Source: Tessaracoccus lapidicaptus (lineage in GTDB: Bacteria; Actinomycetota; Actinomycetes; Propionibacteriales; Propionibacteriaceae). Taken from it: a stretch of DNA of 64,000 bases. Within the stretch, counting starts at the first letter, position 1, and each line of letters opens with the position of its first letter. The stretch spans positions 1-64,000 of the forward strand of contig NZ_MBQD01000023.1 in assembly GCF_001693815.1 (NCBI RefSeq). The letters are read 5' to 3'. The notes beneath the pieces were generated by a model that was given only the letters and a program-made list of their open reading frames with translations, was not told where the DNA came from and searched no databases. Shown piece after piece: positions 1 to 64,000 of the stretch. The position numbers and the translations under genes were made by a program.

Positions 1-1
1 C

Positions 2-112
2 GTCCAACGCCGCGCCAAGACCAACCACGTCTACCTCTCCCGCCGGAAGATCAGCGATCCGAAGCGGGCAAACCCAGATGAGTCAACGACTCAAACCAAG
101 CGGGCATCTTGA
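2..112 (+). CDS. possible 3' end of a gene cut by the window edge
   Basis: The frame is open from base 2 to a TGA at 110-112 and would encode a basic C-terminal tail of 36 residues containing NHVYLSRRKI. Nothing upstream is visible, so neither the family nor the reading frame can be confirmed. The 150 bases that follow, up to the tRNA, hold no convincing gene. Chance openness is a real alternative at this length. Confidence 0.3.
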   Translation, partial: VQRRAKTNHVYLSRRKISDPKRANPDESTTQTKRAS

Positions 113-263
113 CATGAGGCAACAGGAATCACGTCGCCACGAGGGGCTGGACCCCTTTCATGACCAGGTGGACAGGGCTCCTCTCGCGCGCCGCTTCGAT
201 CGAGGCGCACCGTCGTCGGTTCGACACGGCCCGGGTTCTTCTACTAGACTCCAACTTCGCTAG

Positions 264-335
264 GGGCGATTGGCGCAGTGGTAGCGCGCTTCGTTCACAC
301 CGAAGAGGTCGGCGGTTCGAAACCGCCATCGCCCA
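264..335 (+). tRNA. tRNA-Val (anticodon CAC)
   Basis: A complete cloverleaf can be drawn. The acceptor strands GGGCGAT (264-270) and ATCGCCC (328-334) pair. The D stem is GCGC/GCGC. The anticodon stem CTTCG/CGAAG encloses TTCACAC, giving anticodon CAC, which reads the valine codon GTG. The T arm is GGCGG-TTCGAAA-CCGCC. The discriminator is A335 and CCA is not encoded, as is usual in actinobacteria. A TAGACT element at 245-250 could be its -10 box. Confidence 0.96.
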
Positions 336-353
336 CAGAAGAGTCTCCGACAC

Positions 354-369
354 GCCACCATCCGGTGGC
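354..369 (+). terminator. short hairpin downstream of tRNA-Val
   Basis: GCCACC (354-359) pairs with GGTGGC (364-369) around a four-base loop, 18 bases after the tRNA. There is no U-run, so it may be a processing or weak termination structure rather than a classical terminator. Confidence 0.4.
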
Positions 370-386
370 CCAATGAGAGAGAGTCG

Positions 387-1157
387 ATGACTGCGCCGGC
401 AATCGTGCTTGTGGCTGAAGGGCCCGACGATCCGGCGGTCACCAATGCGTTGAAGTCCATCGCGCGTTCCCTGCAGAGCAGTCGGCCGGATCTCCGCATC
501 GCACTGGCGCGGATCGGCGCGGGCACACCCAGGCTGGAGAACGTCGTGGCGGACCTGGTCGCCGACGAGGTGGCCGAGGCCGTCCTGGTTCCGCTCGACC
601 TCGTCTCCGCGGCGGACCACGCGCCCGAACTCGACACATTCGAGCACTCCGGTGACATCCACCTGGCCGTGAGTCGTCCCGTGGGTCCCGCCGGCGAGGT
701 GCTCAACATCCTCGACGAGCGGGTGCGCGAGGCACTCCACCGCGGAGGCGCCCTGGAAATCGACGGACTCGTCCTCGCCGCCCCCTCGGGTGGCGACGTG
801 CGCGGGACGTCGCTGCTGGGTCGTCGCGCCCGGCAATGGTCCGCGCACCACCGGCTGCCGGTTCAGTTGGCGGTGGAGACGGGCGACGGGCGGGCGACCG
901 CGGCCGCCGTCGCCTCCCTGCGGATGCAAGGTCGCCGTCATATCGCCGTGGGCAGCCTGCACCTCACTCCCACCCCCAGCTACCACATGCACGTCCAGGG
1001 CGCCCTGCGCGCGGGCGCCGTCGCGGTGACCGCCCCCATCGGCGACAGCCCCCACCTCCGCCAACTCATCCTCGCCCGCTACGCCTTCGGCGCGATGGAG
1101 TTGCTGGACGGGACCCCCACCCGACTCCCCGACGACCTGGACGGCGAGGACTCCTGA
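387..1157 (+). CDS. sirohydrochlorin chelatase-like (CbiX/SirB) family protein
   Basis: The 256-residue protein has the duplicated alpha/beta architecture of CbiX-type chelatases: an N-terminal half starting IVLVAEGPDDP and a second half starting DGLVLAAPSGGDVRG. In true chelatases the first strand ends in an HGSR-type motif whose histidine binds metal. Here that position reads AEGPDD, so the N-terminal metal-binding histidine appears lost. Family members insert cobalt, nickel or iron into sirohydrochlorin; I infer the fold, not the activity. The ATG follows a purine-rich GAGAGAGAG. No tetrapyrrole gene is nearby, and msrB follows from its own promoter. Confidence 0.6.
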   Translation: MTAPAIVLVAEGPDDPAVTNALKSIARSLQSSRPDLRIALARIGAGTPRLENVVADLVADEVAEAVLVPLDLVSAADHAPELDTFEHSGDIHLAVSRPVGPAGEVLNILDERVREALHRGGALEIDGLVLAAPSGGDVRGTSLLGRRARQWSAHHRLPVQLAVETGDGRATAAAVASLRMQGRRHIAVGSLHLTPTPSYHMHVQGALRAGAVAVTAPIGDSPHLRQLILARYAFGAMELLDGTPTRLPDDLDGEDS

Positions 1158-1174
1158 GGCTTGCCCGGGGCGCA

Positions 1175-1180
1175 TAGGAT
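1175..1180 (+). promoter_or_regulatory. leaderless -10 element of msrB
   Basis: TAGGAT lies six bases before the ATG at 1187, so transcription should begin at the start codon. No Shine-Dalgarno sequence is present. Confidence 0.65.
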
Positions 1181-1186
1181 CGCTGC

Positions 1187-1603
1187 ATGAATGACGCGTA
1201 CCGTCCTCCCGTGACCAAGTCCGACGAGGAGTGGGCGGCCGAGCTGTCCCCCCTCGAGTTCAAGGTGCTCCGTCTGGCCGGCACCGAGGCTCCCTTCACC
1301 GGCGAGTACACCGACACTGAGGACGAGGGCATCTACGAGTGCCGCGGCTGCGGAGCCGAACTTTTCCGCAGCACCGAGAAGTTCCACTCGCACTGTGGCT
1401 GGCCCAGCTTCTTCTCCCCCTTGGCGGAGGACCGGGTCCGCTACATCGACGACCACTCGATCCCTGGCCGCCCGCGCGTCGAGGTGCGCTGTGCCGCGTG
1501 CGACGGCCACCTGGGACACGTCTTCGAGGGCGAGGGATACGACACCCCGACGGATCTTCGTTACTGCATCAACTCGGTCAGCCTCCGCCTCCGCCGCGGC
1601 TGA
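1187..1603 (+). CDS. msrB: peptide-methionine (R)-S-oxide reductase MsrB
   Basis: MsrB reduces the R epimer of methionine sulfoxide in proteins, repairing oxidative damage in the cytoplasm. The 138-residue length is typical of a single-domain enzyme. Structural zinc ligands are C52 and C55 (CRGC) and C102 and C105 (CAAC). The signature CGWPSFF is at 70-76, and the catalytic cysteine is C127 in RYCINS, with conserved GHLGHVF upstream. The start is fixed by a leaderless promoter directly upstream. DUF3000 and RNase D follow on the same strand, but DUF3000 has its own leaderless -10 element. Confidence 0.96.
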   Translation: MNDAYRPPVTKSDEEWAAELSPLEFKVLRLAGTEAPFTGEYTDTEDEGIYECRGCGAELFRSTEKFHSHCGWPSFFSPLAEDRVRYIDDHSIPGRPRVEVRCAACDGHLGHVFEGEGYDTPTDLRYCINSVSLRLRRG

Positions 1604-1645
1604 GCCGCTCCGGCGCGCCTCACCGGCCTCCGAGGGGCCCCGTCG

Positions 1646-1651
1646 TAGGGT
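1646..1651 (+). promoter_or_regulatory. leaderless -10 element of the DUF3000 gene
   Basis: TAGGGT is followed by seven bases and then GTG at 1659. This favours 1659 over the in-frame GTG at 1650, which would overlap the -10 box. Confidence 0.6.
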
Positions 1652-1658
1652 GGCGGTC

Positions 1659-2243
1659 GTGCCAGCAGACGTGACCAGCGCGACGCCCGAGCCTTTCGCC
1701 CGCGCACTGCGCGAACTCGACACGATGCAGTGGCGCCGCGGGTTCACCACCGACGAGATCGGCTCGCCGCAGCGCATCGCGCCCTACTCCGTCGCCATCG
1801 AGGGCGAACTGGGCGACGGCGGCGACGAGGCCCTCTCGACGGGGCGGCTGATCCTGCTCCACGACCCGGCGGGCAACGACTCGTGGTCGGGCACGTTCCG
1901 GCTGGTCACTTACGTCCGGGCGGAGGTCGACCTCGACATGGTCACCGACCCGCTGCTCCCCGACGTCGCGTGGTCCTGGTTCACCGACGCTCTCGCGCAC
2001 CGCGGCTGTGCCGCCCACGCGCTGGCCGGCACCGTCACGGCGTCCTACGGCAAGGGCTTCGGAGACATGGCCGACGCGGACCGCGCCGAGGTCGAGCTGC
2101 GGTGCTCCTGGACCCCCACCCTGGACGTCCGGCACCCGTTGACCGCCCACCTCGCCGCGTGGGAGGACCTCATGGGGCACGTCGCGGGCCAGCCGCCCCT
2201 CCCCCCTGGCGTCTCATCCCTTCCCACCGGGCGGCACGGATGA
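1659..2243 (+). CDS. DUF3000 family protein
   Basis: A 194-residue protein of the actinobacterial DUF3000 family, function unknown. Recognisable segments are ALRELDTMQWRRGFTTDEIG near the N-terminus and a central block reading GTFRLVTYVRAEVDLDMVTD. No signal peptide or membrane segment is seen. The family is usually found immediately before the RNase D gene, as here, where the two genes overlap by ATGA (2240-2243), so they should be translationally coupled. The start is GTG 1659, set by the leaderless promoter. Confidence 0.85.
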   Translation: MPADVTSATPEPFARALRELDTMQWRRGFTTDEIGSPQRIAPYSVAIEGELGDGGDEALSTGRLILLHDPAGNDSWSGTFRLVTYVRAEVDLDMVTDPLLPDVAWSWFTDALAHRGCAAHALAGTVTASYGKGFGDMADADRAEVELRCSWTPTLDVRHPLTAHLAAWEDLMGHVAGQPPLPPGVSSLPTGRHG

Positions 2244-3445
2244 CCTACATCGAAAGCCCCAGAGAACCGCTGCGTCCCGTCGTCGAGGACCCGAGCGCCC
2301 TCGAGTCCTGCCTCGAGGCCCTCGCGTCGGCCACAGGACCTGTCGCCTTCGACACCGAGCGGGCACACGGCCACCGGTACTGGCCCAAGGCGTACCTGCT
2401 GCAGATCCGCCGCGAGGGCGCCGGCACGTGGCTCGTCGATCCCGTGGCGTTCGAACGCGGCGGACCCGCCGACCTGTCGTCTCTCGTCACTGCCTGCGGG
2501 GACGCGCCGTGGATCATCCACGCGGCCAGCCAGGATCTTCCCTGCATGCGTGAGATCAGTGTCCTGCCGCCCTCGATCATCGATACCGAGCTCGCGGCCC
2601 GCCTGCTCGGAAAGCCCGGCGCCAGCCTCGGAGCCCTGCTGGCGGCCGAACTGGGCGTCCACCTCCGCAAGGCCCACTCGGCGGACAACTGGTCGAAGCG
2701 GCCGCTGCCGCCGTCGTGGCTCACGTATGCCGCGCTCGACGTCGACTACCTCCTCGAGCTGGCTGAGCGGCTGCAGGATGAGCTGCAGGAGGTCGGGCGC
2801 GCCGAGTGGGCCGACCAGGAGTTCGCGGACACGTTGGCGCGCCACACCGCTCCCCCGCAGCCCCGCGTGGATCCGTGGCGCCGCCTCAGCGGGATCACCA
2901 CGCTGCGCACGCCACGGCAGTACGCCGTCGCCCGGGCCCTGTGGACCGCGCGCGACGCCATCGCCCAACGGCGCGATCGACCGCCCGGCTGGATCCTCCC
3001 GGACGCCGCCATCCTGGAGGCGGCCAGCCTGGCGCGTGACTCGGTTCCCACGAAGTCGGAGCTCCTGCGGATCAAGGGCTTCGCCGCCCCGCCCGGCAGC
3101 CGAAACCTGTCCACCTGGCTCGCCGCCCTCGACGAGGTGCGGGCGCTACCGGCGTCCGGGTATCCCCCACCGCGTCTGCGCTCGGACGGCGTGCCGCACC
3201 CACGGACATGGGACCGGGTGAACCCCGAGGCCGCTGAGCGATGGGCAAAGGTGCGTCCCGTGATCGACGAGCTCGCCTGCGATCTCGGCGGCCTGCAGCC
3301 CAGCCTCGTCGCTCCCCCGGTGGCGGTGCAGGGCAGCCTGTTCGCATCCGCGGACGTCACGCACGAGGACCTGCTGGCCCTGGGCGCACGTCCGTGGCAG
3401 GCCGACTTCCTCGTCCCCCTGATCCGTGAGGCCCTGGGCCGTTAG
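2240..3445 (+). CDS. rnd: ribonuclease D-like 3'-5' exonuclease with HRDC domain
   Basis: A 401-residue DEDDy exonuclease. The acidic catalytic residues are visible as FDTER (Exo I), HAASQDLPCM (Exo II) and YAALDVDYLLEL (Exo III, with its tyrosine). HRDC-type helices follow: one around DPWRRLSGI to ILPDAAIL, and a second after KSELLRIKGF. RNase D trims tRNA and other structured RNA 3' ends. The start overlaps the DUF3000 stop (ATGA). The stop overlaps the convergent dxs stop by four bases (TTAG). The RNase D-DUF3000-dxs arrangement is conserved in actinobacteria. Confidence 0.92.
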   Translation: MTYIESPREPLRPVVEDPSALESCLEALASATGPVAFDTERAHGHRYWPKAYLLQIRREGAGTWLVDPVAFERGGPADLSSLVTACGDAPWIIHAASQDLPCMREISVLPPSIIDTELAARLLGKPGASLGALLAAELGVHLRKAHSADNWSKRPLPPSWLTYAALDVDYLLELAERLQDELQEVGRAEWADQEFADTLARHTAPPQPRVDPWRRLSGITTLRTPRQYAVARALWTARDAIAQRRDRPPGWILPDAAILEAASLARDSVPTKSELLRIKGFAAPPGSRNLSTWLAALDEVRALPASGYPPPRLRSDGVPHPRTWDRVNPEAAERWAKVRPVIDELACDLGGLQPSLVAPPVAVQGSLFASADVTHEDLLALGARPWQADFLVPLIREALGR

Positions 3446-5355
3446 GCCGGCCGCACCGCCTCCTGGTCGGGTGCCGCGCTGAGCACCTCCCCCAGCACTC
3501 GCAGCGACACCTGCGCGGCGGTCAGCCCGATTTCATCGAGCACCTCATCGCGGGAACCGTGGGCGAGGAAGCGCTGCGGGATCCCGAACGTCATCACGCG
3601 GGTCGCTGCATGGGACTCCGCCAGTCGCGACCGGAGACGCTGGCCGATGCCGCCCTCCACGAGGTTGTCCTCCATGGTGACGACGACGTCGTAGCCCGCC
3701 GCCAGCGACACGAGGTCCGGGCTCACCGGCAGGGCCCAGAGCGGGTCGACGACCGTGGCGGGGACGCCCTCGTCCCGGAGGCGATCCGCGACACCCAGCG
3801 CCATCCCGGCGCACTGGCCGTACCCGACGATCAGCAGCCGCGCGCCCTCGCTGCGCCGCAGCACATCGACCCGCGAGAGCCCATCGCCGACGTGCGCGAC
3901 CTCCTCGATGGCGTCCGGCAGGCGTTCCTTCGAGTACCTGACGACGGTGACGGCGTCCGAGACATCGACGGCCCGGTCCAGCGCCGCCACGAGCCTGGCC
4001 TGGTCTCGCGGAGCCGCCAGCTGCAGGCCGGGGATGAGACCCAGCAGCGTCATGTCCCACATGCCGTTGTGGCTGGGGCCGTCCGTGCCCGTGACTCCGG
4101 CCCGGTCCAGGGCGATGGTCATCCCGGTGCGATGCAGCGCTGCGTCCATGAGCACCTGGTCGAACGCCCGGTTGACGAATGTGGCGTAGAGGGCCACCAC
4201 GGGGTGCAGCCCCGAGCGCGCCAGCCCCGCCGCCGACACGATGGCGTGCTGTTCGGCGATGCCGACGTCGAAGATCCGGTCCGGGAACGCGGCCGCGAAC
4301 CGTCCGAGCCCGGTGGGGTGCAGCATGGCGGCCGTCACGGCGACGACGTCCGGCCGGCGCTGGCCGATGTGCACCATGGCCTCCGCGAAGGCGTCCGTCC
4401 ACGTGGCCTGGACCGACGCCGAGAGGGGCTCGCCCGTGATCTCGTTGATCCGGCCCACGGCGTGGAACTGGTCCTCCTCGTGCTCCTCCGCGGCCTGGAA
4501 CCCGCGCCCCTTGCGCGTGACGCAGTGCACGATCACCGGGCCGCCGAAGTGCCGTGCCTGCTCGAGGTGGTTCGTCAGCGACGCGATGTCGTGCCCGTCG
4601 AGGGGCCCCATGTACTTGATGCCGAGGTCCGAGAACATCGACTGCGGCGCCAGGACGTCCTTCACCCCGGTCTTGAAGCCGTGCATGAGGTCGTAGACCG
4701 GACGGCCGACGAGTGGCATGCCGGTGACCGTGCGCTTGATCAGGGTCAGGGTCTTCTCGTAGCGGCGATCGGTGCGCAGGCCAGCCAGGTGGTTGGCGAG
4801 TCCACCCACCGTCGGCGTGTACGAGCGCCCGTTGTCGTTGACCACGATCACCAGCCGGAGGTCCTGTCGGGCCGCGATGTTGTTCAGCGCCTCCCAGGCC
4901 ATGCCGCCGGTCAGGGCGCCGTCGCCGACGACCGCCACGACCGTGCGAGCCTCGCCGCGCAGCCGGAAGCCTTTGGCCAGGCCCTCCGCCCAGGACAGTG
5001 CGGTCGAGGCATGTGAGTTGGCCACCCAGTCGTGCTCGGACTCCGCGGGCTCCGGGTATCCGGAGAGGCCTCCACGCTGGCGGAGCTGATCGAAGCCCGC
5101 GGCGCGGCCCGTGAGGATCTTGTGGACGTAGCTCTGGTGCCCGGTGTCGAAGATGATCGGATCCCGCGGCGAGTCGAACACCCTGTGGATCGCCATGGTC
5201 AGCTCGACCACGCCCAGGTTCGGCCCCAGATGCCCGCCGGTGCGGCTCACCTTCGTGATGAGGAACGATCGGATCTCGGCCGCGAGCTGGACGAGCTGGC
5301 GCCGAGACAGCGCGCGAAGGTCGCGCGGGCTGGTGATCGTCTCCAACACAGACAT
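3442..5355 (-). CDS. dxs: 1-deoxy-D-xylulose-5-phosphate synthase
   Basis: DXS condenses pyruvate and glyceraldehyde-3-phosphate in the first step of the MEP isoprenoid pathway, using thiamine diphosphate. The 637 residues carry the N-terminal ThDP-binding region (GDGALTGGMAWEALNN, with GDG and the distal asparagines), the DTGHQSYVHK and ANSHAST motifs, a central pyrimidine-binding domain (GIAEQHAIVSAAGLA) and a C-terminal transketolase domain (YGQCAGMALG). An in-frame ATG nine bases upstream would give the N-terminus MEPM. I choose ATG 5355 because TACTAT sits seven bases before it, as at other leaderless genes here. Confidence 0.97.
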   Translation of the reverse strand: MSVLETITSPRDLRALSRRQLVQLAAEIRSFLITKVSRTGGHLGPNLGVVELTMAIHRVFDSPRDPIIFDTGHQSYVHKILTGRAAGFDQLRQRGGLSGYPEPAESEHDWVANSHASTALSWAEGLAKGFRLRGEARTVVAVVGDGALTGGMAWEALNNIAARQDLRLVIVVNDNGRSYTPTVGGLANHLAGLRTDRRYEKTLTLIKRTVTGMPLVGRPVYDLMHGFKTGVKDVLAPQSMFSDLGIKYMGPLDGHDIASLTNHLEQARHFGGPVIVHCVTRKGRGFQAAEEHEEDQFHAVGRINEITGEPLSASVQATWTDAFAEAMVHIGQRRPDVVAVTAAMLHPTGLGRFAAAFPDRIFDVGIAEQHAIVSAAGLARSGLHPVVALYATFVNRAFDQVLMDAALHRTGMTIALDRAGVTGTDGPSHNGMWDMTLLGLIPGLQLAAPRDQARLVAALDRAVDVSDAVTVVRYSKERLPDAIEEVAHVGDGLSRVDVLRRSEGARLLIVGYGQCAGMALGVADRLRDEGVPATVVDPLWALPVSPDLVSLAAGYDVVVTMEDNLVEGGIGQRLRSRLAESHAATRVMTFGIPQRFLAHGSRDEVLDEIGLTAAQVSLRVLGEVLSAAPDQEAVRPA

Positions 5356-5362
5356 GGGCTCC

Positions 5363-5368
5363 ATAGTA
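5363..5368 (-). promoter_or_regulatory. leaderless -10 element of dxs
   Basis: Read on the minus strand, TACTAT is followed by seven bases and then ATG at 5355. The alternative upstream ATG lies inside this element. Confidence 0.6.
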
Positions 5369-5377
5369 GGGCCAGGC

Positions 5378-5767
5378 TCAGAGCTTGGGCACGAACCGCA
5401 CGTCCCGCAAGGCCTGATCCACCAGTTCGACCGCCCTGGCGACGCGCACCAGGCGCGCCTCCTCCTGCTGCAACACGGCGGCCGCCTGGTCCGCCGTGGC
5501 CGCGTCCACCACCCCGGTCAGCGACGGCCGGAGCCCGGTCAGGCCGCTGCGGGTGGCGACCAGCTGGGACGACACGAACTCGCGCGCGAGCCGTGCCAGC
5601 ACGACCGGATGACGCCGGAGCACCCCGTATCCCCGGTACTCGGCCGGGCAGCTGTCCAGCAGGAATGCCTCCGCGGTGGCCACCCATCCCGGCGCCCCCG
5701 GTGGCCGCACCGCGGCCGGCCAGCCGGGCGGGACGTACACTCGGATCTGATCCTCATCATCGAACAT
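5378..5767 (-). CDS. uncharacterised protein with an SOS box over its start codon
   Basis: A 129-residue soluble protein starting MFDDEDQIRVYVPPGW. I do not recognise the family. The second half is helical and alanine-rich (DAATADQAAAVLQQEEARLVRVARAVEL) and could form a coiled coil; no membrane segment or metal motif is seen. The region around its ATG forms a good match to the LexA-type box GAAC-N4-GTTC, so I infer DNA-damage induction. TTCAAT lies seven bases upstream of the ATG and could be an imperfect leaderless -10 element, which LexA would cover in part. It lies between dxs and the aconitase terminator and appears monocistronic. Confidence 0.7.
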   Translation of the reverse strand: MFDDEDQIRVYVPPGWPAAVRPPGAPGWVATAEAFLLDSCPAEYRGYGVLRRHPVVLARLAREFVSSQLVATRSGLTGLRPSLTGVVDAATADQAAAVLQQEEARLVRVARAVELVDQALRDVRFVPKL

Positions 5768-5775
5768 GTGTTCTA
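5760..5775. promoter_or_regulatory. putative LexA/SOS box
   Basis: TCGAACATGTGTTCTA contains the invariant GAAC-N4-GTTC core (5762-5773), with five of six bases per arm matching TCGAAC-N4-GTTCGA. It spans the ATG of the uncharacterised gene at 5378-5767 read on the minus strand, a position where repressor binding would block transcription. Confidence 0.6.
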
Positions 5776-5820
5776 TTGAACCGCGCGCCGCCGACAGATT
5801 CAACCGGCCTGACACAGAAA

Positions 5821-5855
5821 CGAGGGGCGACTCCCCTGTCGGGAGCCGCCCCTCG
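5821..5855 (-). terminator. intrinsic terminator after acnA
   Basis: A 15-bp stem with one mismatch (CGAGGGGCGACTCCC against GGGAGCCGCCCCTCG) encloses a five-base loop. Read on the minus strand it is followed by TTTCTGTGTC. It begins 11 bases past the acnA stop. Confidence 0.85.
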
Positions 5856-5866
5856 CAGCGTGCGGA

Positions 5867-8686
5867 TCAGGCCTTGGCCAGGTTCCGCAACACGTACTGC
5901 ATGATGCCGCCGTTGAGGTAGTAACTCCGCTCCCCCGGCGTGTCGATCCGCACGACGGCGTCGAAGGTCACCTCGGCCCCGTCCGGCTTCACGGCGCTGA
6001 CCCGCATCGTCTGCGGGGTCACACCGTCGTTGAGTTCGGTGATGCCGGTGACCGAGAAGGTCTCCTCGCCCGTGAGGCCCAGCGACTCCGCCGACTGGCC
6101 CTCGGGGAACTGCAGCGGCAACACGCCCATGCCAATGAGGTTGGAGCGGTGGATGCGCTCGTAGCTCTCGGCGATGACGACCCGGACGCCCAGCAGCGCC
6201 GTGCCCTTGGCGGCCCAGTCGCGGGACGATCCGGAGCCGTACTCCTTGCCCGCCAGCACGACGAGCGGCACGCCCGCAGACGCGTAGTTGACGGCCGCGT
6301 CGTAGACCGTGGTCACCGGGCCGCCGTCGACGGTGAAGTCACGCGTGAAGCCGCCCTCGGTGCCGGGAGCGATCTGGTTGCGCAGGCGAATGTTGGCGAA
6401 GGTGCCGCGGATCATCACCTCGTGATTGCCGCGCCGCGACCCGTAGGAGTTGAAGTCCTTCCGGTCCACACCGTGCTCGGTGAGGTAGAGACCCGCGGGC
6501 GAGTCGGCCTTGATCGAGCCGGCCGGCGAGATGTGGTCCGTGGTCACCGAGTCGCCGAGCTTGAGCAGCACGCGCGCGCCCGAGACGTCGCCCACCGGCG
6601 CGGGCTCGGCCGGCATGTCGTCGAAGTAGGGCGCCTTCCGGACGTAGGTGGAGTCCGGATCCCAATCGAAGGTCTCGCCGTCGGGCGTGGGCAGCGACCG
6701 CCAGCGCTCGTCACCGGCGAAGACGTCGGCGTAGCGCGAGACGAACATCTCGGCGCTGATCGAGCTGTTGATGACCTCGTCGATCTCAGCCTCGGTGGGC
6801 CAGATGTCGCGCATGAACACGTCGTTGCCGTCCGCGTCCTGGCCGATCGGCTCGCTGAACAGGTCGATGTCCATGGTGCCCGCCAGCGCGTAGACGATGA
6901 CCAGCATCGGCGAGGCGAGGTAGTTCATCTTCACGTCGGGGTTGATCCGGCCCTCGAAGTTGCGGTTGCCCGAGAGTACGGCCGACACCGCGAGGTCATG
7001 AGCGTTGACCGCCTCAGAGACCTCCGGGATGAGCGGGCCGGAGTTGCCGATGCAGGTGACGCAGCCGTATCCCACGAGGTTGAAGCCGATCGCGTCCAGA
7101 TACTGCGTGAGGCCGGAGCGGTCGTAGTAGTCCGTCACCACCTGCGAGCCGGGGGCCAGTGACGTCTTCACCCACGGCTTGCGGGTCAGGCCGCGCTCGA
7201 CGGCCTTCTTCGCCACCAGAGCCGCGCCGATCATGACGCTCGGGTTGGAGGTGTTCGTGCACGACGTGATGGAGGCGATCGTCACCGCGCCGTGGTCCAG
7301 CTCGAAGCTGGTGCCGTCGGCCAGGGTCACTGGGGCGGCGGCGTGCACCCGGGGAACCATGTGGTGGTGGGTCGGGTCGGCGGGCGCCGGCGAGTCGTCC
7401 CGGATCGTCGGGTCGGGCCCCGTCGGGTCGGAGGCCCCCATCGTCGCCGCGACCGCCCGGTCGTACCCGGAGTAGTCGTCGGCGTCATGCGGGGCGCCCA
7501 CGAAGCCGGCCACCGCCTCGCGGAAGGCGGGCTTGGACTCGTCCAGCCGGATGCGGTCCTGAGGACGCTTGGGTCCGGCGATCGATGGCACGACCGTGGA
7601 CAGGTCGAGCTCGATGTACTCGGAGTACTGGGGCTCGACGGCCGGATCGTGCCACAGCCCCTGCGCCTTGGCGTAGGACTCCACCAGCGCGATCTGCTGC
7701 TCGTCGCGGCCAGTGAGGCGCATGTAGTCGATCGTCTTGTCGTCGATCGGGAAGATCGCGATCGTCGAGCCGTACTCGGGGCTCATGTTGCCGATGGTCG
7801 CGCGGTTGGCGAGCGGGACCTGGGCGACGCCGTCGCCGTAGAACTCGACGAACTTGCCGACGACCTTGTGCTCGCGGAGCATCTCCGTGATGGTGAGGAC
7901 CAGGTCGGTGGCGGTCGTGCCCTCGGTGAGCTTGCCGGTGAGCTTGAAGCCCACGACGCGCGGCACGAGCATGGACACGGGCTGGCCCAGCATGGCCGCC
8001 TCGGCCTCGATGCCGCCGACGCCCCATCCGACGACGCCCAGGCCGTTGACCATGGTGGTATGCGAGTCGGTGCCCACGCAGGTGTCGGGGTAGGCCTGCA
8101 GCACGCCGTCGACGGTGCGCGGGAAGACCACGCGGGCGAGGTGCTCGATGTTGACCTGGTGCACGATGCCGGTGCCGGGCGGGACGACCTTGAAGTCGTC
8201 GAAGGCCTTCTGTCCCCAGCGGAGGAACTGGTAGCGCTCGCGGTTGCGCTGGTACTCGATGTCCGTGTTGGCCTCGAACGCCCCGGCGATGCCGAAGACC
8301 TCGGCGATGACGGAGTGGTCGATGACCATCTCGGCCGGTGACAGCGGGTTGACCTTCGACGCGTCGCCGCCGAGCTGCGCGACGGCCTCGCGCATGGTGG
8401 CGAGGTCGACGACGCAGGGGACACCGGTGAAGTCCTGCATGATGACGCGTGCCGGGGTGAACTGGATCTCGTGGTCCGGCTCAGCCGAGGGGTCCCAGGC
8501 GCCGAGGAACTCGATGTCCTCACGCGTGATGTTGGCGCCGTCCTCGGTGCGCAACAGGTTCTCGAGCAGGACCTTGAGGCTGAAGGGCAGCTTCTCGGAG
8601 CCAGCGACCGCACCGATGCGGAAGTACTCGTACGAGGTGCCGTTGACGTCGAGGCTCGCCTTGGCCCCGAAACTGTTGACGCTCAT
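5867..8686 (-). CDS. acnA: aconitate hydratase A
   Basis: Aconitase isomerises citrate to isocitrate in the TCA cycle through a [4Fe-4S] cluster. The 939-residue length fits the AcnA/IRP type. Cluster cysteines lie in [14 protein letters not shown] and in [12 protein letters not shown]. The substrate-binding C-terminal swivel domain includes [14 protein letters not shown] and [14 protein letters not shown]. Translation starts at ATG 8686 behind AGGAGAAGG. Two palindromes lie upstream, one of them over the predicted -10 box, suggesting repression. No regulator gene of the AcnR type is adjacent. Confidence 0.97.
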
Positions 8687-8700
8687 CCTTCTCCTAACAC

Positions 8701-8714
8701 TTGGCGGTCGCCAA
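8701..8714. promoter_or_regulatory. palindrome in the acnA leader
   Basis: TTGGCGGTCGCCAA is a perfect palindrome with 6-bp arms around GT. It lies between the predicted start of transcription and the acnA ribosome binding site, so it is a candidate operator or leader element. Confidence 0.5.
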
Positions 8715-8717
8715 ATC

Positions 8718-8733
8718 TCTTGACGTCAAGATA
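8718..8733 (-). promoter_or_regulatory. acnA -10 region overlapped by a 14-bp palindrome
   Basis: TCTTGACGTCAAGA (8718-8731) is a perfect 14-bp palindrome. On the minus strand the likely -10 hexamer TATCTT occupies 8728-8733, so a protein bound to the palindrome would cover the -10 box and the start site. Confidence 0.5.
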
Positions 8734-8770
8734 CCATGCGGGTGCCCTCGGCGGCAGCGCCGGTCATCGG

Positions 8771-9895
8771 TCAGTCTAGGGGGTGCAGGATCGCCACGCA
8801 CTCGACGTGGTGCGTCATCGGGAACAGGTCGAAACCGCGGATCGACGACGCACGGTAGCCGCGATCCCGGAACGTCGCCAGGTCCCGGGCGAGGGCCGCG
8901 GGATCACAGGCCACATACGCCACCGCACGCGGCCGACGGTCCGCCACGGCCCCCACGACCACGGACCCCGCCCCCTTGCGCGGCGGGTCGAGGACCACGA
9001 GGTCGGCCCGGGCCGGCAGCGAGCGGTGGATCCGCTCCACGGCGCCGGAGAGGAAGCGTGCCTCGGGAACGTTGGCGCGCGCGTGCTGCACCGACCGGGT
9101 CCCCCACTCCGCCCCCGTGACTCGACAGCCCGCATCGACGAGGGCACCGGCGAACAACCCGACCCCGCAGTAGAGATCGAGCGCGCTCTCCCCGCGCCGC
9201 GGCGCGAGTCCGTCGAGCACCGCGCCGGTCAGCACCTCGGCGGCGGCGGGATGCACCTGCCAGAATCCCCCGGCGTCCACGGCGTAGGTTCGTCCGCGCA
9301 CCTCCTGGTGAACCGGACGCCGCGCCTCCGCCGGCGTCGCGATCACGACGGTGACGTCGGCCACCGTGACCTCGAGGTCGGCGCCTGGGCGGGCCACGCG
9401 CGTGAGTTCGGCGACCTCCGGCCCCGGCGCGGCGATGAGGCATCCCACCTCCGGGAGCGCGACGACGTCGTGCGACCGGCGGGCCCGGAACCCCACGGTG
9501 CCGTCATCGTCCACCGCGTAGCGCACGCGGGTCCGCCACCCGAGCAGCCCGCCCGGAACGGGCTCCACCTGACCGTCCCACTCGATCCCGGCGAGGCGGC
9601 TGAGCTGCTCGGCCACGACGGCGGTCTTGAGGGCGAGCTGCGTGGACTGATCCGCGTGCTGCCAGTCGCACCCGCCGCAGCGGCCCGCGATGGGGCACGG
9701 CGGCGTCACCCGGCCCGGCGCGGCGTCCAGGACGTCGACGAGCCGGCCGCGGTCGAAGCGTGCCCCCGTCTCGGTGATCTCGACACGGACCCGCTCGCCG
9801 GGCAGGCCGCCGGTCACGAAGACGACCTTGCCCTCGCTGCGCCCGACGACGACACCGCCGTGCGCCACGCGCTCCAGCGCGACCTCGACCGTCAT
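8771..9895 (-). CDS. TrmA/RlmD-type RNA (uracil-5-)-methyltransferase
   Basis: A 374-residue SAM-dependent methyltransferase that methylates uracil C5 in tRNA or rRNA; which one is not decidable here. An N-terminal TRAM domain (about residues 1-55) precedes an iron-sulfur motif CPIAGRCGGCDWQH. The SAM-binding motif is LDLYCGVGLFAG. The catalytic region has VLDPPRKGAG and the cysteine in YVACDPAALARD. The start ATG overlaps the stop of the upstream permease (ATGA), so the two are coupled. The same permease-methyltransferase pair occurs in mycobacteria. Confidence 0.9.
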   Translation of the reverse strand: MTVEVALERVAHGGVVVGRSEGKVVFVTGGLPGERVRVEITETGARFDRGRLVDVLDAAPGRVTPPCPIAGRCGGCDWQHADQSTQLALKTAVVAEQLSRLAGIEWDGQVEPVPGGLLGWRTRVRYAVDDDGTVGFRARRSHDVVALPEVGCLIAAPGPEVAELTRVARPGADLEVTVADVTVVIATPAEARRPVHQEVRGRTYAVDAGGFWQVHPAAAEVLTGAVLDGLAPRRGESALDLYCGVGLFAGALVDAGCRVTGAEWGTRSVQHARANVPEARFLSGAVERIHRSLPARADLVVLDPPRKGAGSVVVGAVADRRPRAVAYVACDPAALARDLATFRDRGYRASSIRGFDLFPMTHHVECVAILHPLD

Positions 9896-11883
9896 CGGAG
9901 CCGCGGCTGGGAGGCCTTGTGCGCGGCCGCCTTCGCGCGCCCCGACGACTTCAGCTGGTACGGAACGCTCGTGACCATGACCCCGGGCATGAAGTGCAGG
10001 CGGGTCCGGATGAGCAGCGCCGTCTGGTTGTGCAGCAGCTGCTCCCACCAGTGACCGACGACGTACTCGGGGATGTAGACGATGACGACGTCGCGCGGGT
10101 TCTCGCTGCGCAGCTCGGCCACGTACTTGATGAACGGGCCCGTGATCTCGCGGTACGGCGAAGCGATCACCTTGAGGGGGATGCCGAAGTCCTCGTCCTC
10201 CCACTCGTCGAGGATGAGCTCCACCTCGTCGTCGTCGACGGCGACCGTCACGGCGGTCAGCGTCGTCGAGCGCGCCGCGCGGGCGAACGCGATGGCACGC
10301 GCCGTCGGCAGGTTGACGCGCTGAACGAGGACGACGCCCCGCACGCGGCTGGGCAGCGCCCGATCCGAGTCCGGCGTGAGGGCGAGCTCGCGCTCGACGG
10401 CCCGGTAGTGGTTCGAGATGGTGAGCATGAGCGCGAAGAGCACGCCCATGGCCACCACCGCGAGGTAGGCCCCGTGCGTGAACTTCGACACCAGCACGAC
10501 GATGAGCACGGCCCCGGTGGCCGTGGCTCCGATGGTGTTGATGATCCTCGACCGGACGATGCGGCCCCGCACCTTCGGCTCGCGCTCCGTGCGCAGTTCG
10601 CGCGTCCAGTGCCGGATCATGCCGAGCTGTCCCACCGTGAACGACAGGAACACGCCCACCACGTAGAGCTGGATCAGCGCCGTGACGGAGGCGTCGAACA
10701 CCAGGACGAGCACGATGGCCGCCGCCGACAGCATGAGGATGCCGTTCGAGAAGGCCAGACGGTCCCCGCGCGAGTGCAGCTGGCGCGGCAGGAACCCGTC
10801 CTTGGCCAGGATGGACGCGAGCGAGGGGAACCCGTTGAAGGCGGTGTTGGCGGCGAGGAACAGGATGAGCATCGTCGCGGTGATGACGATGTAGAAGCCC
10901 GGCTCGAACCAGTCCATGAACACCACGCGGGCCAGCTGGCCCGTCACCGTGTGGGCCGCGCTGTGGATCGTCTCCCCCGCGGCGTTGACGTAGTGGGTGC
11001 CGGTGAGCTCGTCGATGAGGTGCACGTTCGTGAGGTTGGCCAGCGCGACGATGCCCAACAGCATCGTGATCGCCAGCCCGCCCAGCATCGCGAGGACGGT
11101 GGCGGCGTTGCGGCTCTTCGGCTTCCGGAACGCGGGCACGCCGTTGCTGATGGCCTCGACGCCGGTGAGGGCCGCGGCGCCGGAGGAGAAGGAGCGCGCC
11201 AGGATCGCCACCATGGCCCAGCCGACGAACTCGCCGGTCCCCTCAGGCGGGACGACGATGAGGTCGGCGGTCTCGCTCTTCAGGGGCTGGCCGAGGATCA
11301 GGATGCGCACCAGGCCGATGGCGATCATCGACAGCATCGAGGCCATGAAGACATAGGTGGGGATCGCGAACGCCGACCCGGACTCCCGCACACCGCGCAG
11401 GTTCATCAAGGTCAGGAACACGATGACACCGACCGCGGTCCACGCTTCGTAGCCCTGCAGGAACGGCAGCATGGCCTTGGCGTTGATGACCCCCGCGGAC
11501 ACCGACACCGCGACCGTGAGGACGTAGTCCACGAGTAGCGACGACGCGACGGTGAGACCGGCATAGCGGCCCAGGTTGGCGGTGGCCACCTCGTAGTCAC
11601 CACCGCCGTTGGGGTACGCGTGCACGGTCTGGCGGTAGGACATGACGACCACCGCGACGACAACCGCCACCGCGACAGCGATCTCCCACGAGTAGAGGAA
11701 TCCGGCCATCCCGGCCAGCGACAGCGTGATGAGGATCTCGTCGGGGGCGTAGGCCACCGAACTCAGGGCGTCGGAGGCGAACACCGGCAGCGCCAGCCGC
11801 TTCGGGAGCAGCGTCTCCCCGAGTTGGGCGTTGGCGAGCCGCCGCCCGACGACCATGCGCTTGAGCGCCGACAAGACATTCAC
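9892..11883 (-). CDS. KimA/YdaO-like APC-superfamily permease, probably potassium importer
   Basis: A 663-residue protein with about twelve membrane segments in the first 470 residues and a soluble C-terminal domain of about 190 residues. The N-terminal sequence (LKRMVVGRRL, FASDALSSVAYAPDEIL, SYRQTVHAYPNGGGDYEV, LLVDYVLTVAVSVSAG) resembles Bacillus KimA, a proton-coupled potassium importer controlled by c-di-AMP. Two RCK genes diverge from the same promoter region, supporting potassium transport; an amino-acid substrate remains possible. GTG 11883 is chosen because TACCGT lies six bases upstream. A reading from further upstream would run through the promoter. Confidence 0.85.
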   Translation of the reverse strand: MNVLSALKRMVVGRRLANAQLGETLLPKRLALPVFASDALSSVAYAPDEILITLSLAGMAGFLYSWEIAVAVAVVVAVVVMSYRQTVHAYPNGGGDYEVATANLGRYAGLTVASSLLVDYVLTVAVSVSAGVINAKAMLPFLQGYEAWTAVGVIVFLTLMNLRGVRESGSAFAIPTYVFMASMLSMIAIGLVRILILGQPLKSETADLIVVPPEGTGEFVGWAMVAILARSFSSGAAALTGVEAISNGVPAFRKPKSRNAATVLAMLGGLAITMLLGIVALANLTNVHLIDELTGTHYVNAAGETIHSAAHTVTGQLARVVFMDWFEPGFYIVITATMLILFLAANTAFNGFPSLASILAKDGFLPRQLHSRGDRLAFSNGILMLSAAAIVLVLVFDASVTALIQLYVVGVFLSFTVGQLGMIRHWTRELRTEREPKVRGRIVRSRIINTIGATATGAVLIVVLVSKFTHGAYLAVVAMGVLFALMLTISNHYRAVERELALTPDSDRALPSRVRGVVLVQRVNLPTARAIAFARAARSTTLTAVTVAVDDDEVELILDEWEDEDFGIPLKVIASPYREITGPFIKYVAELRSENPRDVVIVYIPEYVVGHWWEQLLHNQTALLIRTRLHFMPGVMVTSVPYQLKSSGRAKAAAHKASQPRLR

Positions 11884-11889
11884 GCGGCT

Positions 11890-11895
11890 ACGGTA
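11890..11895 (-). promoter_or_regulatory. leaderless -10 element of the permease operon
   Basis: TACCGT on the minus strand is followed by six bases and GTG at 11883. The divergent trkA gene has TAAGTT at 11945-11950 and a short leader. Confidence 0.6.
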
Positions 11896-11981
11896 GACCT
11901 GTTGACGGGCAAAGTCATCGTCGGCCCCGGCTGGGTCCGGGGTGTAAGTTCTGGTGCCACAGTCGCCCGAAGGAGGCACAC

Positions 11982-12644
11982 GTGCACATCGTGATCATGG
12001 GCTGCGGCCGTGTCGGCTCGATGCTCGCGACCGGGCTCGAGAGGCGCGGCCACAGCGTCGCCGTCATCGACGTCAACGTCGACGCCTTCCGCAGGCTGGG
12101 TCAGGATTACAAGGGGCTGACGGTCAAGGGCGTCGGCTTCGACCGCGAGGTCCTCGAGGCGGCGGGGATCCGCCGCGCCGACGCCTTCGCGGCCGTGTCG
12201 TCGGGTGACAATTCCAACATCCTCGCCGCCCGCGTGGTGCGGGAGAACTACCACGTCGACAACGTCGTGGCCCGCATCTACGACCAGGGGCGCGCGGCCG
12301 TCTACGAACGGTTGGGCATCCCGACGGTGGCCACGGTGAAGTGGACCGTGAGCCAGGTCCTGCGGCGCCTGCTGCCCGAGGGCAGCGAGCCGGTCTGGCG
12401 GGACCCGACGGGGACCGCCCGCCTGCTGCAGATCCACGTGCACCCCGGGTGGGTCGGCCGACGGATCAGCGAGCTGCAGGCCGCGGCCGGCACCCCGATC
12501 CCGTTCGTGCAGCGGGTGGGCCGAGGCATCGTCCCCGACCGCGACACCATCTTCCAGGACGGCGATCTCATCTACGTCGCGTGTCACACGGACCGCACCG
12601 ACGAACTCGAGACCCTGTTCGCCACCCCGCCCGCCAAGCACTAG
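11982..12644 (+). CDS. trkA: TrkA/RCK potassium uptake regulatory protein (first copy)
   Basis: A 220-residue cytosolic gating subunit. An N-terminal Rossmann TrkA-N domain starts HIVIMGCGRVGSMLA (GxGxxG, nucleotide binding), with the acidic VIDVN at the end of the second strand. A TrkA-C domain occupies about 135-215. It starts at GTG 11982 behind GAAGGAGG and is transcribed from a TAAGTT -10 box at 11945-11950. It is followed eight bases later by a second RCK gene. This matches the ceoB-ceoC order of mycobacteria beside the same permease. Confidence 0.93.
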   Translation: MHIVIMGCGRVGSMLATGLERRGHSVAVIDVNVDAFRRLGQDYKGLTVKGVGFDREVLEAAGIRRADAFAAVSSGDNSNILAARVVRENYHVDNVVARIYDQGRAAVYERLGIPTVATVKWTVSQVLRRLLPEGSEPVWRDPTGTARLLQIHVHPGWVGRRISELQAAAGTPIPFVQRVGRGIVPDRDTIFQDGDLIYVACHTDRTDELETLFATPPAKH

Positions 12645-12652
12645 GAGGAGCC

Positions 12653-13324
12653 ATGCGCGTCGCCATCGCCGGAGCAGGCAACGTGGGCCGTTCCATCGCC
12701 CGCGAACTCATCGCCAACGGCCACCAGGTGCTGCTCATCGAGCGCGACCCCGCCGCCATCAAGCCCGACTCCGTCCCCGGGGCGGACTGGTTCCAGGCCG
12801 ACGCCTGCGAGCTCCAGTCGCTGGAGGAGGCGGAGCTGGAGAACTGCGACGTCGCCATCGCGGCCACCGGCGACGACAAGGTGAACCTGGTGCACTCACT
12901 GCTGGCCAAGACGGAGTTCGGAGTCCCGCGCACCGTCGGCCGGGTGAATCATCCGGGCAACGAGTGGCTGTTCGACGCGCAGTGGGGCGTCGACGTGTCC
13001 GTCTCGACGCCGCGCCTCATGTCGGCGCTCGTCGAGGAGGCGGTTTCGACGGGCGACCTCGTGCGGCTGCTGACGTTCAACCGGTCCACGACGCACCTGT
13101 CCGAGGTGACGCTGCCTCAGGCATCACACCTCGCCGGGCGGCGGCTGCGCGACGTGGAACTGCCCGGCGACACGGTACTGGTCGCGATCATCCGCGACGG
13201 CGCACCCATCACCCCGGAGCGTGACCGGGCTTTCGAGGGCGGTGACGAACTCCTCTTCCTCGTGACGCAGGAGTCCGAGGCTGACCTGGCCGCGGTGTTC
13301 GCGGCCGACCACTACGACGACTGA
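12653..13324 (+). CDS. trkA: TrkA/RCK potassium uptake regulatory protein (second copy)
   Basis: A 223-residue paralogue of the preceding gene. The Rossmann domain begins MRVAIAGAGNVGRSIA, with LLIERD as the nucleotide-binding acid. The TrkA-C domain covers the last 80 residues. The start ATG has TAGGAGGAG directly upstream. The two RCK proteins probably form a hetero-oligomeric ring that gates a membrane subunit. The only transporter in view is the divergent KimA-like permease; no TrkH or KtrB is present. The 3' end overlaps the convergent OB-fold gene by 13 bases. Confidence 0.93.
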   Translation: MRVAIAGAGNVGRSIARELIANGHQVLLIERDPAAIKPDSVPGADWFQADACELQSLEEAELENCDVAIAATGDDKVNLVHSLLAKTEFGVPRTVGRVNHPGNEWLFDAQWGVDVSVSTPRLMSALVEEAVSTGDLVRLLTFNRSTTHLSEVTLPQASHLAGRRLRDVELPGDTVLVAIIRDGAPITPERDRAFEGGDELLFLVTQESEADLAAVFAADHYDD

Positions 13325-13677
13325 GGGACGATCCGGAAGTCCGGGTTGTAGATGACGCACTGACCGCGGTCGTCGGCCAGCCGGCCCTCGACGAGGATGG
13401 TGCGCCCCGGCAGCAGGCACTCGAGATGGTCGCGACCCATCCAGACCAGCCGCACGGTGCCGCTGCCGTCGCTGACCTCGGCCTCCAGCCAGCCGTGGGC
13501 GGCGTCCGAGGTGACTGAGGTGATGGTGCCGCGCAGCGTCACTCTGGAGCGGACCGGGCACGCTGCCAGCGGCTGCGCCCCCGCGACCGCCGCCTGCTCG
13601 CGCAGTTCAGTGGCCTCCAGTTCCTCGTGGGAGAGAAAGTAGCGCCGCAACCGCTCACCCCACGGCCGCTTGCCCAC
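13312..13677 (-). CDS. OB-fold nucleic-acid-binding protein
   Basis: A 121-residue protein with one OB fold spanning about residues 42-118 (RVTLRGTITSVTSD, GSGTVRLVWMGRDH, GRTILVEGRLADDRG). An N-terminal basic helical stretch (KRPWGERLRRYFLS) precedes it. It resembles the small RecG-wedge-like OB proteins found beside DUF3710 in actinobacteria; the nucleic-acid ligand is unknown. GTG 13677 is three bases past the stop of the DUF3710 gene, so it is the last gene of the DUF3093-dut-DUF3710 operon. The stop lies inside the convergent trkA gene. Confidence 0.85.
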   Translation of the reverse strand: MGKRPWGERLRRYFLSHEELEATELREQAAVAGAQPLAACPVRSRVTLRGTITSVTSDAAHGWLEAEVSDGSGTVRLVWMGRDHLECLLPGRTILVEGRLADDRGQCVIYNPDFRIVPQSS

Positions 13678-13680
13678 GGC

Positions 13681-14379
13681 TCAGCCCTCTGCCTCAGGTA
13701 CCCGCATGGGCAGTAGGCTGCCCGGAGCGGCGGGCGACGTGCCGCGTCGCACGACGATGTTGCTGAAGAACTCGAACAGCGCCAGCTGCGCCTCGTCGTT
13801 GTCCACCTCGAAGGTCGCCTTGCCGAGGAGCACGCCGCGCAGCACCCATCCGGGGCCCTGAACCAACCAGGTTCGCGACAGGTGCATCGCCGGCTTGCCG
13901 TCGGGTCCCGTCACGGGCAGGGCCCGCCGCAGCTCTGTGCCGAAGGGTCCCTCCACGGCCTGGCAGCGCCCGCCCTGCCGCGTCGTGGTGGCCATGATCT
14001 CGTCCCGGATCTCACCGGTCATCGACGACTTCGATGGCCCCGCGAACACCGCGACCTCGAGCGCGGACTGTCCGTCTCCGACGAGGATCGACTGGACGGC
14101 GTTGGTCTCCCGGTTCACCTGGAGCTGCATCGTCATCCCCTGGAACGGGGTGATGATGATCGTGCCGAGGTCGACGCGGCGGACCTCGTCGGCGTCCGCG
14201 TCGAGGTCGACCTCGGAGATGTCGAACGGGCCCTCGTCCCGCGCGAATGCCGCGTCCCAGCGGGCGGTGTCGTCCGCCGGAACCTCGTCGGTCTCCTGAT
14301 CCTCATCGGCGGTGAGGTCAGGGGTCTCGTCGATGTCGGTGTCGTCGATGTCCTGGGGCCGTCTGCGTCCGAAGATCAC
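13681..14379 (-). CDS. DUF3710 family protein
   Basis: A 232-residue protein with an acidic, probably disordered N-terminus ([20 protein letters not shown]) and a conserved DUF3710 core from about residue 65 ([16 protein letters not shown]) to 215. The function is unknown; the family is actinobacterial and almost always follows dut, as here. The GTG start overlaps the dut stop (GTGA, 14376-14379). No membrane segment or signal peptide is present. Confidence 0.9.
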
Positions 14380-14837
14380 TGCGCGAGTCCTTCACTGGTG
14401 GTCGGGGCGGCGAAACCGCCGGTGGAACCATAACCCCCGGCGCCGCGCACCGTGCCGTCGAGGGCCTCGACGGACACGAATCGGGCGGTGACGACGGGCA
14501 TGATGAGAAGCTGAGCGATGCGGTCGCCGGCGCTGAGCCGGATCTCCCGCTCCGGGTCGAGGTTGATCAGGCACACCTGGATCTCGCCGCGGTAGCCGGA
14601 ATCGATGACGCCGGGGGCATTGACGATGCTGAGCCCGAACCGGGCCGCCAGACCGGAGCGGGGCGTCACGAGCCCGACATGGCCCGCCGGGATCGCCACG
14701 GCGACGCCGGTGCCGACCAGCGCGCGTTCACCCGGCGACAGCGCGATGTCGTGGGCGGCCCGGAGGTCGGCGCCGGCGTCGCCATCGTGCGCGTAGGTGG
14801 GGAGGGCGCCGTCGTCGGCAATCGTGGGGATGATCAT
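14376..14837 (-). CDS. dut: deoxyuridine 5'-triphosphate nucleotidohydrolase
   Basis: dUTPase hydrolyses dUTP to dUMP and pyrophosphate, keeping uracil out of DNA and feeding dTMP synthesis. The 153-residue trimeric-type enzyme shows the five motifs: DGDAGADL (1), PRSGLAAR (2), [11 protein letters not shown] (3), [10 protein letters not shown] (4) and the C-terminal GGYGSTGGF (5). The ATG overlaps the DUF3093 stop, and the stop overlaps the DUF3710 start, so all three are translationally coupled. Confidence 0.97.
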
Positions 14838-15283
14838 CCGGCGTTCCTCGGGGCGTTGACCGCGGCGGCGAAGTCCTCCGGACGCCGCGTGCTGACCAGC
14901 CATGCGGGGTGTGGGTCGGCGGGGTCCGACAGCCGGATGCGGACGAGGCCGGGGACGTAGGGGCGGGTGAGGAGGAAGTCGCGGTGGTTGGCGTCCCTCC
15001 CGAGCGCGGCACGTGCCGTCTCGCCCGCGAGCGGGTCCGCACCGGCCACCCAGTCGAGGGAGACCCGGTTGCGTCCGGCGACCACGGCCCCGTCGACGAC
15101 CCCGACGGTCGTCGCGCTGTAGGCGACCAGCGCCAAGCCGACACCGACTGCGGCGAGCACCGTGAACACCGTCGCGATCAGCGGGTCCACATACGCGTAG
15201 ACGGCGACCGCGAGACTGAGGACGAACAGGGCTGCGATGAGCACCCACCACCACGGCACGTGCAGTCGTTCGCGATAGATCAC
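14834..15283 (-). CDS. DUF3093 membrane protein
   Basis: A 149-residue protein with two transmembrane helices near the N-terminus ([20 protein letters not shown] and [20 protein letters not shown]) followed by a soluble domain of about 85 residues. The family is DUF3093, actinobacterial, of unknown function, and conserved beside dut. It is the first gene of the four-gene operon. GTG 15283 is set by a TAGGGT leaderless promoter six bases upstream. It diverges from the DUF4235 gene. Confidence 0.87.
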
Positions 15284-15289
15284 CTGTCA

Positions 15290-15295
15290 ACCCTA
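15290..15295 (-). promoter_or_regulatory. leaderless -10 element of the DUF3093-dut operon
   Basis: TAGGGT on the minus strand, six bases before GTG 15283. The divergent DUF4235 promoter (TATGGT, 15308-15313) begins only 13 bases away. Confidence 0.6.
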
Positions 15296-15343
15296 CCCGG
15301 TTCACCCTATGGTGGTTCCGACGGCCGACCCGAAAGGACCCTC

Positions 15344-15637
15344 ATGGCTCTCACCGAAAAGGTGATGTGGAAGATCTACGCCGGCGTGCTCGGTGCGCTC
15401 ACGACCCTGATCGCCCGGAAGCTGGTGACCAAGACGTGGGAGGCCGCCACCGGCGACCCGGCACCGGACATCAACGACCCGGAGACCCCCGTCGCCAGCG
15501 CCATCATCTGGGCCGCGGCGAGCGGCCTGGGCGTGGGGATCTCGCAGCTCGTGATGAATCGCTACGTGCAGCGTCGGTGGATGGCGAACTTCGCCCACGT
15601 CGGGCCGAGCCGGCTCCGCACCAAGTTGGACTTCTGA
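15344..15637 (+). CDS. DUF4235 membrane protein
   Basis: A 97-residue protein of the DUF4235 family. Two hydrophobic helices (IYAGVLGALTTLIARKLV and ASAIIWAAASGLGVGISQLV) flank a short acidic loop with PDINDPETPV. The function is unknown. A TATGGT -10 box at 15308-15313 gives a leader of about 24 bases with GAAAGGA before the ATG. Its 3' end is eight bases from the convergent DUF4193 gene. Confidence 0.87.
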   Translation: MALTEKVMWKIYAGVLGALTTLIARKLVTKTWEAATGDPAPDINDPETPVASAIIWAAASGLGVGISQLVMNRYVQRRWMANFAHVGPSRLRTKLDF

Positions 15638-15645
15638 GCCGCGTC

Positions 15646-15942
15646 TCAGACGCAGTCGACGCAGTACTTCAGCCCCGAGCGCTCCTCGGCGAGCTGTGAA
15701 CGCGACTTGACCAGGAAGCACGACGCGCACGTGAACTCGTCGGCCTGCTTGGGCAGGACCCGGACGGTGAGTTCCTCGTGCGACAGGTCGGCGCCGGGCA
15801 GCTCGAACGATTCGGCGGCCTCGACCTCGTCCTCGTCGACCTTCCCGGAGTTCTTGTCGAGTCGGCGGGTCTTCAGCTCCTCGAGGGAGTCCTCCGACAT
15901 GTCCTCATCGGTCTTGCGGGGTGCATCGTAGTCGGTGGCCAT
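15646..15942 (-). CDS. DUF4193 family protein with CxxC pair
   Basis: A 98-residue protein with a charged, acidic N-terminal half and a C-terminal zinc-ribbon-like region containing CASC and CVDC at the extreme C-terminus. The family is DUF4193, actinobacterial and of unknown function, conserved near dut. The cysteine pairs probably bind zinc. The ATG has only a weak TGAGG upstream. It is divergent from sepH. Confidence 0.88.
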   Translation of the reverse strand: MATDYDAPRKTDEDMSEDSLEELKTRRLDKNSGKVDEDEVEAAESFELPGADLSHEELTVRVLPKQADEFTCASCFLVKSRSQLAEERSGLKYCVDCV

Positions 15943-16107
15943 CCTCAGTCAACCGTCCCTTTCTGTGCCGCCTGGTGCCGCGAACGCGCCTATGTGTATC
16001 ACATCGCGGGGCTGGATGGGAGATGGACCCGCGCTCGTCCCAGGCGGGCGGCGGGCTCTCGCTGGTAAGTTGGACAGGAAAACACCGACGTGAACGAGGA
16101 ATCGACA

Positions 16108-17007
16108 GTGAATGCTCTGACCCCCCGCGAGATCCAGCAGCGGATCCGCTCGGGCGCCTCCGTGGCCGAGGTCGTCGAGGAGACGGGTATGGAGCTGGAC
16201 CGGGTGGAGGCGTTCGCCGGGCCGGTCCTCGCCGAGCGGAGCCATATCGCACAGGCCGCGCAGACCGCGACCATCCGTCGCCGGGGCGAGTCCGGTACCC
16301 ACCGTCGGCTCGGCGATCTCATCGCGGCACGGCTGCGGGCCCGCGGCGTCGACCCCGACACCATCGCGTGGGACGCCTGGCGGCAGCCGGATCTGAAGTG
16401 GCGGGTCGTCGGGAGGTTGGGCGCGGACGCCGAGGCCCGCGAGGCCGAGTTCGTGTTCGATCCCAAGGCGCGGTTCTCCGTGGCCCACAACTCCGATGCC
16501 AGGTGGATGATCGGTGAGGAGTCGCCGGCCGACGCCCCCTCCGAGGAGGAGAACACCGTCGACTTCACCGACGAGATGGCCCTGGTGCGGGCCGTGACGC
16601 AGCCTGGGCCGGCGGTGCCGGGCGACGACGTGCCGGCCTCGGCCCTCATGCACGACGGCAACGAGGACACCTCCCAGCTCGACCGGCTCTACGACATGCT
16701 CAGCGGCATCAGCGAGGACTCGGTGCGCATCTACACCGGCATCCTCGACCCCTCGCCGACCGGCCCGGAGGCCGCGGATGAGGAGCTCGACGCCACCCTC
16801 CCCCGCGAAGAGGGCGAGGAGCCCGAGGTCGCGGCAGAGCTCTCCACGGACGCAGAGCCCGCAGGCGCGCCCCAGGAGGCGCCGGACGAGCCGGCGCAGG
16901 AGCCCCTCGTCGACGGCGCGGAGGCCCCGAAGAAGCCGCGCCCCCGCCGCCGGCGCGCCAAGGTCCCCACGTGGGACGAGATCATGTTCGGTGGGCCCAC
17001 CACCTGA
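16108..17007 (+). CDS. sepH: SepH-like cell division protein, short N-terminus
   Basis: SepH (DUF3071) stimulates FtsZ assembly in actinobacteria. The conserved helix-turn-helix part is present (LTPREIQQRIRSGASVAEVV, followed by FAGPVLAERSHIAQ), then the second conserved block (DTIAWDAWRQPDLKWRVVG). A long acidic linker and a basic C-terminal tail (PKKPRPRRRRAKVPTW) follow. The start is GTG 16108 behind GAGGA; GTG 16090 is an alternative. In-frame stop TAA at 16066 rules out a longer protein, so the roughly 60-residue N-terminal segment found before the HTH in Streptomyces SepH is absent. A TAAGTT -10 box lies at 16066-16071. Confidence 0.85.
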   Translation: MNALTPREIQQRIRSGASVAEVVEETGMELDRVEAFAGPVLAERSHIAQAAQTATIRRRGESGTHRRLGDLIAARLRARGVDPDTIAWDAWRQPDLKWRVVGRLGADAEAREAEFVFDPKARFSVAHNSDARWMIGEESPADAPSEEENTVDFTDEMALVRAVTQPGPAVPGDDVPASALMHDGNEDTSQLDRLYDMLSGISEDSVRIYTGILDPSPTGPEAADEELDATLPREEGEEPEVAAELSTDAEPAGAPQEAPDEPAQEPLVDGAEAPKKPRPRRRRAKVPTWDEIMFGGPTT

Positions 17008-17017
17008 GCGCAGACGC

Positions 17018-17668
17018 TCAGAAGTCGTCGGGGTCGAACGGCAACGGGTCGGGCGACAGCGTCGCCTTGGCGCGCGTCGCGGTCATCCGGCGCCGATGAT
17101 GGGCCCGGCACAGCACCTCGTAACGCACCTCGCCCCCGTCGGTGGTGTCCCCCACGACGACCTGCGACCCCTCGGTCACCATCAGACCGTCGACGGTGCG
17201 GGCGTTGTGCGTCCCTCGGGATCCGCACCAGCACAGCGGTCCGATCGGCAGAGTCTCCACACGGTCCGCGAGCTCGATGAGCCGCTGGGAGCCTGGGAAC
17301 AGCCGGGTCCTGAAGTCCGACAGGATGCCGAACGCGTAGACGTCCAGCTGGAGTTCGTCGACGATGCGCGCCAGCTGGTCGATGTGGTCGGGCGTGTAGA
17401 ACTGGGCCTCGTCGCACACGATGTAGTCCACGCGGTGGCCGCCGGTCAGCTCCGCGATGACGTAGCGCCAGAAGTCGAACGCCTCGTCGACCTCGATGGC
17501 GGCCGCCGTCAGCCCCAGCCGCGAGGCGATGACGCCCTCGCCGGCGCGGTCCTGTGAGGTGAACACCCGGCCGCGCCGCCCGTGGGTCGACTGCGTGTAG
17601 TCCAGCTGGAGCGCCAGAGTCGACTTGCCACAGTCCATGGGTCCGGTGTGGAATACGAGCTCAGCCAC
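17018..17668 (-). CDS. tdk: thymidine kinase
   Basis: Type II thymidine kinase phosphorylates thymidine to dTMP in the salvage pathway. The 216 residues have a P-loop near the N-terminus (GPMDCGKST), the DEAQF motif with the catalytic glutamate (VCDEAQFY), and a zinc-binding lasso region with CWCG and a distal CRAHH. The start is GTG 17668, preceded by GAAAGG; it overlaps the upstream glycosyltransferase stop by eight bases, so they are coupled. A longer reading would begin inside the glycosyltransferase. Confidence 0.95.
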   Translation of the reverse strand: MAELVFHTGPMDCGKSTLALQLDYTQSTHGRRGRVFTSQDRAGEGVIASRLGLTAAAIEVDEAFDFWRYVIAELTGGHRVDYIVCDEAQFYTPDHIDQLARIVDELQLDVYAFGILSDFRTRLFPGSQRLIELADRVETLPIGPLCWCGSRGTHNARTVDGLMVTEGSQVVVGDTTDGGEVRYEVLCRAHHRRRMTATRAKATLSPDPLPFDPDDF

Positions 17669-18905
17669 GCGGCGCCTTTCGATCGATGAGGTCGCGGTAG
17701 GCCGCGACATATCCTTCGGCCGTCCGCTCCGGGCTCAGCTCCGGCAGGACGCCCGCCGTCGCGGCCGACATGCGCGCCCGCCGCGCGGGGTCGCCGGCCA
17801 GGTCCCGGATCCCCGCCGCCATGGAGGACACGTCCGGGCCGGTGAGCAGGGCGCTCGCCTCCGACAGCCCGACGGTGAGGCGGTCGTCACAGTACAGGAC
17901 GGGCAGCCCCGCCGCCGCGGCCTCGGCGACCACCAGCGCCTGGGAGTCGAAGCGGTAGGAGCTGAGCGCCAACACATCGGCGTTGCGGAACTCGTACGCC
18001 AGCGCCTCGATGGAGACCAGGTGCCACCGGAAGTCGATACGCGGATCCCCGTCGGCCAAGGAGCGCAGCCGGTCCCTCTGGTCCCCGTCGCCCACCAGCA
18101 CGAGCTCGGCGTTGGCCGGATCGGCCCGCCGGAACGCCTTGATGAGGACGTCCAGGCGCTTCTCCTTGGCCAGCCGCCCGACGGAGAGGAAGCGGACGGT
18201 CGCGTCGGAGCGCTCCCGCGGCGCGCGGTCGATCGCCGCCTTGAGGCTGCGGTTGTAGCCGGTGGGCACCACATACCCGTGCACCTCCCCCCGGGCCGAC
18301 TCCCCGATGAGATCCCGCATGAACGGTGACGGCACCGTGTAACCGTCGACCAGCTGGGCGATGGTGGCGAACGCGTGCCAGTCGAACCGCGCCGCCAGGC
18401 CGCCGGTCTCGTGCCGGGCCGCCGGGAGCCGCGACGCGGGAGGCACCGATCCGCAGGCCCGGCGCAGCACCGGGAGGATGAGCAGCTCGTAGCCGAGGGT
18501 CCCGAAGACGGCCCCTCGGACGCTCTGGTGAGTACCCGCGATGTTGGCGTGGAACGTGTGGAGGTGGGGCACGCCCTGGAGCCGGGCGAGCTTGGCGCCG
18601 AGCACCAGCGCCCCCCGCTCGGTCTGCGTGTGGATGAGGTCGAACCGCCCGACGTCGCTGATGAGCCGGGCCCGGCGGTCCGAGCAGTGCAGGATGCTGA
18701 GGTGCGCGGGCAGGCCCTCGAGGTAGACGGTCGGGCACTCGATGATCCGCCCCAGCCGCGGCTTCTGCAGGTGGCGGTCCGGCGCGATGAGCGTCACGTC
18801 GTGGCCCAGCGCCGTCAGCTCCTCCAGTTGCGTCTGGACGGACCTGCCGATGCCCCCGGATGCCGGGTAGAAGTCGTCGATGACGATGGCGATCCGCAGG
18901 CTCAC
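17661..18905 (-). CDS. GT4-type glycosyltransferase
   Basis: A 414-residue GT-B enzyme. The N-terminal acceptor domain starts LRIAIVIDDFYPASGGIGRS, typical of GT4 enzymes. The donor-binding domain has SVGRLAKEKRLDVLIKAF, LVLVGDGDQRDRLR and an EAAAAGLPVLY region. The sugar donor and acceptor cannot be told; relatives make glycolipids or wall polysaccharides. The GTG start overlaps the stop of the upstream phosphodiesterase gene (GTGA). This places it third in a DUF5998-phosphodiesterase-glycosyltransferase-tdk operon. Confidence 0.88.
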   Translation of the reverse strand: MSLRIAIVIDDFYPASGGIGRSVQTQLEELTALGHDVTLIAPDRHLQKPRLGRIIECPTVYLEGLPAHLSILHCSDRRARLISDVGRFDLIHTQTERGALVLGAKLARLQGVPHLHTFHANIAGTHQSVRGAVFGTLGYELLILPVLRRACGSVPPASRLPAARHETGGLAARFDWHAFATIAQLVDGYTVPSPFMRDLIGESARGEVHGYVVPTGYNRSLKAAIDRAPRERSDATVRFLSVGRLAKEKRLDVLIKAFRRADPANAELVLVGDGDQRDRLRSLADGDPRIDFRWHLVSIEALAYEFRNADVLALSSYRFDSQALVVAEAAAAGLPVLYCDDRLTVGLSEASALLTGPDVSSMAAGIRDLAGDPARRARMSAATAGVLPELSPERTAEGYVAAYRDLIDRKAPRG

Positions 18906-20017
18906 CGTGTACCGCCGTGCATGAGCAGCGGGACCTCCATCTCGGCCGCCGTCAGGGAGCCGTGCATGCCGACCAGCGAGAACTCGCCCGGGGTCTGGCG
19001 GCTCATGACGGCGAAATCGCCGGTCATGGCCGCGACGACGTCGCCGATCCTCGCCGCGCTCATCGCCGAGACGCGGGGACCGAACCATCCCGCCTCGATC
19101 GCCTCCTCCCGGCGCAGGACGTGCGCGCGCTCCCCCAGCACGCTCTCCCAGGCCCACGTCAGCGCCCTGGGGTCCTCCCCGTGGATGTGGCGGAAGCGCG
19201 GCTCGCCGCCCAGATGGGTGTAGCCGGCCAGGCGCGGCTCGTCCTCCGCGACGACCCGCGACGACTCCGGCACGTTGATCATGCCGTGGTCACCGGTCAC
19301 GAGGAGAGCGACGTCCGGCGGAAGCGTCTCGATGAGCCGGGCGACCAGGTCGTCGACGGTGGCGAGCTGCTCCAGCCACTGCCAGGATCCGACGCCGGTC
19401 CCGTGCCCGATGTGGTCCAGCATCCGCTCGTAGCAGTACACGACGTCCGCCGCCCGCAGCGCATCGGCCACGAGCTCGGTGAACCCCTCGGGGTCCCCCT
19501 CCGCGGCGACGGGGAACAGCGTCGTTCCCGTGAACGCCAGCCGGGTCAAGGCGCTATCGGCGAAGCGGCCGAGCGTCACGGCGCCGGAGGGTCGGCCGCC
19601 GGAGGCGAGCCGCTGGAAGAGCGTCGGCGTCTGGGCGAACCCCGCGACGTCGTCGGGCCCGCCCTCCCAGGTCAGGGCGTTGATGACCCGCTCCACCGAC
19701 GGCTCGTAGAAGGTGTAGCCGGTGACGCCGTGCTCGCCCGTCGGGACGCCGCAGCCCAACGAGGTCAGGGAGGTCGCCGTCGTCGACGGGACCGAGCAGG
19801 TGATGCGGGGCGCGGCGCGGAGCAGGCCGGCCATGGTCTCGGCGTGGTCGGCGTACTCGACCAGCTGATGCCACCCCAGTCCGTCGACCAGGAGCACCAC
19901 GTATTGCGACGCGCGCGGGATCGCGATGACGGGATCGCCGCCGTCGAGCCGGGCCGTGACGCTGGGCAGGACGTTGACCAGGGCCAGGTCCTCGTAGCGG
20001 GGGGCGAGGAACTCCAC
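18902..20017 (-). CDS. alkaline phosphatase superfamily phosphodiesterase
   Basis: A 371-residue cytoplasmic member of the nucleotide pyrophosphatase/phosphodiesterase family. Visible metal and nucleophile motifs are LLVDGLGW, CSVPSTTATSLTSLGCG (nucleophile threonine), YCYERMLDHIGHGTG, TGDHGMINVPE and a late MHGSL. The substrate is unknown. GTG 20017 lies four bases after the DUF5998 stop; a reading from further upstream would overlap that gene out of frame. No signal peptide is seen. Confidence 0.85.
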   Translation of the reverse strand: MEFLAPRYEDLALVNVLPSVTARLDGGDPVIAIPRASQYVVLLVDGLGWHQLVEYADHAETMAGLLRAAPRITCSVPSTTATSLTSLGCGVPTGEHGVTGYTFYEPSVERVINALTWEGGPDDVAGFAQTPTLFQRLASGGRPSGAVTLGRFADSALTRLAFTGTTLFPVAAEGDPEGFTELVADALRAADVVYCYERMLDHIGHGTGVGSWQWLEQLATVDDLVARLIETLPPDVALLVTGDHGMINVPESSRVVAEDEPRLAGYTHLGGEPRFRHIHGEDPRALTWAWESVLGERAHVLRREEAIEAGWFGPRVSAMSAARIGDVVAAMTGDFAVMSRQTPGEFSLVGMHGSLTAAEMEVPLLMHGGTR

Positions 20018-20021
20018 GGCC

Positions 20022-20585
20022 TCAGCCGATCTCGGCCTGCAGCCGGGTGGCGAACGCAACCAGCCTCCGCGCGTTGTCACCGTCGGCCTGCGGGCTCATC
20101 CGGACCGTGATGTCGTCCGGCTGGAGCACCCCCGTGTAGCCGTGGTCGGCCTCGCAGGCCGGGTCCTCGCATCCGGCGGGACCGAGATCGATGCGTCGCG
20201 CCGCGCCCCATACGATGCTCAGCCAGGCCTCCGTGAGGCCCTCCCGCCGCTCCGGCTGCGCCAGCGACCGCGTCAGCACCACGGAGTCGATGGCGCGCAG
20301 GGCGACGATCTCGGTGGTGGCGACGGCGTCGGCACGACCGCCCTCGCCCTCGTCGATGTGGCAGATGAGCAGCTGGCGGGCCGTGCGGATCAACACCGTG
20401 AGGTGGCGGTGCAGCTCGTGGCCGGCGAAGGTCGCCTCGTGCTGGACCAGATGGTCGAGCACCTCACGGTCCCCCAGTCCGAGAGCCACCGTCTCCGCGA
20501 CGAGACTCGGATAGAACCCGCATTCCGCGATCTCGGCCAGCAGCGCCGGCGGCAGCGAGTTCATGATGTCGACGGATTCTGGCAC
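20022..20585 (-). CDS. DUF5998 family protein
   Basis: A 187-residue protein of the DUF5998 family, found in this position in many actinobacteria before the phosphodiesterase gene. The function is unknown. It shows LPPALLAEIAECGFYPSLV near the N-terminus and a CEDPACEADHG segment whose cysteines may bind metal. The antisense of parC is open for a long way in this frame, so the start matters. GTG 20585 is chosen because CAGAAT lies six bases upstream, a one-mismatch version of the leaderless promoter seen elsewhere. It begins a four-gene operon. Confidence 0.82.
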   Translation of the reverse strand: MPESVDIMNSLPPALLAEIAECGFYPSLVAETVALGLGDREVLDHLVQHEATFAGHELHRHLTVLIRTARQLLICHIDEGEGGRADAVATTEIVALRAIDSVVLTRSLAQPERREGLTEAWLSIVWGAARRIDLGPAGCEDPACEADHGYTGVLQPDDITVRMSPQADGDNARRLVAFATRLQAEIG

Positions 20586-20608
20586 CCGCCCATTCTGGCA
20601 CGTTGCAC

Positions 20609-20614
20609 TACCGT
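20609..20614 (+). promoter_or_regulatory. leaderless -10 element of the App1-type gene
   Basis: TACCGT is followed by seven bases and ATG 20622. It is back-to-back with the DUF5998 promoter candidate (minus strand, 20592-20597). Confidence 0.6.
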
Positions 20615-20621
20615 TGTGGCC

Positions 20622-21650
20622 ATGGCTTCCCGCCCCTTCATCGCAGCCAGGATCGAGGATCGGCTCAACGCCCTGCTCAGTCGCGCGCTCCGGCGCCGCG
20701 GCTGGCAGGAGAAGATCCTGCCCTTCACCGGGTACGGAACCGGCGAGCAGCTGCGCATCCTGGCCCGCGTGGTGTTGCGCCCGTCGGCCGATCTCGGCAT
20801 CGTCCAGGCCGCCTCGGCGCTGCTGTACCGCCGCGGCTGGCGTAACTTCATCAACGCCGCGCAGGTGGGGGCCCAGGTGAACGTCGTCATCGGCGAGACC
20901 CGCATCCCCGTGCACGCCGACCGCAGCGGCTACGTCGACGTGCGGGTCCGCAACCCCGGCCTGCCCCCGGGCTGGCATTCGGTCCTGCTGGAGGGGTCGG
21001 CGGGGTCCTCGGCGCTGGCGAGCGTCCAGGTCATCGACGACGCGGAGGAGTTCGGGATCGTCAGCGACATCGACGACACGATCCTGTCGACCTGGCTGCC
21101 CCGGCCCATGGTCGCCGCGTGGAACTCCTTCGTGGTCAAGGAGCAGGCCCGCCAGGCGGTGCCGGGCATGGCGCGGCTCTACCAGCGGTTGCTGTCCGAG
21201 CATCCCGGCGCCCCCATCATCTTTATCTCCACGGGCGCCTGGAACACGTATCCGATGATCCAGCGGTTCACCGCGCGCCACGGCATCCCCCAGGGGGCGA
21301 TGTTGCTCACGGACTGGGGGCCCACCAACACAGGGTGGTTCCGCAGCGGGCAGGACCACAAGCGCCGCTGCCTGCGGGAGCTCGCCCGCGACCTCCCCAA
21401 CGTCCGCTGGCTGCTGGTCGGCGACGACGGCCAGCACGATCCCGAGCTCTATGCCGAGTTCGCCACGCTGCAGCCCGAGCATGTGCGGGCGCGCGCCATC
21501 CGGCAGCTCACCCCCGGTGAACACACGCTGGCCCACGGCCTGCCGATGGAGGTCCCCGGACAGGAGGAACGCTGGGAACCCGACACGGCGCCGGAGGTGC
21601 GTGCGCCGGACGGCGACGCGTTGGGCGATAAGCTCGCCCAGTTGCTGTAA
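20622..21650 (+). CDS. App1-type (DUF2183) phosphatidate phosphatase-like protein
   Basis: A 342-residue protein with an N-terminal beta-rich domain (about 1-135) and a C-terminal App1 HAD-like catalytic domain. The aspartate nucleophile motif is SDIDDTILSTW (DxDxT), followed by FISTGAWNTYP and VGDDGQHDPELY, which supplies the late acidic residues. App1 of yeast dephosphorylates phosphatidate; the bacterial substrate is unknown. The start ATG is fixed by the leaderless promoter. The gene ends 24 bases before parC. Confidence 0.87.
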   Translation: MASRPFIAARIEDRLNALLSRALRRRGWQEKILPFTGYGTGEQLRILARVVLRPSADLGIVQAASALLYRRGWRNFINAAQVGAQVNVVIGETRIPVHADRSGYVDVRVRNPGLPPGWHSVLLEGSAGSSALASVQVIDDAEEFGIVSDIDDTILSTWLPRPMVAAWNSFVVKEQARQAVPGMARLYQRLLSEHPGAPIIFISTGAWNTYPMIQRFTARHGIPQGAMLLTDWGPTNTGWFRSGQDHKRRCLRELARDLPNVRWLLVGDDGQHDPELYAEFATLQPEHVRARAIRQLTPGEHTLAHGLPMEVPGQEERWEPDTAPEVRAPDGDALGDKLAQLL

Positions 21651-21674
21651 CCCCGGCCCTGAGGAGGCGCCCCG

Positions 21675-24161
21675 ATGGCGAAGCCCACCATCGATGACGA
21701 GGCGACGGAAGAGGAGCACATCCTCGACGTCGACGTCACCGAGGAGATGGAGACCAGCTTCCTCGAGTACGCCTACTCCGTCATCTACTCGCGCGCGCTC
21801 CCCGACGCCCGCGACGGACTCAAGCCGGTGCAGCGCCGCATCCTGTACTCGATGGACGACATGGGCATCCGCCCGGACCGCGGCCACGTCAAGTGTGCCC
21901 GCGTCGTGGGCCAGGTGATGGGCCAGCTGCACCCACACGGCGACGGCGCCATCTACGACGCGCTGGTGCGCATCGCCCAGCCCTGGGCCATGCGCCTGCC
22001 GCTGGTGGACGGCCACGGCAACTTCGGCTCCCTCGACGCCGGTCCCGCCGCCATGCGCTACACGGAGTGCCGGATGGCGCCGCCCGCGCTCGCCATGACA
22101 CGAGGCCTCGACGAGGACACCGTCGACTTCAAGCCCAACTACGACGGCAAGGAGTCCGAGCCGAGCGTCCTGCCGGCCGCCTTCCCGAACCTGTTGGTCA
22201 ACGGCGCCACCGGCATCGCCGTCGGCATGGCCACCAACATCGCCCCCCACAATCTCATCGAGGTCGTGGCCGCGCTGCGCCAGCTCCTGCGCAACCCCGA
22301 CACCGGCTTGGACGAGTTGATGCGGCACATCCCCGGCCCGGACTTCCCGACGGGCGGGAAGATCGTGGGCCTCGATGGGATCCGGGACGCCTACGCCACC
22401 GGCCGGGGCACCCTGAAGCTGCGGGCGACGACGCGCATCGAGAAGGTCTCGCCCCGCCGCATGGGCATCGTGGTGACCGAGTTGCCGTACATGGTCGGCC
22501 CCGAGAAGATCATCGAGCAGATCAAGAAGGGCGTCGACGACAAGAAGCTCGTCGGCATCGCGGACGTCAAGGATCTCACCGACCTCGCCAACGGCACCCG
22601 CCTGGTGATCGAGGTCAAGAACGGCATCAACCCCGATGCGCTGCTGCAGCAGCTGTTCAAGGTCACCAAGCTCGAGGACACGTTCGCCATCAACGCGGTC
22701 GCGCTGGTGGAGGGACAGCCGCGGACCCTCAGCCTCAAGGACATGCTCGAGGTCTATCTGGAGCATCGCCTCGACGTCATCCTGCGCCGCACCCGGTTCC
22801 AGCTGGGCAAGGCGGAGGACCGGCTGCACCTCGTCCGTGGCCTCATCATCGCGATCGCGGACATCGACGATGTCATCGCGATCATCCGCTCGTCCGACGA
22901 CGCCGCGGAGGCCCGCGGCCGGCTCATCGGGGCCTTCGACCTGACCGAGACCCAGGCCACCTACATCCTGGACATGCAGCTGCGCCGCCTCACCCGCTTC
23001 TCGACGATCGAATTGGAGAAGGAGGCCGCCCAGCTGATCGACACGATCGCCGGCCTGCGCGAGATCATCGACGACGACCAGGTGCTGCGGCGCGTGGTGG
23101 GTGATGAGCTGAGCGCGGTGGCCAAGCAGTTCGGCACCCCGCGCCGGACGGTTCTGCTCGCGTCGAGCGGCGTCGCGGCGACGGCGGCCGCACCGCTCGA
23201 GCTTGCCGACGACCCGTGCTGGGTCCTCCTGAGCGGCACCGGGCTCGTCGCCCGAACGGACGCCTGCCACGAGCTGCCGGTGGAGGGCCGCTCGGCCCAT
23301 GACGTCATCGTCGCCCGTCTCGCCACCACGGCCCACAGCGAGTTCGGCGTGATCACCAACCGGGGCAGGCTGCTGCGCTGCCGGGCCATCGAACTGCCCA
23401 CGGTCCCCCTCACCGCGTCGGCGCCCGGCCTCCAGGGCGGCAGCCTCGCCCACGAGATGTGGCCGCTCGAGCAGGGTGAGAGCCCGCTGGGCCTGACCAC
23501 GCTGGGACCGGACGAACCCGGCCTGGCGCTCGGCACGGCCATGGGCGTCGTCAAGCGGGTCAACCCGGAGGTGTTGAGCAAGGACTCGTGGGACGTCATC
23601 GCGCTGCGCGACGGCGACGAGGTCGTCGGCGCCGTCCAGCTCGACGACCCGCACTCACACCTGGCATTCGTCAGCTCGGACGCGCAGCTGCTGCACTTCC
23701 CCGCCTCATCCGTGCGGCCGCAGGGTCGCTCCGGTGCCGGCATGGCCGGCATCAAGCTGGCCCCGGATGCCCGGGCGGTGTGGTTCGGGGCGGTGCGGGT
23801 GGACACCGACGACGTCGTGACGGTCGCCGGATCCTCCACCTCCCTGCCGGGCACGGAGACCGGCGCGGCCAAGGTGACGCCGCTCAGCGAGTACCCGGCC
23901 AAGGGACGCGCCACGGGAGGCGTCCGCGCCCACCGCTTCCTCAAGGGCGAGGACACGCTGCTGATCGCCGCGATCGGGCCGCGCCCCATGGTCGCCTCGG
24001 CGGCGAGCGGCTCCCCGGTGGATCTGCCCTCGACCCCGGGCCGCCGCGACGGCTCGGGGCTGCCGCTCGCGCAGCCGGTCACCGCCGTCGCCGGACGCGG
24101 GACCCGGACCGGCGCCGGACCGGTAGCATCGCCGACGGAAGGAGACCACCATGAGCTTTGA
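21675..24161 (+). CDS. parC: DNA topoisomerase IV subunit A (GyrA-like)
   Basis: An 828-residue type IIA topoisomerase breakage-reunion subunit. It has the winged-helix region [13 protein letters not shown], the conserved [20 protein letters not shown], and the active-site tyrosine in [10 protein letters not shown]. The C-terminal domain begins near residue 500 and is shorter and less regular than the GyrA pinwheel, so topoisomerase IV is favoured over gyrase. The partner ParE is encoded at 30194-32272 on the other strand, separated by the lactate operon. The ATG has GAGGAGG upstream. The 3' end overlaps the carbonic anhydrase start by 11 bases. Confidence 0.93.
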
Positions 24162-24642
24162 GGACCTACTCGCCAACAACGCGCGTTACGCCGACTCGTT
24201 CACTGACGGCGGCTTCGACGGCATTGCCAAGGCCGGGGTGGCCATGGTCACCTGCATGGACTCGCGCATCGAGCCGCTGGGCATGATCGGCCTCAAGCTC
24301 GGTGACGCGAAGATTCTCCGGTCCCCCGGTGGCAGAGTCACGACGTCGGTGCTGACGGGCTGCGTCCTCAGCGCCCAGCTGCTCAATGTCACGCGCATCA
24401 TGATCGTTCCCCACACCCGGTGCGCCATGGCCGCCGGAACCGACGCGGACATCCGGCGCACCATCGCCGAGCGGACGGGCCACGACACCTCGTGGATCTC
24501 GTTCGGCGCGCACCCGGATCAGCTGGAACGGCTCCGGGCCGACGTGGACATGGTGGCGAGCCATCCCCTCGTCAAGGGGTATGCCGAGGTGGGCGGCTTC
24601 ATGTACGACGTGGACTCCGGCCGCCTCACGCAGCTCATCTGA
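24151..24642 (+). CDS. beta-carbonic anhydrase
   Basis: Interconverts carbon dioxide and bicarbonate. The 163-residue protein has the zinc ligands C35, H88 and C91 (TCMDSRI and PHTRC) and the D37-R39 dyad. It belongs to the short actinobacterial beta class. The start ATG lies inside parC behind GGAAGGAGA, so it is probably co-transcribed and coupled. A TAGCAT at 24124-24129 could add an internal promoter. Its 3' end overlaps the convergent lldR by eight bases. Confidence 0.93.
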   Translation: MSFEDLLANNARYADSFTDGGFDGIAKAGVAMVTCMDSRIEPLGMIGLKLGDAKILRSPGGRVTTSVLTGCVLSAQLLNVTRIMIVPHTRCAMAAGTDADIRRTIAERTGHDTSWISFGAHPDQLERLRADVDMVASHPLVKGYAEVGGFMYDVDSGRLTQLI

Positions 24643-25357
24643 CGTCTGCGGGCAACAGCGCGCGGTGCGCGCTGCGGATGTGTGTCTCGACGAGATCCGC
24701 GGCGGCCGCACCGTCTCCGGACCCCAGCGCCTGCCGGATCCCGTCGTGCTCGGCGACGAGCCTCAGCCGCAACGAGCCCCAGTCCTCCAGGCGTTCCTCA
24801 GCGTCGAGAATGCGCCCTGCGACGGCCTGCCGGATGGCGATGGTGAGATCGCGGATGAGCTGGTTGTCGGCCATGGCGGCGATGGCCACGTGGAATGCGG
24901 TGTCGAGGTCGTTGAACAGGGCGGTGTCATGCACCTCCGCCATCTGTTCCGCGAGGTCGGCCAGCCCCGCCAGGCTGTCGGCATCGGCGTGACCGGCCGC
25001 GGCCTGCGCCGCCGCCCGCTCCAACACGACCCGCGTCTCGGTCAGGTCGTCGTAGGACGTCGACTGCAGCGCGAGGTGGAGCCGCAGCATCCGGCCGAAC
25101 GCCGACCCCTGAGTCGTCGTGATCCGGGTCCCGTGACCGGCTCCGACACTCGCACTCACGATGCCCTGCGCCTGCAGGACCTTGATGGCCTCGCGGACGG
25201 CGCCGCGGCTGACTCCCAGGTCAGCGGCGAGGGCACGCTCGGCGGGCAGACGACTGCCGGAGACGTAGCGCCCGGCCAGGATCTCCTCCGAGATGAATGT
25301 CAGCGCCGTCTCGAAGCCCCCTGAGTCGGGGCGCTCGCCGTCGGTTGGTCCTACCAC
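24635..25357 (-). CDS. lldR: FadR-type GntR regulator of lactate utilisation
   Basis: A 240-residue repressor. The N-terminal winged helix is at about 20-80 (GSRLPAERALAADLGVSRGAVREAIKVLQ). A C-terminal FCD ligand domain with metal-type histidines (FHVAIAAMADNQL, RLVAEHDGI, VETHIRSAH) occupies about 95-235. It is divergent from lldP-lutABC, so it is inferred to sense L-lactate. GTG 25357 overlaps an operator copy, suggesting autoregulation. Confidence 0.88.
   Translation of the reverse strand: MVGPTDGERPDSGGFETALTFISEEILAGRYVSGSRLPAERALAADLGVSRGAVREAIKVLQAQGIVSASVGAGHGTRITTTQGSAFGRMLRLHLALQSTSYDDLTETRVVLERAAAQAAAGHADADSLAGLADLAEQMAEVHDTALFNDLDTAFHVAIAAMADNQLIRDLTIAIRQAVAGRILDAEERLEDWGSLRLRLVAEHDGIRQALGSGDGAAAADLVETHIRSAHRALLPADVR
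25346..25356. promoter_or_regulatory. LldR operator candidate over the lldR start
   Basis: TGGTCCTACCA matches the FadR-subfamily pattern TNGTNNNACNA and covers the lldR GTG codon. Confidence 0.5.
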
Positions 25358-25421
25358 CTGTCCATCATGCCCGATGCACGCGCCGCCTGCGGCCTCTGCA
25401 CGAACGTGCGACCCCGGATTT

Positions 25422-25432
25422 CGGTCCGACCA
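25422..25432. promoter_or_regulatory. LldR operator candidate upstream of the lldP -35 box
   Basis: CGGTCCGACCA is the reverse-oriented near-copy of the operator at 25466-25476, with one outer mismatch. It ends five bases before the -35 hexamer. Confidence 0.5.
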
Positions 25433-25436
25433 ACGG

Positions 25437-25466
25437 TTGCGGCTGCGCTATGTCCGGTCATAGCAT
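25437..25466 (+). promoter_or_regulatory. lldP-lutABC promoter
   Basis: TTGCGG (25437-25442) and TAGCAT (25461-25466) are 18 bases apart. Operator candidates lie on both sides of the pair. Confidence 0.55.
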
Positions 25467-25476
25467 GGTCGGACCA
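25466..25476. promoter_or_regulatory. LldR operator candidate at the lldP transcription start
   Basis: TGGTCGGACCA is a perfect palindrome matching TNGTNNNACNA. It begins at the last base of the -10 box, so bound repressor would block open-complex formation. Confidence 0.6.
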
Positions 25477-25533
25477 ATGGCAATGCTCTGACCAGGGCCG
25501 CCCCCGTCCGTCACATAGAACACCGGAGTTCTC

Positions 25534-27213
25534 ATGACCCCTCTCGAGGTATTCACCCCCGACATCAATCCACTGGGAGCCCAATGGCTCTCGGCCCTCG
25601 TCGGCCTGATCCCGATCGTCACGATGATGGTGACGCTCGCGGTGCTGCGCTGGAAGGCCCACTGGGCCGGGCTCTTCTCCACCGCCGTGGCCATCGTCAT
25701 CGCGGTCGTCGCGTTCCGCATGCCGTTCGGCCTGGCCGTGAACTCGGGCGTGGAGGGCTTCTTCTTCGGGCTCTTCCCCATCATCTGGATCGTCATCGCG
25801 GCCATCTGGTTCTACCAGATCACCGTCGTCAGCGGCCGGTTCAACGACCTGCGTGACACGTTCAACCTGATCTCCGACGACCCGCGCGTGCAGGCGATCC
25901 TCATCGCATTCTGCTTCGGCGGACTGCTCGAGGCGCTCGCCGGCTTCGGCGCCCCGGTCGCGATCACCGGCGTCATGCTCATGGCCATCGGGTTCCCCGC
26001 CTTCCGCGCCGCCATGGTGGTGCTGCTCGCCAACACCGCCCCCGTCGCCTTCGGCGCCGTCGCCATCCCGATCATCACCGCCGGCAACCTCACCGGCATC
26101 GACTACCGCGAGATCGGCGCGTACGTCGGCCACCAGACGCCCATCCTCGCGTTCTTCGTGCCCTTCCTGCTCCTGCTCCTCGCCGACGGCATCCGCGGCC
26201 TCAAGGAGGTCTGGCCCGTGGCCATGGCCATCGGCGCCGGCTTCGCCGTCACGCAGTGGATCTCGGCGACCTACATCTCCGTCGAGCTGACCGACGTCAT
26301 CGCCTCCCTGGTCGGCCTGGGCGTCGGCGTGTTGGTGCTCAAGGTCTGGCAGCCGAAGGGCGGCCACGCCGCGCTCGAGCGCATGCGGGCCGAGGTGGCC
26401 GCCTCCGGCGCCGCGGACATCACGGGCGCGCACGACGAGCACTCCCGCGACCGCGGGCCCCTCACGCCGCGGCACATCGCGATGGCGCTGCTGCCCTACG
26501 TCCTGGTCATCATCATCTTCTCGGTCGCCAAGCTCGTTCCGCCGGTGACGAAAGCTCTCACGTCCACCGACGTGAAGTTCGGCTGGCCGGGCCTCTACGG
26601 CAACGTGCTCAACAGCGCGGGCGAGCCGGTGTCCAGCACCATGTTCAACTTCAACTGGCTGTCCAATCCCGGCACGCTGCTCGCCATCACGGCGATCCTC
26701 GTGGCGCTGATCTACCGCGTCTCCGCCCGCGACACGTGGGGCGAACTGCGCAACACGGTCGTCAAGATGCGCTGGTCGATCCTCACGGTCGGGTCCGTCC
26801 TCGCCCTCGCCTACGTGCTCAACCTCTCCGGCCAGACCATCGCCGTGGGCACGTGGATCGCCGGCACCGGCGCGGCGTTCGCCTTCCTCTCCCCCACCCT
26901 GGGCTGGATCGGCACCGCCATCACCGGATCCGACACGTCGGCCAACGCGCTGTTCGCCAAGCTGCAGCAGACCGCGGGCGCCGCCGCCGGCCTGGATCAG
27001 ACGCTGCTCGTCGCCGCCAACACCTCCGGTGGTGTCGTCGGCAAGATGATCTCCCCGCAGAACCTCGCTATCGCGTGCTCGGCGGTCGGGATCGTCGGCC
27101 AGGAGTCGGCACTGCTGCGCAAGGTGGTGTGGTGGAGCCTCGGCATGCTGGCGGCGCTGTGCCTCCTCATCGGCCTCCAGTCCACGCCCATCCTCAGCTG
27201 GATGCTGCCCTGA
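25534..27213 (+). CDS. lldP: L-lactate permease
   Basis: A 559-residue LctP-family permease that imports L-lactate by proton symport. Twelve or more membrane helices run through the sequence. Family motifs include FCFGGLLEALAGFGAPVAI, NTAPVAFGAVAIPI, the late TGSDTSANALF, and NTSGGVVGKMISPQN. The leader contains AGAAC-N6-GTTCT (25517-25532), which could fold with the GGAG ribosome binding site in its loop. The lutABC genes follow after a strong hairpin. Promoter and operators lie at 25422-25476. Confidence 0.96.
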   Translation: MTPLEVFTPDINPLGAQWLSALVGLIPIVTMMVTLAVLRWKAHWAGLFSTAVAIVIAVVAFRMPFGLAVNSGVEGFFFGLFPIIWIVIAAIWFYQITVVSGRFNDLRDTFNLISDDPRVQAILIAFCFGGLLEALAGFGAPVAITGVMLMAIGFPAFRAAMVVLLANTAPVAFGAVAIPIITAGNLTGIDYREIGAYVGHQTPILAFFVPFLLLLLADGIRGLKEVWPVAMAIGAGFAVTQWISATYISVELTDVIASLVGLGVGVLVLKVWQPKGGHAALERMRAEVAASGAADITGAHDEHSRDRGPLTPRHIAMALLPYVLVIIIFSVAKLVPPVTKALTSTDVKFGWPGLYGNVLNSAGEPVSSTMFNFNWLSNPGTLLAITAILVALIYRVSARDTWGELRNTVVKMRWSILTVGSVLALAYVLNLSGQTIAVGTWIAGTGAAFAFLSPTLGWIGTAITGSDTSANALFAKLQQTAGAAAGLDQTLLVAANTSGGVVGKMISPQNLAIACSAVGIVGQESALLRKVVWWSLGMLAALCLLIGLQSTPILSWMLP

Positions 27214-27220
27214 CCCCGCG

Positions 27221-27255
27221 CCGGGGTCCGGGTCGTCACCCGGCGCGGACCCCGG
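27221..27255 (+). terminator. GC-rich hairpin between lldP and lutA
   Basis: CCGGGGTCC (27221-27229) pairs with GGACCCCGG (27247-27255), extended by GGGT/ACCC around a four-base loop, with a five-base bulge on one side. No U-run follows. It probably stabilises the lldP 3' end or attenuates read-through into lutA. Confidence 0.5.
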
Positions 27256-27286
27256 CCATCCCGTGACCATTTCAGAGGAGACATCC

Positions 27287-28078
27287 ATGACCACCGAAGC
27301 TCCCGGCACGGACGCCCGCCCGGCCCGTTCCGCCGCCCCGCACGTCGCCCTGTTCGCGACGTGTATCACCGACACGATGAAGCCGTCGGTCCCCATCGCC
27401 ACCGTCAAGCTGCTCGAGCGGCTCGGCTGTCGCGTGTCGTTCCCCATGAAGCAGACCTGCTGCGGCCAGATCATGACCAACACGGGCTACTACAAGGAAG
27501 CACTCCCGGCCGTGCGGAACTACGCGGACACGTTCGGCGAGTACGACTACATCGTCGGCCCGTCCGGGTCCTGCGTCGGTTCAGTGCGTGAGCAGCACGT
27601 CATGCTCGCCCAGGACGCGGGCGACGAAGGGCTCGCGACCGCCGCGGGGGCCGTGGCGTCCCGCACGTACGAGCTGACGGAGTTCATCGTCGACGTGCTG
27701 GGAGTCACCGACGTGGGCGCCTACTTCCCGCACCGCGTGACCTATCACCCCACCTGCCATTCGATGCGCATCGCGAAGGTCGGCGACCGGCCGCTGCAGC
27801 TGCTGCGGGCCGTCCGGGGCATCGACCTCGTCGATCTGCCGAAGGCCGAGCAGTGCTGCGGATTCGGCGGCACCTTCTCCGTCAAGAACTCCGAGGTGTC
27901 CGTCGCGATGGCGTCGGACAAGGCGCGGCACGTGCGGTCCACCGACGCTGAGTTCCTCGTGGCCGGCGACCACGCCTGCCTCATGAACATCGGCGGCGTC
28001 CTGCACCGGCAGCGGGCAGGAATCAAGACCATCCATCTGGCCGAGATCCTGGCCAGCACCGAGGAGGACCAGCGATGA
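27287..28078 (+). CDS. lutA: L-lactate oxidation complex protein LutA
   Basis: A 263-residue (Fe-S)-binding protein of the CCG family. Two cysteine-rich modules are visible: TCCGQI with GPSGSC in the first half, and YHPTCHS with QCCGFGGTFSVKN in the second. LutABC together oxidise L-lactate to pyruvate. ATG 27287 has GAGGAG upstream; an in-frame GTG at 27263 is less likely. The gene overlaps lutB by ATGA. Confidence 0.94.
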   Translation: MTTEAPGTDARPARSAAPHVALFATCITDTMKPSVPIATVKLLERLGCRVSFPMKQTCCGQIMTNTGYYKEALPAVRNYADTFGEYDYIVGPSGSCVGSVREQHVMLAQDAGDEGLATAAGAVASRTYELTEFIVDVLGVTDVGAYFPHRVTYHPTCHSMRIAKVGDRPLQLLRAVRGIDLVDLPKAEQCCGFGGTFSVKNSEVSVAMASDKARHVRSTDAEFLVAGDHACLMNIGGVLHRQRAGIKTIHLAEILASTEEDQR

Positions 28079-29547
28079 CCGAGCGGCGAACCCCGGAACC
28101 CGGCTCCTGGCTGGGGATCCCCCCCTTCCCGAAGGCGGCCAAGTCCGCGCTCGAGAACGCCGAACAGCGCAAGAACCTGCGCCACGCGACCGGGACCATC
28201 CGCGCCAAGCGCGTCGCGCGCGCGGCCGAGGTGCCCGACTGGGAAGAACTGCGGACCGCGGGGGCGCAGATCAAGGACCGCGTCGCCCGTCACCTGGAGC
28301 ACTACCTGCTCCAGGCGGAGGCAGCGATGACCGCGGCCGGCATCACGGTGCACTGGGCACGCGACGCGGACGACGCCAACCGGATCGTCACCGAGATCGC
28401 CCAGGCCAAGGGTGTCGACGAGGTCGTCAAGATCAAGTCCATGGTCACGCAGGAGATCGACCTCAACGAGCACCTGGAGGCCAACGGCATCGCGGCCTGG
28501 GAGACGGACCTGGCCGAGCTCATCGTCCAGCTGGGCCACGACCTGCCCAGCCACATCCTCGTCCCCGCGATCCACCGCAACCGGTCCGAGGTCCGGGAGA
28601 TCTTCACCACCGAGATGGGCCGCTACGGCACCCCCGCGCCGGAGGGCATCTCCGACAACCCCGCCGAGTTGACCGACGCGGCACGCACGCACCTGCGGGA
28701 GAAGTTCCTCCGGGCCAAGATGGCGGTGTCCGGCGGAAACTTCATCGTCGCGGAGACCGGCACGCTCGTCGTCGTCGAGTCGGAGGGCAACGGCCGCATG
28801 TGTCTGACGCTGCCCGAGACCATGGTGTCCATCGTCGGCATCGAGAAGATCGTGCCGACGCTGCAGGACCTCGAGGTCTTCCTCAAGCTGTTGCCGCGGT
28901 CGTCGACCGGCGAGCGGATGAACCCGTACACGTCCTTCTGGACCGGAGTCACCCCCGGTGATGGCCCCCAGGACCTGCACGTCGTCCTCCTGGACAACGG
29001 CCGTACCAATGCCTTGGCCGACCCCCACGGCCGCGCCGCCCTGCGCTGCATCCGGTGCTCAGCCTGCCTCAACATCTGCCCGGTGTACGAGAGGGTCGGC
29101 GGCCACGCCTACGGCTCCCCCTACCCGGGTCCGATCGGCGCGATCCTCGGCCCGCAGCTGCGAGGCATGGACAACCCGAACGACCGGGCACTGCCCTTCG
29201 CCTCCACGCTGTGCGGTGCCTGCAACGAGGTGTGTCCGGTGCGGATTCCCTTCACCGACATCCTGGTGCACCTGCGGCACAAGGCCGTGGAGTACAAGAC
29301 CGCCAAGCACCCCACCGGCGAACAGGCCCTCATGAAGGGCGCGGGATGGTTGATGGCCGACGGCTCGCACCTCGAGACCGCCCAGCAGGCCAGCCAGCTG
29401 GCCGGCAAGGTCCTACGCGGCAAGTGGCTCGGCCCCCTTCCGATCCCCATCGCGTCGCGCTGGCTGCAGGCCCGCGACGTCGAGGCCCCACCCGCCCAGA
29501 CCTTCCGTCAGTGGTGGAAGGACAACCACGAAGGAGACCAGCAGTGA
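28075..29547 (+). CDS. lutB: L-lactate oxidation iron-sulfur protein LutB
   Basis: A 490-residue protein with an LUD domain (about 65-290, including KSMVTQEIDLNEHL and AETGTLVVVESEGNGRM) and a C-terminal dicluster ferredoxin region with CIRCSACLNICP and CGACNEVCP, which bind two [4Fe-4S] clusters. It passes electrons from lactate oxidation to the respiratory chain. The start overlaps lutA and the stop overlaps lutC, so the complex is made from coupled genes. Confidence 0.95.
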   Translation: MTERRTPEPGSWLGIPPFPKAAKSALENAEQRKNLRHATGTIRAKRVARAAEVPDWEELRTAGAQIKDRVARHLEHYLLQAEAAMTAAGITVHWARDADDANRIVTEIAQAKGVDEVVKIKSMVTQEIDLNEHLEANGIAAWETDLAELIVQLGHDLPSHILVPAIHRNRSEVREIFTTEMGRYGTPAPEGISDNPAELTDAARTHLREKFLRAKMAVSGGNFIVAETGTLVVVESEGNGRMCLTLPETMVSIVGIEKIVPTLQDLEVFLKLLPRSSTGERMNPYTSFWTGVTPGDGPQDLHVVLLDNGRTNALADPHGRAALRCIRCSACLNICPVYERVGGHAYGSPYPGPIGAILGPQLRGMDNPNDRALPFASTLCGACNEVCPVRIPFTDILVHLRHKAVEYKTAKHPTGEQALMKGAGWLMADGSHLETAQQASQLAGKVLRGKWLGPLPIPIASRWLQARDVEAPPAQTFRQWWKDNHEGDQQ

Positions 29548-30197
29548 ACGCACGCGAGGAGGTGTTGCGCCGCGTCCGGCGTGCCACCGCTGACGTCACC
29601 GAAGACCGCCCCGAGGTGGATGTACCGGTCGAGTGGGTGTACGGACGCCCACTGGACACGGTTGACGTCCTCGCCGACTTCGTCGAGAAGGTCGAGGACT
29701 ACAAGGCGACGGTCGATCGGTGTGCCGAGTCCGGTATCGGCACCACGATCGTCCAGGCCCTGCAACGCCTCGGGGCCACCAGCGTGGTGGTGCCGGGCGG
29801 GCTGCCCGGAGAGTGGACGGCGGCCATCGGCGCGTCCGGCATCCAGGTCTACCGCGACGAGCCACCACTCAGTCACGCCCAGCTCAACACCATCGACGCG
29901 GTCGTGACGACCTCGGCCGTGGCCATGGCCGACTCGGGCACGATCGCGCTCGACCATTCCGCCGGGCAGGGACGTCGCGCCCTGAGCCTGCTGCCGGACC
30001 GGCACATCTGCGTGGTCCGGGCCGACCAGGTGGTCAGCGACGTGCCGGAGGGCATGACCCGCCTGGCGCCCGCTCTCCGGGAACGCCGGCCGGTCACCTG
30101 GCTGAGCGGGGGCTCGGCCACCAGCGACATCGAGCTGAGCCGGGTCGAGGGCGTCCACGGCCCTCGTCACCTCTCGGTGGTGCTGGTCGAGGGCTAA
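29544..30197 (+). CDS. lutC: L-lactate utilisation protein LutC
   Basis: A 217-residue LUD-domain protein, third subunit of the lactate oxidation complex. The LUD core includes VVTTSAVAMADSGTIALDHSAGQGRR and LLPDRHICVVRADQVV. The start is GTG 29544, overlapping the lutB stop (GTGA) with AAGGAGA upstream. The stop shares bases with the convergent parE stop (CTAA, 30194-30197). Confidence 0.94.
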   Translation: MNAREEVLRRVRRATADVTEDRPEVDVPVEWVYGRPLDTVDVLADFVEKVEDYKATVDRCAESGIGTTIVQALQRLGATSVVVPGGLPGEWTAAIGASGIQVYRDEPPLSHAQLNTIDAVVTTSAVAMADSGTIALDHSAGQGRRALSLLPDRHICVVRADQVVSDVPEGMTRLAPALRERRPVTWLSGGSATSDIELSRVEGVHGPRHLSVVLVEG

Positions 30198-32272
30198 GCG
30201 TCGATCCGGTCGGCCTCAAGGGCGTAGGCCCCCTCAACGATGAACTCCTTGCGGGGGCCGACGTCGTTGCCCATCAGCATCTCGAACACCCGCTCCGCGG
30301 CGGCGGCGTCATCCACCGTCAGCCGCCGCAGGGTGCGGTGCCGCGGGTTCATGGTGGTGTCGGCCAGCTGATCGGCGTCCATCTCGCCGAGGCCCTTGTA
30401 GCGCTGCGGATCCTTGAACGCCTGGCCGCGCTTGGTGAGCTCGGCGGCCTTGCGCTGGTACTCCGCGTCCGAGTAGGTGTAGATGTACTTCTCGTAGCCC
30501 CGCTTGGGGTTGATGAGCTCGAACCGATGCAGGGGCGGGACGGCCGAGTAGATGCGCCCCGCCTCCACCAGGGGGCGCATGTACCGGAAGAACAGCGTTG
30601 CCAGCAGCGTGCGGATGTGGGCGCCGTCGGCGTCGGCGTCGGCCATGAAGATGATCTTGCCGTAGCGGACGGCCTCGAGATCGAACGTCCGCCCGGAACC
30701 GGCGCCCACGACCTGGATGATGGAGGCGCACTCGGCGTTCTTGAGCATGTCCCCCACTGACGCCTTCTGGACGTTGAGGATCTTGCCGCGGATCGGCAGC
30801 AGCGCCTGGAACTCCGAGTTCCGCGCGACGTTGGCGGTGCCCAGTGCCGAGTCGCCCTCGACGATGAACAGCTCAGTGCCGTCCACGGCGGTGGACCGGC
30901 AGTCCTTGAGCTTAGGCGGCAGCGCGGAGGAGGCCAGCGCGTTCTTACGGCGCTGGTTCTCCTTGTGCGCCCGAGCCTGGACGCGGGTCCGCGAGGCGTT
31001 GACCACCTTCTCCATGAGGGTCCGGGCGACGGGGCGGACTGCGGCCTTGGTGCTCGTGAGGAACTCCGCCAACTCGCGCTCGACGATGCCGGTCACCAGC
31101 TTCTGGACCGGCGGAGTGCCGAGGACCTCCTTCGTCTGGCCCTCGAACTGCGGCTCGGCCAGGCGCACCGTCACGACGGCGGTGAGGCCTTCCATGCAGT
31201 CGTCCTTGATGATCTCCTCGCCGGCCTTGAGGAGCCGCGTCCCGTCGAGCGACTTGACGAAGGCGCGCGTGAGGCCGCGCTCGAAGCCCGCGACATGCGT
31301 GCCGCCCTTCGGGGTGGCGATGATGTTCACGAACGACTTGACGGTCGTGTCGTATCCGGTGCCCCAGCGCACGGCGATGTCGACGTCGAGATCCCGCTCG
31401 ACGTCGGTGGGCGTCATGGCCCCCGAATCGTCCAGCATCGGGACCGTCTCGACGAAGGCGTCGTGTCCCTGGAGCCGGATCACGTCGGTGAGAGGGGCGT
31501 CGTGGGCGAGGAAGTCGGCGAACTCGGTGATGCCGCCGACGTGGACGAACGTCTCCCGCGACGGCTCGTCGCCGCGCCGGTCGGCCACATCGAGGGCGAG
31601 TCCGGGAACCAGGAACGACGTCTGGCGCGCCCGGTCGTGCAGGTGGCTCAGCGACAGTTCGGCATCGGCCAGGAAGATCTGCCGGTCGGGCCAGTAGCGG
31701 ACCCGTGTGCCGGTCACGCCCTTGGCCACGCGCCCTGTCTTGCGAAGTCCGCTCTGCGGGGTGAAGGCCGCGTTCGGCCCGTCGCCGTCGAAGACGCCCG
31801 GAACGCCGCGGCGGAAGCTCATCGACCACGTCGCTCCCCCGCGGTCCACCTCGACGTCGAGCCGCGTGCTCAGGGCGTTGACGACCGAGGCGCCCACGCC
31901 GTGCAGACCACCCGTGGCGTTGTACGACGAGTTGCCGAACTTACCGCCGGCGTGCAGCTTGGTGAACACCACCTCGACGCCACTGAGGCCGGTGCGGGGC
32001 TCGGTGTCGACCGGGATGCCGCGGGCGTGATCGGCGACGAAGACGGAGCCGTCGCCGTCCAGGACCACCTCGATGCGATCGCCGAAGCCGGCGAGCGCCT
32101 CGTCGACCGCGTTGTCGATGATCTCCCAGAGGCAGTGCATGAGCCCGCGGGTGTCGGTCGAGCCGATGTACATCGCGGGGCGCTTACGCACCGCCTCCAA
32201 CCCCTCGAGCACCAGGAGGTTCTTCGCCTCGTAGTCGCGCGAGTGGGGCTGCTTGCTCTTCGGGGTCTGCAC
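30194..32272 (-). CDS. parE: DNA topoisomerase IV subunit B (GyrB-like)
   Basis: A 692-residue ATPase subunit of a type IIA topoisomerase. GHKL ATPase motifs are EIIDNAVDEALAG (N box), DHARGIPV and GGLHGVGASVVNALS. The TOPRIM domain has EGDSALG and MADADADGAHIRTL. It is shorter than typical GyrB with insertion. With ParC at 21675-24161 it would form topoisomerase IV for decatenation. In most bacteria the two genes are adjacent or nearly so; here they are six kilobases apart, convergent, with the lactate genes between. GTG 32272 follows TAGCCT by six bases. Confidence 0.93.
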   Translation of the reverse strand: MQTPKSKQPHSRDYEAKNLLVLEGLEAVRKRPAMYIGSTDTRGLMHCLWEIIDNAVDEALAGFGDRIEVVLDGDGSVFVADHARGIPVDTEPRTGLSGVEVVFTKLHAGGKFGNSSYNATGGLHGVGASVVNALSTRLDVEVDRGGATWSMSFRRGVPGVFDGDGPNAAFTPQSGLRKTGRVAKGVTGTRVRYWPDRQIFLADAELSLSHLHDRARQTSFLVPGLALDVADRRGDEPSRETFVHVGGITEFADFLAHDAPLTDVIRLQGHDAFVETVPMLDDSGAMTPTDVERDLDVDIAVRWGTGYDTTVKSFVNIIATPKGGTHVAGFERGLTRAFVKSLDGTRLLKAGEEIIKDDCMEGLTAVVTVRLAEPQFEGQTKEVLGTPPVQKLVTGIVERELAEFLTSTKAAVRPVARTLMEKVVNASRTRVQARAHKENQRRKNALASSALPPKLKDCRSTAVDGTELFIVEGDSALGTANVARNSEFQALLPIRGKILNVQKASVGDMLKNAECASIIQVVGAGSGRTFDLEAVRYGKIIFMADADADGAHIRTLLATLFFRYMRPLVEAGRIYSAVPPLHRFELINPKRGYEKYIYTYSDAEYQRKAAELTKRGQAFKDPQRYKGLGEMDADQLADTTMNPRHRTLRRLTVDDAAAAERVFEMLMGNDVGPRKEFIVEGAYALEADRIDA

Positions 32273-32278
32273 CGGCCT

Positions 32279-32284
32279 AGGCTA
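32279..32284 (-). promoter_or_regulatory. leaderless -10 element of parE
   Basis: TAGCCT on the minus strand lies six bases before GTG 32272. No Shine-Dalgarno sequence is present. Confidence 0.6.
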
Positions 32285-32405
32285 CCGGGCGCCGACGCGG
32301 CCGCCGTCGCACGAAACGCGGGCGGGTACGCCGGGAACATTTGCGCCGTCCGGTACGTTGAACTTTCCGATCACGTTGATCAGATCACACGGTGGGAGGA
32401 CCGCG

Positions 32406-32606
32406 ATGACCGAGATTGCCATGGACCCTACGCTGACCGCCATCGACCGTTGCGACCGCTGCGGCGCTCAGGCCTATCTCCGCGTCTTTCTGCGGTCGGG
32501 CGGCGAGCTGATGTTCTGCGCCCACCACGCCGCGCAGCACCGCGAGAAGCTGACCGAGGTGGCCAGCCACATCCACGACGAGACGAGCCGGCTCAGCCAG
32601 CGCTGA
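32406..32606 (+). CDS. DUF7455 small zinc-ribbon-like protein
   Basis: A 66-residue protein with CDRCGAQAYLRVFLRSGGEL followed by FCAHHAAQHREKL: one CxxC pair plus C-x-H-H, consistent with a single zinc site. The family is known from actinobacteria, often near sigma-factor or topoisomerase genes; its function is unknown. ATG 32406 has GGGAGGA upstream. The last 14 bases overlap the convergent nudC. Confidence 0.85.
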   Translation: MTEIAMDPTLTAIDRCDRCGAQAYLRVFLRSGGELMFCAHHAAQHREKLTEVASHIHDETSRLSQR

Positions 32607-33423
32607 GCCACCGCTCGATCAGGTGTCGCGCGATCGACGCCTGACCGGGCAGCGTGAGGGCTCCGGAACCGACGGCGGCGGCGAGATCCGCGCGGGTGTA
32701 GTACGCACCCTCGGCGATCTCGTCGCCGTCGACGTCTATCCGGCCGTCCTCGGCGCGCGCCTCGAACCCCAGCATGAGCGACCTCGGCATCGGCCAGGGC
32801 TGGCTGGCCACGTAGGACACTCCGGTCAGCCGGACGCCGACCTCCTCGGCGGCCTCGCGGTGACACGCCTGCTCGGCGGACTCGCCGGCCTCCACGAACC
32901 CCGCCACGACCGAGACCCGTCGGGCGGCCCACTGTCCCTGCCGCGCCAACAGGATCCGGTCGGCCGGGTCCGTGATGGCGACGATGACGCACGGATCGAT
33001 TCTGGGGAAGGCCAACGCCCCGCACTCCGGGCAGGACCGCCGCGCCCCCAGCAGGTCCGGGACGGTTCTAGTACCACAGGCTTCGCACGTGGGCGACGTA
33101 GCATGCCACCGGGCGAGCGCCACGGCCGCCGCGAGGGGATCGGCCATGGTGGGGTCGAGATCCCGCCATCCGATGGTGGGCCCCTCAACGGCCGTGACGC
33201 GGCGGGCGAGCCACGGGCGGCCCTGATACCACCCCAGCAGGATGTCCTCGTCGCGGAGGTCCCCCGGCGCCGCGAGCCGGCGGGGGGCGCCGGCGTCCGC
33301 GGCGAGGTTGCCCGCGCCGTCGACCTCGATCACGACCGCCTGGGACCACGCCGCCCGGAGCTGCTCCGGGACCCGGCGTGCGGCGGACCGGTCGAGTCCG
33401 GACGGTGTCGTCCACTGATTCAT
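32593..33423 (-). CDS. nudC: NAD(+)/NADH diphosphatase NudC
   Basis: Hydrolyses NADH and removes NAD caps from RNA. The 276 residues contain an N-terminal domain, a zinc ribbon (CEAC and CPEC around 112-135), the Nudix box GFVEAGESAEQACHREAAEEVG-like segment (G-x5-E-x7-REUxEExG), and the NudC-specific SQPWPMPRSLMLGF. The ATG overlaps the adnB stop (ATGA), so it is the last gene of the adnA-adnB-nudC operon. Confidence 0.95.
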   Translation of the reverse strand: MNQWTTPSGLDRSAARRVPEQLRAAWSQAVVIEVDGAGNLAADAGAPRRLAAPGDLRDEDILLGWYQGRPWLARRVTAVEGPTIGWRDLDPTMADPLAAAVALARWHATSPTCEACGTRTVPDLLGARRSCPECGALAFPRIDPCVIVAITDPADRILLARQGQWAARRVSVVAGFVEAGESAEQACHREAAEEVGVRLTGVSYVASQPWPMPRSLMLGFEARAEDGRIDVDGDEIAEGAYYTRADLAAAVGSGALTLPGQASIARHLIERWLSAG

Positions 33424-36400
33424 GACGGGTTCCTCCCTGAGGACAGAGCCTCATCGATGAGCGAGGACGGAGCGTCGACGAACCGGAGCCGGTCCGTGGG
33501 CACATGGTAGAACGCCGCGCCCACGACCGACGGGTCGACGCCGCGCGCCTCGGCCCACGCCTGTCGGTACACGGCCAGCTGGAGAGGGTCGGCGGCCCGG
33601 TCCGACGTCTTCCAGTCCACCACGAGATACTCGAGCCCCTCCACCTCCCAGCGGTACACGGCGTCGATGCGGCCACGCAGGACGTGCCCCGCACGCGCCA
33701 TGAGGAAGGGCACCTCGACGCCCAGCGGAGCCAGCGCCGCGAACTGGCCGGCCTCGAACGCGGCGGTGAGCGCCGCCAGCTCGTCCGCGTCGTCCAGGTC
33801 CGCACTCCCGTCGAACTCCTCGAGCATGGCGGGCAGCTCGAAGCGCTGCTGCAGCCAGGCGTGGAACCGGGAACCGGTGCGGGCCACCTGGGAGGGTCTG
33901 CGCGGCATCCGACGCACCAGCGATGCGGCGAAGGCCTCGGGATCGGCGCGCAGCCCCATGATCGCCGTTGCCGACAGGCCCTCGGGGAGTGTCACCTCGG
34001 TGAGGTGGCGGCGCCGGACCAGATCGGTGAGGTGGCTCGCCGCCGCGTCCCATTGCGCGACGCGGGCCTCGTCGTCGGGGGTGATGGTCCCCGATTCCCA
34101 CACCCAGGCCGCCTGCTCCTCCTCCCGGACGGCCAGGAGCCGGCCCGCCTCCCGGACGAGCTCCGCGGCGGCGCACCGGGCCGAGACCTGCTCCAGGTCG
34201 AGTTGGACGGGCCAGCCGGCGCGGACGGGCTCGGCGGGCACGGGGTTGGTCGCCGAGTCGCGCGTGGCCTCGTCGAGGTAGCAGCCCTCCGCCTCGGCCA
34301 GCTCCCGGATGACCGCGAAGTAGGGTGACTCCCCCCGCGGCCTGACGTTGCCCGGCGTCCAGACATGCGCGGTGGCCACCAGCAGCTGCTTGGCCCGCGT
34401 CGCGGCGACGTAGGCGAGACGGTCCTCGGAGAGGCGGTGCTCGATCCGGCCGGCGTCCCGCAGGGCCGCGAGCCCGTCCTTGGTGTGATCCCGCAGCTGC
34501 GGCACCGCGTCGGCGTCGCCGCGCAGGGGCGCAGGCAGGACCTCAGCACGCTGCGGCCAGATGCCCGACCGCGGCTCCGACGGGAACACCTTGTCGACGA
34601 GTCCGGGCAGGTAGACGGTGTCCCACTCGAGGCCCTTGGCCCGGTGCACCGTCAGGAGCTTGACCGAGTCCGCCTCGGAGGGCACGGCCTGCTGCAGCCC
34701 TTCCCCGTGTTCCTCTTCGGCGTCGAGATAGGCGAGCAGCCCGCTCAGGCTGCCGTCACCGTCGACGTCCGTGTAGCTCGACACCTCGGCGGCGAAGCGC
34801 GCGATCTGGGAGGTGTCGGCGCCGGCGGCCAGGAGCTCCGACTCCAGGCCGAGCACGTCGATGACGCGGGTGACCAGGTCCCCCACCGGCTCCGAGGAGT
34901 GCCGGCGCAACCCGGTGATCTCTGCGTGGAACCGCGCCAGGCGCTCCCGCGCCGCGGGGCTGAGTGGTGCGTCGCCCGGGTCCGCGACGGCGTCGAGGAG
35001 GCACACCATCTCGCCGGGATCCGCCCCCGTCACGCTATGAACCAGAGCGTCGTCCAGGCCCGTCGGGCGTCGGGACGGCGACACCATGGCCCGCGCCCGC
35101 TCCCCCAGCAGTTCCAGGTCCGCCAGGCCGATGTTCCACCGCGGTCCGGTGAGAAGAGCAGCGACGTCCGGGTTGGCGGTGACGTCGTCGATGACCCGGA
35201 GCGTCGACACCAGGGGGGCGATCTCGGGCAGGGCCAGCAGCCCTCCCAACCCGACGATCTCGACCGGGATGTCGCGATCCCGCAGCGCCTCGAAGATGGG
35301 GGCCAACAGTGCGTTGCGGCGGACGAGGATCGCCTGGTCCGCCCATCCGATGCCGGTCTCCCGGCGCGCCGCCACCATCTCGGCGATCCAGTCCACCTCG
35401 TCGCGGAAGGTGTCGAAGGTGGCCGCCGCCACCGACCCCGACGGCGCCGACGGCGGGGCCACGAGACTGACGCCCGCCTCGCCCGGGGCCGCGGCTAACG
35501 CCTTGGCCAGGCCGTTGCCGACCTGGAGGATGCGACGGCCGCTGCGGCGGTTGATGCTCAGCGTCTGGCGGACGGCGGGAGTGCCGTCCGATCTCCGAAA
35601 CGACATCGGGAACTCGAGGATGTTGCCCGACGCCGCGCCGCGCCACCCGTAGATGGCCTGGTAGGGGTCGCCCACCGCGGTGACGGGGAAGCCCATCGCG
35701 TCGCTGGACGGCGGGCCGGTGAAGAGACTCCTGAGCAGCCGTGCCTGGGCCGCGGAGGTGTCCTGGTACTCGTCCAGGAGCACGACGCCGAACCGGCGGC
35801 GCAGCTCGGTGCCCACGTCCGGCACCTGGGTGACGAGCCGGACAGCCTCGCGGAGCTGGTCGGCGAACTCGACGACGCCCAGCCGGCGCTTCAGGTCCTG
35901 GTATCGGACCACCAGATCCAGCAGCTCGCGCCGCTCGGCGGAGGCATCGAGCGCGCGTTCCACGTCGCGCATCACCTTCCCCCGCCACAGCGGGGCCGCC
36001 CGGAATCTCTCGTCAGCCGCGTCGCAGGCGGCGATGACGTCGGCCGGGTCCACCAGGTGCGACTGGAGTTCCGCATCCAGGGCCAGCACGCGCTCGGGGA
36101 TGTTGTGGTGGCTGAGCCTGCTGATGTGGTGGAACGGCCCAGGGGCGTCCGCCACCACCCGGGTGGCCAACCGGAACCGGGTGGCGCCGGTGATCATCAC
36201 CGGATCCCTGTCCAGTCCGATGCGCAGCCCGAACTCCGCCACGAGTCGGGCGGCGAACGAGTCGTAGGTCATGATGAGCTCGGCGCCGTCGCTCTCCGCG
36301 GAGCCGCCCACACCCGCACGGTCCAGAGCGACCGACACCCGCGAGGCCAGCTCCGCGGCCGCCTTCCTCGTGAAAGTGAGCCCGAGCACCTCCTCGGGGC

Positions 36401-36599
36401 GAACCTGCCCGGTCCCAACGAGCCACACGACGCGGGCGGCCATGACCGTGGTCTTACCGCTGCCCGCCCCGGCGATGATCACTGTCGGCTCGAGCGGCGA
36501 GGTGATGGCCGCCAGCTGCTCCTCGGAGAACGGGATCGCCAGCGCGTCGGCCACGTGCTCCGGCCGCGACATCGCGGGACGCAGACGGTGGATGGTCAT
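33420..36599 (-). CDS. adnB: AdnB-like UvrD helicase with RecB-type nuclease
   Basis: A 1059-residue motor-nuclease. The Walker A motif AGAGSGKTTVMAARVVWL and LGLTFTRKAAAEL match the active AdnB motor; Walker B is LLDEYQDTS. Helicase motif IV-VI sequences include VKLLTVHRAKGLEWDTVYL and YVAATRAKQLL. The C-terminal PD-(D/E)XK nuclease has GRIDAVYR and VDWKTSDRA. AdnAB resects double-strand breaks in actinobacteria in place of RecBCD or AddAB. The ATG 36599 overlaps the adnA stop. Any longer reading would enter adnA in another frame. Confidence 0.92.
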   Translation of the reverse strand: MTIHRLRPAMSRPEHVADALAIPFSEEQLAAITSPLEPTVIIAGAGSGKTTVMAARVVWLVGTGQVRPEEVLGLTFTRKAAAELASRVSVALDRAGVGGSAESDGAELIMTYDSFAARLVAEFGLRIGLDRDPVMITGATRFRLATRVVADAPGPFHHISRLSHHNIPERVLALDAELQSHLVDPADVIAACDAADERFRAAPLWRGKVMRDVERALDASAERRELLDLVVRYQDLKRRLGVVEFADQLREAVRLVTQVPDVGTELRRRFGVVLLDEYQDTSAAQARLLRSLFTGPPSSDAMGFPVTAVGDPYQAIYGWRGAASGNILEFPMSFRRSDGTPAVRQTLSINRRSGRRILQVGNGLAKALAAAPGEAGVSLVAPPSAPSGSVAAATFDTFRDEVDWIAEMVAARRETGIGWADQAILVRRNALLAPIFEALRDRDIPVEIVGLGGLLALPEIAPLVSTLRVIDDVTANPDVAALLTGPRWNIGLADLELLGERARAMVSPSRRPTGLDDALVHSVTGADPGEMVCLLDAVADPGDAPLSPAARERLARFHAEITGLRRHSSEPVGDLVTRVIDVLGLESELLAAGADTSQIARFAAEVSSYTDVDGDGSLSGLLAYLDAEEEHGEGLQQAVPSEADSVKLLTVHRAKGLEWDTVYLPGLVDKVFPSEPRSGIWPQRAEVLPAPLRGDADAVPQLRDHTKDGLAALRDAGRIEHRLSEDRLAYVAATRAKQLLVATAHVWTPGNVRPRGESPYFAVIRELAEAEGCYLDEATRDSATNPVPAEPVRAGWPVQLDLEQVSARCAAAELVREAGRLLAVREEEQAAWVWESGTITPDDEARVAQWDAAASHLTDLVRRRHLTEVTLPEGLSATAIMGLRADPEAFAASLVRRMPRRPSQVARTGSRFHAWLQQRFELPAMLEEFDGSADLDDADELAALTAAFEAGQFAALAPLGVEVPFLMARAGHVLRGRIDAVYRWEVEGLEYLVVDWKTSDRAADPLQLAVYRQAWAEARGVDPSVVGAAFYHVPTDRLRFVDAPSSLIDEALSSGRNPS

Positions 36600-39500
36600 A
36601 GAGCGACTCCGGATCGGCCCAGGGCGGGGCAGGAGGCGGCGAATGGGCAGTAGCGGCAGCTCGCGCACTCGGTGGCGTCGTAGCGCCCGCCGCGCACGAT
36701 CTCCACGGCGCTGCGGATCCGGTCGTGCACCCACGTGGGCCCGTCCCCAGGATCCTCCGCTGGCAGCCGCGGGCTGTCGTCGATGGACGGCTGGGCCACC
36801 TCGAGCGGCAGGGCCTCGCCACCGCGCAGGAACAGCAGCGCGGGCGGTGCCACGGCCCTGGCGCCGGGGGCGACATCCTCGAACGCGCCCAGTGAGGCCG
36901 CCAGCTGGTACACGCCGAGCTGGGCGTGGTCGACGACGTCGGCCTCCTTGAGCAGCCGGCGCCCCGTCTTGAGGTCGACGATCCGCAGCCGACCGTCCGG
37001 CAGACGTTCCAGCCGGTCGACTGTCCCGTCGAGCTGCACCTCCTGGCCGGCGACCGTGAGGGAGACGCGAAACGGGTGTTCGACCGCCAGCAGGGTGTCG
37101 CGGCTGTGCTCGTGGTAGCGGGCGAAGCGGTCGATGGCCGCCTCGATCTCCGACCGCTCGGACGTGGACAGCCACTCGGCCTCGAAGGGGATGCGGGTCC
37201 ACACCTCGGCCAGCTTCGCCCGCATCCCGGCCGCGTCCAGCCCGTCGACGGCGGCATGCCGCGCGAGGAGGTGGACGACGTCGCCGACGGAGGCGCGGGA
37301 CTGCCGGCCGCTGTCCGCCTTCGCGCGCCTGGACAGGAACCAGCGCCGCGGGCACTCCAGCAGCATCTCCAGGGACGAGCCGGTGATCCGCACGGGCCCG
37401 TCGTCCGGCGAGACGCCGGGGCTCGGCGGATGCAGGCCCCACCAGCCGTCGGGCGCCGCTCCCGGGAACCCCGGCGCGCCGTCGGGCGCCTCCACCTGGG
37501 AGAGGCGCGCCAAGCGGAGCGCCGCGGCGCGACGCAGGCCCGGGCCGGCCGTCTCGTCGGCCAGGGTGCGCCGGAGGTCGCCGACGAGGGAGGCCGTGGA
37601 CAAGAGGTCCCGGGGCCGGCCGTAGACGCGCTCGACGGCGACCCCCAGCTCGTCCAGGAACCGCGACGGTCGCCCGCCCTCCCCCTCGATGCCCTGAACC
37701 GCGCTGACCCGCAGCTCCGACACGGCACGGGAGCACGCCACGTGGAACAACCGCCGTTCCGCCGCCAGCTGGGACGCCTGCCCGGGCGGCGCCAGAGCCT
37801 CCGGACCGATCCGGTCCGGATCCAGCAGCAGGCCGGCGCGGGTGAGCCGCGGCCACGCCCCCTCCTGGACGCCCAGGATCCACACCCGCTCCCACTGCAA
37901 CCCGCGGGTGCGGTGCGCCGTGACCACGCGGACCCCTCGGCCCGTCACCGAGGATTCGCGGCCGGTGTCGGCGGGAATCTCCTGGCCCGCGACCTCGGCG
38001 ATGAACGTGACGGCGCCGGCCTGCCCGCGCATGTCGCCACTGCGGGCAGCCAGGTCGAACAGCTCCACCACAGCGTCCAGGTCCGCATCCGCCCGCCGTG
38101 AGCCGCGCAGCGCCCGCTCTCTCAGCCTCGCGGGCCAGAGGCTGCGGTCCCACAGCAGCCACAGCGCCTCCTGCACCTCACCACTGCCCTCCAGCAGCGA
38201 CGCCGCCTCCGCCAGGAGTCGGCCCAGCCGGCGCGCCGCCGATGCTTCGGGCGTGTCGATCCCGGTCAGGAGGTCGGCGTCGGCCAGGCACCGGGCGGTC
38301 AGGACCGCCGACGTGCCGAGGGCGCGGTGACGGGCCACCAGACTGCGACCGAGCGCCCGCTGCGCCACGCCGTCGAGGCCTGCCAGCGGCGACGACAGCA
38401 GCAGGCGCGCCTCGTCGGCCGCCGGCGCCCCTCCCCTCGCGGCCACGTCCAGCGCGAGGAGCAGCGTGGCGGCGGCGGGCTGCTCGGCCACGGCGATCTC
38501 GTCGCCGGACACCTCGACCGGCACGCCCTGGCGGATGAGCTCGGCGGCGATGCCGCTGAGCTGCGAGCGGCCGGAACGCGTCACGACGACCAGGTCCCCC
38601 CAGTCCAGTCCGTCGACGGTCACCGCCGACCTGATCTCCGCCGCGACGTGGGCCAGTTCGGCGGTGGCGTCGTCGAAGACGCGCGCCGCGACCCGCCCGC
38701 CGGGGCCCGCCGGGAGCGGTGGTGGCGGATCGACCGGGCCGGCGATCCGCGGTTGCAGCGCGCCAAGGGCCGCCGCGACCTCCGTGCGCGCACGGTGGCC
38801 CGCGGCCAGGACGAGGGTGCGCGCGCCCGGCAGCCCGCCTAGGTCCGTGAGGGCGGTGGCGCTGGCGCCGCGGTAGCCGCCGATCCGCTGCCGGGGATCC
38901 CCCAGCGCCAGGAGGGGGAGGCCCGCACGGGCGAGGTCAGTGACGAGGCCGACCTGCGCCGGGTCGAGCTCGTGGGCGTCGTCGACGATCACCGCGTCGA
39001 ATGAGGCCCGCACGGCGTCCGTCACCGCCGAGTCCGTCAGCAGGAGCCGCGTGCGGTACACCAGTTCCGCGTAATCCAGCGTGCCGGAGAAGTCGCCGAC
39101 CGTCAGGTAGCTCTCAAGAAACCTGGCGACGGCGGCGAACAGCTCATCGCCGCCCTCGCGGGCCATGGACTCCAGGGCCTCCGGGTCGAGCGAGAGCTGC
39201 CGCACGCGGGCCAGCACCTCCCTGAGCTGCCGGGCGAAGGCACGCGTCCGCAGCGCCGGCCGCACCGCCTCCGGCCACGCCTCCACCGGCTGCCCGTCCA
39301 GGAGCTCGCGGATCCGCTGCTCCTGCTCGGGGGCCCGCAGCAACCGCCAGCCCTCGTCCTCGTGAGGCAGGAAGCGGCGCAGCAGGCCGAGCGACAGCCC
39401 GTGGACCGTGGTGACCATGGCGCCCGTCTGGGCCCTGTCGACGCGGCGGGTGATGTCCCGGCGCAGCTGCTGAGCGGCCGGCCGCGTATGCGACACCACG

Positions 39501-39685
39501 ATGATCCGCTCGAGCTCGGCGCCACCCCGGACACGTTCGGCGGCGGCCGCCGCCGCGACCGTGGACTTGCCCGTGCCGGGCCCTCCCAGCACGACGCGCA
39601 CGCCGTCGCCGCCCAGCGCGGCCCGCTGTTCGAGGGTCAGAACCGGGGCGACGGCACGGCGCGGCGGCAGGACCCGGAAGTTCAT
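36596..39685 (-). CDS. adnA: AdnA-like helicase-nuclease with iron-sulfur cluster
   Basis: A 1029-residue partner of AdnB. Walker A is GGPGTGKSTVAAAAAAERV and Walker B reads VIVDDAHELDP, less canonical than in AdnB. The late helicase motif is VRVVTAHRTRGLQWERVWI. The C-terminal nuclease carries IVDLKTGRRLL. Four cysteines, one in LLECPRRWFLSRR and three in CASCRYCPFAASC, should ligate a [4Fe-4S] cluster as in AddB and AdnA. The start is ATG 39685 (MNFRVLPPRRA); a longer reading would cross the divergent ligD promoter. Confidence 0.92.
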   Translation of the reverse strand: MNFRVLPPRRAVAPVLTLEQRAALGGDGVRVVLGGPGTGKSTVAAAAAAERVRGGAELERIIVVSHTRPAAQQLRRDITRRVDRAQTGAMVTTVHGLSLGLLRRFLPHEDEGWRLLRAPEQEQRIRELLDGQPVEAWPEAVRPALRTRAFARQLREVLARVRQLSLDPEALESMAREGGDELFAAVARFLESYLTVGDFSGTLDYAELVYRTRLLLTDSAVTDAVRASFDAVIVDDAHELDPAQVGLVTDLARAGLPLLALGDPRQRIGGYRGASATALTDLGGLPGARTLVLAAGHRARTEVAAALGALQPRIAGPVDPPPPLPAGPGGRVAARVFDDATAELAHVAAEIRSAVTVDGLDWGDLVVVTRSGRSQLSGIAAELIRQGVPVEVSGDEIAVAEQPAAATLLLALDVAARGGAPAADEARLLLSSPLAGLDGVAQRALGRSLVARHRALGTSAVLTARCLADADLLTGIDTPEASAARRLGRLLAEAASLLEGSGEVQEALWLLWDRSLWPARLRERALRGSRRADADLDAVVELFDLAARSGDMRGQAGAVTFIAEVAGQEIPADTGRESSVTGRGVRVVTAHRTRGLQWERVWILGVQEGAWPRLTRAGLLLDPDRIGPEALAPPGQASQLAAERRLFHVACSRAVSELRVSAVQGIEGEGGRPSRFLDELGVAVERVYGRPRDLLSTASLVGDLRRTLADETAGPGLRRAAALRLARLSQVEAPDGAPGFPGAAPDGWWGLHPPSPGVSPDDGPVRITGSSLEMLLECPRRWFLSRRAKADSGRQSRASVGDVVHLLARHAAVDGLDAAGMRAKLAEVWTRIPFEAEWLSTSERSEIEAAIDRFARYHEHSRDTLLAVEHPFRVSLTVAGQEVQLDGTVDRLERLPDGRLRIVDLKTGRRLLKEADVVDHAQLGVYQLAASLGAFEDVAPGARAVAPPALLFLRGGEALPLEVAQPSIDDSPRLPAEDPGDGPTWVHDRIRSAVEIVRGGRYDATECASCRYCPFAASCPALGRSGVAL

Positions 39686-39755
39686 GCCCCCATGCAACCA
39701 GCCCGGACCGACATTTTCACGCCCGGTCCATGGCAGGCTGAGGCACGGAGGACGC

Positions 39756-40697
39756 ATGAGTGAACGGATCGCCACCCGGATCGACGGGTTGACGCTCACC
39801 CTGAGCAATCTCGACAAGCCCCTCTTCCCGTCCGGGTTCACCAAGGGGGAACTCATCTCCTACTACGTCGGCGTCGCCGACGCGATGCTCCCGCACCTCC
39901 GGGACCGCGCCGTGACCCGGGTCCGCTGCCCCGACGGCACGGCCGGCCCCTCCTTCTACGAGAAGAACGTGCCCCCCGGCGCCCCCGACTGGGTCGACAC
40001 CGTGGACGTGGCCACGTCGGCCGGCACCGTCACCTACGTGACTGCCCACCGCACGGCCGACCTCGTGTGGCTCGCGAACCTCGCCGCGGTCGAGCTGCAC
40101 ACCCCGCAGTGGCTCATCCACGACGCCACCGACTCTCCCGACGGGCTGCTGCTCTCCGGCGAGCACGAGCCCCGCGCCACCACGTTGATCGTGGACCTGG
40201 ATCCGGGTCCGGGGATCACGCCCGCAGACTCCGCCAGGGCCGCGATCAGAGCCGCGACGGTGCTGGCCGAGGTGGGCCTCGTGGCGCATCCCAAGACGTC
40301 GGGCAACAAGGGCATCCAGCTGACCGTGCCCATCCAGCCCACCCCCGCGAGCGTCGTGCACGCGTTCGCCACCGCCCTCGCCCAGCACCTGGCCCGCAGC
40401 CACCCCTCGATGTACGTCGCGACGATGAGCAAGGAGGCCCGTGCCAACCTGGTCTTCGTCGACTACGGGCAGAACCTCGCGGCGCGCAACACGGTGACGG
40501 CGTATTCGGTGCGCGGCCTGGATGAGCCGTCGGTGGCGACGCCGCTGACCTGGGACGAGGTGGCCGCGCTGCGTCCCGATTCGGTGCTGCGCACCAGTCC
40601 CACGCAGGCGCTGGACCGGGTCCAGCGCCTGGGAGATCTGTGGGCGGCGACGCTGCCGACGGCCGCCTCACCGTCGCTGCCGTCCCCCGACTTCTGA
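39756..40697 (+). CDS. LigD-type NHEJ polymerase/primase domain protein
   Basis: A 313-residue stand-alone polymerase of the archaeo-eukaryotic primase fold, equivalent to the POL domain of LigD. Motifs include the N-terminal LTLSNLDKPLFPSGFTKGEL, the 5'-phosphate and metal region LIVDLDPGPG (catalytic DxD), PKTSGNKGIQLTVPI, and EARANLVFVDYGQN. No ligase or nuclease domain is attached. It fills gaps with ribonucleotides during Ku-dependent end joining. It is divergent from adnA and five kilobases from the Ku gene. ATG 39756 has GGAGGA upstream. Confidence 0.92.
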   Translation: MSERIATRIDGLTLTLSNLDKPLFPSGFTKGELISYYVGVADAMLPHLRDRAVTRVRCPDGTAGPSFYEKNVPPGAPDWVDTVDVATSAGTVTYVTAHRTADLVWLANLAAVELHTPQWLIHDATDSPDGLLLSGEHEPRATTLIVDLDPGPGITPADSARAAIRAATVLAEVGLVAHPKTSGNKGIQLTVPIQPTPASVVHAFATALAQHLARSHPSMYVATMSKEARANLVFVDYGQNLAARNTVTAYSVRGLDEPSVATPLTWDEVAALRPDSVLRTSPTQALDRVQRLGDLWAATLPTAASPSLPSPDF

Positions 40698-40729
40698 CAC
40701 TATGGGGGCAGTCGTCACCGGGAGGATGC

Positions 40730-41518
40730 ATGGAGCTCACGCCCGAGCGCTCTGAACGCTCGCACTACGTCCGGGTCCCCGCGGACTGGATCGCGGGGTG
40801 CAGCGATGCGGGGCGCCGGCACGACGTGAACCAGGACGCGCTGTCGCTCGCGGTGCGCGAGACCCCGCCGCAGGCGGCCGTGCTCGCCGTGGCCGACGGC
40901 GTGAGCACCACCCCCGGATCGGACCGGGCCTCCCTCGTGGCCGCGCAGACGGCCGTGGATTCGCTCATCACCTCACTGCGCGCGGGGACCGACCCGGGCG
41001 CCGCCCTCGGAGCAGCCTTCGACGCCGCGAATGACGCCGTCCACGCCGAAGCCGAGGATCCCGCGGCCTGCACGTTGATCGTCGCCGTCATCGAGGACGG
41101 TCTCGTCACCGTCGGGAACGTCGGCGACTCCCGCGCCTACCTGGTGTCCGACGACGGCACCGCGGCGTTGCTCAGCACTGACGACTCCATGGCACAGGCG
41201 CGGATCATGCTCGGCATGTCCCGCGACGACGCGGAGCAGTCCGCGCAGGCCCACGCGATCACCAAGTGGCTGGGCCGCCAGGCGACCGACACCGTCCCGT
41301 CGGTCACCTCGGCCTCCGTTCGCCGGCCGGGATGGCTGCTGCTGTGTTCCGACGGGTTGTGGAACTATGCGAGCGACCCGGCCGACATGGGGCGGCTCCT
41401 GCTGGACCGCGCCACCGCCGCCCCGGAGCCCGGCGATCTGGCCGAGAGCCTGGTCGACTGGGCCAACGAGCAGGGCGGCAAGGACAACATCACGGTCGCC
41501 CTCGCCCGCGTGTCCTGA
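40730..41518 (+). CDS. PP2C-family serine/threonine phosphatase
   Basis: A 262-residue metal-dependent phosphatase. Motifs are GCSDAGRRHDVNQDA (first metal aspartates), AVADGVSTTPGSD, GNVGDSRAYLVSDD, LLCSDGLWNYAS and GGKDNITVALARV. No membrane or sensor domain is attached, so it is a cytoplasmic enzyme. Its substrate is unknown; an FHA or kinase partner is not in view. ATG 40730 has GGGAGGA upstream. It lies 32 bases after the polymerase gene and may be co-transcribed. Confidence 0.92.
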   Translation: MELTPERSERSHYVRVPADWIAGCSDAGRRHDVNQDALSLAVRETPPQAAVLAVADGVSTTPGSDRASLVAAQTAVDSLITSLRAGTDPGAALGAAFDAANDAVHAEAEDPAACTLIVAVIEDGLVTVGNVGDSRAYLVSDDGTAALLSTDDSMAQARIMLGMSRDDAEQSAQAHAITKWLGRQATDTVPSVTSASVRRPGWLLLCSDGLWNYASDPADMGRLLLDRATAAPEPGDLAESLVDWANEQGGKDNITVALARVS

Positions 41519-41536
41519 CCTCTTGCCCGCGCTGGC

Positions 41537-41542
41537 TAGAGT
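41537..41542 (+). promoter_or_regulatory. leaderless -10 element of the DUF3107 gene
   Basis: TAGAGT is followed by seven bases and ATG 41550. Confidence 0.62.
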
Positions 41543-41549
41543 GTCTCCC

Positions 41550-41774
41550 ATGGAAGTCAAGATCGGCATCACCGACGTGCCCCGCGAGGTCACCATCGAC
41601 ACCACCGTCCCGGCGGACGAGATCGCCGACCGCGTGCGGGACGCCGTCGCGAACGCCTCGCTGTTCGAGCTCGTCGACGAGAAGGGCCGCCGGGTCCTCA
41701 TTCCCGGCGCTCGGATCGCGTACCTGGATCTCGGCTCCCCCACCACACGGACGGTGGGTTTCGGGGCGGTCTGA
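41550..41774 (+). CDS. DUF3107 family protein
   Basis: A 74-residue protein of the DUF3107 family (mycobacterial TB9.4 type). It reads MEVKIGITDVPREVTIDTTV and ends LGSPTTRTVGFGAV. The function is unknown; the fold looks like a small beta-rich ATP-synthase-epsilon-like domain. The start is fixed by the leaderless promoter. It is conserved beside the DEAD-box helicase gene, as here. Confidence 0.9.
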   Translation: MEVKIGITDVPREVTIDTTVPADEIADRVRDAVANASLFELVDEKGRRVLIPGARIAYLDLGSPTTRTVGFGAV

Positions 41775-41856
41775 CGCTCGTGAGGTAGGCTGGTGGCCTG
41801 CGGGCAGCAATGGCCCCGCCTCCGGCGCGCCAACCGCGCCGTGAGTTCGTCCCAGA

Positions 41857-43308
41857 TTGGGGAGAACCCTGAGCGACAACGAGCAGCCGGTCGACGACAC
41901 CTTCGCCGACCTCGGCATTCACGACTCCATCACCTCCGCCCTCGCGGAGGTCGGCATCGTCCATCCCTTCGCCATCCAGGCACTGGCCGTACCGCTGGCC
42001 ATCTCCGGCGTCGACCTCATCGGCCAGGCCCGGACCGGCACCGGCAAGACGCTGGCCTTCGGCGTCAGCCTCCTGCACCGGATGGTGACCATCTCGGGCG
42101 GCGAGAAGCCCGCGCACGGGCGCCCCCGCGCCCTGGTCGTGTGCCCCACCCGAGAGCTGGCCCTGCAGGTCGGCCGCGACCTCGACGTCGCCGGCAAGCA
42201 CCTGAAGATGCGCGTACTGACCATCTACGGCGGCACCGGGTACGACGAGCAGCTGGGCGCCCTCGAGTCAGGCATCGACATCGCCGTCGGCACGCCCGGG
42301 CGACTGCTCGACCTCGCCGACCGCGGCGCGCTCGACCTGTCGCAGATCCAGGTGCTGGTCCTCGACGAGGCCGACGAGATGCTCGACCTCGGGTTCCTGC
42401 CCGACATCGAACGACTGCTGCGCAAGACGCCGCAGGACCGGCAGACCATGCTGTTCTCCGCCACGATGCCGGCCCCGATCCTCACGCTCGCCCGCGCCAC
42501 GCTCAACCGGCCCGTCAACATCCGTGCCGAGGGCCACGACGCCCAGATGACCGTGCCGGACATCGACCAGTACGTGTACCAGGCGCACGACCTCGACAAG
42601 CCGGAGATGGTCGCCCGCATCCTGCAGGGCCGCCAGACCACCAAGGTCATGGTGTTCTGCCGGACCAAGCGCGCCGCGCAGCGCCTCACCGACGACCTGG
42701 TCGACCGCGGGTTCGCCGCCGCCGCCATCCACGGCGACCTCAACCAGCAGGCCCGTGAGCGCAGCCTCAAGAAGTTCCGCGCCGGCACCATCTCCGTGCT
42801 CGTGGCGACCGACGTCGCGGCCCGCGGCATCGACATCAGCGGCGTGAGCCACGTCATCAACTACGAGTGCCCGGACACGGATGCCACCTACGTGCACCGC
42901 ATCGGCCGCACCGGGCGTGCGGGGAACTCCGGCGTCGCCGTCACCTTCGTCGACTGGTCCGATCTGCATCGCTGGAAGCTCATCGACCAGGCGTTGAAGC
43001 TCGAGATGCCCGCCCCCGCCGAGACCTACTCGTCGTCACCGCACCTGTACGCGGACCACGACATCCCCGAGGGCACGAAGGGACGTCTTCCCGGCGCGAT
43101 CGCCGCGCGGGAGAAGGCCGTCGAAGCCAAGCACGCCCCGGCCGAAGGCCGGCGGCGCAGGACGCGCCGCTCGACCGAACCTGCCGGGGATCACCCCGCC
43201 GCTGACAAGGCGCCCGAGGTTGAGAGCAAGCCGCGGCGCCGGCGGCGCCGCACCCGCGGCGGGGTCGAGGTCCAGCCGGGCGCCCCGGCCAACGAGACCG
43301 GTCAGTAG
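41857..43308 (+). CDS. DEAD-box RNA helicase with basic tail
   Basis: A helicase of up to 483 residues with Q motif (FADLGIHDSI to HPFAIQALAVP), motif I ARTGTGKTL, motif II VLDEADEML, motif III FSATMP, and motif VI HRIGRTGRAG. The C-terminal tail is rich in arginine ([19 protein letters not shown]), as in RhlE-type enzymes acting on ribosomes or mRNA decay. The start is unusual: a TGA at 41842 closes the frame, leaving TTG 41857 or CTG 41869. CTG has GGGGAG upstream and gives an N-terminus like relatives (SDNEQPVDDTFADL). Confidence 0.93.
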   Translation: MGRTLSDNEQPVDDTFADLGIHDSITSALAEVGIVHPFAIQALAVPLAISGVDLIGQARTGTGKTLAFGVSLLHRMVTISGGEKPAHGRPRALVVCPTRELALQVGRDLDVAGKHLKMRVLTIYGGTGYDEQLGALESGIDIAVGTPGRLLDLADRGALDLSQIQVLVLDEADEMLDLGFLPDIERLLRKTPQDRQTMLFSATMPAPILTLARATLNRPVNIRAEGHDAQMTVPDIDQYVYQAHDLDKPEMVARILQGRQTTKVMVFCRTKRAAQRLTDDLVDRGFAAAAIHGDLNQQARERSLKKFRAGTISVLVATDVAARGIDISGVSHVINYECPDTDATYVHRIGRTGRAGNSGVAVTFVDWSDLHRWKLIDQALKLEMPAPAETYSSSPHLYADHDIPEGTKGRLPGAIAAREKAVEAKHAPAEGRRRRTRRSTEPAGDHPAADKAPEVESKPRRRRRRTRGGVEVQPGAPANETGQ

Positions 43309-44390
43309 ACCATCCGCATGGCCCCGCGCACCTCGTCGAGGGTGGCGTCGGCGACCTCGTTCGCGCGACGGTTGCCGTCCGCCAGGACCTGCTCGAGGTA
43401 GCCGGGGTCTGCGGCGAGCTCGGCCCGGCGGGCCCGGATCGGCGCGAAGTAGTCGTTGACGGCGGCGGTGACCAGCTTCTTCAGGCCGCCGCCTCCCCCG
43501 TCGCCGATCTCCTCGGCGACGTCGACGGGCTCGCGGTCGAGGCAGAGGGCGGCCAGGTTGACGAGGTTCGAGACCTCCGGCCGGTTGACCGGGTCGTAGG
43601 TGATGTGACGGTCCGAGTCCGTCACCGCACGCTTGAGCAGCTTGGCGGTCTCGTCCGCGGTCATCCCCAGCTCGATGGTGTTGCCCTTGGACTTGGACAT
43701 CTTGGTGCCGTCGAGACCGAGCACCGTCCCGGACCGGCTGAGCAGCGCCTGGGGGGCGGGGAACACGGGGCGGTCGTCGTCGACGCGGCCGTACCGCTCG
43801 TCGAACCGGCGGGCGATGACACGCGCCTGCTCGAGGTGCGGCAGCTGATCCTTGCCGACGGGGACGAGGTTCGCCTTGCAGAACAGGATGTCTGCCGCCT
43901 GATGGACCGGATAGGTCAGCATCAGGCCCGACATCGGCCGGTCGCCCGTGTCGTCGAGCTCGGACTTCACCGTCGGGTTGCGCCGGAGTTCGGCGTCCGT
44001 GACGATCGACAGGAACGGCAGCATCAGCTGGTTCAGGGCGGGCACCTGCGAGTGGGTGAAGATCGTCACCTCGGACGGGTCGAGGCCCACGGCGAGGTAG
44101 TCGGTGAGCAGGGAGTAGACCCGCTCACGGATGGGGCCGACCCCGTCCCGGTCCGTGATGACCTGGTAGTCCGCGATGACGACGAAGGTCTCCACGCCGA
44201 GCGTGGCCAGCCGGACCCGGTTCTGCAGCGAGCCGAAGTAGTGGCCGATGTGCAGGTTCCCCGTCGGCCGGTCGCCCGTGAGGATCCGGAACCGCGCCGG
44301 ATCCGTCAGCAGCTGCGCCTCGATCTCCCGGCTGCGTTCGGTCGCGCGCGTGAGGGTGGCCTCGGGGTCGAAGGTGTCGTCGTGCGACAT
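43302..44390 (-). CDS. trpS: tryptophanyl-tRNA synthetase
   Basis: A 362-residue class I synthetase charging tRNA-Trp. The signatures are GNLHIGHYFG (HIGH) and KMSKSKGNTIEL (KMSKS), with GDRPMSGLMLTYPVHQAADIL and VPVGKDQLPHLEQAR in the tryptophan- and AMP-binding region. An N-terminal extension of about 35 residues precedes the catalytic core. The stop overlaps the convergent helicase by seven bases. TAGGCA lies 11 bases before the ATG, so the leader is probably very short. Confidence 0.96.
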   Translation of the reverse strand: MSHDDTFDPEATLTRATERSREIEAQLLTDPARFRILTGDRPTGNLHIGHYFGSLQNRVRLATLGVETFVVIADYQVITDRDGVGPIRERVYSLLTDYLAVGLDPSEVTIFTHSQVPALNQLMLPFLSIVTDAELRRNPTVKSELDDTGDRPMSGLMLTYPVHQAADILFCKANLVPVGKDQLPHLEQARVIARRFDERYGRVDDDRPVFPAPQALLSRSGTVLGLDGTKMSKSKGNTIELGMTADETAKLLKRAVTDSDRHITYDPVNRPEVSNLVNLAALCLDREPVDVAEEIGDGGGGGLKKLVTAAVNDYFAPIRARRAELAADPGYLEQVLADGNRRANEVADATLDEVRGAMRMVY

Positions 44391-44442
44391 GGGTGGAAAC
44401 CTGCCTAGGGTCGATCCGACTGGGTCCGCTCAGCCTAGCGCC

Positions 44443-45294
44443 CTAGACGACGCCGCCTCGACGCCGGATCCGCGCCACCAGGTCGCGGTAGGCGGACGCG
44501 CGGGTGAGGTTGACGGCCAGCGGATTGCGCTTCTTGCCGAGCCCGTGATAATCGCTCGACCCGGTCCTGATCAGCCCGAGCCGGGCGCCCATCTCGAACA
44601 GCAGTGATCGCGTCTCGTCGTCGTGATCCGGGTGCTCGACCTCGATCCCCTCGAGTCCGTGGTCCCGGACGAGTGATTCGATGTAGGGCGCCGTCAACAC
44701 GGCCCTGCCCTCGCGGCCCCAGGGGTGCGCGAGGACTGCGACCCCCTTCGCGGCGTGCACGAGGTCGATGGCCCGCTCGAGCTGGCAGGCGTACCGGTGC
44801 ACATAGCCGGGCCTGCCCTCCGCGATCCACAGCGCGAAGGCCTCGTCGCGGTCGCGCACATAACCCTTGGCCACCATGGCGTCGGCGACGTGGGGCCGAC
44901 CGATGGCGGGGGCACCGTTGGCGGCCGCCATCACCTCGTCCACCGTCAGCGGCATCCCGGCCGCCGTGAGGCGCGCCACCATGGCCGGGAGTCGCTCGGT
45001 GCGACCGACCCGGATCCGGACGAGTTCGGCGTTGAGGTCGCGGTCGAACGGGTCGCATCCATAGCCCAGCAGGTGGACCGACGACCCCGTCTGCTCCGTC
45101 GAGATCTCGATGCCGCTCAGGACCTTGACCCCGATGCGCTTGCCGGCCTCCTGCGCTTCGGCAACGCCGCCGAAGGTGTCGTGGTCGGTCAGCGCGATGA
45201 CGTCGAGTCCGGCCGCGTGCGCCTTCATGACCAGGCTCGTCGGGGTATCGGTCCCGTCACTGACCCTGGAATGGGTGTGCAGGTCGATCTTCAT
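44443..45294 (-). CDS. PHP-domain phosphatase
   Basis: A 283-residue PHP-domain metalloenzyme. Metal ligands appear in IDLHTHSRVSDGT, LTDHDTFGGV, LSGIEIST, VLAHPWGREG, IEVEHPDHDDE and SSDYHG. Relatives are 3',5'-nucleoside bisphosphate phosphatases and RNase AM (YciV). The specific substrate cannot be told. The ATG is six bases downstream of a TAGGAT leaderless promoter, back-to-back with the DUF2505 promoter. Confidence 0.9.
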   Translation of the reverse strand: MKIDLHTHSRVSDGTDTPTSLVMKAHAAGLDVIALTDHDTFGGVAEAQEAGKRIGVKVLSGIEISTEQTGSSVHLLGYGCDPFDRDLNAELVRIRVGRTERLPAMVARLTAAGMPLTVDEVMAAANGAPAIGRPHVADAMVAKGYVRDRDEAFALWIAEGRPGYVHRYACQLERAIDLVHAAKGVAVLAHPWGREGRAVLTAPYIESLVRDHGLEGIEVEHPDHDDETRSLLFEMGARLGLIRTGSSDYHGLGKKRNPLAVNLTRASAYRDLVARIRRRGGVV

Positions 45295-45300
45295 GCGGTC

Positions 45301-45306
45301 ATCCTA
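45301..45306 (-). promoter_or_regulatory. leaderless -10 element of the PHP gene
   Basis: TAGGAT on the minus strand, six bases before ATG 45294. Confidence 0.62.
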
Positions 45307-45325
45307 GGGTCCCGGTGGGGGCGGC

Positions 45326-45331
45326 TACGCT
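45326..45331 (+). promoter_or_regulatory. leaderless -10 element of the DUF2505 gene
   Basis: TACGCT is followed by seven bases and ATG 45339. The divergent PHP -10 element lies only 19 bases away. Confidence 0.6.
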
Positions 45332-45338
45332 GGCGGTC

Positions 45339-45809
45339 ATGGATTTCGCGTACACGCACCAGTACCCCGCCGAGCCCGCCGCGGTCGTGGCCTTGCTGCG
45401 CAACAGGGAGTTCATCGACGACGTGGCCCGGCACGCCGGTGCCATCACGCACGAGGTGAGCATCGAGCCGGACGCCACGCGGCTCGAGATGAAGCTGCCC
45501 GTGCCCGGCAGCCTCACCGCCTTCGTCGGCCAGGCCGTGTCGCTGACCCAGGTCTTCCGGTTCGGCGCTCCGGCCGCCGACGGCAGCGTGCGGGGCACCG
45601 TCGACGTCGACGTCCCCGGACTCCCCATCGACGTCAACGCCGACGCGCTCCTCACCCCGGAGGGCGCCACCACCCGCGGCTCCTACACCGGCGACCTGCG
45701 GGTCCGCATCCCCCTGGTCGGCAAGAAGGTCGAGTCCAACATCGAGCCGTTCATCCGGGAGGCGTTCGCGGGCCTGGAGCGTCGGGCCGCCGAGTGGCTC
45801 GGCCGCTAG
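45339..45809 (+). CDS. DUF2505 family protein
   Basis: A 156-residue protein of the actinobacterial DUF2505 family, likely with a START/SRPBCC lipid-binding-like fold: FAYTHQYPAEPAAVVALLRNREF at the N-terminus and NIEPFIREAFAGLERRAAEW at the C-terminus. The ligand and role are unknown. A leaderless promoter sets ATG 45339, excluding an in-frame ATG eight codons upstream. The stop shares CTAG with the convergent Ku gene. Confidence 0.88.
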   Translation: MDFAYTHQYPAEPAAVVALLRNREFIDDVARHAGAITHEVSIEPDATRLEMKLPVPGSLTAFVGQAVSLTQVFRFGAPAADGSVRGTVDVDVPGLPIDVNADALLTPEGATTRGSYTGDLRVRIPLVGKKVESNIEPFIREAFAGLERRAAEWLGR

Positions 45810-46615
45810 CTGGCCGCGGCCTGCCCGGCGGCCTCGCGCCGCGCCTTGGCAGCCTCGACGGAGGCCTTGAGCGCGGCCATCAGGTCGACGACATCGCCGA
45901 CGGGGGCTGAGGTCTCCGACGGCGTCGGCGCCTCGGTGCCCGCGAGCTTCGCCTCGACGACCTCGAGCAGGGCCTCGCGGTAGGAGTCGGCGTACGCCTC
46001 GGGGTCGAACGTCCCCTCGAGCTGCGCGATGAGGAGCTTGGCCATCTCCAGCTCCGCGTCGGAGATCTTCACCTCCGACGACGGCGCGGCGAAGTCTCCG
46101 TCGCGGAGCTCGTCCGGCCAGTACATGGTGTGCAGCAGGAGCAGGTCGTCCTTGGGGCGGATCAGCGCCAACGATTCCCGCTGCCTCAGCGCCACCTTGA
46201 CCACCGCCACCTTGTCCTCCTTCGCCAGTGCGTCGCGAAGCAGCACGTAGGGCTTCTGGCCGGTGGCCTCGGGTTCGAGGAAGTAGGTGCGCTGGAAGAA
46301 CGTCGGATCCACCTCGTGCTCGGCCACGAACTGGACCACGTCGACGGTCTTGAGCGTGCTGAGGGGCAGGTTCGCGAAATCCTCGTCGGTGAGGATGGCC
46401 ATCCTGCCGTCCGCCGATTCGTACCCCTTCGCGAGATCTGAGTACGACACCACCTGGCCGCACTTCTCGCAGATCCGCTGCTGCCTGACCCGGCCCCCGT
46501 CCTCGGCGTGCACCTGCCGGAACGAGACGTCCTTGTCCTCCGTGGCGCCGTAGACCTTCACCGGGATCGTCACCAGGCCGAAGGACACCGCTCCCTTCCA
46601 GATCGATCGTGGCAT
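45806..46615 (-). CDS. ku: non-homologous end joining protein Ku
   Basis: A 269-residue bacterial Ku, which forms a homodimeric ring on DNA ends and recruits LigD. It has the N-terminal RSIWKGAVSFGLVTIPVKVY and a core including FLEPEATGQKPYVLLRDAL and DDLLLLHTMYWPDELRD. The C-terminal tail is alanine- and charge-rich. ATG 46615 lies one base after the stop of DUF6912, so both are on one transcript. The matching polymerase is at 39756-40697; no ATP-dependent ligase is present in the window. Confidence 0.96.
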   Translation of the reverse strand: MPRSIWKGAVSFGLVTIPVKVYGATEDKDVSFRQVHAEDGGRVRQQRICEKCGQVVSYSDLAKGYESADGRMAILTDEDFANLPLSTLKTVDVVQFVAEHEVDPTFFQRTYFLEPEATGQKPYVLLRDALAKEDKVAVVKVALRQRESLALIRPKDDLLLLHTMYWPDELRDGDFAAPSSEVKISDAELEMAKLLIAQLEGTFDPEAYADSYREALLEVVEAKLAGTEAPTPSETSAPVGDVVDLMAALKASVEAAKARREAAGQAAAS

Positions 46616-46616
46616 G

Positions 46617-47099
46617 TCACGCCCCTCCTCCGGTTGCGCGTCGGTACTCGACGACGTCGTTCCACAGCAGATCCTGACGCTGCAGCAGGTCCTGCACCTC
46701 CGGCAGCTCCCACGCGTCGTCGATGCTCAGGCCCCGCGCCGCGGCGGCGGCGGCGCCAACATCCGCGCCGGGCTCGTCGGCGAACCACGCCGTGATCGAC
46801 CGCGTCGGACACACCTCCACCACGACCTCGCCGTTCGCGGAATCCTCACCGGGTCGCACCGTCGACGGGTCGACCTCAGCGACGATCACCAGCCGGGTTC
46901 CGTGACGGGCGAGGCCCGCCACCGACGCCAGCACCATCGCCGCGTACTCGGCGTCCTCGGCCTCCCGCTCGGAGTAGCCGAGCTCGGCCAGGAGTTCGGG
47001 CGTGACGGTGTGCGCCGGACGCTCCCGCAGCGTCGTCGACCCGTCGAGCGCGCCCATGTCGTCGGCCGCGATCGGGATGAACACCAGTTGTCGCTCCAC
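46617..47099 (-). CDS. DUF6912 family protein
   Basis: A 160-residue protein of unknown function, DUF6912. It begins RQLVFIPIAADDMGAL and ends with WELPEVQDLLQRQDLLWNDV. No membrane segment or metal motif is seen. GTG 47099 is six bases after a TAGGCT leaderless promoter. It precedes Ku with a one-base gap, so it may be expressed with it. Confidence 0.82.
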   Translation of the reverse strand: MERQLVFIPIAADDMGALDGSTTLRERPAHTVTPELLAELGYSEREAEDAEYAAMVLASVAGLARHGTRLVIVAEVDPSTVRPGEDSANGEVVVEVCPTRSITAWFADEPGADVGAAAAAARGLSIDDAWELPEVQDLLQRQDLLWNDVVEYRRATGGGA

Positions 47100-47105
47100 C
47101 CGACC

Positions 47106-47111
47106 AGCCTA
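47106..47111 (-). promoter_or_regulatory. leaderless -10 element of the DUF6912-ku operon
   Basis: TAGGCT on the minus strand, six bases before GTG 47099. Confidence 0.6.
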
Positions 47112-47151
47112 GATGCAGCAGGGCGGGAATCGGAGTAGGTTCGACCGCGAC

Positions 47152-47481
47152 ATGATGCGCACGCTCGGACTCCTGTTGCTGCCGCCGCTGCTCCTGCTGG
47201 CCGGATGCGGCTCCCCGGACGCGGCTCCCGTGACGGTGGACCTCACGGTGACGGACCCGCCTGCGGCCACGCGGACGGTCGACGTGCCGCTCGGGGCGAC
47301 CCTCACCCTGCGCATCACCACCCCCACCGACGACCGCGTGCACGTGCACGGCTACGAGATCGAGGCCGACCTTCCGGCCGGTGTCGCCACGGACGTGACC
47401 TTCGACGCGTCGATGGCGGGGACCTACGAGGTGGAGTCCCACGTGACCGACGCAGTCTGGCTCGATCTGGTCGTGCGGTGA
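47152..47481 (+). CDS. cupredoxin-like lipoprotein
   Basis: A 109-residue secreted lipoprotein. The signal peptide MMRTLGLLLLPPLLLLAGCGS carries the lipobox LAGC. The mature part looks like a cupredoxin or EfeO-type beta sandwich: LGATLTLRITTPTDDRVHVHGYEIEADLPAG and the late GTYEVESH provide histidines, but no clear C-x-H-x-M copper site remains. TAGGTT at 47136-47141 is the probable -10 box with a leader of only a few bases. The stop overlaps the start of the membrane gene (GTGA), so the two work together. Confidence 0.8.
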   Translation: MMRTLGLLLLPPLLLLAGCGSPDAAPVTVDLTVTDPPAATRTVDVPLGATLTLRITTPTDDRVHVHGYEIEADLPAGVATDVTFDASMAGTYEVESHVTDAVWLDLVVR

Positions 47482-48743
47482 TCCCGCTCCACGGCATCGC
47501 CTCACGCGGGGATCTCCCGCTGCCGTTCGAGTTGGTCCTGGCGGGTGCCGCCGGCGCGTTGGTGGTCACCTTCTGGGTCGCCCTGTTCGCGTGGCGCACC
47601 CCGCGGTTCCGTGATCAGGCCGGGATCGAACTGCCGCGGCTGACCCGCGTCGTCGACTCGCCGTGGTTCTCGCGGCCGCTCCGGATCGCCGTGGGGCTGG
47701 TGTGGCTGGTCGCGGCGTTGGCACTGAGCTTCGGGCAGGACCGCATCGACAACCCCGTCTTCGGCTTCGTGTACGTGCTGGTCTGGGTGGGTCTCGTCCC
47801 CGTCTCGCTGCTCTTCGGCGGCGTCTACCGGCGCACCAATCCGCTCCGGCTGCTCCTCAGGTTCACGGGGGCGACGGCTCCGCCGGGGAGCCGGCCCGGC
47901 GGCTCGCGGCTTCCCGCAGCCGCTGCGCTGCTGGGCTTCCTGTACTTGGAGCTCGTGCAGCCGGACGGTGCGACGCTGCCCGTCCTGCGGGGCTTCGCAG
48001 CGGCATGGGTGGCCTGGGTGGTGGCCGGCGTCCTGGTCCGGGGCCAGACGTGGATCGCACGCGCCGATCCGTTCGAGGCCTACGCCTCCGCCATCGCACG
48101 TGTCTCCCCCTGGGCCCGCACCCGCAGAGGCGTTCTCCTGCTGGTGAACCCACTGCGCAACCTGGCCTCCTGGCATCCGCCGCGACACCTCGCGGTCCTC
48201 GCAGCGGTGCTCCTGGGTGGCACGCTGTTCGACGCCCTCTCCAACACCTCCTGGTGGGTCCGCGCCACGCAGGACCTCGCGGGGTGGGCCGGCTGGCTGG
48301 CCGCGACCGCCGGTCTCCTCGGTGCGGTCACACTCATCGGCGCCCTGTTCCATCTCGGCACCCGGCCCTACCGCGGACTCGGCCCCGATCAGCTGGCACC
48401 GGGGCTCATCCCGCTGGTGGCGGGCTACGCGCTAGCCCACTACGGCACGATGCTCTACCTCGACGGGCAGCGCACGCTCTTCCGATTCAGCGACCCGCTG
48501 GGCCAGGGCTGGGACCTGTTCGGTCTCGCGGAGGCGGCGCCGGCCACGGGGCTCTTCGCGTATCCCACCGCGATCGCCGTCGCCCAGGTGCTCACCATCG
48601 TGACGGGGCACGTCGCGGGGGTGCTCGTGACGCACGACATCGCGCTGCGCTCCGGGGAGCAGCGGGTGGCCGTGCACGTGCCGCTGCTGGCGGTGATGGT
48701 GGTGTTCACCGTCGGCGGTCTCACGCTGATGTTCGGGGGCTGA
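47478..48743 (+). CDS. polytopic membrane protein paired with a cupredoxin-like lipoprotein
   Basis: A 421-residue protein with about ten to twelve hydrophobic helices, starting GTG 47478 inside the lipoprotein stop. Loops contain RTNPLRLLLRF, RADPFEAYASAIARVSPW and RTLFRFSDPLGQGWDLFG. I do not recognise a characterised family; similar actinobacterial proteins are sometimes labelled fenitrothion hydrolase, which I would not trust. The obligate pairing with a lipoprotein having a cupredoxin-like fold suggests a metal- or envelope-related role. Confidence 0.78.
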   Translation: MIPLHGIASRGDLPLPFELVLAGAAGALVVTFWVALFAWRTPRFRDQAGIELPRLTRVVDSPWFSRPLRIAVGLVWLVAALALSFGQDRIDNPVFGFVYVLVWVGLVPVSLLFGGVYRRTNPLRLLLRFTGATAPPGSRPGGSRLPAAAALLGFLYLELVQPDGATLPVLRGFAAAWVAWVVAGVLVRGQTWIARADPFEAYASAIARVSPWARTRRGVLLLVNPLRNLASWHPPRHLAVLAAVLLGGTLFDALSNTSWWVRATQDLAGWAGWLAATAGLLGAVTLIGALFHLGTRPYRGLGPDQLAPGLIPLVAGYALAHYGTMLYLDGQRTLFRFSDPLGQGWDLFGLAEAAPATGLFAYPTAIAVAQVLTIVTGHVAGVLVTHDIALRSGEQRVAVHVPLLAVMVVFTVGGLTLMFGG

Positions 48744-48753
48744 CCGGCCGAGC

Positions 48754-48837
48754 TGTTGTCCGCCGGTGCGCGGGTGTTGTCCGGAGCGCCGGAGGTGTTG
48801 TCAGGTCGGGGGCAGGTGTTGTCTGGGCCACGCGGGG
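48754..48837. repeat. four 21-bp direct repeats with TGTTGTC heptamer
   Basis: TGTTGTC occurs at 48754, 48775, 48796 and 48817, exactly 21 bases apart, each but the first followed by a base and GG. The rest of each unit is GC-rich and diverged. The array fills most of the 133-base gap between the membrane gene and the next leaderless promoter. A 21-bp period places each heptamer on the same DNA face. Confidence 0.75.
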
Positions 48838-48863
48838 GCGCGGGGAGCCCGGACGCACGTCAC

Positions 48864-48869
48864 TAGCGT
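48864..48869 (+). promoter_or_regulatory. leaderless -10 element of the Rv3235-like gene
   Basis: TAGCGT is followed by seven bases and ATG 48877. It begins 27 bases after the end of the 21-bp repeat array. Confidence 0.6.
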
Positions 48870-48876
48870 CCACGGC

Positions 48877-49253
48877 ATGAGCCTCCCCAGACCCGTGAGC
48901 ATCGTGTCCCGCCCAGCGCCGGCGCAGCCGGTCCGCGCGCCGCGCCAGGCGTTGTCCCTGGCCGGCGCCGTCGTCGAGACCATCCTGGGGCGTCGGCCCC
49001 TGCATCAGCTCAGACCGCACCTGAGCGGCCACGCCTTCCTCAGCCTGGCGCGCTACGTCGAGGACCCACATCTGCGACGGGCGGCCATCCGCCGCGTTCG
49101 CTCCCAGATGCCCACCGAGCGGGCCGTCGAGGCGAGTGTGACGCTCGACCTCGACGGGAGGGCGCTGACGTGCGTGCTCCGCCTGGACGTCCGCCGCGGT
49201 GCCTGGCGCTGCACGCATCTGACGGTGTTGACCCCGCTCGGGGCCGTCGCTGC

Positions 49254-49257
<4 letters not shown>
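48877..49257 (+). CDS. Rv3235 family (DUF6459) protein
   Basis: A 126-residue protein similar to the mycobacterial Rv3235 group found near secA. It has a basic, proline-rich N-terminus and a core [40 protein letters not shown] and WRCTHLTVL. The function is unknown. The start is fixed by a leaderless promoter; a longer in-frame reading would run through the repeat array. The stop shares CTAG with the convergent secA. Confidence 0.82.
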
Positions 49258-51992
<2,735 letters not shown>

Positions 51993-52048
51993 GAAGAGGT
52001 TCCTCACCTTCCGCGTCCACCGCGACGTCCACGGCGATACCGCTGGCC

Positions 52049-52054
52049 ATCCTA
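52049..52054 (-). promoter_or_regulatory. secA -10 element
   Basis: TAGGAT on the minus strand implies a leader of about 50 bases before ATG 51992. Unlike other genes here, the transcript is not leaderless. Confidence 0.45.
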
Positions 52055-52131
52055 ACGCCAGCGGCAAAGGGGCGGAGACCGCCGTGCCCCGGCCGGGGGC
52101 CGGGGCACGGGGTTGCTCGTCGGTGTCGGAC

Positions 52132-52737
52132 TCAGGAGACGTTCAGGTGGATCACGCCGTAGTTGTAGGCCTTGCGCCGGTAGACCACCGACGGGCGCCC
52201 TGTGTCGGCGTCCTGGTAGAGGAAGAAGTCGTGCCCGACCAGTTCCATCTCGTCCAGCGCCTGGGCGAGGGTCAGCGGGGCCGTACTGAACTCCTTCTCG
52301 CGCACGACGAGGGGGCCGTCGCCCGTCACGACCAGGCCGGCCACGGAGTGCGTCTCCACGCCGTCGCCGTTGAGGCTCTCGGCCTCGGTGGGGGTCGCGA
52401 CGACGTCTGGGACGGCCGCGGCCCGGAGCCCACGGTGGGTTTTGCGCCGGTCGGCCGCCTTGCGCAGCTGGCTCTTGAGTCGGTCGAGGGCCGTCTCGAA
52501 AGCCTGGACCTTGTCGTTCGAGCGGGCCTCGGCCCGCACGACGGGTCCGCGGCTGCGTAGCGTCAGCTGCACCTCGACGGCGTCTGAGGGGTCCTTGGTC
52601 CCCTCGGAGGCATGGAACTCGACCTCGACGCGAATCACCCTGTCCCGCAATCGCTCGATAGTGGCCAGCCGCTCGGTGACCAGTTCCTTCAGCTCGGGAT
52701 TGATCGTGCAGTGCCGACCTGTGACGACGATGTCCAT
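52132..52737 (-). CDS. hpf: long-form ribosome hibernation promoting factor
   Basis: A 201-residue protein that dimerises idle 70S ribosomes into 100S particles. The N-terminal S30AE domain (about 1-105) has [20 protein letters not shown] and [22 protein letters not shown] variable linker precedes the C-terminal dimerisation domain (about 145-201) with [20 protein letters not shown] and [22 protein letters not shown] 52737 has GGAGGAA upstream. It precedes secA but is separated by 139 bases. Confidence 0.95.
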
Positions 52738-52811
52738 CGTTCCTCCGTCTGTCGTGGGGCCTGTCGGCCCATCTCGGCCGTGCCCGGTGCCTTCCGGGGC
52801 ACGGATGGCAC

Positions 52812-52847
52812 AAGCCGCAGGGTCCCCGTTGAACGGGCCTGCGGCTT
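52812..52847 (-). terminator. strong hairpin between comF and hpf
   Basis: AAGCCGCAGG (52812-52821) pairs with CCTGCGGCTT (52838-52847), and the loop itself holds a CCCGTT-G-AACGGG stem. It is placed to end comF transcription. There is no U-run, as is common in actinobacteria. Confidence 0.6.
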
Positions 52848-52904
52848 CTCCATGAATCAACGCTACCCCCATCGAACAACCCTGTCAGGAGCGAAACCAG
52901 ATCC

Positions 52905-53531
52905 TCAGGCATAGTCGGCGTCCGCGATGACCGCCGCTCCCACGACGACGACGCCCGCGGCACGCAGCGCCCGGACCGCCTCGCGGAGCGATGCGCCCGT
53001 GGTGACGACGTCGTCGACGACCACGACGGGCCGCGGGCTCGGGCGGCCCGCCATCGACCCGGCCAGGTTGGCCGCGCGGGCCTCACGGCCGAGTTCCTCC
53101 TGGTCCCGACCCGAAACCGCGCGGACCAGCAGCGTCGCCGTAGGCAGGCCGAGGCGACGGGCGGCTCCCCGGGCCAGCCTGAGCGCGTGGTCGTCGCCTC
53201 GGGCGCGCACCGCCGATGGCCGGGACGGGACGGGCGTGAGGATGGTCCCGTGCGGCGGCGAGAGGCCGGCGACGGCGCGGGCGAGCAACTCCGACAACAT
53301 TCCGGCCAGATGGAGGGCTCCGTCGTCCTTGTAGCGCGGCACGACGTGGTTGAGCACCGGTCGGTAGGCGCAGGCCGCGGTCAGGGGTGTCTCGAGGCCG
53401 CGGTCGAGGTGGCGGACTGAACCCTCCAGCGCCTCGAGGCAGTCGCGGCAGAGGCCCCACCCCGGCGCGCGGCACCCGGGGCAGGCCGCACCCAGGAGGA
53501 GGTCGGCGGCAGCGTCGATGAATCTGTGCAT
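52905..53531 (-). CDS. ComF-family phosphoribosyltransferase-like protein
   Basis: A 208-residue protein with an N-terminal zinc finger (CPGC and CRDC, residues about 17-31) and a phosphoribosyltransferase fold whose PRPP-binding loop is VVVVDDVVTTGASL. ComF proteins act in DNA uptake in competent bacteria; in actinobacteria the role is uncertain. No other competence gene is in view. It lies between lpqB and hpf, the conserved actinobacterial order. The ATG has CACCAT six bases upstream, a one-mismatch leaderless promoter. Confidence 0.9.
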   Translation of the reverse strand: MHRFIDAAADLLLGAACPGCRAPGWGLCRDCLEALEGSVRHLDRGLETPLTAACAYRPVLNHVVPRYKDDGALHLAGMLSELLARAVAGLSPPHGTILTPVPSRPSAVRARGDDHALRLARGAARRLGLPTATLLVRAVSGRDQEELGREARAANLAGSMAGRPSPRPVVVVDDVVTTGASLREAVRALRAAGVVVVGAAVIADADYA

Positions 53532-53579
53532 GGCGTCATGGTGGGCGGCGTCCTCGCCCGGTCACCACTGTCCACAGCC

Positions 53580-55271
53580 TCAGCTGGCGTAGGCGATGGC
53601 GGCGATGTCCTCGGCGAGTCGCGTCCATCGGGTGCGGGCCTCATAGCGCCAGACCGTCCCCGCAGCCGTCCTGGTGGCGATGGCCCCGCCTCCGAGGCGG
53701 GCGTTGGCGGTCAGCCCGGCGACGTCGCCGGAGAACGGCCCGAGCTCCTCGACGAGCGAGCCGTCGATCTCGACCGAGTAGACCGAGCGCAGCCCGTCGC
53801 TGGTGGCCGCGACCGCGAGGGAGGTCTCCGCCTGCCAGGCCACCGCGGAGACGTCGGTGAGCGACTGCCCGGACGTGTCCACCATGGGCAGCGGCGCCCA
53901 TCCCGTGACCGTGACGGGCGTCGTCGGCAACACCTGGGCCATGCCCAGCCGGCCGGTGTCGTCTGACCCGACGAGGAGGGCGATCCTCGCCCGGGCCGGT
54001 GACACCGCGAACTCCAGGACCTCCAGTCCCACGGGCAGATCGAGGGACACCAGCTCGACAGAGCGCTGCCGGTCCACCGTCAGCAGCACGGGGCGGCCGG
54101 AGGGTCCGTCGGCGAGCAACCAGAGGACCCCCAGCGAGAAGCTGGGCGACCTGAGGTTCGTGTAGCCCGTCTCCACCCGGGTGAGCTCGGACCCGGGGGC
54201 CCCGACGGCCAGCACTGTGCGGGAGTCGTCGATGATGGCGGCCTCGCCGTCCAGGGACACCGCGATGTCGGCGACAGGCAGGTCGACGTTGCGCCATCGC
54301 TCGACCTGGCCGTCGCCCGTCAACCGGCCGGGGGCGCCGTCGTCGACGGCGAAGAGATCGACCGAGGCGGCCCGGGACAGGATCTGGTAGCCCTGCTGCC
54401 CGGCGAGCTCGAGCACCCCGTCGGCACGGCTCCCCGGCAGGATGAACGGAACCCCGTCGTTGGTGACCACCAGCCCTGTGGCGCGGGGGATGGCCGTGAG
54501 CGACCACATGAGTTGGGCCCCCAGCCTGCGGCGCGCGTCGTCGCCGAGCCGCTCGGACAGGCCGGCCAGGTCCACGGTGACGACGCCGTCGGAGTTGAGG
54601 CTGGCTCCGGCGGCCCCCAGCCTGACTCCGTTGGGCAGCGCGTTCGACACCGCCTGGGCGACAGTAGGCGACGGGCCCGCGAGGAGGGCCTCGACGATCG
54701 CCTCCGGGGTGACGCGGGTCTCCGGCAGGTGGATCGGATCCGGCACCACGTGCCCGCCGGCCCGGGCCAGGTAGTACAGGGTGATCCGCTGGTAGTAGCG
54801 CTCGAAGATGTAGCGGGTGAGGAGCAGCCCGGGTGGTGGCGCCGCGATGCGCCACTCCCCGTCGAGCTCCGTGAGCGTGAACTGGTGCACGAATGGCGCG
54901 GCGGCGGCGGTGTAATGCCCGTGCAGGTCCAGCGTGCCGAGCCGCTGGCCCGTCAACGAGGCCATCTCGCCGTCGCCGGTGACGGTGGCGTCGACGACGG
55001 TGGCCGACGCGGGGTCCCACTCCTCGGCGGCGGCCGGGGTCAGGTACTGGCGGGCGACGGCGTAGTCACCCTCCGGCGCGGCCATGGCCTGGAGGAAACC
55101 CTCGACGAGTCGCGCGGGCGCCACCCCTGCCTCGGGCGGCTGCGGGGCGATGTCGATGCCGCGGGGCTGGGTGGAGACCGGCACCTCCTCGATGGGGCCG
55201 GCCGTGGGGATCCCGGTGCATCCGGCGGACAGCAGCACCAGCAGCGTGATCAGAGCTCCGAGCGGTCTCAT
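53580..55271 (-). CDS. lpqB: lipoprotein LpqB
   Basis: A 563-residue surface lipoprotein that modulates the MtrB sensor. The signal peptide ends in lipobox LLSAGC (C18). A GerMN domain lies at about 165-290 (ITLYYLARAGGHVVPDPIHL, then VTPEAIVEALLAGPSP), followed by a C-terminal beta-propeller-like LpqB domain. ATG 55271 overlaps the mtrB stop (ATGA), so sensor and modulator are coupled. Confidence 0.94.
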   Translation of the reverse strand: MRPLGALITLLVLLSAGCTGIPTAGPIEEVPVSTQPRGIDIAPQPPEAGVAPARLVEGFLQAMAAPEGDYAVARQYLTPAAAEEWDPASATVVDATVTGDGEMASLTGQRLGTLDLHGHYTAAAAPFVHQFTLTELDGEWRIAAPPPGLLLTRYIFERYYQRITLYYLARAGGHVVPDPIHLPETRVTPEAIVEALLAGPSPTVAQAVSNALPNGVRLGAAGASLNSDGVVTVDLAGLSERLGDDARRRLGAQLMWSLTAIPRATGLVVTNDGVPFILPGSRADGVLELAGQQGYQILSRAASVDLFAVDDGAPGRLTGDGQVERWRNVDLPVADIAVSLDGEAAIIDDSRTVLAVGAPGSELTRVETGYTNLRSPSFSLGVLWLLADGPSGRPVLLTVDRQRSVELVSLDLPVGLEVLEFAVSPARARIALLVGSDDTGRLGMAQVLPTTPVTVTGWAPLPMVDTSGQSLTDVSAVAWQAETSLAVAATSDGLRSVYSVEIDGSLVEELGPFSGDVAGLTANARLGGGAIATRTAAGTVWRYEARTRWTRLAEDIAAIAYAS

Positions 55272-56827
55272 CTGCCGACCTCCAGCTGATCGTCGTCGAG
55301 GGGGATGACGGGCAGGGGCGACGCGGACAGATCGTGCTCCGGATCGCGCGGCACGGTGAGCCGGAACTGGGCGCCGCGGCCGGGCCTCCCCCAGGCCGTG
55401 AGCCAGCCTCGGTGCAGCCGGGCGTCCTCCATGGAGATGGCCAACCCGAGCCCGGAGCCACCGACGATCCGGGTTCTGCTGGGATCGGCCCGCCAGAACC
55501 GGTCGAACACCCGTGCGGCGTGCTCGGCCTCGAAGCCCACGCCGTGGTCGCGGACCGTGACGGCGACGGCGTGCTCATCGGCCGCGACCACCACATCCAC
55601 CGGCCTGCCCTCCGCGTGCTCGATCGCGTTGGTGATGAGGTTGCGCAGGATCCTGCGGATCCGCCGCGAGTCGACCATCGCGGTGGTGTCCCGGCCGCGC
55701 CGCTGCAGGCTGAGGGGGACCCCTGCTGCCTCAGCCATCGCCCGCGCGGCCGCGACCTCCGACTCGACCAGCGCCGCGACGTCCATGTCCTCGAGCGTGA
55801 GCACGGCGGCGCCCGCGTCGAACCGGGAGATCTCCAGCAGGTCGGCGAGCATCGCGTCGAAGCGCTCGATCTCGCTGTGCATCAGCTCGGCGGAGCGGGC
55901 GGTGAGCGGATCCAGCGCGTAGCGGGAGTCGTGGATCATGTCAGAGGCCATCCTGATGGTGGTCAGGGGCGTGCGCAGCTCATGGGACACGTCGCTGACG
56001 AACCGCTGCTGCAGCGTCGAGAGGGTCTCCAGCTCGCGGATCCGCTGCTGCAGCTGGGCCGCCATGCGGTTCATGGACTTCGCCAGGCTCGCCAGGTCGT
56101 CGGTGCCGCGCACGGCCATCCGCTCGCCCAACTCCCCCGACGCCAACCGCAGCGCCGTCTGACTGGCCCGGCGCACCGGTCGCACCACCTGGTGCGTCAC
56201 CAGGTAGGCGACGAGGGCGAGAGCCGCCGCCAGAGCCACACCGGTCCCGGCCACGGCGCCCTGCAGGACGCGGAGCGTCTGGGTCTCCGTCGTCATGGGG
56301 AAGATGTAGTAGACGGGATACCGCTCCCCCGTCGCCCCCACGAGCGCGGAGCCGATCGCCCAACCGGGCTCGGGAGCCACCCCGGGATCGGTGAAGACGA
56401 CCTGGGTCGGCGTCACGAACATCCCCTCCGACGACTCCACGCGCTCGACGAGATCGGTGGGAACGGACTCGGAGCGGATGCCGGTGGACACCAGGCGTGA
56501 CGTGGGGCCCTCGATGACCACGCGGTACTGGGCGGCCTGGGCGTCTGCCAGGTCGGCCAGGCGGTTGAGCGCCTCGTGGACGGCGACGCCCCGGTTCTCC
56601 GGGCTGCGCAGCTGGGCCTGCATGAACGCGTACACGCCGGCCGCTTCGTTGAGCGACGCGCTCTTCTTGGCGGCCACGACGCCCGCCGTCGCCTGCTGGA
56701 GCAGGACGACGCCAGCGAGGACCATGAGGAGCATCGACAGACCCAGAGTGGAGATGAGTACCCGCAGCGGCAGCGACCGCCACCACAGTCGGCGCACCCC
56801 GCCCTGGGTCCTACGCCCTCGGCTCAC
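55268..56827 (-). CDS. mtrB: sensor histidine kinase MtrB
   Basis: A 519-residue membrane kinase controlling envelope and division genes through MtrA. Two transmembrane helices (VLISTLGLSMLLMVLAGVVLL and GTGVALAAALALVAYLV) flank an extracellular domain. A HAMP domain follows (residues about 205-260), then the HisKA site SDVSHELRTPLTTIRMA. The HATPase_c domain has NLITNAIEHAEG, VRDHGVGFE and GGSGLGLAI. The GTG start lies 17 bases inside mtrA. Confidence 0.95.
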   Translation of the reverse strand: MSRGRRTQGGVRRLWWRSLPLRVLISTLGLSMLLMVLAGVVLLQQATAGVVAAKKSASLNEAAGVYAFMQAQLRSPENRGVAVHEALNRLADLADAQAAQYRVVIEGPTSRLVSTGIRSESVPTDLVERVESSEGMFVTPTQVVFTDPGVAPEPGWAIGSALVGATGERYPVYYIFPMTTETQTLRVLQGAVAGTGVALAAALALVAYLVTHQVVRPVRRASQTALRLASGELGERMAVRGTDDLASLAKSMNRMAAQLQQRIRELETLSTLQQRFVSDVSHELRTPLTTIRMASDMIHDSRYALDPLTARSAELMHSEIERFDAMLADLLEISRFDAGAAVLTLEDMDVAALVESEVAAARAMAEAAGVPLSLQRRGRDTTAMVDSRRIRRILRNLITNAIEHAEGRPVDVVVAADEHAVAVTVRDHGVGFEAEHAARVFDRFWRADPSRTRIVGGSGLGLAISMEDARLHRGWLTAWGRPGRGAQFRLTVPRDPEHDLSASPLPVIPLDDDQLEVGR

Positions 56828-57512
56828 CGGCCCGGTACCCGATTCCCCGCACGGTGACGACGATCTCGGGGTGTTCCGGATCCTTCTCCACCTTCGACCT
56901 CAACCGCTGCACGTGGACGTTGACCAGCCGCGTGTCCGCCGAGTTGCGGTAGCCCCACACCTCGTCGAGGAGCGCCTCGCGGGTGAAGACATGTGACGGC
57001 CGCTTGGCCAGCGCGAGCAGCAGATCGAACTCCAGCGGCGTCAGCGACAGCTGCATACCGCCGCGCCGCACCGCATGGGAGGACACGGAGATGGTCAGGT
57101 CCCCGATGGTGAGGGTGTCGGCGCCCGACTCCTCCTGCGAGCGACGCAGCCGGGTGCGGATCCGGGCCACCAGTTCCTTGGCCTTGAACGGCTTCGCCAC
57201 GTAGTCGTCCGCGCCGGCCTCGAGGCCCGCGACGACGTCCGCGGTGTCGGACTTGGCCGTCAACATGACGATCGGCACGCCGGACTCGGCGCGGATGTCG
57301 CGGCAGACCGCGACACCGTCGCGGCCGGGCAGCATGAGGTCGAGGAGCACGAGATCGGGACGCGCCTGCCTGAACTCGGCGACGGCGGCGTCGCCCGTGG
57401 AGCAGCGGACCGTGTCGAAGCCTTCCTGCCTCAACACGATCTGCAACATCTCCGACAGCGCCGCGTCATCGTCGACGACGAGGATGCGCGCCTTACCTCT
57501 CGGGTCGCTCAC
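56811..57512 (-). CDS. mtrA: response regulator MtrA
   Basis: A 233-residue OmpR-family regulator. The receiver domain has VVDDDAAL, the phosphorylated aspartate in LVLLDLMLPG, LTAKSD and KPFKAKEL. The C-terminal winged helix includes LTPLEFDLLLALAKRPSHVF and DTRLVNVHVQRLRSKVE. GTG 57512 is preceded by AGAGGAGA. A TACCAT -10 box at 57539-57544 gives a leader of about 20 bases. mtrA-mtrB-lpqB form one coupled operon. Confidence 0.96.
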   Translation of the reverse strand: MSDPRGKARILVVDDDAALSEMLQIVLRQEGFDTVRCSTGDAAVAEFRQARPDLVLLDLMLPGRDGVAVCRDIRAESGVPIVMLTAKSDTADVVAGLEAGADDYVAKPFKAKELVARIRTRLRRSQEESGADTLTIGDLTISVSSHAVRRGGMQLSLTPLEFDLLLALAKRPSHVFTREALLDEVWGYRNSADTRLVNVHVQRLRSKVEKDPEHPEIVVTVRGIGYRAGEPRA

Positions 57513-57538
57513 ACCGATCTCCTCTTGCGTTCGCGTCC

Positions 57539-57544
57539 ATGGTA
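57539..57544 (-). promoter_or_regulatory. mtrAB-lpqB -10 element
   Basis: TACCAT on the minus strand lies 26 bases upstream of GTG 57512. No convincing -35 hexamer at 16-19 bases is visible. Confidence 0.4.
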
Positions 57545-57574
57545 GCCAGCCACGACGCCGTGACAGGCCAATGC

Positions 57575-58138
57575 CTAGTTGAGCGCCGGTTCGTCGGTCC
57601 AGGTCGACCACCTGCCCGGCGCGCCACCGACGCGGCGCAGGACCCGGCGCCAGAGACCTTCGGGGGTGCCGAAGACGTCTTCGGCGTGCGCGGTCGTCCG
57701 GAACCACGATCCGCGGATCAGCTCGTTCTCCAGCTGTCCGGGTGACCATCCGGACAGCCCGACGAACAGCCGCAGCTGGTTGAACGACGACCCGACGAGC
57801 TCAGGGGGGAAGTTGAGGTCGACGACGCCGATGTGCGGAGCGATGGCCTGCCACCCTGGTGGCGGGGCCGTCGGCGTGGCCGGCTCTCCGAGCGCAACGA
57901 CCACGTCGGGGTTGACGGGGCCGCCCTCGAACAGCGCCACTGGCGGACTCATGTGGTCGCGGAAGGCCTCGTGCACCCCCGAGACCGGCAGCTCCGACAG
58001 CCGCGTCAGGCAGACCCCGATGGTGCCCTGAGGGTTGTGTTCGAGCAGCAGGATGACGGACTGGTCGAAGTAGCCGCCGCGCCCGGGCTGCGTGGCCACG
58101 AGCAACTGCCCGGCGGCGATCGCTCCCGTGTGCATCAC
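57575..58138 (-). CDS. YqgE/AlgH family protein (DUF179)
   Basis: A 187-residue cytoplasmic protein of unknown biochemical role. It starts AIAAGQLLVATQPGRGGYFDQS and has the typical LLLEHNPQGTIGVCLTRLS, LFEGGPVNPD and LFVGLSGWSPGQLENEL. GTG 58138 is set by a TAGAGT leaderless promoter; the neighbouring ATG 58135 is the second codon. It is upstream of mtrA but separated by the mtrA promoter. Confidence 0.92.
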   Translation of the reverse strand: MMHTGAIAAGQLLVATQPGRGGYFDQSVILLLEHNPQGTIGVCLTRLSELPVSGVHEAFRDHMSPPVALFEGGPVNPDVVVALGEPATPTAPPPGWQAIAPHIGVVDLNFPPELVGSSFNQLRLFVGLSGWSPGQLENELIRGSWFRTTAHAEDVFGTPEGLWRRVLRRVGGAPGRWSTWTDEPALN

Positions 58139-58145
58139 GAGACCC

Positions 58146-58151
58146 ACTCTA
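58146..58151 (-). promoter_or_regulatory. leaderless -10 element of the YqgE gene
   Basis: TAGAGT on the minus strand is followed by seven bases and GTG 58138. Confidence 0.6.
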
Positions 58152-58216
58152 TCCGCCCGGAACGACGACGCATTCGTCCTCGGCGGGACGCGGGAAGCCG
58201 GCGCCCCCGCACCAGC

Positions 58217-58786
58217 TCAGACCGGACGCTCTCCCCGCGTCAGCCTCTCGACGATGGTGTGGAGGCGCGCGGCCCGCGTCTCCGGGCGGCGTGCCAGAGC
58301 GATCCAGCCCAACGCCTGCTTCCGGACGCTCGGTGGCGATGCCTTCCAGGCGCCGCGAACTGCCGGATCAGCGTCCAGGGCTGCTGCAAGCTCAGCCGGT
58401 TCCTCCAGCGCCTCCACGGAGTCGAACACGGTCCACATCCCCGTCGCCTTCGCCCGCTCGATGGCGGCGAGACCGGCAGGTTGGAGGCGACCCTCGCGCG
58501 CAAGCTCGGCCACGCGCGCCTTGTTGGAGGCGGCCCACGGGCTGTTCGCACGCCGCGGCGCCATCCACTGCATCGCACGCTCCTCGTCGAGCACCTTCAC
58601 CTGGCCGTCGATCCAAGCCCAGCAGAGCGCCTCGCGGACGAGGTCCTCATACGGCACGGCGGTCCGGCCCGAGCGGGCGCGCCAGCCCACCACCCAGACA
58701 CCCTCGCGACGGGTATGGTTCGCCGCGAGCCAGTTCCGCCAGTCCTCCAGCGTCGCCGGGTGGAAATGCTCTGCATCCGTCACCAT
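58217..58786 (-). CDS. YdeI/OmpD-associated family protein
   Basis: A 189-residue protein related to YdeI-type bacteriocin-protection and OmpD-associated proteins. It has FHPATLEDWRNWLAANHTRREGVWV, YEDLVREALCWAWIDGQVK, RRANSPWAASNKARVAEL and a C-terminal KQALGWIALARRPETRAARL. The molecular activity is unknown. The ATG has CAGGAT six bases upstream, a one-mismatch leaderless promoter. It is the last core-like gene on this strand before the island. Confidence 0.85.
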   Translation of the reverse strand: MVTDAEHFHPATLEDWRNWLAANHTRREGVWVVGWRARSGRTAVPYEDLVREALCWAWIDGQVKVLDEERAMQWMAPRRANSPWAASNKARVAELAREGRLQPAGLAAIERAKATGMWTVFDSVEALEEPAELAAALDADPAVRGAWKASPPSVRKQALGWIALARRPETRAARLHTIVERLTRGERPV

Positions 58787-58883
58787 GCTGTCATCCTGCT
58801 GGCGACGAGGGGCGCGGCACAAGATCCTCCGCGACCCGGAGCCCCGCGGTCACTGCGTCGGACCCCAACCCGGCTCCAATTGC

Positions 58884-58913
58884 TTGTATCTCCCCTGGAC
58901 GCATGCCTACATT
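58884..58913 (+). promoter_or_regulatory. promoter of the CHRD gene
   Basis: TTGTAT (58884-58889) and TACATT (58908-58913) are 18 bases apart, giving a leader of about 24 bases with GGAGG before ATG 58944. Confidence 0.5.
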
Positions 58914-58943
58914 GCCAAGGATCACAAGGAAACGGAGGCGATC

Positions 58944-59384
58944 ATGATCCTGACCACACGACACCTACGCTCCGTGGCACTCGCGGTGGCGTCGATCGGG
59001 GCGATGGTCGTGGCCGGCGGGTCGGCCAGTGCCGCAGGAGCGATCCCTCTCAACGGGGGACAGGAGGCTCCCGCCCCGCTGAACCACGGCGCACGGGGCT
59101 GGTTCAGCTACGAGGTGTCGGGAACTGAACTGTGCTACACGCTCTCCGTCTCCGGACTGTCCGCCCCCGCGGCAGCCGCCCACATCCACGTAGGGCCTCG
59201 CAATACGCCGGGACCCGTCGTCGTCCCACTGATGGTCGAGAACACCACCACCTTCGAGACAGCCGGATGCGCTGTCGTCGAGGCCTCGCTCCTTGAAGCA
59301 ATCGGGGAGAACCCGCGCGCGTACTACGTCAATGTGCACACGCCCACCAATCCGGCCGGCGAGATCCGTGGCCAGCTGAAGTGA
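58944..59384 (+). CDS. secreted CHRD domain protein
   Basis: A 146-residue exported protein. A signal peptide of about 30 residues (RSVALAVASIGAMVVAGGSASAAGA) precedes a CHRD domain: LNGGQEAPAPLNHGARGWFSYEV, AAAAHIHVGPRNTPGPVVVPL and YYVNVHTPTNPAGEIRGQLK. CHRD domains occur in chordin and in many secreted bacterial proteins of unknown role. Two cysteines in the mature part could form a disulfide. The gene stands alone, with its own promoter, and borders the island. Confidence 0.9.
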   Translation: MILTTRHLRSVALAVASIGAMVVAGGSASAAGAIPLNGGQEAPAPLNHGARGWFSYEVSGTELCYTLSVSGLSAPAAAAHIHVGPRNTPGPVVVPLMVENTTTFETAGCAVVEASLLEAIGENPRAYYVNVHTPTNPAGEIRGQLK

Positions 59385-59411
59385 CCAGCCCCGGGCGGTC
59401 CGACAACGTAT

Positions 59412-59433
59412 AAAGGGGCCGTCAGCGAACTGA
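59412..59433. repeat. 22-nt direct repeat, left copy, terminator-like
   Basis: These 22 bases are identical to 61971-61992. Here the following sequence (ATCGCCCC) forms only an imperfect stem with GGGGC, and on the minus strand it ends in CCCCTTTATACG. The left copy therefore looks like a decayed terminator or the left end of an integration event. Confidence 0.6.
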
Positions 59434-59441
59434 ATCGCCCC

Positions 59442-59845
59442 AGGTTTCGTGCCGCTCTCATGTGGGGAGCAGCTCTTGGTTGGCAGCATCCGCATCGAAG
59501 GGGTGCCGTCGCCGGGCTGCGGAGGCTGCAGCGGCATGGCGGGTGTGGGCCGTGCGGCCTGGCCAGGCCTCCCAGTCAGTCAGCGCGGTGTTCCAAGAAC
59601 TGCTGCCCACAAACACGGACCGGCTGGCCCCGCACGCTGAGGGTAAGGGCGGCATGTCGCGAGGGTACGCACATCGGCTGCGAGATCGGCATGTGTTTGC
59701 TAGCCGAGGCTCGAGATTCGCGGCGGCCTACGAGTCGATCGCTCCGGTGGTCTGGCACGTATGCGGCACGGGCCCAGCATCGGCTTCCCCAATGCGGTTC
59801 CGACTGAGCCAAAGACCTCGGCGGGTTTGACAGGATTCGAACACG
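59442..59845. other. 404-bp stretch without a convincing gene
   Basis: Several short open frames exist on both strands, the longest 122 codons on the plus strand (59462-59830), with repetitive, low-complexity translations and no recognisable family. Frames on the two strands contradict each other. The segment looks like non-coding or degraded island DNA. TTTGACAGGATTCGAACACG at 59826-59845 superficially resembles a tRNA T arm but does not pair. Confidence 0.5.
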
Positions 59846-61030
59846 TCAGCCACCGCTGAACGTTCGTCGTCCTGCCCGTTCGGCGAACCGGTCAAGCGCC
59901 GAGAGCAGGCCTGGGACGGTCCAGACCCTGACGCCACCGATCGGCTTCTCGACACGTAACACCCCGGTCGCGACCAGACGGTCAAGGATTCGGTAAACGC
60001 TGGGCACCGGTACTCCAAGATCGGCCACCATCTCGGCGGTAAGCGCCGGCTCGCCCGAACACAGATCCGCGACCTTCATCAGATTCGCAGTCCGCCGGTC
60101 AGCCGTGGCCAGAATGCGGTCGCGGAGATCGTTGATGTCAGAACGCAGGATGTTCGCATTCTCCATGGCCCGACGACTGGCCTCGACGAAGGCTTCCACG
60201 ATGGGCACAAGGTCTCCGCGCCGGTAAGCGGTCAGCGCCGCGAAGTACTCCCCCGTGTCCGCCAGCAGGCCCGAGGAGATCGGCACCGTCATCCGCGGAG
60301 ACACCCCACGATGCCGAAGAATCGACGACACGAGAGCCCGACCGGTTCGCCCGTTGCCATCGGTGAACGGATGAATGGTCTCGAACTGAGCGTGCGCGAT
60401 CGCGGCCTGCACCATGGGCTGCAGATCGGTACGGCGCGCGAACACACACAGATCATCGATCGCGGACTCCACCTGGTCATGCGAGGGCGCCACGAACGTG
60501 GCGGTCACCGGGGACCGGCCCCCGACCCACACGCTCTGGTCGCGGAACCTGCCGGCATTGGCCGGGTCGTCCCCGCCATTGAGACGCTCATGCATTGCCC
60601 TGATCGTGTTCGGGCTGATCCTGTCGGCCAGCTCGATCGCTGCCCGCATCGCGTCGGTGTTGGCCGCGATCATCACCGCGTTGGCTCCGGTCCTGCCGCC
60701 CAGCGACGCCAGTGCGATCGCCCGCGCCCCGGCGGTCAGGTTCTCGATCTGCGAACTCGAGGCGGACTCGGTGCGCAGCAGGACCGACGCGAACGGGACG
60801 CCCCAGGACGCCGATTCGGCGTCGAACGCCCGGATGTCTGCACAGACCTGGTCCGCTTCGCCCGCCAGCGCCGGATCCACGCGTGGTGCGAGGTCGCCGA
60901 TGACCGCGGGAACCGCAAACCGGAAGGTGCCCCGGTTCAATGCACGCTGGCGCCTGCTGGCAGCCGGATCATCGGCGTGCCACGTCGCCTCGATGTATCC
61001 GACACCCGGCCAGGCGTCCCAGGTCTCCAT
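59846..61030 (-). CDS. Fic family AMP-transferase-like protein with C-terminal winged helix
   Basis: A 394-residue Fic protein. The catalytic motif HPFTDGNGRTGRAL begins near H220. An N-terminal SSSQIEN at about 91-97 fits the inhibitory S/TxxxE(G/N) helix, so activity should be self-restrained. The last 90 residues form a winged helix (EPALTAEMVADLGVPVPSVY, RILDRLVATGVL) suited to DNA binding. Fic enzymes transfer AMP or other nucleotides to proteins. ATG 61030 lies 11 bases after AGGAGG; GTG 61039 is an alternative. Two inverted repeats upstream, the first starting at the ribosome binding site, suggest autoregulation. Confidence 0.9.
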   Translation of the reverse strand: METWDAWPGVGYIEATWHADDPAASRRQRALNRGTFRFAVPAVIGDLAPRVDPALAGEADQVCADIRAFDAESASWGVPFASVLLRTESASSSQIENLTAGARAIALASLGGRTGANAVMIAANTDAMRAAIELADRISPNTIRAMHERLNGGDDPANAGRFRDQSVWVGGRSPVTATFVAPSHDQVESAIDDLCVFARRTDLQPMVQAAIAHAQFETIHPFTDGNGRTGRALVSSILRHRGVSPRMTVPISSGLLADTGEYFAALTAYRRGDLVPIVEAFVEASRRAMENANILRSDINDLRDRILATADRRTANLMKVADLCSGEPALTAEMVADLGVPVPSVYRILDRLVATGVLRVEKPIGGVRVWTVPGLLSALDRFAERAGRRTFSGG

Positions 61031-61045
61031 ATGCTCCACGTCCTC

Positions 61046-61080
61046 CTAATGAGAGAATCATAGCCGCATATTCTCATTAG
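61046..61080. promoter_or_regulatory. inverted repeat 1 upstream of fic
   Basis: CTAATGAGA (61046-61054) and TCTCATTAG (61072-61080) are perfect 9-bp arms, 17 bases apart. The left arm touches the AGGAGG ribosome binding site. Confidence 0.6.
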
Positions 61081-61088
61081 ACGCCCTG

Positions 61089-61119
61089 TTGAGAGACTAA
61101 CAGCATCCATTCTCACTAG
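61089..61119. promoter_or_regulatory. inverted repeat 2 upstream of fic
   Basis: TTGAGAGA (61089-61096) and TTCTCACTAG (61110-61119) form a second, less perfect copy, displaced by about 40 bases from the first. Confidence 0.5.
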
Positions 61120-61157
61120 CGCCCTGAGAGTAGGTCCCTGGCTCGAGCCATGAACTG

Positions 61158-61760
61158 TCAGTGGAGGCGCGAAAGCTGACCGACCGCCGGGATCCGACTG
61201 AACTGGCGGTCGAGGTTCTTCACGCGGACCCTGATCAGTCGCGCGCCATGCCGGGCCGCGGGAAGATCCCTCGACGAGATGCTGCGACGCAGCGCGTCGA
61301 CGCGACCTGGACGTCGCTGTGGCCGCCGAAGGTGAGGAGTTCCTCCGTGGTGGCCCCGGCGCCCGCGATCATCGTCAGGGCAGAATGGCGCGAGCCATGC
61401 CACACGAATCCTTTCGGGACGATCGGGCGGCCGGCGGCCGTCAGCTTGGCGTCGGCCGCTTCGATCGCCTTGGCGAAGTGGTTCCGCAGCACTTTCGGAT
61501 GCAGGTACTGCATGCCGCGGGGGCTCTCGGGAACAGCGGTGCGTCGGCTGCGTCAGCGACCCGAGCAGTGAGCTGCGCGTCGAGGACTGCCCTCAGCTCA
61601 GAGTCCGGGGCCAGTGGAAGCTCGCGAATGCCTTCTTTGGTCTTGGGCGTGTCGAGCACGAGCCCGTTGCCCCGGCTGATCTGCTCTCTGGTCACGACCT
61701 GGCCCGAAGCCTCGGCGCGCTTGACCGCCGCGTGGAGACACGTCGTGCCCGCAGGTGACG
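61158..61760 (-). pseudogene. frameshifted tyrosine recombinase (integrase) remnant
   Basis: Successive fragments on the minus strand in different frames add up to the catalytic part of a phage-type integrase. The first has GLVLDTPKTKEGIRELPLAP (61441-61695), the next YLHPKVLRNHFAKAI and WHGSRHSALTMIAG with GHSDVQ (61235-61513), and the last HGARLIRVRVKNLDRQFSRI (61158-61403). The HxxR and GHSD boxes are recognisable, but the catalytic tyrosine region is frameshifted. At least two frameshifts are needed to join the parts, so the protein is not functional. Confidence 0.75.
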
Positions 61761-61970
61761 CGGACCTGGTAGAGCCTCACGTCGCGGCCATGACGTGTCC
61801 GATGCGCCCGCCAGGGACACGCCCTTGTTCAGCAGCCCTGCAGGCATGTGGAGATCCAGGAATCCGATCCGAGCCCGCAGTACCCAGGTACCGTCTCTCT
61901 CCATGGGAGTGCCCACCTGGGCCCTGCTGTGCGACCAGCGCTCACCGCGCAACATGGCTCTGACAAGGAA

Positions 61971-61992
61971 AAAGGGGCCGTCAGCGAACTGA
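61971..61992. repeat. 22-nt direct repeat, right copy
   Basis: Identical to 59412-59433. Together the two copies bracket the Fic gene and the integrase remnant in a 2.6-kb interval. Confidence 0.6.
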
Positions 61993-61999
61993 CGGCCCC
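61974..61999 (-). terminator. perfect intrinsic terminator (minus strand)
   Basis: GGGGCCGTCAG pairs perfectly with CTGACGGCCCC around CGAA. Read on the minus strand it is followed by TTTTTCCTTGT. No minus-strand gene is visible directly to the right, so it may have belonged to a gene lost or lying beyond the island rearrangement. Confidence 0.75.
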
Positions 62000-62139
62000 A
62001 AGGGGTGGAGGTGCTGGGAAACTATTCAAACCCGGATCCCCGCCGGATAGGCGTGATCTCGCGTCTCAGGGCGGCTACCCCGGTCGAGACACCTGCCGGG
62101 AATCCAACCCGACAGACGGTGCAACCGCGGGCAAGTCGG

Positions 62140-62466
62140 ATGCAGAAGCTGCGTCCCGACCAGATCGCAGAGCTGGTCGCCGCCTACCAGGAGGGCGACA
62201 CGACCTACGTGCTGGCTCGGCGCTACGGCGCCAAGCGAGAGACCATCTCCCGGCACCTTGAGGAGGCGGGCGTCGCCCGCCGGGGCGGAGTCAAGCGCCA
62301 AGACGACTCGGCCGACCAGATCGTCTCCCCTGCCAAGATCCGCGACTGGGCTCGAACGAACGGCTACCAAGTCAGCGATCGCGGGCGAATCCCGGCGCCG
62401 ATCAAACAGGCGTGGTTGGCAGCCCGCCAGCGTGGACTCACGGGTCGTGTCGGAGCTCGCCGATAG
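62140..62466 (+). CDS. resolvase-type HTH fused to an Lsr2 DNA-binding domain
   Basis: A 108-residue protein. Residues 4-46 (LRPDQIAELVAAYQEGDTTY, then LARRYGAKRETISRHLEEAG) form a helix-turn-helix of the kind ending serine recombinases. Residues 63-95 (PAKIRDWARTNGYQVSDRGR) match the Lsr2 C-terminal domain, with the minor-groove RGR at 81-83. The Lsr2 dimerisation domain is absent. Lsr2 silences AT-rich foreign DNA. The frame is open for 45 codons upstream, so a longer protein is possible. It lies 35 bases before the GHKL ATPase gene, on the same strand. Confidence 0.72.
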   Translation: MQKLRPDQIAELVAAYQEGDTTYVLARRYGAKRETISRHLEEAGVARRGGVKRQDDSADQIVSPAKIRDWARTNGYQVSDRGRIPAPIKQAWLAARQRGLTGRVGARR

Positions 62467-62501
62467 AGTCCTGACTACCTGCGGACCGAGAGGGGGCAAC
62501 G

Positions 62502-64000
62502 GTGGCGCTCACGACGTCGCTCGCGGGACGAGTGCGCAACACGAACCTCCCCAAGAGCCATTCGCTACTCCCCCTGCTGGAGGCTGTTATCAACGGTCTC
62601 CAAGCGATCGACGTGCGCTTCGGCGACGACATGAGCCAGGGACACCTTCGAGTCATGATCGAGCGAAGCGGGCAGGAAGAGTTCGACTTCGAGCCCACCG
62701 GCCCCGGTCGTGTGGCGCTGAAGCCGATCACGGGCTTCGTCGTCGAGGACAACGGCGTCGGCTTCACGCCGGACAACATGGACTCCTTCGAGACCCTGGA
62801 CACCGACTACAAGGCGAACCTTGGCTGCCGTGGTGTTGGCAGGCTGCTGTGGCTCAAGGCGTTCGACAAGGTCTCCGTCCGCAGCGCCTACCTGGCTGAC
62901 GACGGAGAGCTGTGCGCGCGGCAGTTTAGGTTCTCCATTGCTGGCGAAGTTGAGCACACCGAGACTCCCGACAACCTCAGCGATGCCGGTACCGCCGTTC
63001 ACCTGGACGGGTTCAAAGAGGCCTTCCAGAAGAGTGCGCCGAAGTCAGCCGACGCCATCGCTCGCGAGGTCTTCGAGCACTGCATCTGGTACTTCCTCCG
63101 CCCCGGCGGTGCTCCGGACGTGAGCATCGTCGACGACGAGGTCGTCTCGCTCAACAGCCTGATGGAGGATTTCGTCTTCTCCGAGCTGCCTTTGACGACG
63201 GTCGAGGTCAAGGGTCAGAAGTTCGAGATGGCGAACCTCTGCCTGAAGTCGTCGACCCGTAACCCCACGCCGCGGCTGTACTGGTGCGCCGCGAACCGCC
63301 TGGTCATGGAAGAGAACCTCACCGGGAAGATCCCCGGGTTGTACGGACGGCTCAAGGACAAGACCTCAGCCGAGTTCGCCTACGCCTGCTACCTCTCCTC
63401 CGACTACCTCGACTCGCACGTGCGGGCCGACCGCACGGCCTTCGACATCAGTGAACGAATCCCCGGAGCGACCCTCGAGGACGACATCTCGATCGAGGAC
63501 ATCCGGACGGGAGTGCTCGACGCCATCGAGGAGCTCCTGGCCGACTCGCTCACCGCGGCGCGCGAGGAGGGCAAGGCCCGAGTCAGCGAGTTCGTGAGCA
63601 ACCGAGCGCCCCGGTACCGACCGGTGCTGGCACGACTGGATCCTCTCGGCGTGACCGTGGACCCGTCGATCAAGGACCAGGACCTTGAGCTCGTCCTGCA
63701 CCGACACCTCCAGAAACTGGAGGCCGACGTCATCGAGCAGGGTCACGCGGTCTTCGCCGAGGCTGACACCACGACACCCGAGGTCTACCAGGCGCGCCTG
63801 AACGAGTACCTCCAGACCGTCACGGACATCAACCAATCCGATCTGGCGGCTTACGTCTCACGACGGCGGGCGATCCTTGACGCCCTCGGCAAGCTCATCC
63901 GATCCAACGAACTCGGCAAGTACTCCCGCGAGGACGCCATCCACTCGCTGCTCATGCCGATGCGCACCGACTCCAACGAGATCGGCACCGACGCCTCGAA
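62502..64000 (+). CDS. GHKL (Hsp90/MORC-like) ATPase, truncated by window edge
   Basis: At least 499 residues from GTG 62502, which has GAGAGGGGG six bases upstream; a TAGAGT -10 box lies at 62464-62469. GHKL motifs are present: N box LLEAVINGLQAID (E27, N31), VVEDNGVGF (D83, G85, G87) and LGCRGVGRLLWLKAF (108-121). A beta-rich and then helical region follows, with charged segments from about 300 onward. No histidine-kinase phosphoacceptor domain is seen before the ATPase, so it is not a two-component sensor. The layout is like the MORC-type ATPases reported beside restriction systems. The 3' end and partners lie outside the window. Confidence 0.8.
   Translation, partial: MALTTSLAGRVRNTNLPKSHSLLPLLEAVINGLQAIDVRFGDDMSQGHLRVMIERSGQEEFDFEPTGPGRVALKPITGFVVEDNGVGFTPDNMDSFETLDTDYKANLGCRGVGRLLWLKAFDKVSVRSAYLADDGELCARQFRFSIAGEVEHTETPDNLSDAGTAVHLDGFKEAFQKSAPKSADAIAREVFEHCIWYFLRPGGAPDVSIVDDEVVSLNSLMEDFVFSELPLTTVEVKGQKFEMANLCLKSSTRNPTPRLYWCAANRLVMEENLTGKIPGLYGRLKDKTSAEFAYACYLSSDYLDSHVRADRTAFDISERIPGATLEDDISIEDIRTGVLDAIEELLADSLTAAREEGKARVSEFVSNRAPRYRPVLARLDPLGVTVDPSIKDQDLELVLHRHLQKLEADVIEQGHAVFAEADTTTPEVYQARLNEYLQTVTDINQSDLAAYVSRRRAILDALGKLIRSNELGKYSREDAIHSLLMPMRTDSNEIGTDAS

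Follow-up and report, generated by a model that had tools for sequence, protein, structure and literature searches.

A probable GHKL-Shedu (paraMORC3-type) defence gene, most likely inactivated, in an acquired island beside the tmRNA gene of Tessaracoccus lapidicaptus

The stretch of DNA analysed here (the window, the first 64,000 bases of a contig of Tessaracoccus lapidicaptus) ends inside a large open reading frame for a GHKL-type ATPase, and the question raised by this locus is whether the ATPase is an orphan awaiting partner genes beyond the edge or part of a system of known kind. The contig (C23, 250,005 bases) was examined over positions 60000 to 79999. It is very probable, in our judgment, that the window holds the ATPase and the middle region of a GHKL-Shedu protein, an anti-phage system of the single-gene kind, that the gene was brought by a mobile element, and that the copy present here is most likely inactivated.

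The reading frame starts at GTG 62502 on the plus strand, fills the window to its end (62502 to 64000), stays open past it, and terminates on the contig at 64268, comprising 588 codons. It was taken as a real gene on account of its codon-position G+C contents, which are 0.62, 0.47, and 0.83 over the whole 588-codon frame; a search restricted to promoters of the sigma-70 type found no promoter-like site near it. The nucleotide-site residues of the encoded protein are E27, N31, D83-N-G-V-G87, and G108-C-R-G-V-G113, of which E27, N31, D83, G85, G87, G108, G111, and G113 are invariant both in 14 aligned homologues and in a set of 47 rows. A first-pass annotation had proposed that 62502 to 64000 encodes a GHKL ATPase whose nucleotide site is complete, and this is borne out; the first two motifs (E27/N31, D83 to G87) were correctly placed there, whereas the third reads G-x-RGVG, one residue shorter than the G108-x2-RGVG given. 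Among the Pfam models, the window protein matched HATPase_c alone and below threshold (E = 0.034), a model that 10 of the 14 homologues match at E ≤ 0.1 (best E = 2.9e-6). A profile search for relatives of solved structure found none, the single match (E = 0.93) being to an unrelated hydrolase. Assignments to the histidine kinases, topoisomerases, or Hsp90 chaperones were rejected, given that HATPase_c is only a sub-threshold match and that the NCBIfam matches are weak and scattered, each occurring in one or two of the 14 homologues with a best E value of 0.0014; the earlier description of a MORC-like GHKL ATPase is supported. The similarity of the window protein to other proteins is far above chance: a protein of another genome in the class is 71% identical to it along the full 499 residues, and Rhodococcus plasmid proteins are 66% identical.

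The 14 annotated or intact homologues are single proteins of 658 to 700 amino acids, and, judged from their alignment, the 499 residues encoded in the window make up just the first three quarters of a full-length family member. C-terminal to the GHKL part, P535-D536, E564-x-K566, and P568 are invariant in the 14 homologues and Q582 and Y586 (Q-x3-Y) nearly so, a pattern which we take to be the signature of a PD-(D/E)xK nuclease. The ATPase part is fused to this nuclease domain in the 14 homologues and in 47 aligned relatives; one locus (L076) is absent from alignment A2 owing to a stop in its match range that was later seen to be its natural end. Six of the 14 homologues match phrog_6203 of the PHROGs collection, annotated as of unknown function.

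An architecture of this kind was described in 2008 under the name paraMORC3, consisting of a GHKL domain, an S5 domain, and a C-terminal domain of the restriction-enzyme fold with E-D-ExK motifs; it is spread widely and sporadically, and some members stand alone, a subset for which the passages of the 2008 text concerned with it give no conserved neighbourhood (Iyer, Abhiman, and Aravind 2008, PMC2292703). According to the portions of a 2025 report that deal with it (PMC12137116), VcSduA of Vibrio cholerae VSP-II(WASA) is a GHKL ATPase fused to a PD-(D/E)xK domain that acts against T1-like phages and protects alone, as a single gene; protection is abolished by E27A and by K557A, and its kinetics are consistent with direct restriction that leaves the cell alive, with no cell suicide. 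The same portions state that homologues occur in ~1.2% of the genomes examined there and that VcSduA-like proteins had been annotated as paraMORC3, and they file VcSduA as Shedu type I-D, a type defined by Gu et al. 2025 as cited there. E27 and K557 of VcSduA fall in the residue register of the 14 homologues, in which the GHKL-site glutamate lies at residues 25 to 35 (at 27 in seven of them) and the ExK lysine at residues 542 to 567.

On these grounds the window protein appears to be of the paraMORC3/GHKL-Shedu kind, as is VcSduA, the match being one of architecture and residue register. Common to both are the GHKL N terminus with catalytic E27, the PD-(D/E)xK C terminus, which in the family's intact members has its ExK lysine near 557, the location in a mobile island, and the single-gene form; the window copy differs in that its nuclease part is broken, that it is actinobacterial, and that it is flanked by type I restriction-modification (R-M), helicase, and Fic genes. 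With paraMORC3 it shares the succession of a GHKL domain, a further domain, and a C-terminal domain of the restriction-enzyme fold with E-D-ExK motifs; unlike in the 2008 description, about a quarter of the loci sampled here lie within or close to type I R-M operons. The prokaryotic MORC proteins proper likewise have a GHKL ATPase in restriction-type neighbourhoods, but the window family carries a fused nuclease domain.

The relationship to the classical Shedu nuclease, SduA, is more distant. At E ≤ 0.1, none of the 14 homologues matched the Pfam model SduA_C (DUF4263, PF14082) or the PADLOC Shedu models, a PF14082 search of the T. lapidicaptus genome found nothing, and the N-terminal regions differ. 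In an hhalign comparison, however, the C-terminal domain aligned with seven SduA_C-type proteins, each with a Pfam match of its own, at a probability of 75% and E = 2.5e-5 over 100 columns, ExK on ExK, whereas control comparisons of the same profile gave E values of 0.1 to 0.62 for HsdM, HsdS, and AAA and of 0.0028 for HsdR. A relation of the nuclease domain to Shedu is thus supported but remote, resting on one moderate profile comparison together with the published work. That the protein could instead be Tiamat (TmtA), or a different large GHKL defence protein of the sacsin-like type, was suggested by weak matches of 2 of the 14 homologues to the TmtA model (best E = 0.0028). This reading has next to no chance of being correct, as the model spans 1655 positions and most of its matches in relatives lie in frames of at least about 1000 codons, the genome contains no match to it, and no PADLOC model matches the window protein at E ≤ 0.1; protein length and domain content rule Tiamat out.

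The genes on either side place this protein in a setting of defence and mobile functions. Upstream, a SoFic-type Fic protein (59846 to 61039, minus strand; HPFTDGNGRTGR motif; E = 1e-18; PADLOC SoFic, 6.6e-59) is followed by an integrase remnant (61235 to 61955, minus strand), recognized from a 381-base DNA alignment (73%) with the intact integrase gene of a relative (G417), whose open reading frame matches a phage-type integrase at E = 4.9e-14; the short open reading frames of the remnant itself gave no Pfam match at E ≤ 0.01. An open reading frame with an Lsr2 DNA-binding domain (62140 to 62466, plus strand; E = 1.3e-12) lies 35 bp upstream of the ATPase gene; ATG 62140 is its likelier start, the frame listed from 62005 beginning in the putative att remnant described below. 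The HTH-Lsr2, Fic, and integrase features reported earlier were thus all recovered by matches.

Beyond the window edge, the contig encodes a small sigma-like protein (64590 to 65066; sub-threshold sigma-region-4 match), a 256-amino-acid protein without a Pfam match, a PDC-S28 helicase (65875 to 68448), a YgjP metallopeptidase (68450 to 68803), HsdR (68803 to 71739), a half HsdS of 220 amino acids with one specificity domain (71736 to 72398), and HsdM with an N-terminal HTH domain (72395 to 74347). All of these, from the small protein through HsdM, lie on the minus strand and converge on the ATPase gene. A Mutator/IS256-type transposase, split over two frames, extends from 74349 to ~75.7 kb directly upstream of HsdM, and the tmRNA gene (75869 to 76236, minus strand) is followed by smpB. 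Within 64590 to 68803, the genes for the helicase, the 256-amino-acid protein, and the small protein follow those for HsdR and YgjP with short gaps or overlaps, and the five may form one transcription unit. Defence genes had been anticipated just past base 64000, and the extended contig does hold a type I R-M system and the helicase there; neither housekeeping flanks nor a known non-defence pathway was found. The further proposal that these genes complete a system with the ATPase is not supported: an operon with them was rejected because they lie on the opposite strand, the family has a nuclease domain of its own, here frame-shifted and stopped, and the characterized relative works as a single protein, as stated in the account of VcSduA (PMC12137116).

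The insert extends from beside yqgE to the tmRNA 3′ end (75869), the names smpB and yqgE being putative assignments. The gap between the two is 18.8 kb in the genome studied here. Among the 30 genomes of the genus, this one counted, that carry both genes on one contig and strand, it is at most 3.5 kb in 22 and 6 to 80 kb in 8, the present genome included; the 6 others of the 36 genus genomes were left out, 4 having the genes on different contigs and 2 lacking a match to at least one of the two. The genus has received insertions repeatedly in the slot between tmRNA/smpB and yqgE, which agrees with the acquired island proposed at the outset. In the genome studied here the slot corresponds to contig positions 58138 to 76913, and the slot loci were catalogued as L111 to L126.

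A border within the island can be proposed. At 62004 to 62020, just after a terminator-like hairpin, local alignment located 17 bp that form a degenerate copy (15 of 17 positions) of the tmRNA 3′ end; of exact tmRNA-end words of 11 to 14 bases, the vicinity of the island contains one 11-mer only, inside the island. In G417, the Fic and integrase genes adjoin the tmRNA and a hairpin directly precedes it. That hairpin was found in the window (66-base match, 89%), adjoining the copy at 62004 to 62020, and the ATPase gene, the helicase, and the type I R-M genes sit between this copy and the tmRNA. The copy is probably what is left of an att site, marking the border between two elements of the island, a reading that rests on its position beside the hairpin common to G417, not on the match statistics of the 15/17 copy. 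As we read the layout of hairpin and tmRNA-end copy, a second insertion came after that of an older Fic/integrase element. The SoFic-type protein is common to the ssrA insert of G417, and a similar protein occurs in that of a further relative (G425), whose 80-kb insert carries integrase, SoFic, PglW, PglX, BrxC/PglY, and BrxHI-type genes. At least three inserts of the slot thus contain defence genes, namely, Fic, type I R-M, Pgl/BREX, and GHKL-Shedu genes.

The state of the gene becomes apparent only past the window edge. Family homology in the ATPase frame stops at about 64031, before the end of the frame at 64268, and the nuclease part is encoded on the plus strand at about contig positions 64032 to 64546, in another frame and with one in-frame stop. 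The two lesions, frame shift and stop, are ~215 bases apart. With L029, the nearest relative (88% identity across the first 510 residues), as the reference, the ATPase piece shows a dN/dS of 0.115 and the displaced nuclease piece one of 0.063; the intact pair L029 and L045, the second of which shares 77% identity with the first 510 residues of the window protein, gives 0.114 for the N-terminal and 0.048 for the C-terminal piece, synonymous sites being near saturation, and the nuclease piece compared with L025 gives 0.108. Both pieces thus appear to be under purifying selection, and it follows that the loss is very recent or that the lesions are sequence or assembly errors. An intact gene and an active system behind such errors, as the near equality with the intact pair would allow, is possible but in our estimation doubtful: the lesions are two and separate, the junction has no homopolymer, where indel errors usually fall, and the neighbouring mobile genes have decayed too, the transposase lying in two frames and the integrase being a remnant. 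Defective copies also occur elsewhere in the family; among the 80 genome loci studied, L044 and L054 are frame-broken, L092 is stopped at codon 15, and L053 is matched only from residue 114 on, from which we conclude that inactivation recurs (4 of 80). A recent inactivation of the present copy by frame shift and stop in its nuclease part is therefore most likely. It is very improbable that the truncated ATPase is still made for a separate role, such as that of a regulator, a dominant-negative form, or a decoy. The N-terminal frame is indeed open over 588 codons and its codons are constrained, but the ATPase is fused to the nuclease domain in all of the aligned relatives (14 and 47), and the displaced nuclease piece is equally constrained, so that the constraint is older than the break.

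The family to which this apparently broken gene belongs is widespread yet rare in the phylum. Searches by tblastn detected it in 53 plasmid records, the alignment covering 80% or more of the query in 48, and in a single phage record; profile scans gave 395 relatives among the genome contigs of bacteria and archaea, and another 38 among those of viruses. Intact members occur on the Rhodococcus plasmid pBD2 (L006) and at Streptomyces loci, among others. In the phylum, a profile search detected it in 2 of 396 genomes, the present one counted. Within a set of 60 relatives of T. lapidicaptus and, likewise, in the other 35 genomes of the genus, the ATPase gene is absent at E ≤ 1e-10 except for the window genome itself and a 72-residue remnant in G411. 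This remnant (L004, G411:C1:2963423-2963632) contains a stop. In the phage vB_RanS_PJN03 (L017, 2485 to 4509), a family member adjoins an integrase gene; its annotation as an amidase finds no support in the alignment.

Neighbourhoods were compared at 96 loci, with up to ~10 kb on each side: 80 genome contigs (the best-scoring 80 of the 395 relatives), 14 plasmids, one phage, and the window locus. The fractions obtained are not those of a random sample, the plasmid loci having been chosen by hand from the 53; short contigs cut many neighbourhoods, and the gene calls at the loci were mechanical. At least one Hsd gene was near in 27 of the 96 loci (22 of the 80 genome loci) and HsdM in 24, and no Hsd gene was present in the stretch examined at 69. 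The GHKL gene lies directly behind hsdS at nine loci, spaced by -4 to +14 bp, and at four (L005, L065, L075, and L078) directly behind a Shedu gene, which it overlaps by 4 bp; L073 and L084 are examples of hsdS-linked members. Each of the four upstream Shedu genes scores E ≤ 4e-25 against SduA_C, and in two of these loci the Shedu gene itself follows hsdS; SduA is thus a separate gene directly upstream of GHKL-Shedu in 4 of 96 loci. Such an overlap amounts to two Shedu-type nucleases in one operon. Some family loci also hold CBASS-like, AbiE, Abi, SIR2, or GmrSD genes.

The proximity to HsdM greatly exceeds expectation. From 64 HsdM_N matches in 271.8 Mb (60 genomes), the chance of an HsdM gene within ~10 kb is ~0.5%, compared with the 24 of 96 observed; this background derives from a Pfam model and from 60 relatives of T. 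lapidicaptus with rounded genome sizes, whereas BLAST clusters served to label the loci. The binomial p value of the excess is 1.5e-33 if loci are treated as independent, which they are not. In an actinobacterial clade of 44 rows, HsdM is near in 9 (p = 1.3e-12). On a FastTree phylogeny with several long branches, the Hsd label requires 18 changes, 14 of them forced by starred branches, and shuffled labels require 23.8 on average, with 1 to 2 of 500 shuffles needing as few as observed; the association has therefore been gained or lost many times but is partly inherited.

These figures could mean that the family serves type I R-M systems as an accessory subunit, acting with HsdM, HsdS, and HsdR on translocase-delivered DNA. 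The frequency of Hsd neighbours, the nine genes directly behind hsdS, the HsdM excess, and the many label changes all fit such a role. We nevertheless consider it unlikely, given the 69 loci without an Hsd gene in the stretch examined, the clustering of the label on the tree, and the protection by VcSduA alone that is described in the relevant part of PMC12137116. The window island itself also speaks against it, as the nearest Hsd gene is 4.3 kb away and the R-M operon, of which the ATPase gene is not a part, is on the other strand. A different and rather tentative suggestion, which we would not favour at present, is a distinct, repeatedly formed composite module in which a GHKL-Shedu gene within a type I R-M operon would act on, or back up, Hsd-handled DNA; its layouts would be hsdR-AAA-hsdM-hsdS-[SduA]-GHKL or hsdM-hsdS-GHKL-x-hsdR, at times with a second Shedu nuclease and its 4-bp overlap. 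Titles and abstract beginnings in the literature searched on Shedu, paraMORC, VcSduA, and GHKL contain no report of an hsdS-GHKL or SduA-GHKL operon link, and the recurrent linkage of GHKL-Shedu to type I R-M operons and to Shedu genes is possibly new.

For the GHKL-Shedu protein acting as a single gene, a mechanism can be outlined. The family resemblance was observed in the analysis of the window, and the need for both ATPase and nuclease is taken from what is reported of VcSduA (PMC12137116). The clamp we infer: in intact members, the GHKL domain would dimerize and, upon ATP binding, close on DNA or on a phage product bound to DNA; this closure would allow the PD-(D/E)xK domain fused at the C terminus to cleave phage DNA, so that ATP-driven dimer closure on DNA would serve as the control of the nuclease. 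The gene would have arrived with a mobile defence element at the tmRNA 3′ end, beside the older Fic/integrase element, and the copy of T. lapidicaptus would have been inactivated recently, just past the window, by the frame shift and stop in its nuclease part.

The gene at the open edge is probably, then, a defence gene of known kind that is dead here. It would be part of a published one-gene anti-phage family, to which it adds an actinobacterial branch, and no orphan ATPase awaiting partners, with the local copy looking dead. For the family, the recurring hsdS-GHKL and SduA-GHKL pairs provide a testable hint as to whether GHKL-Shedu cooperates with type I restriction.
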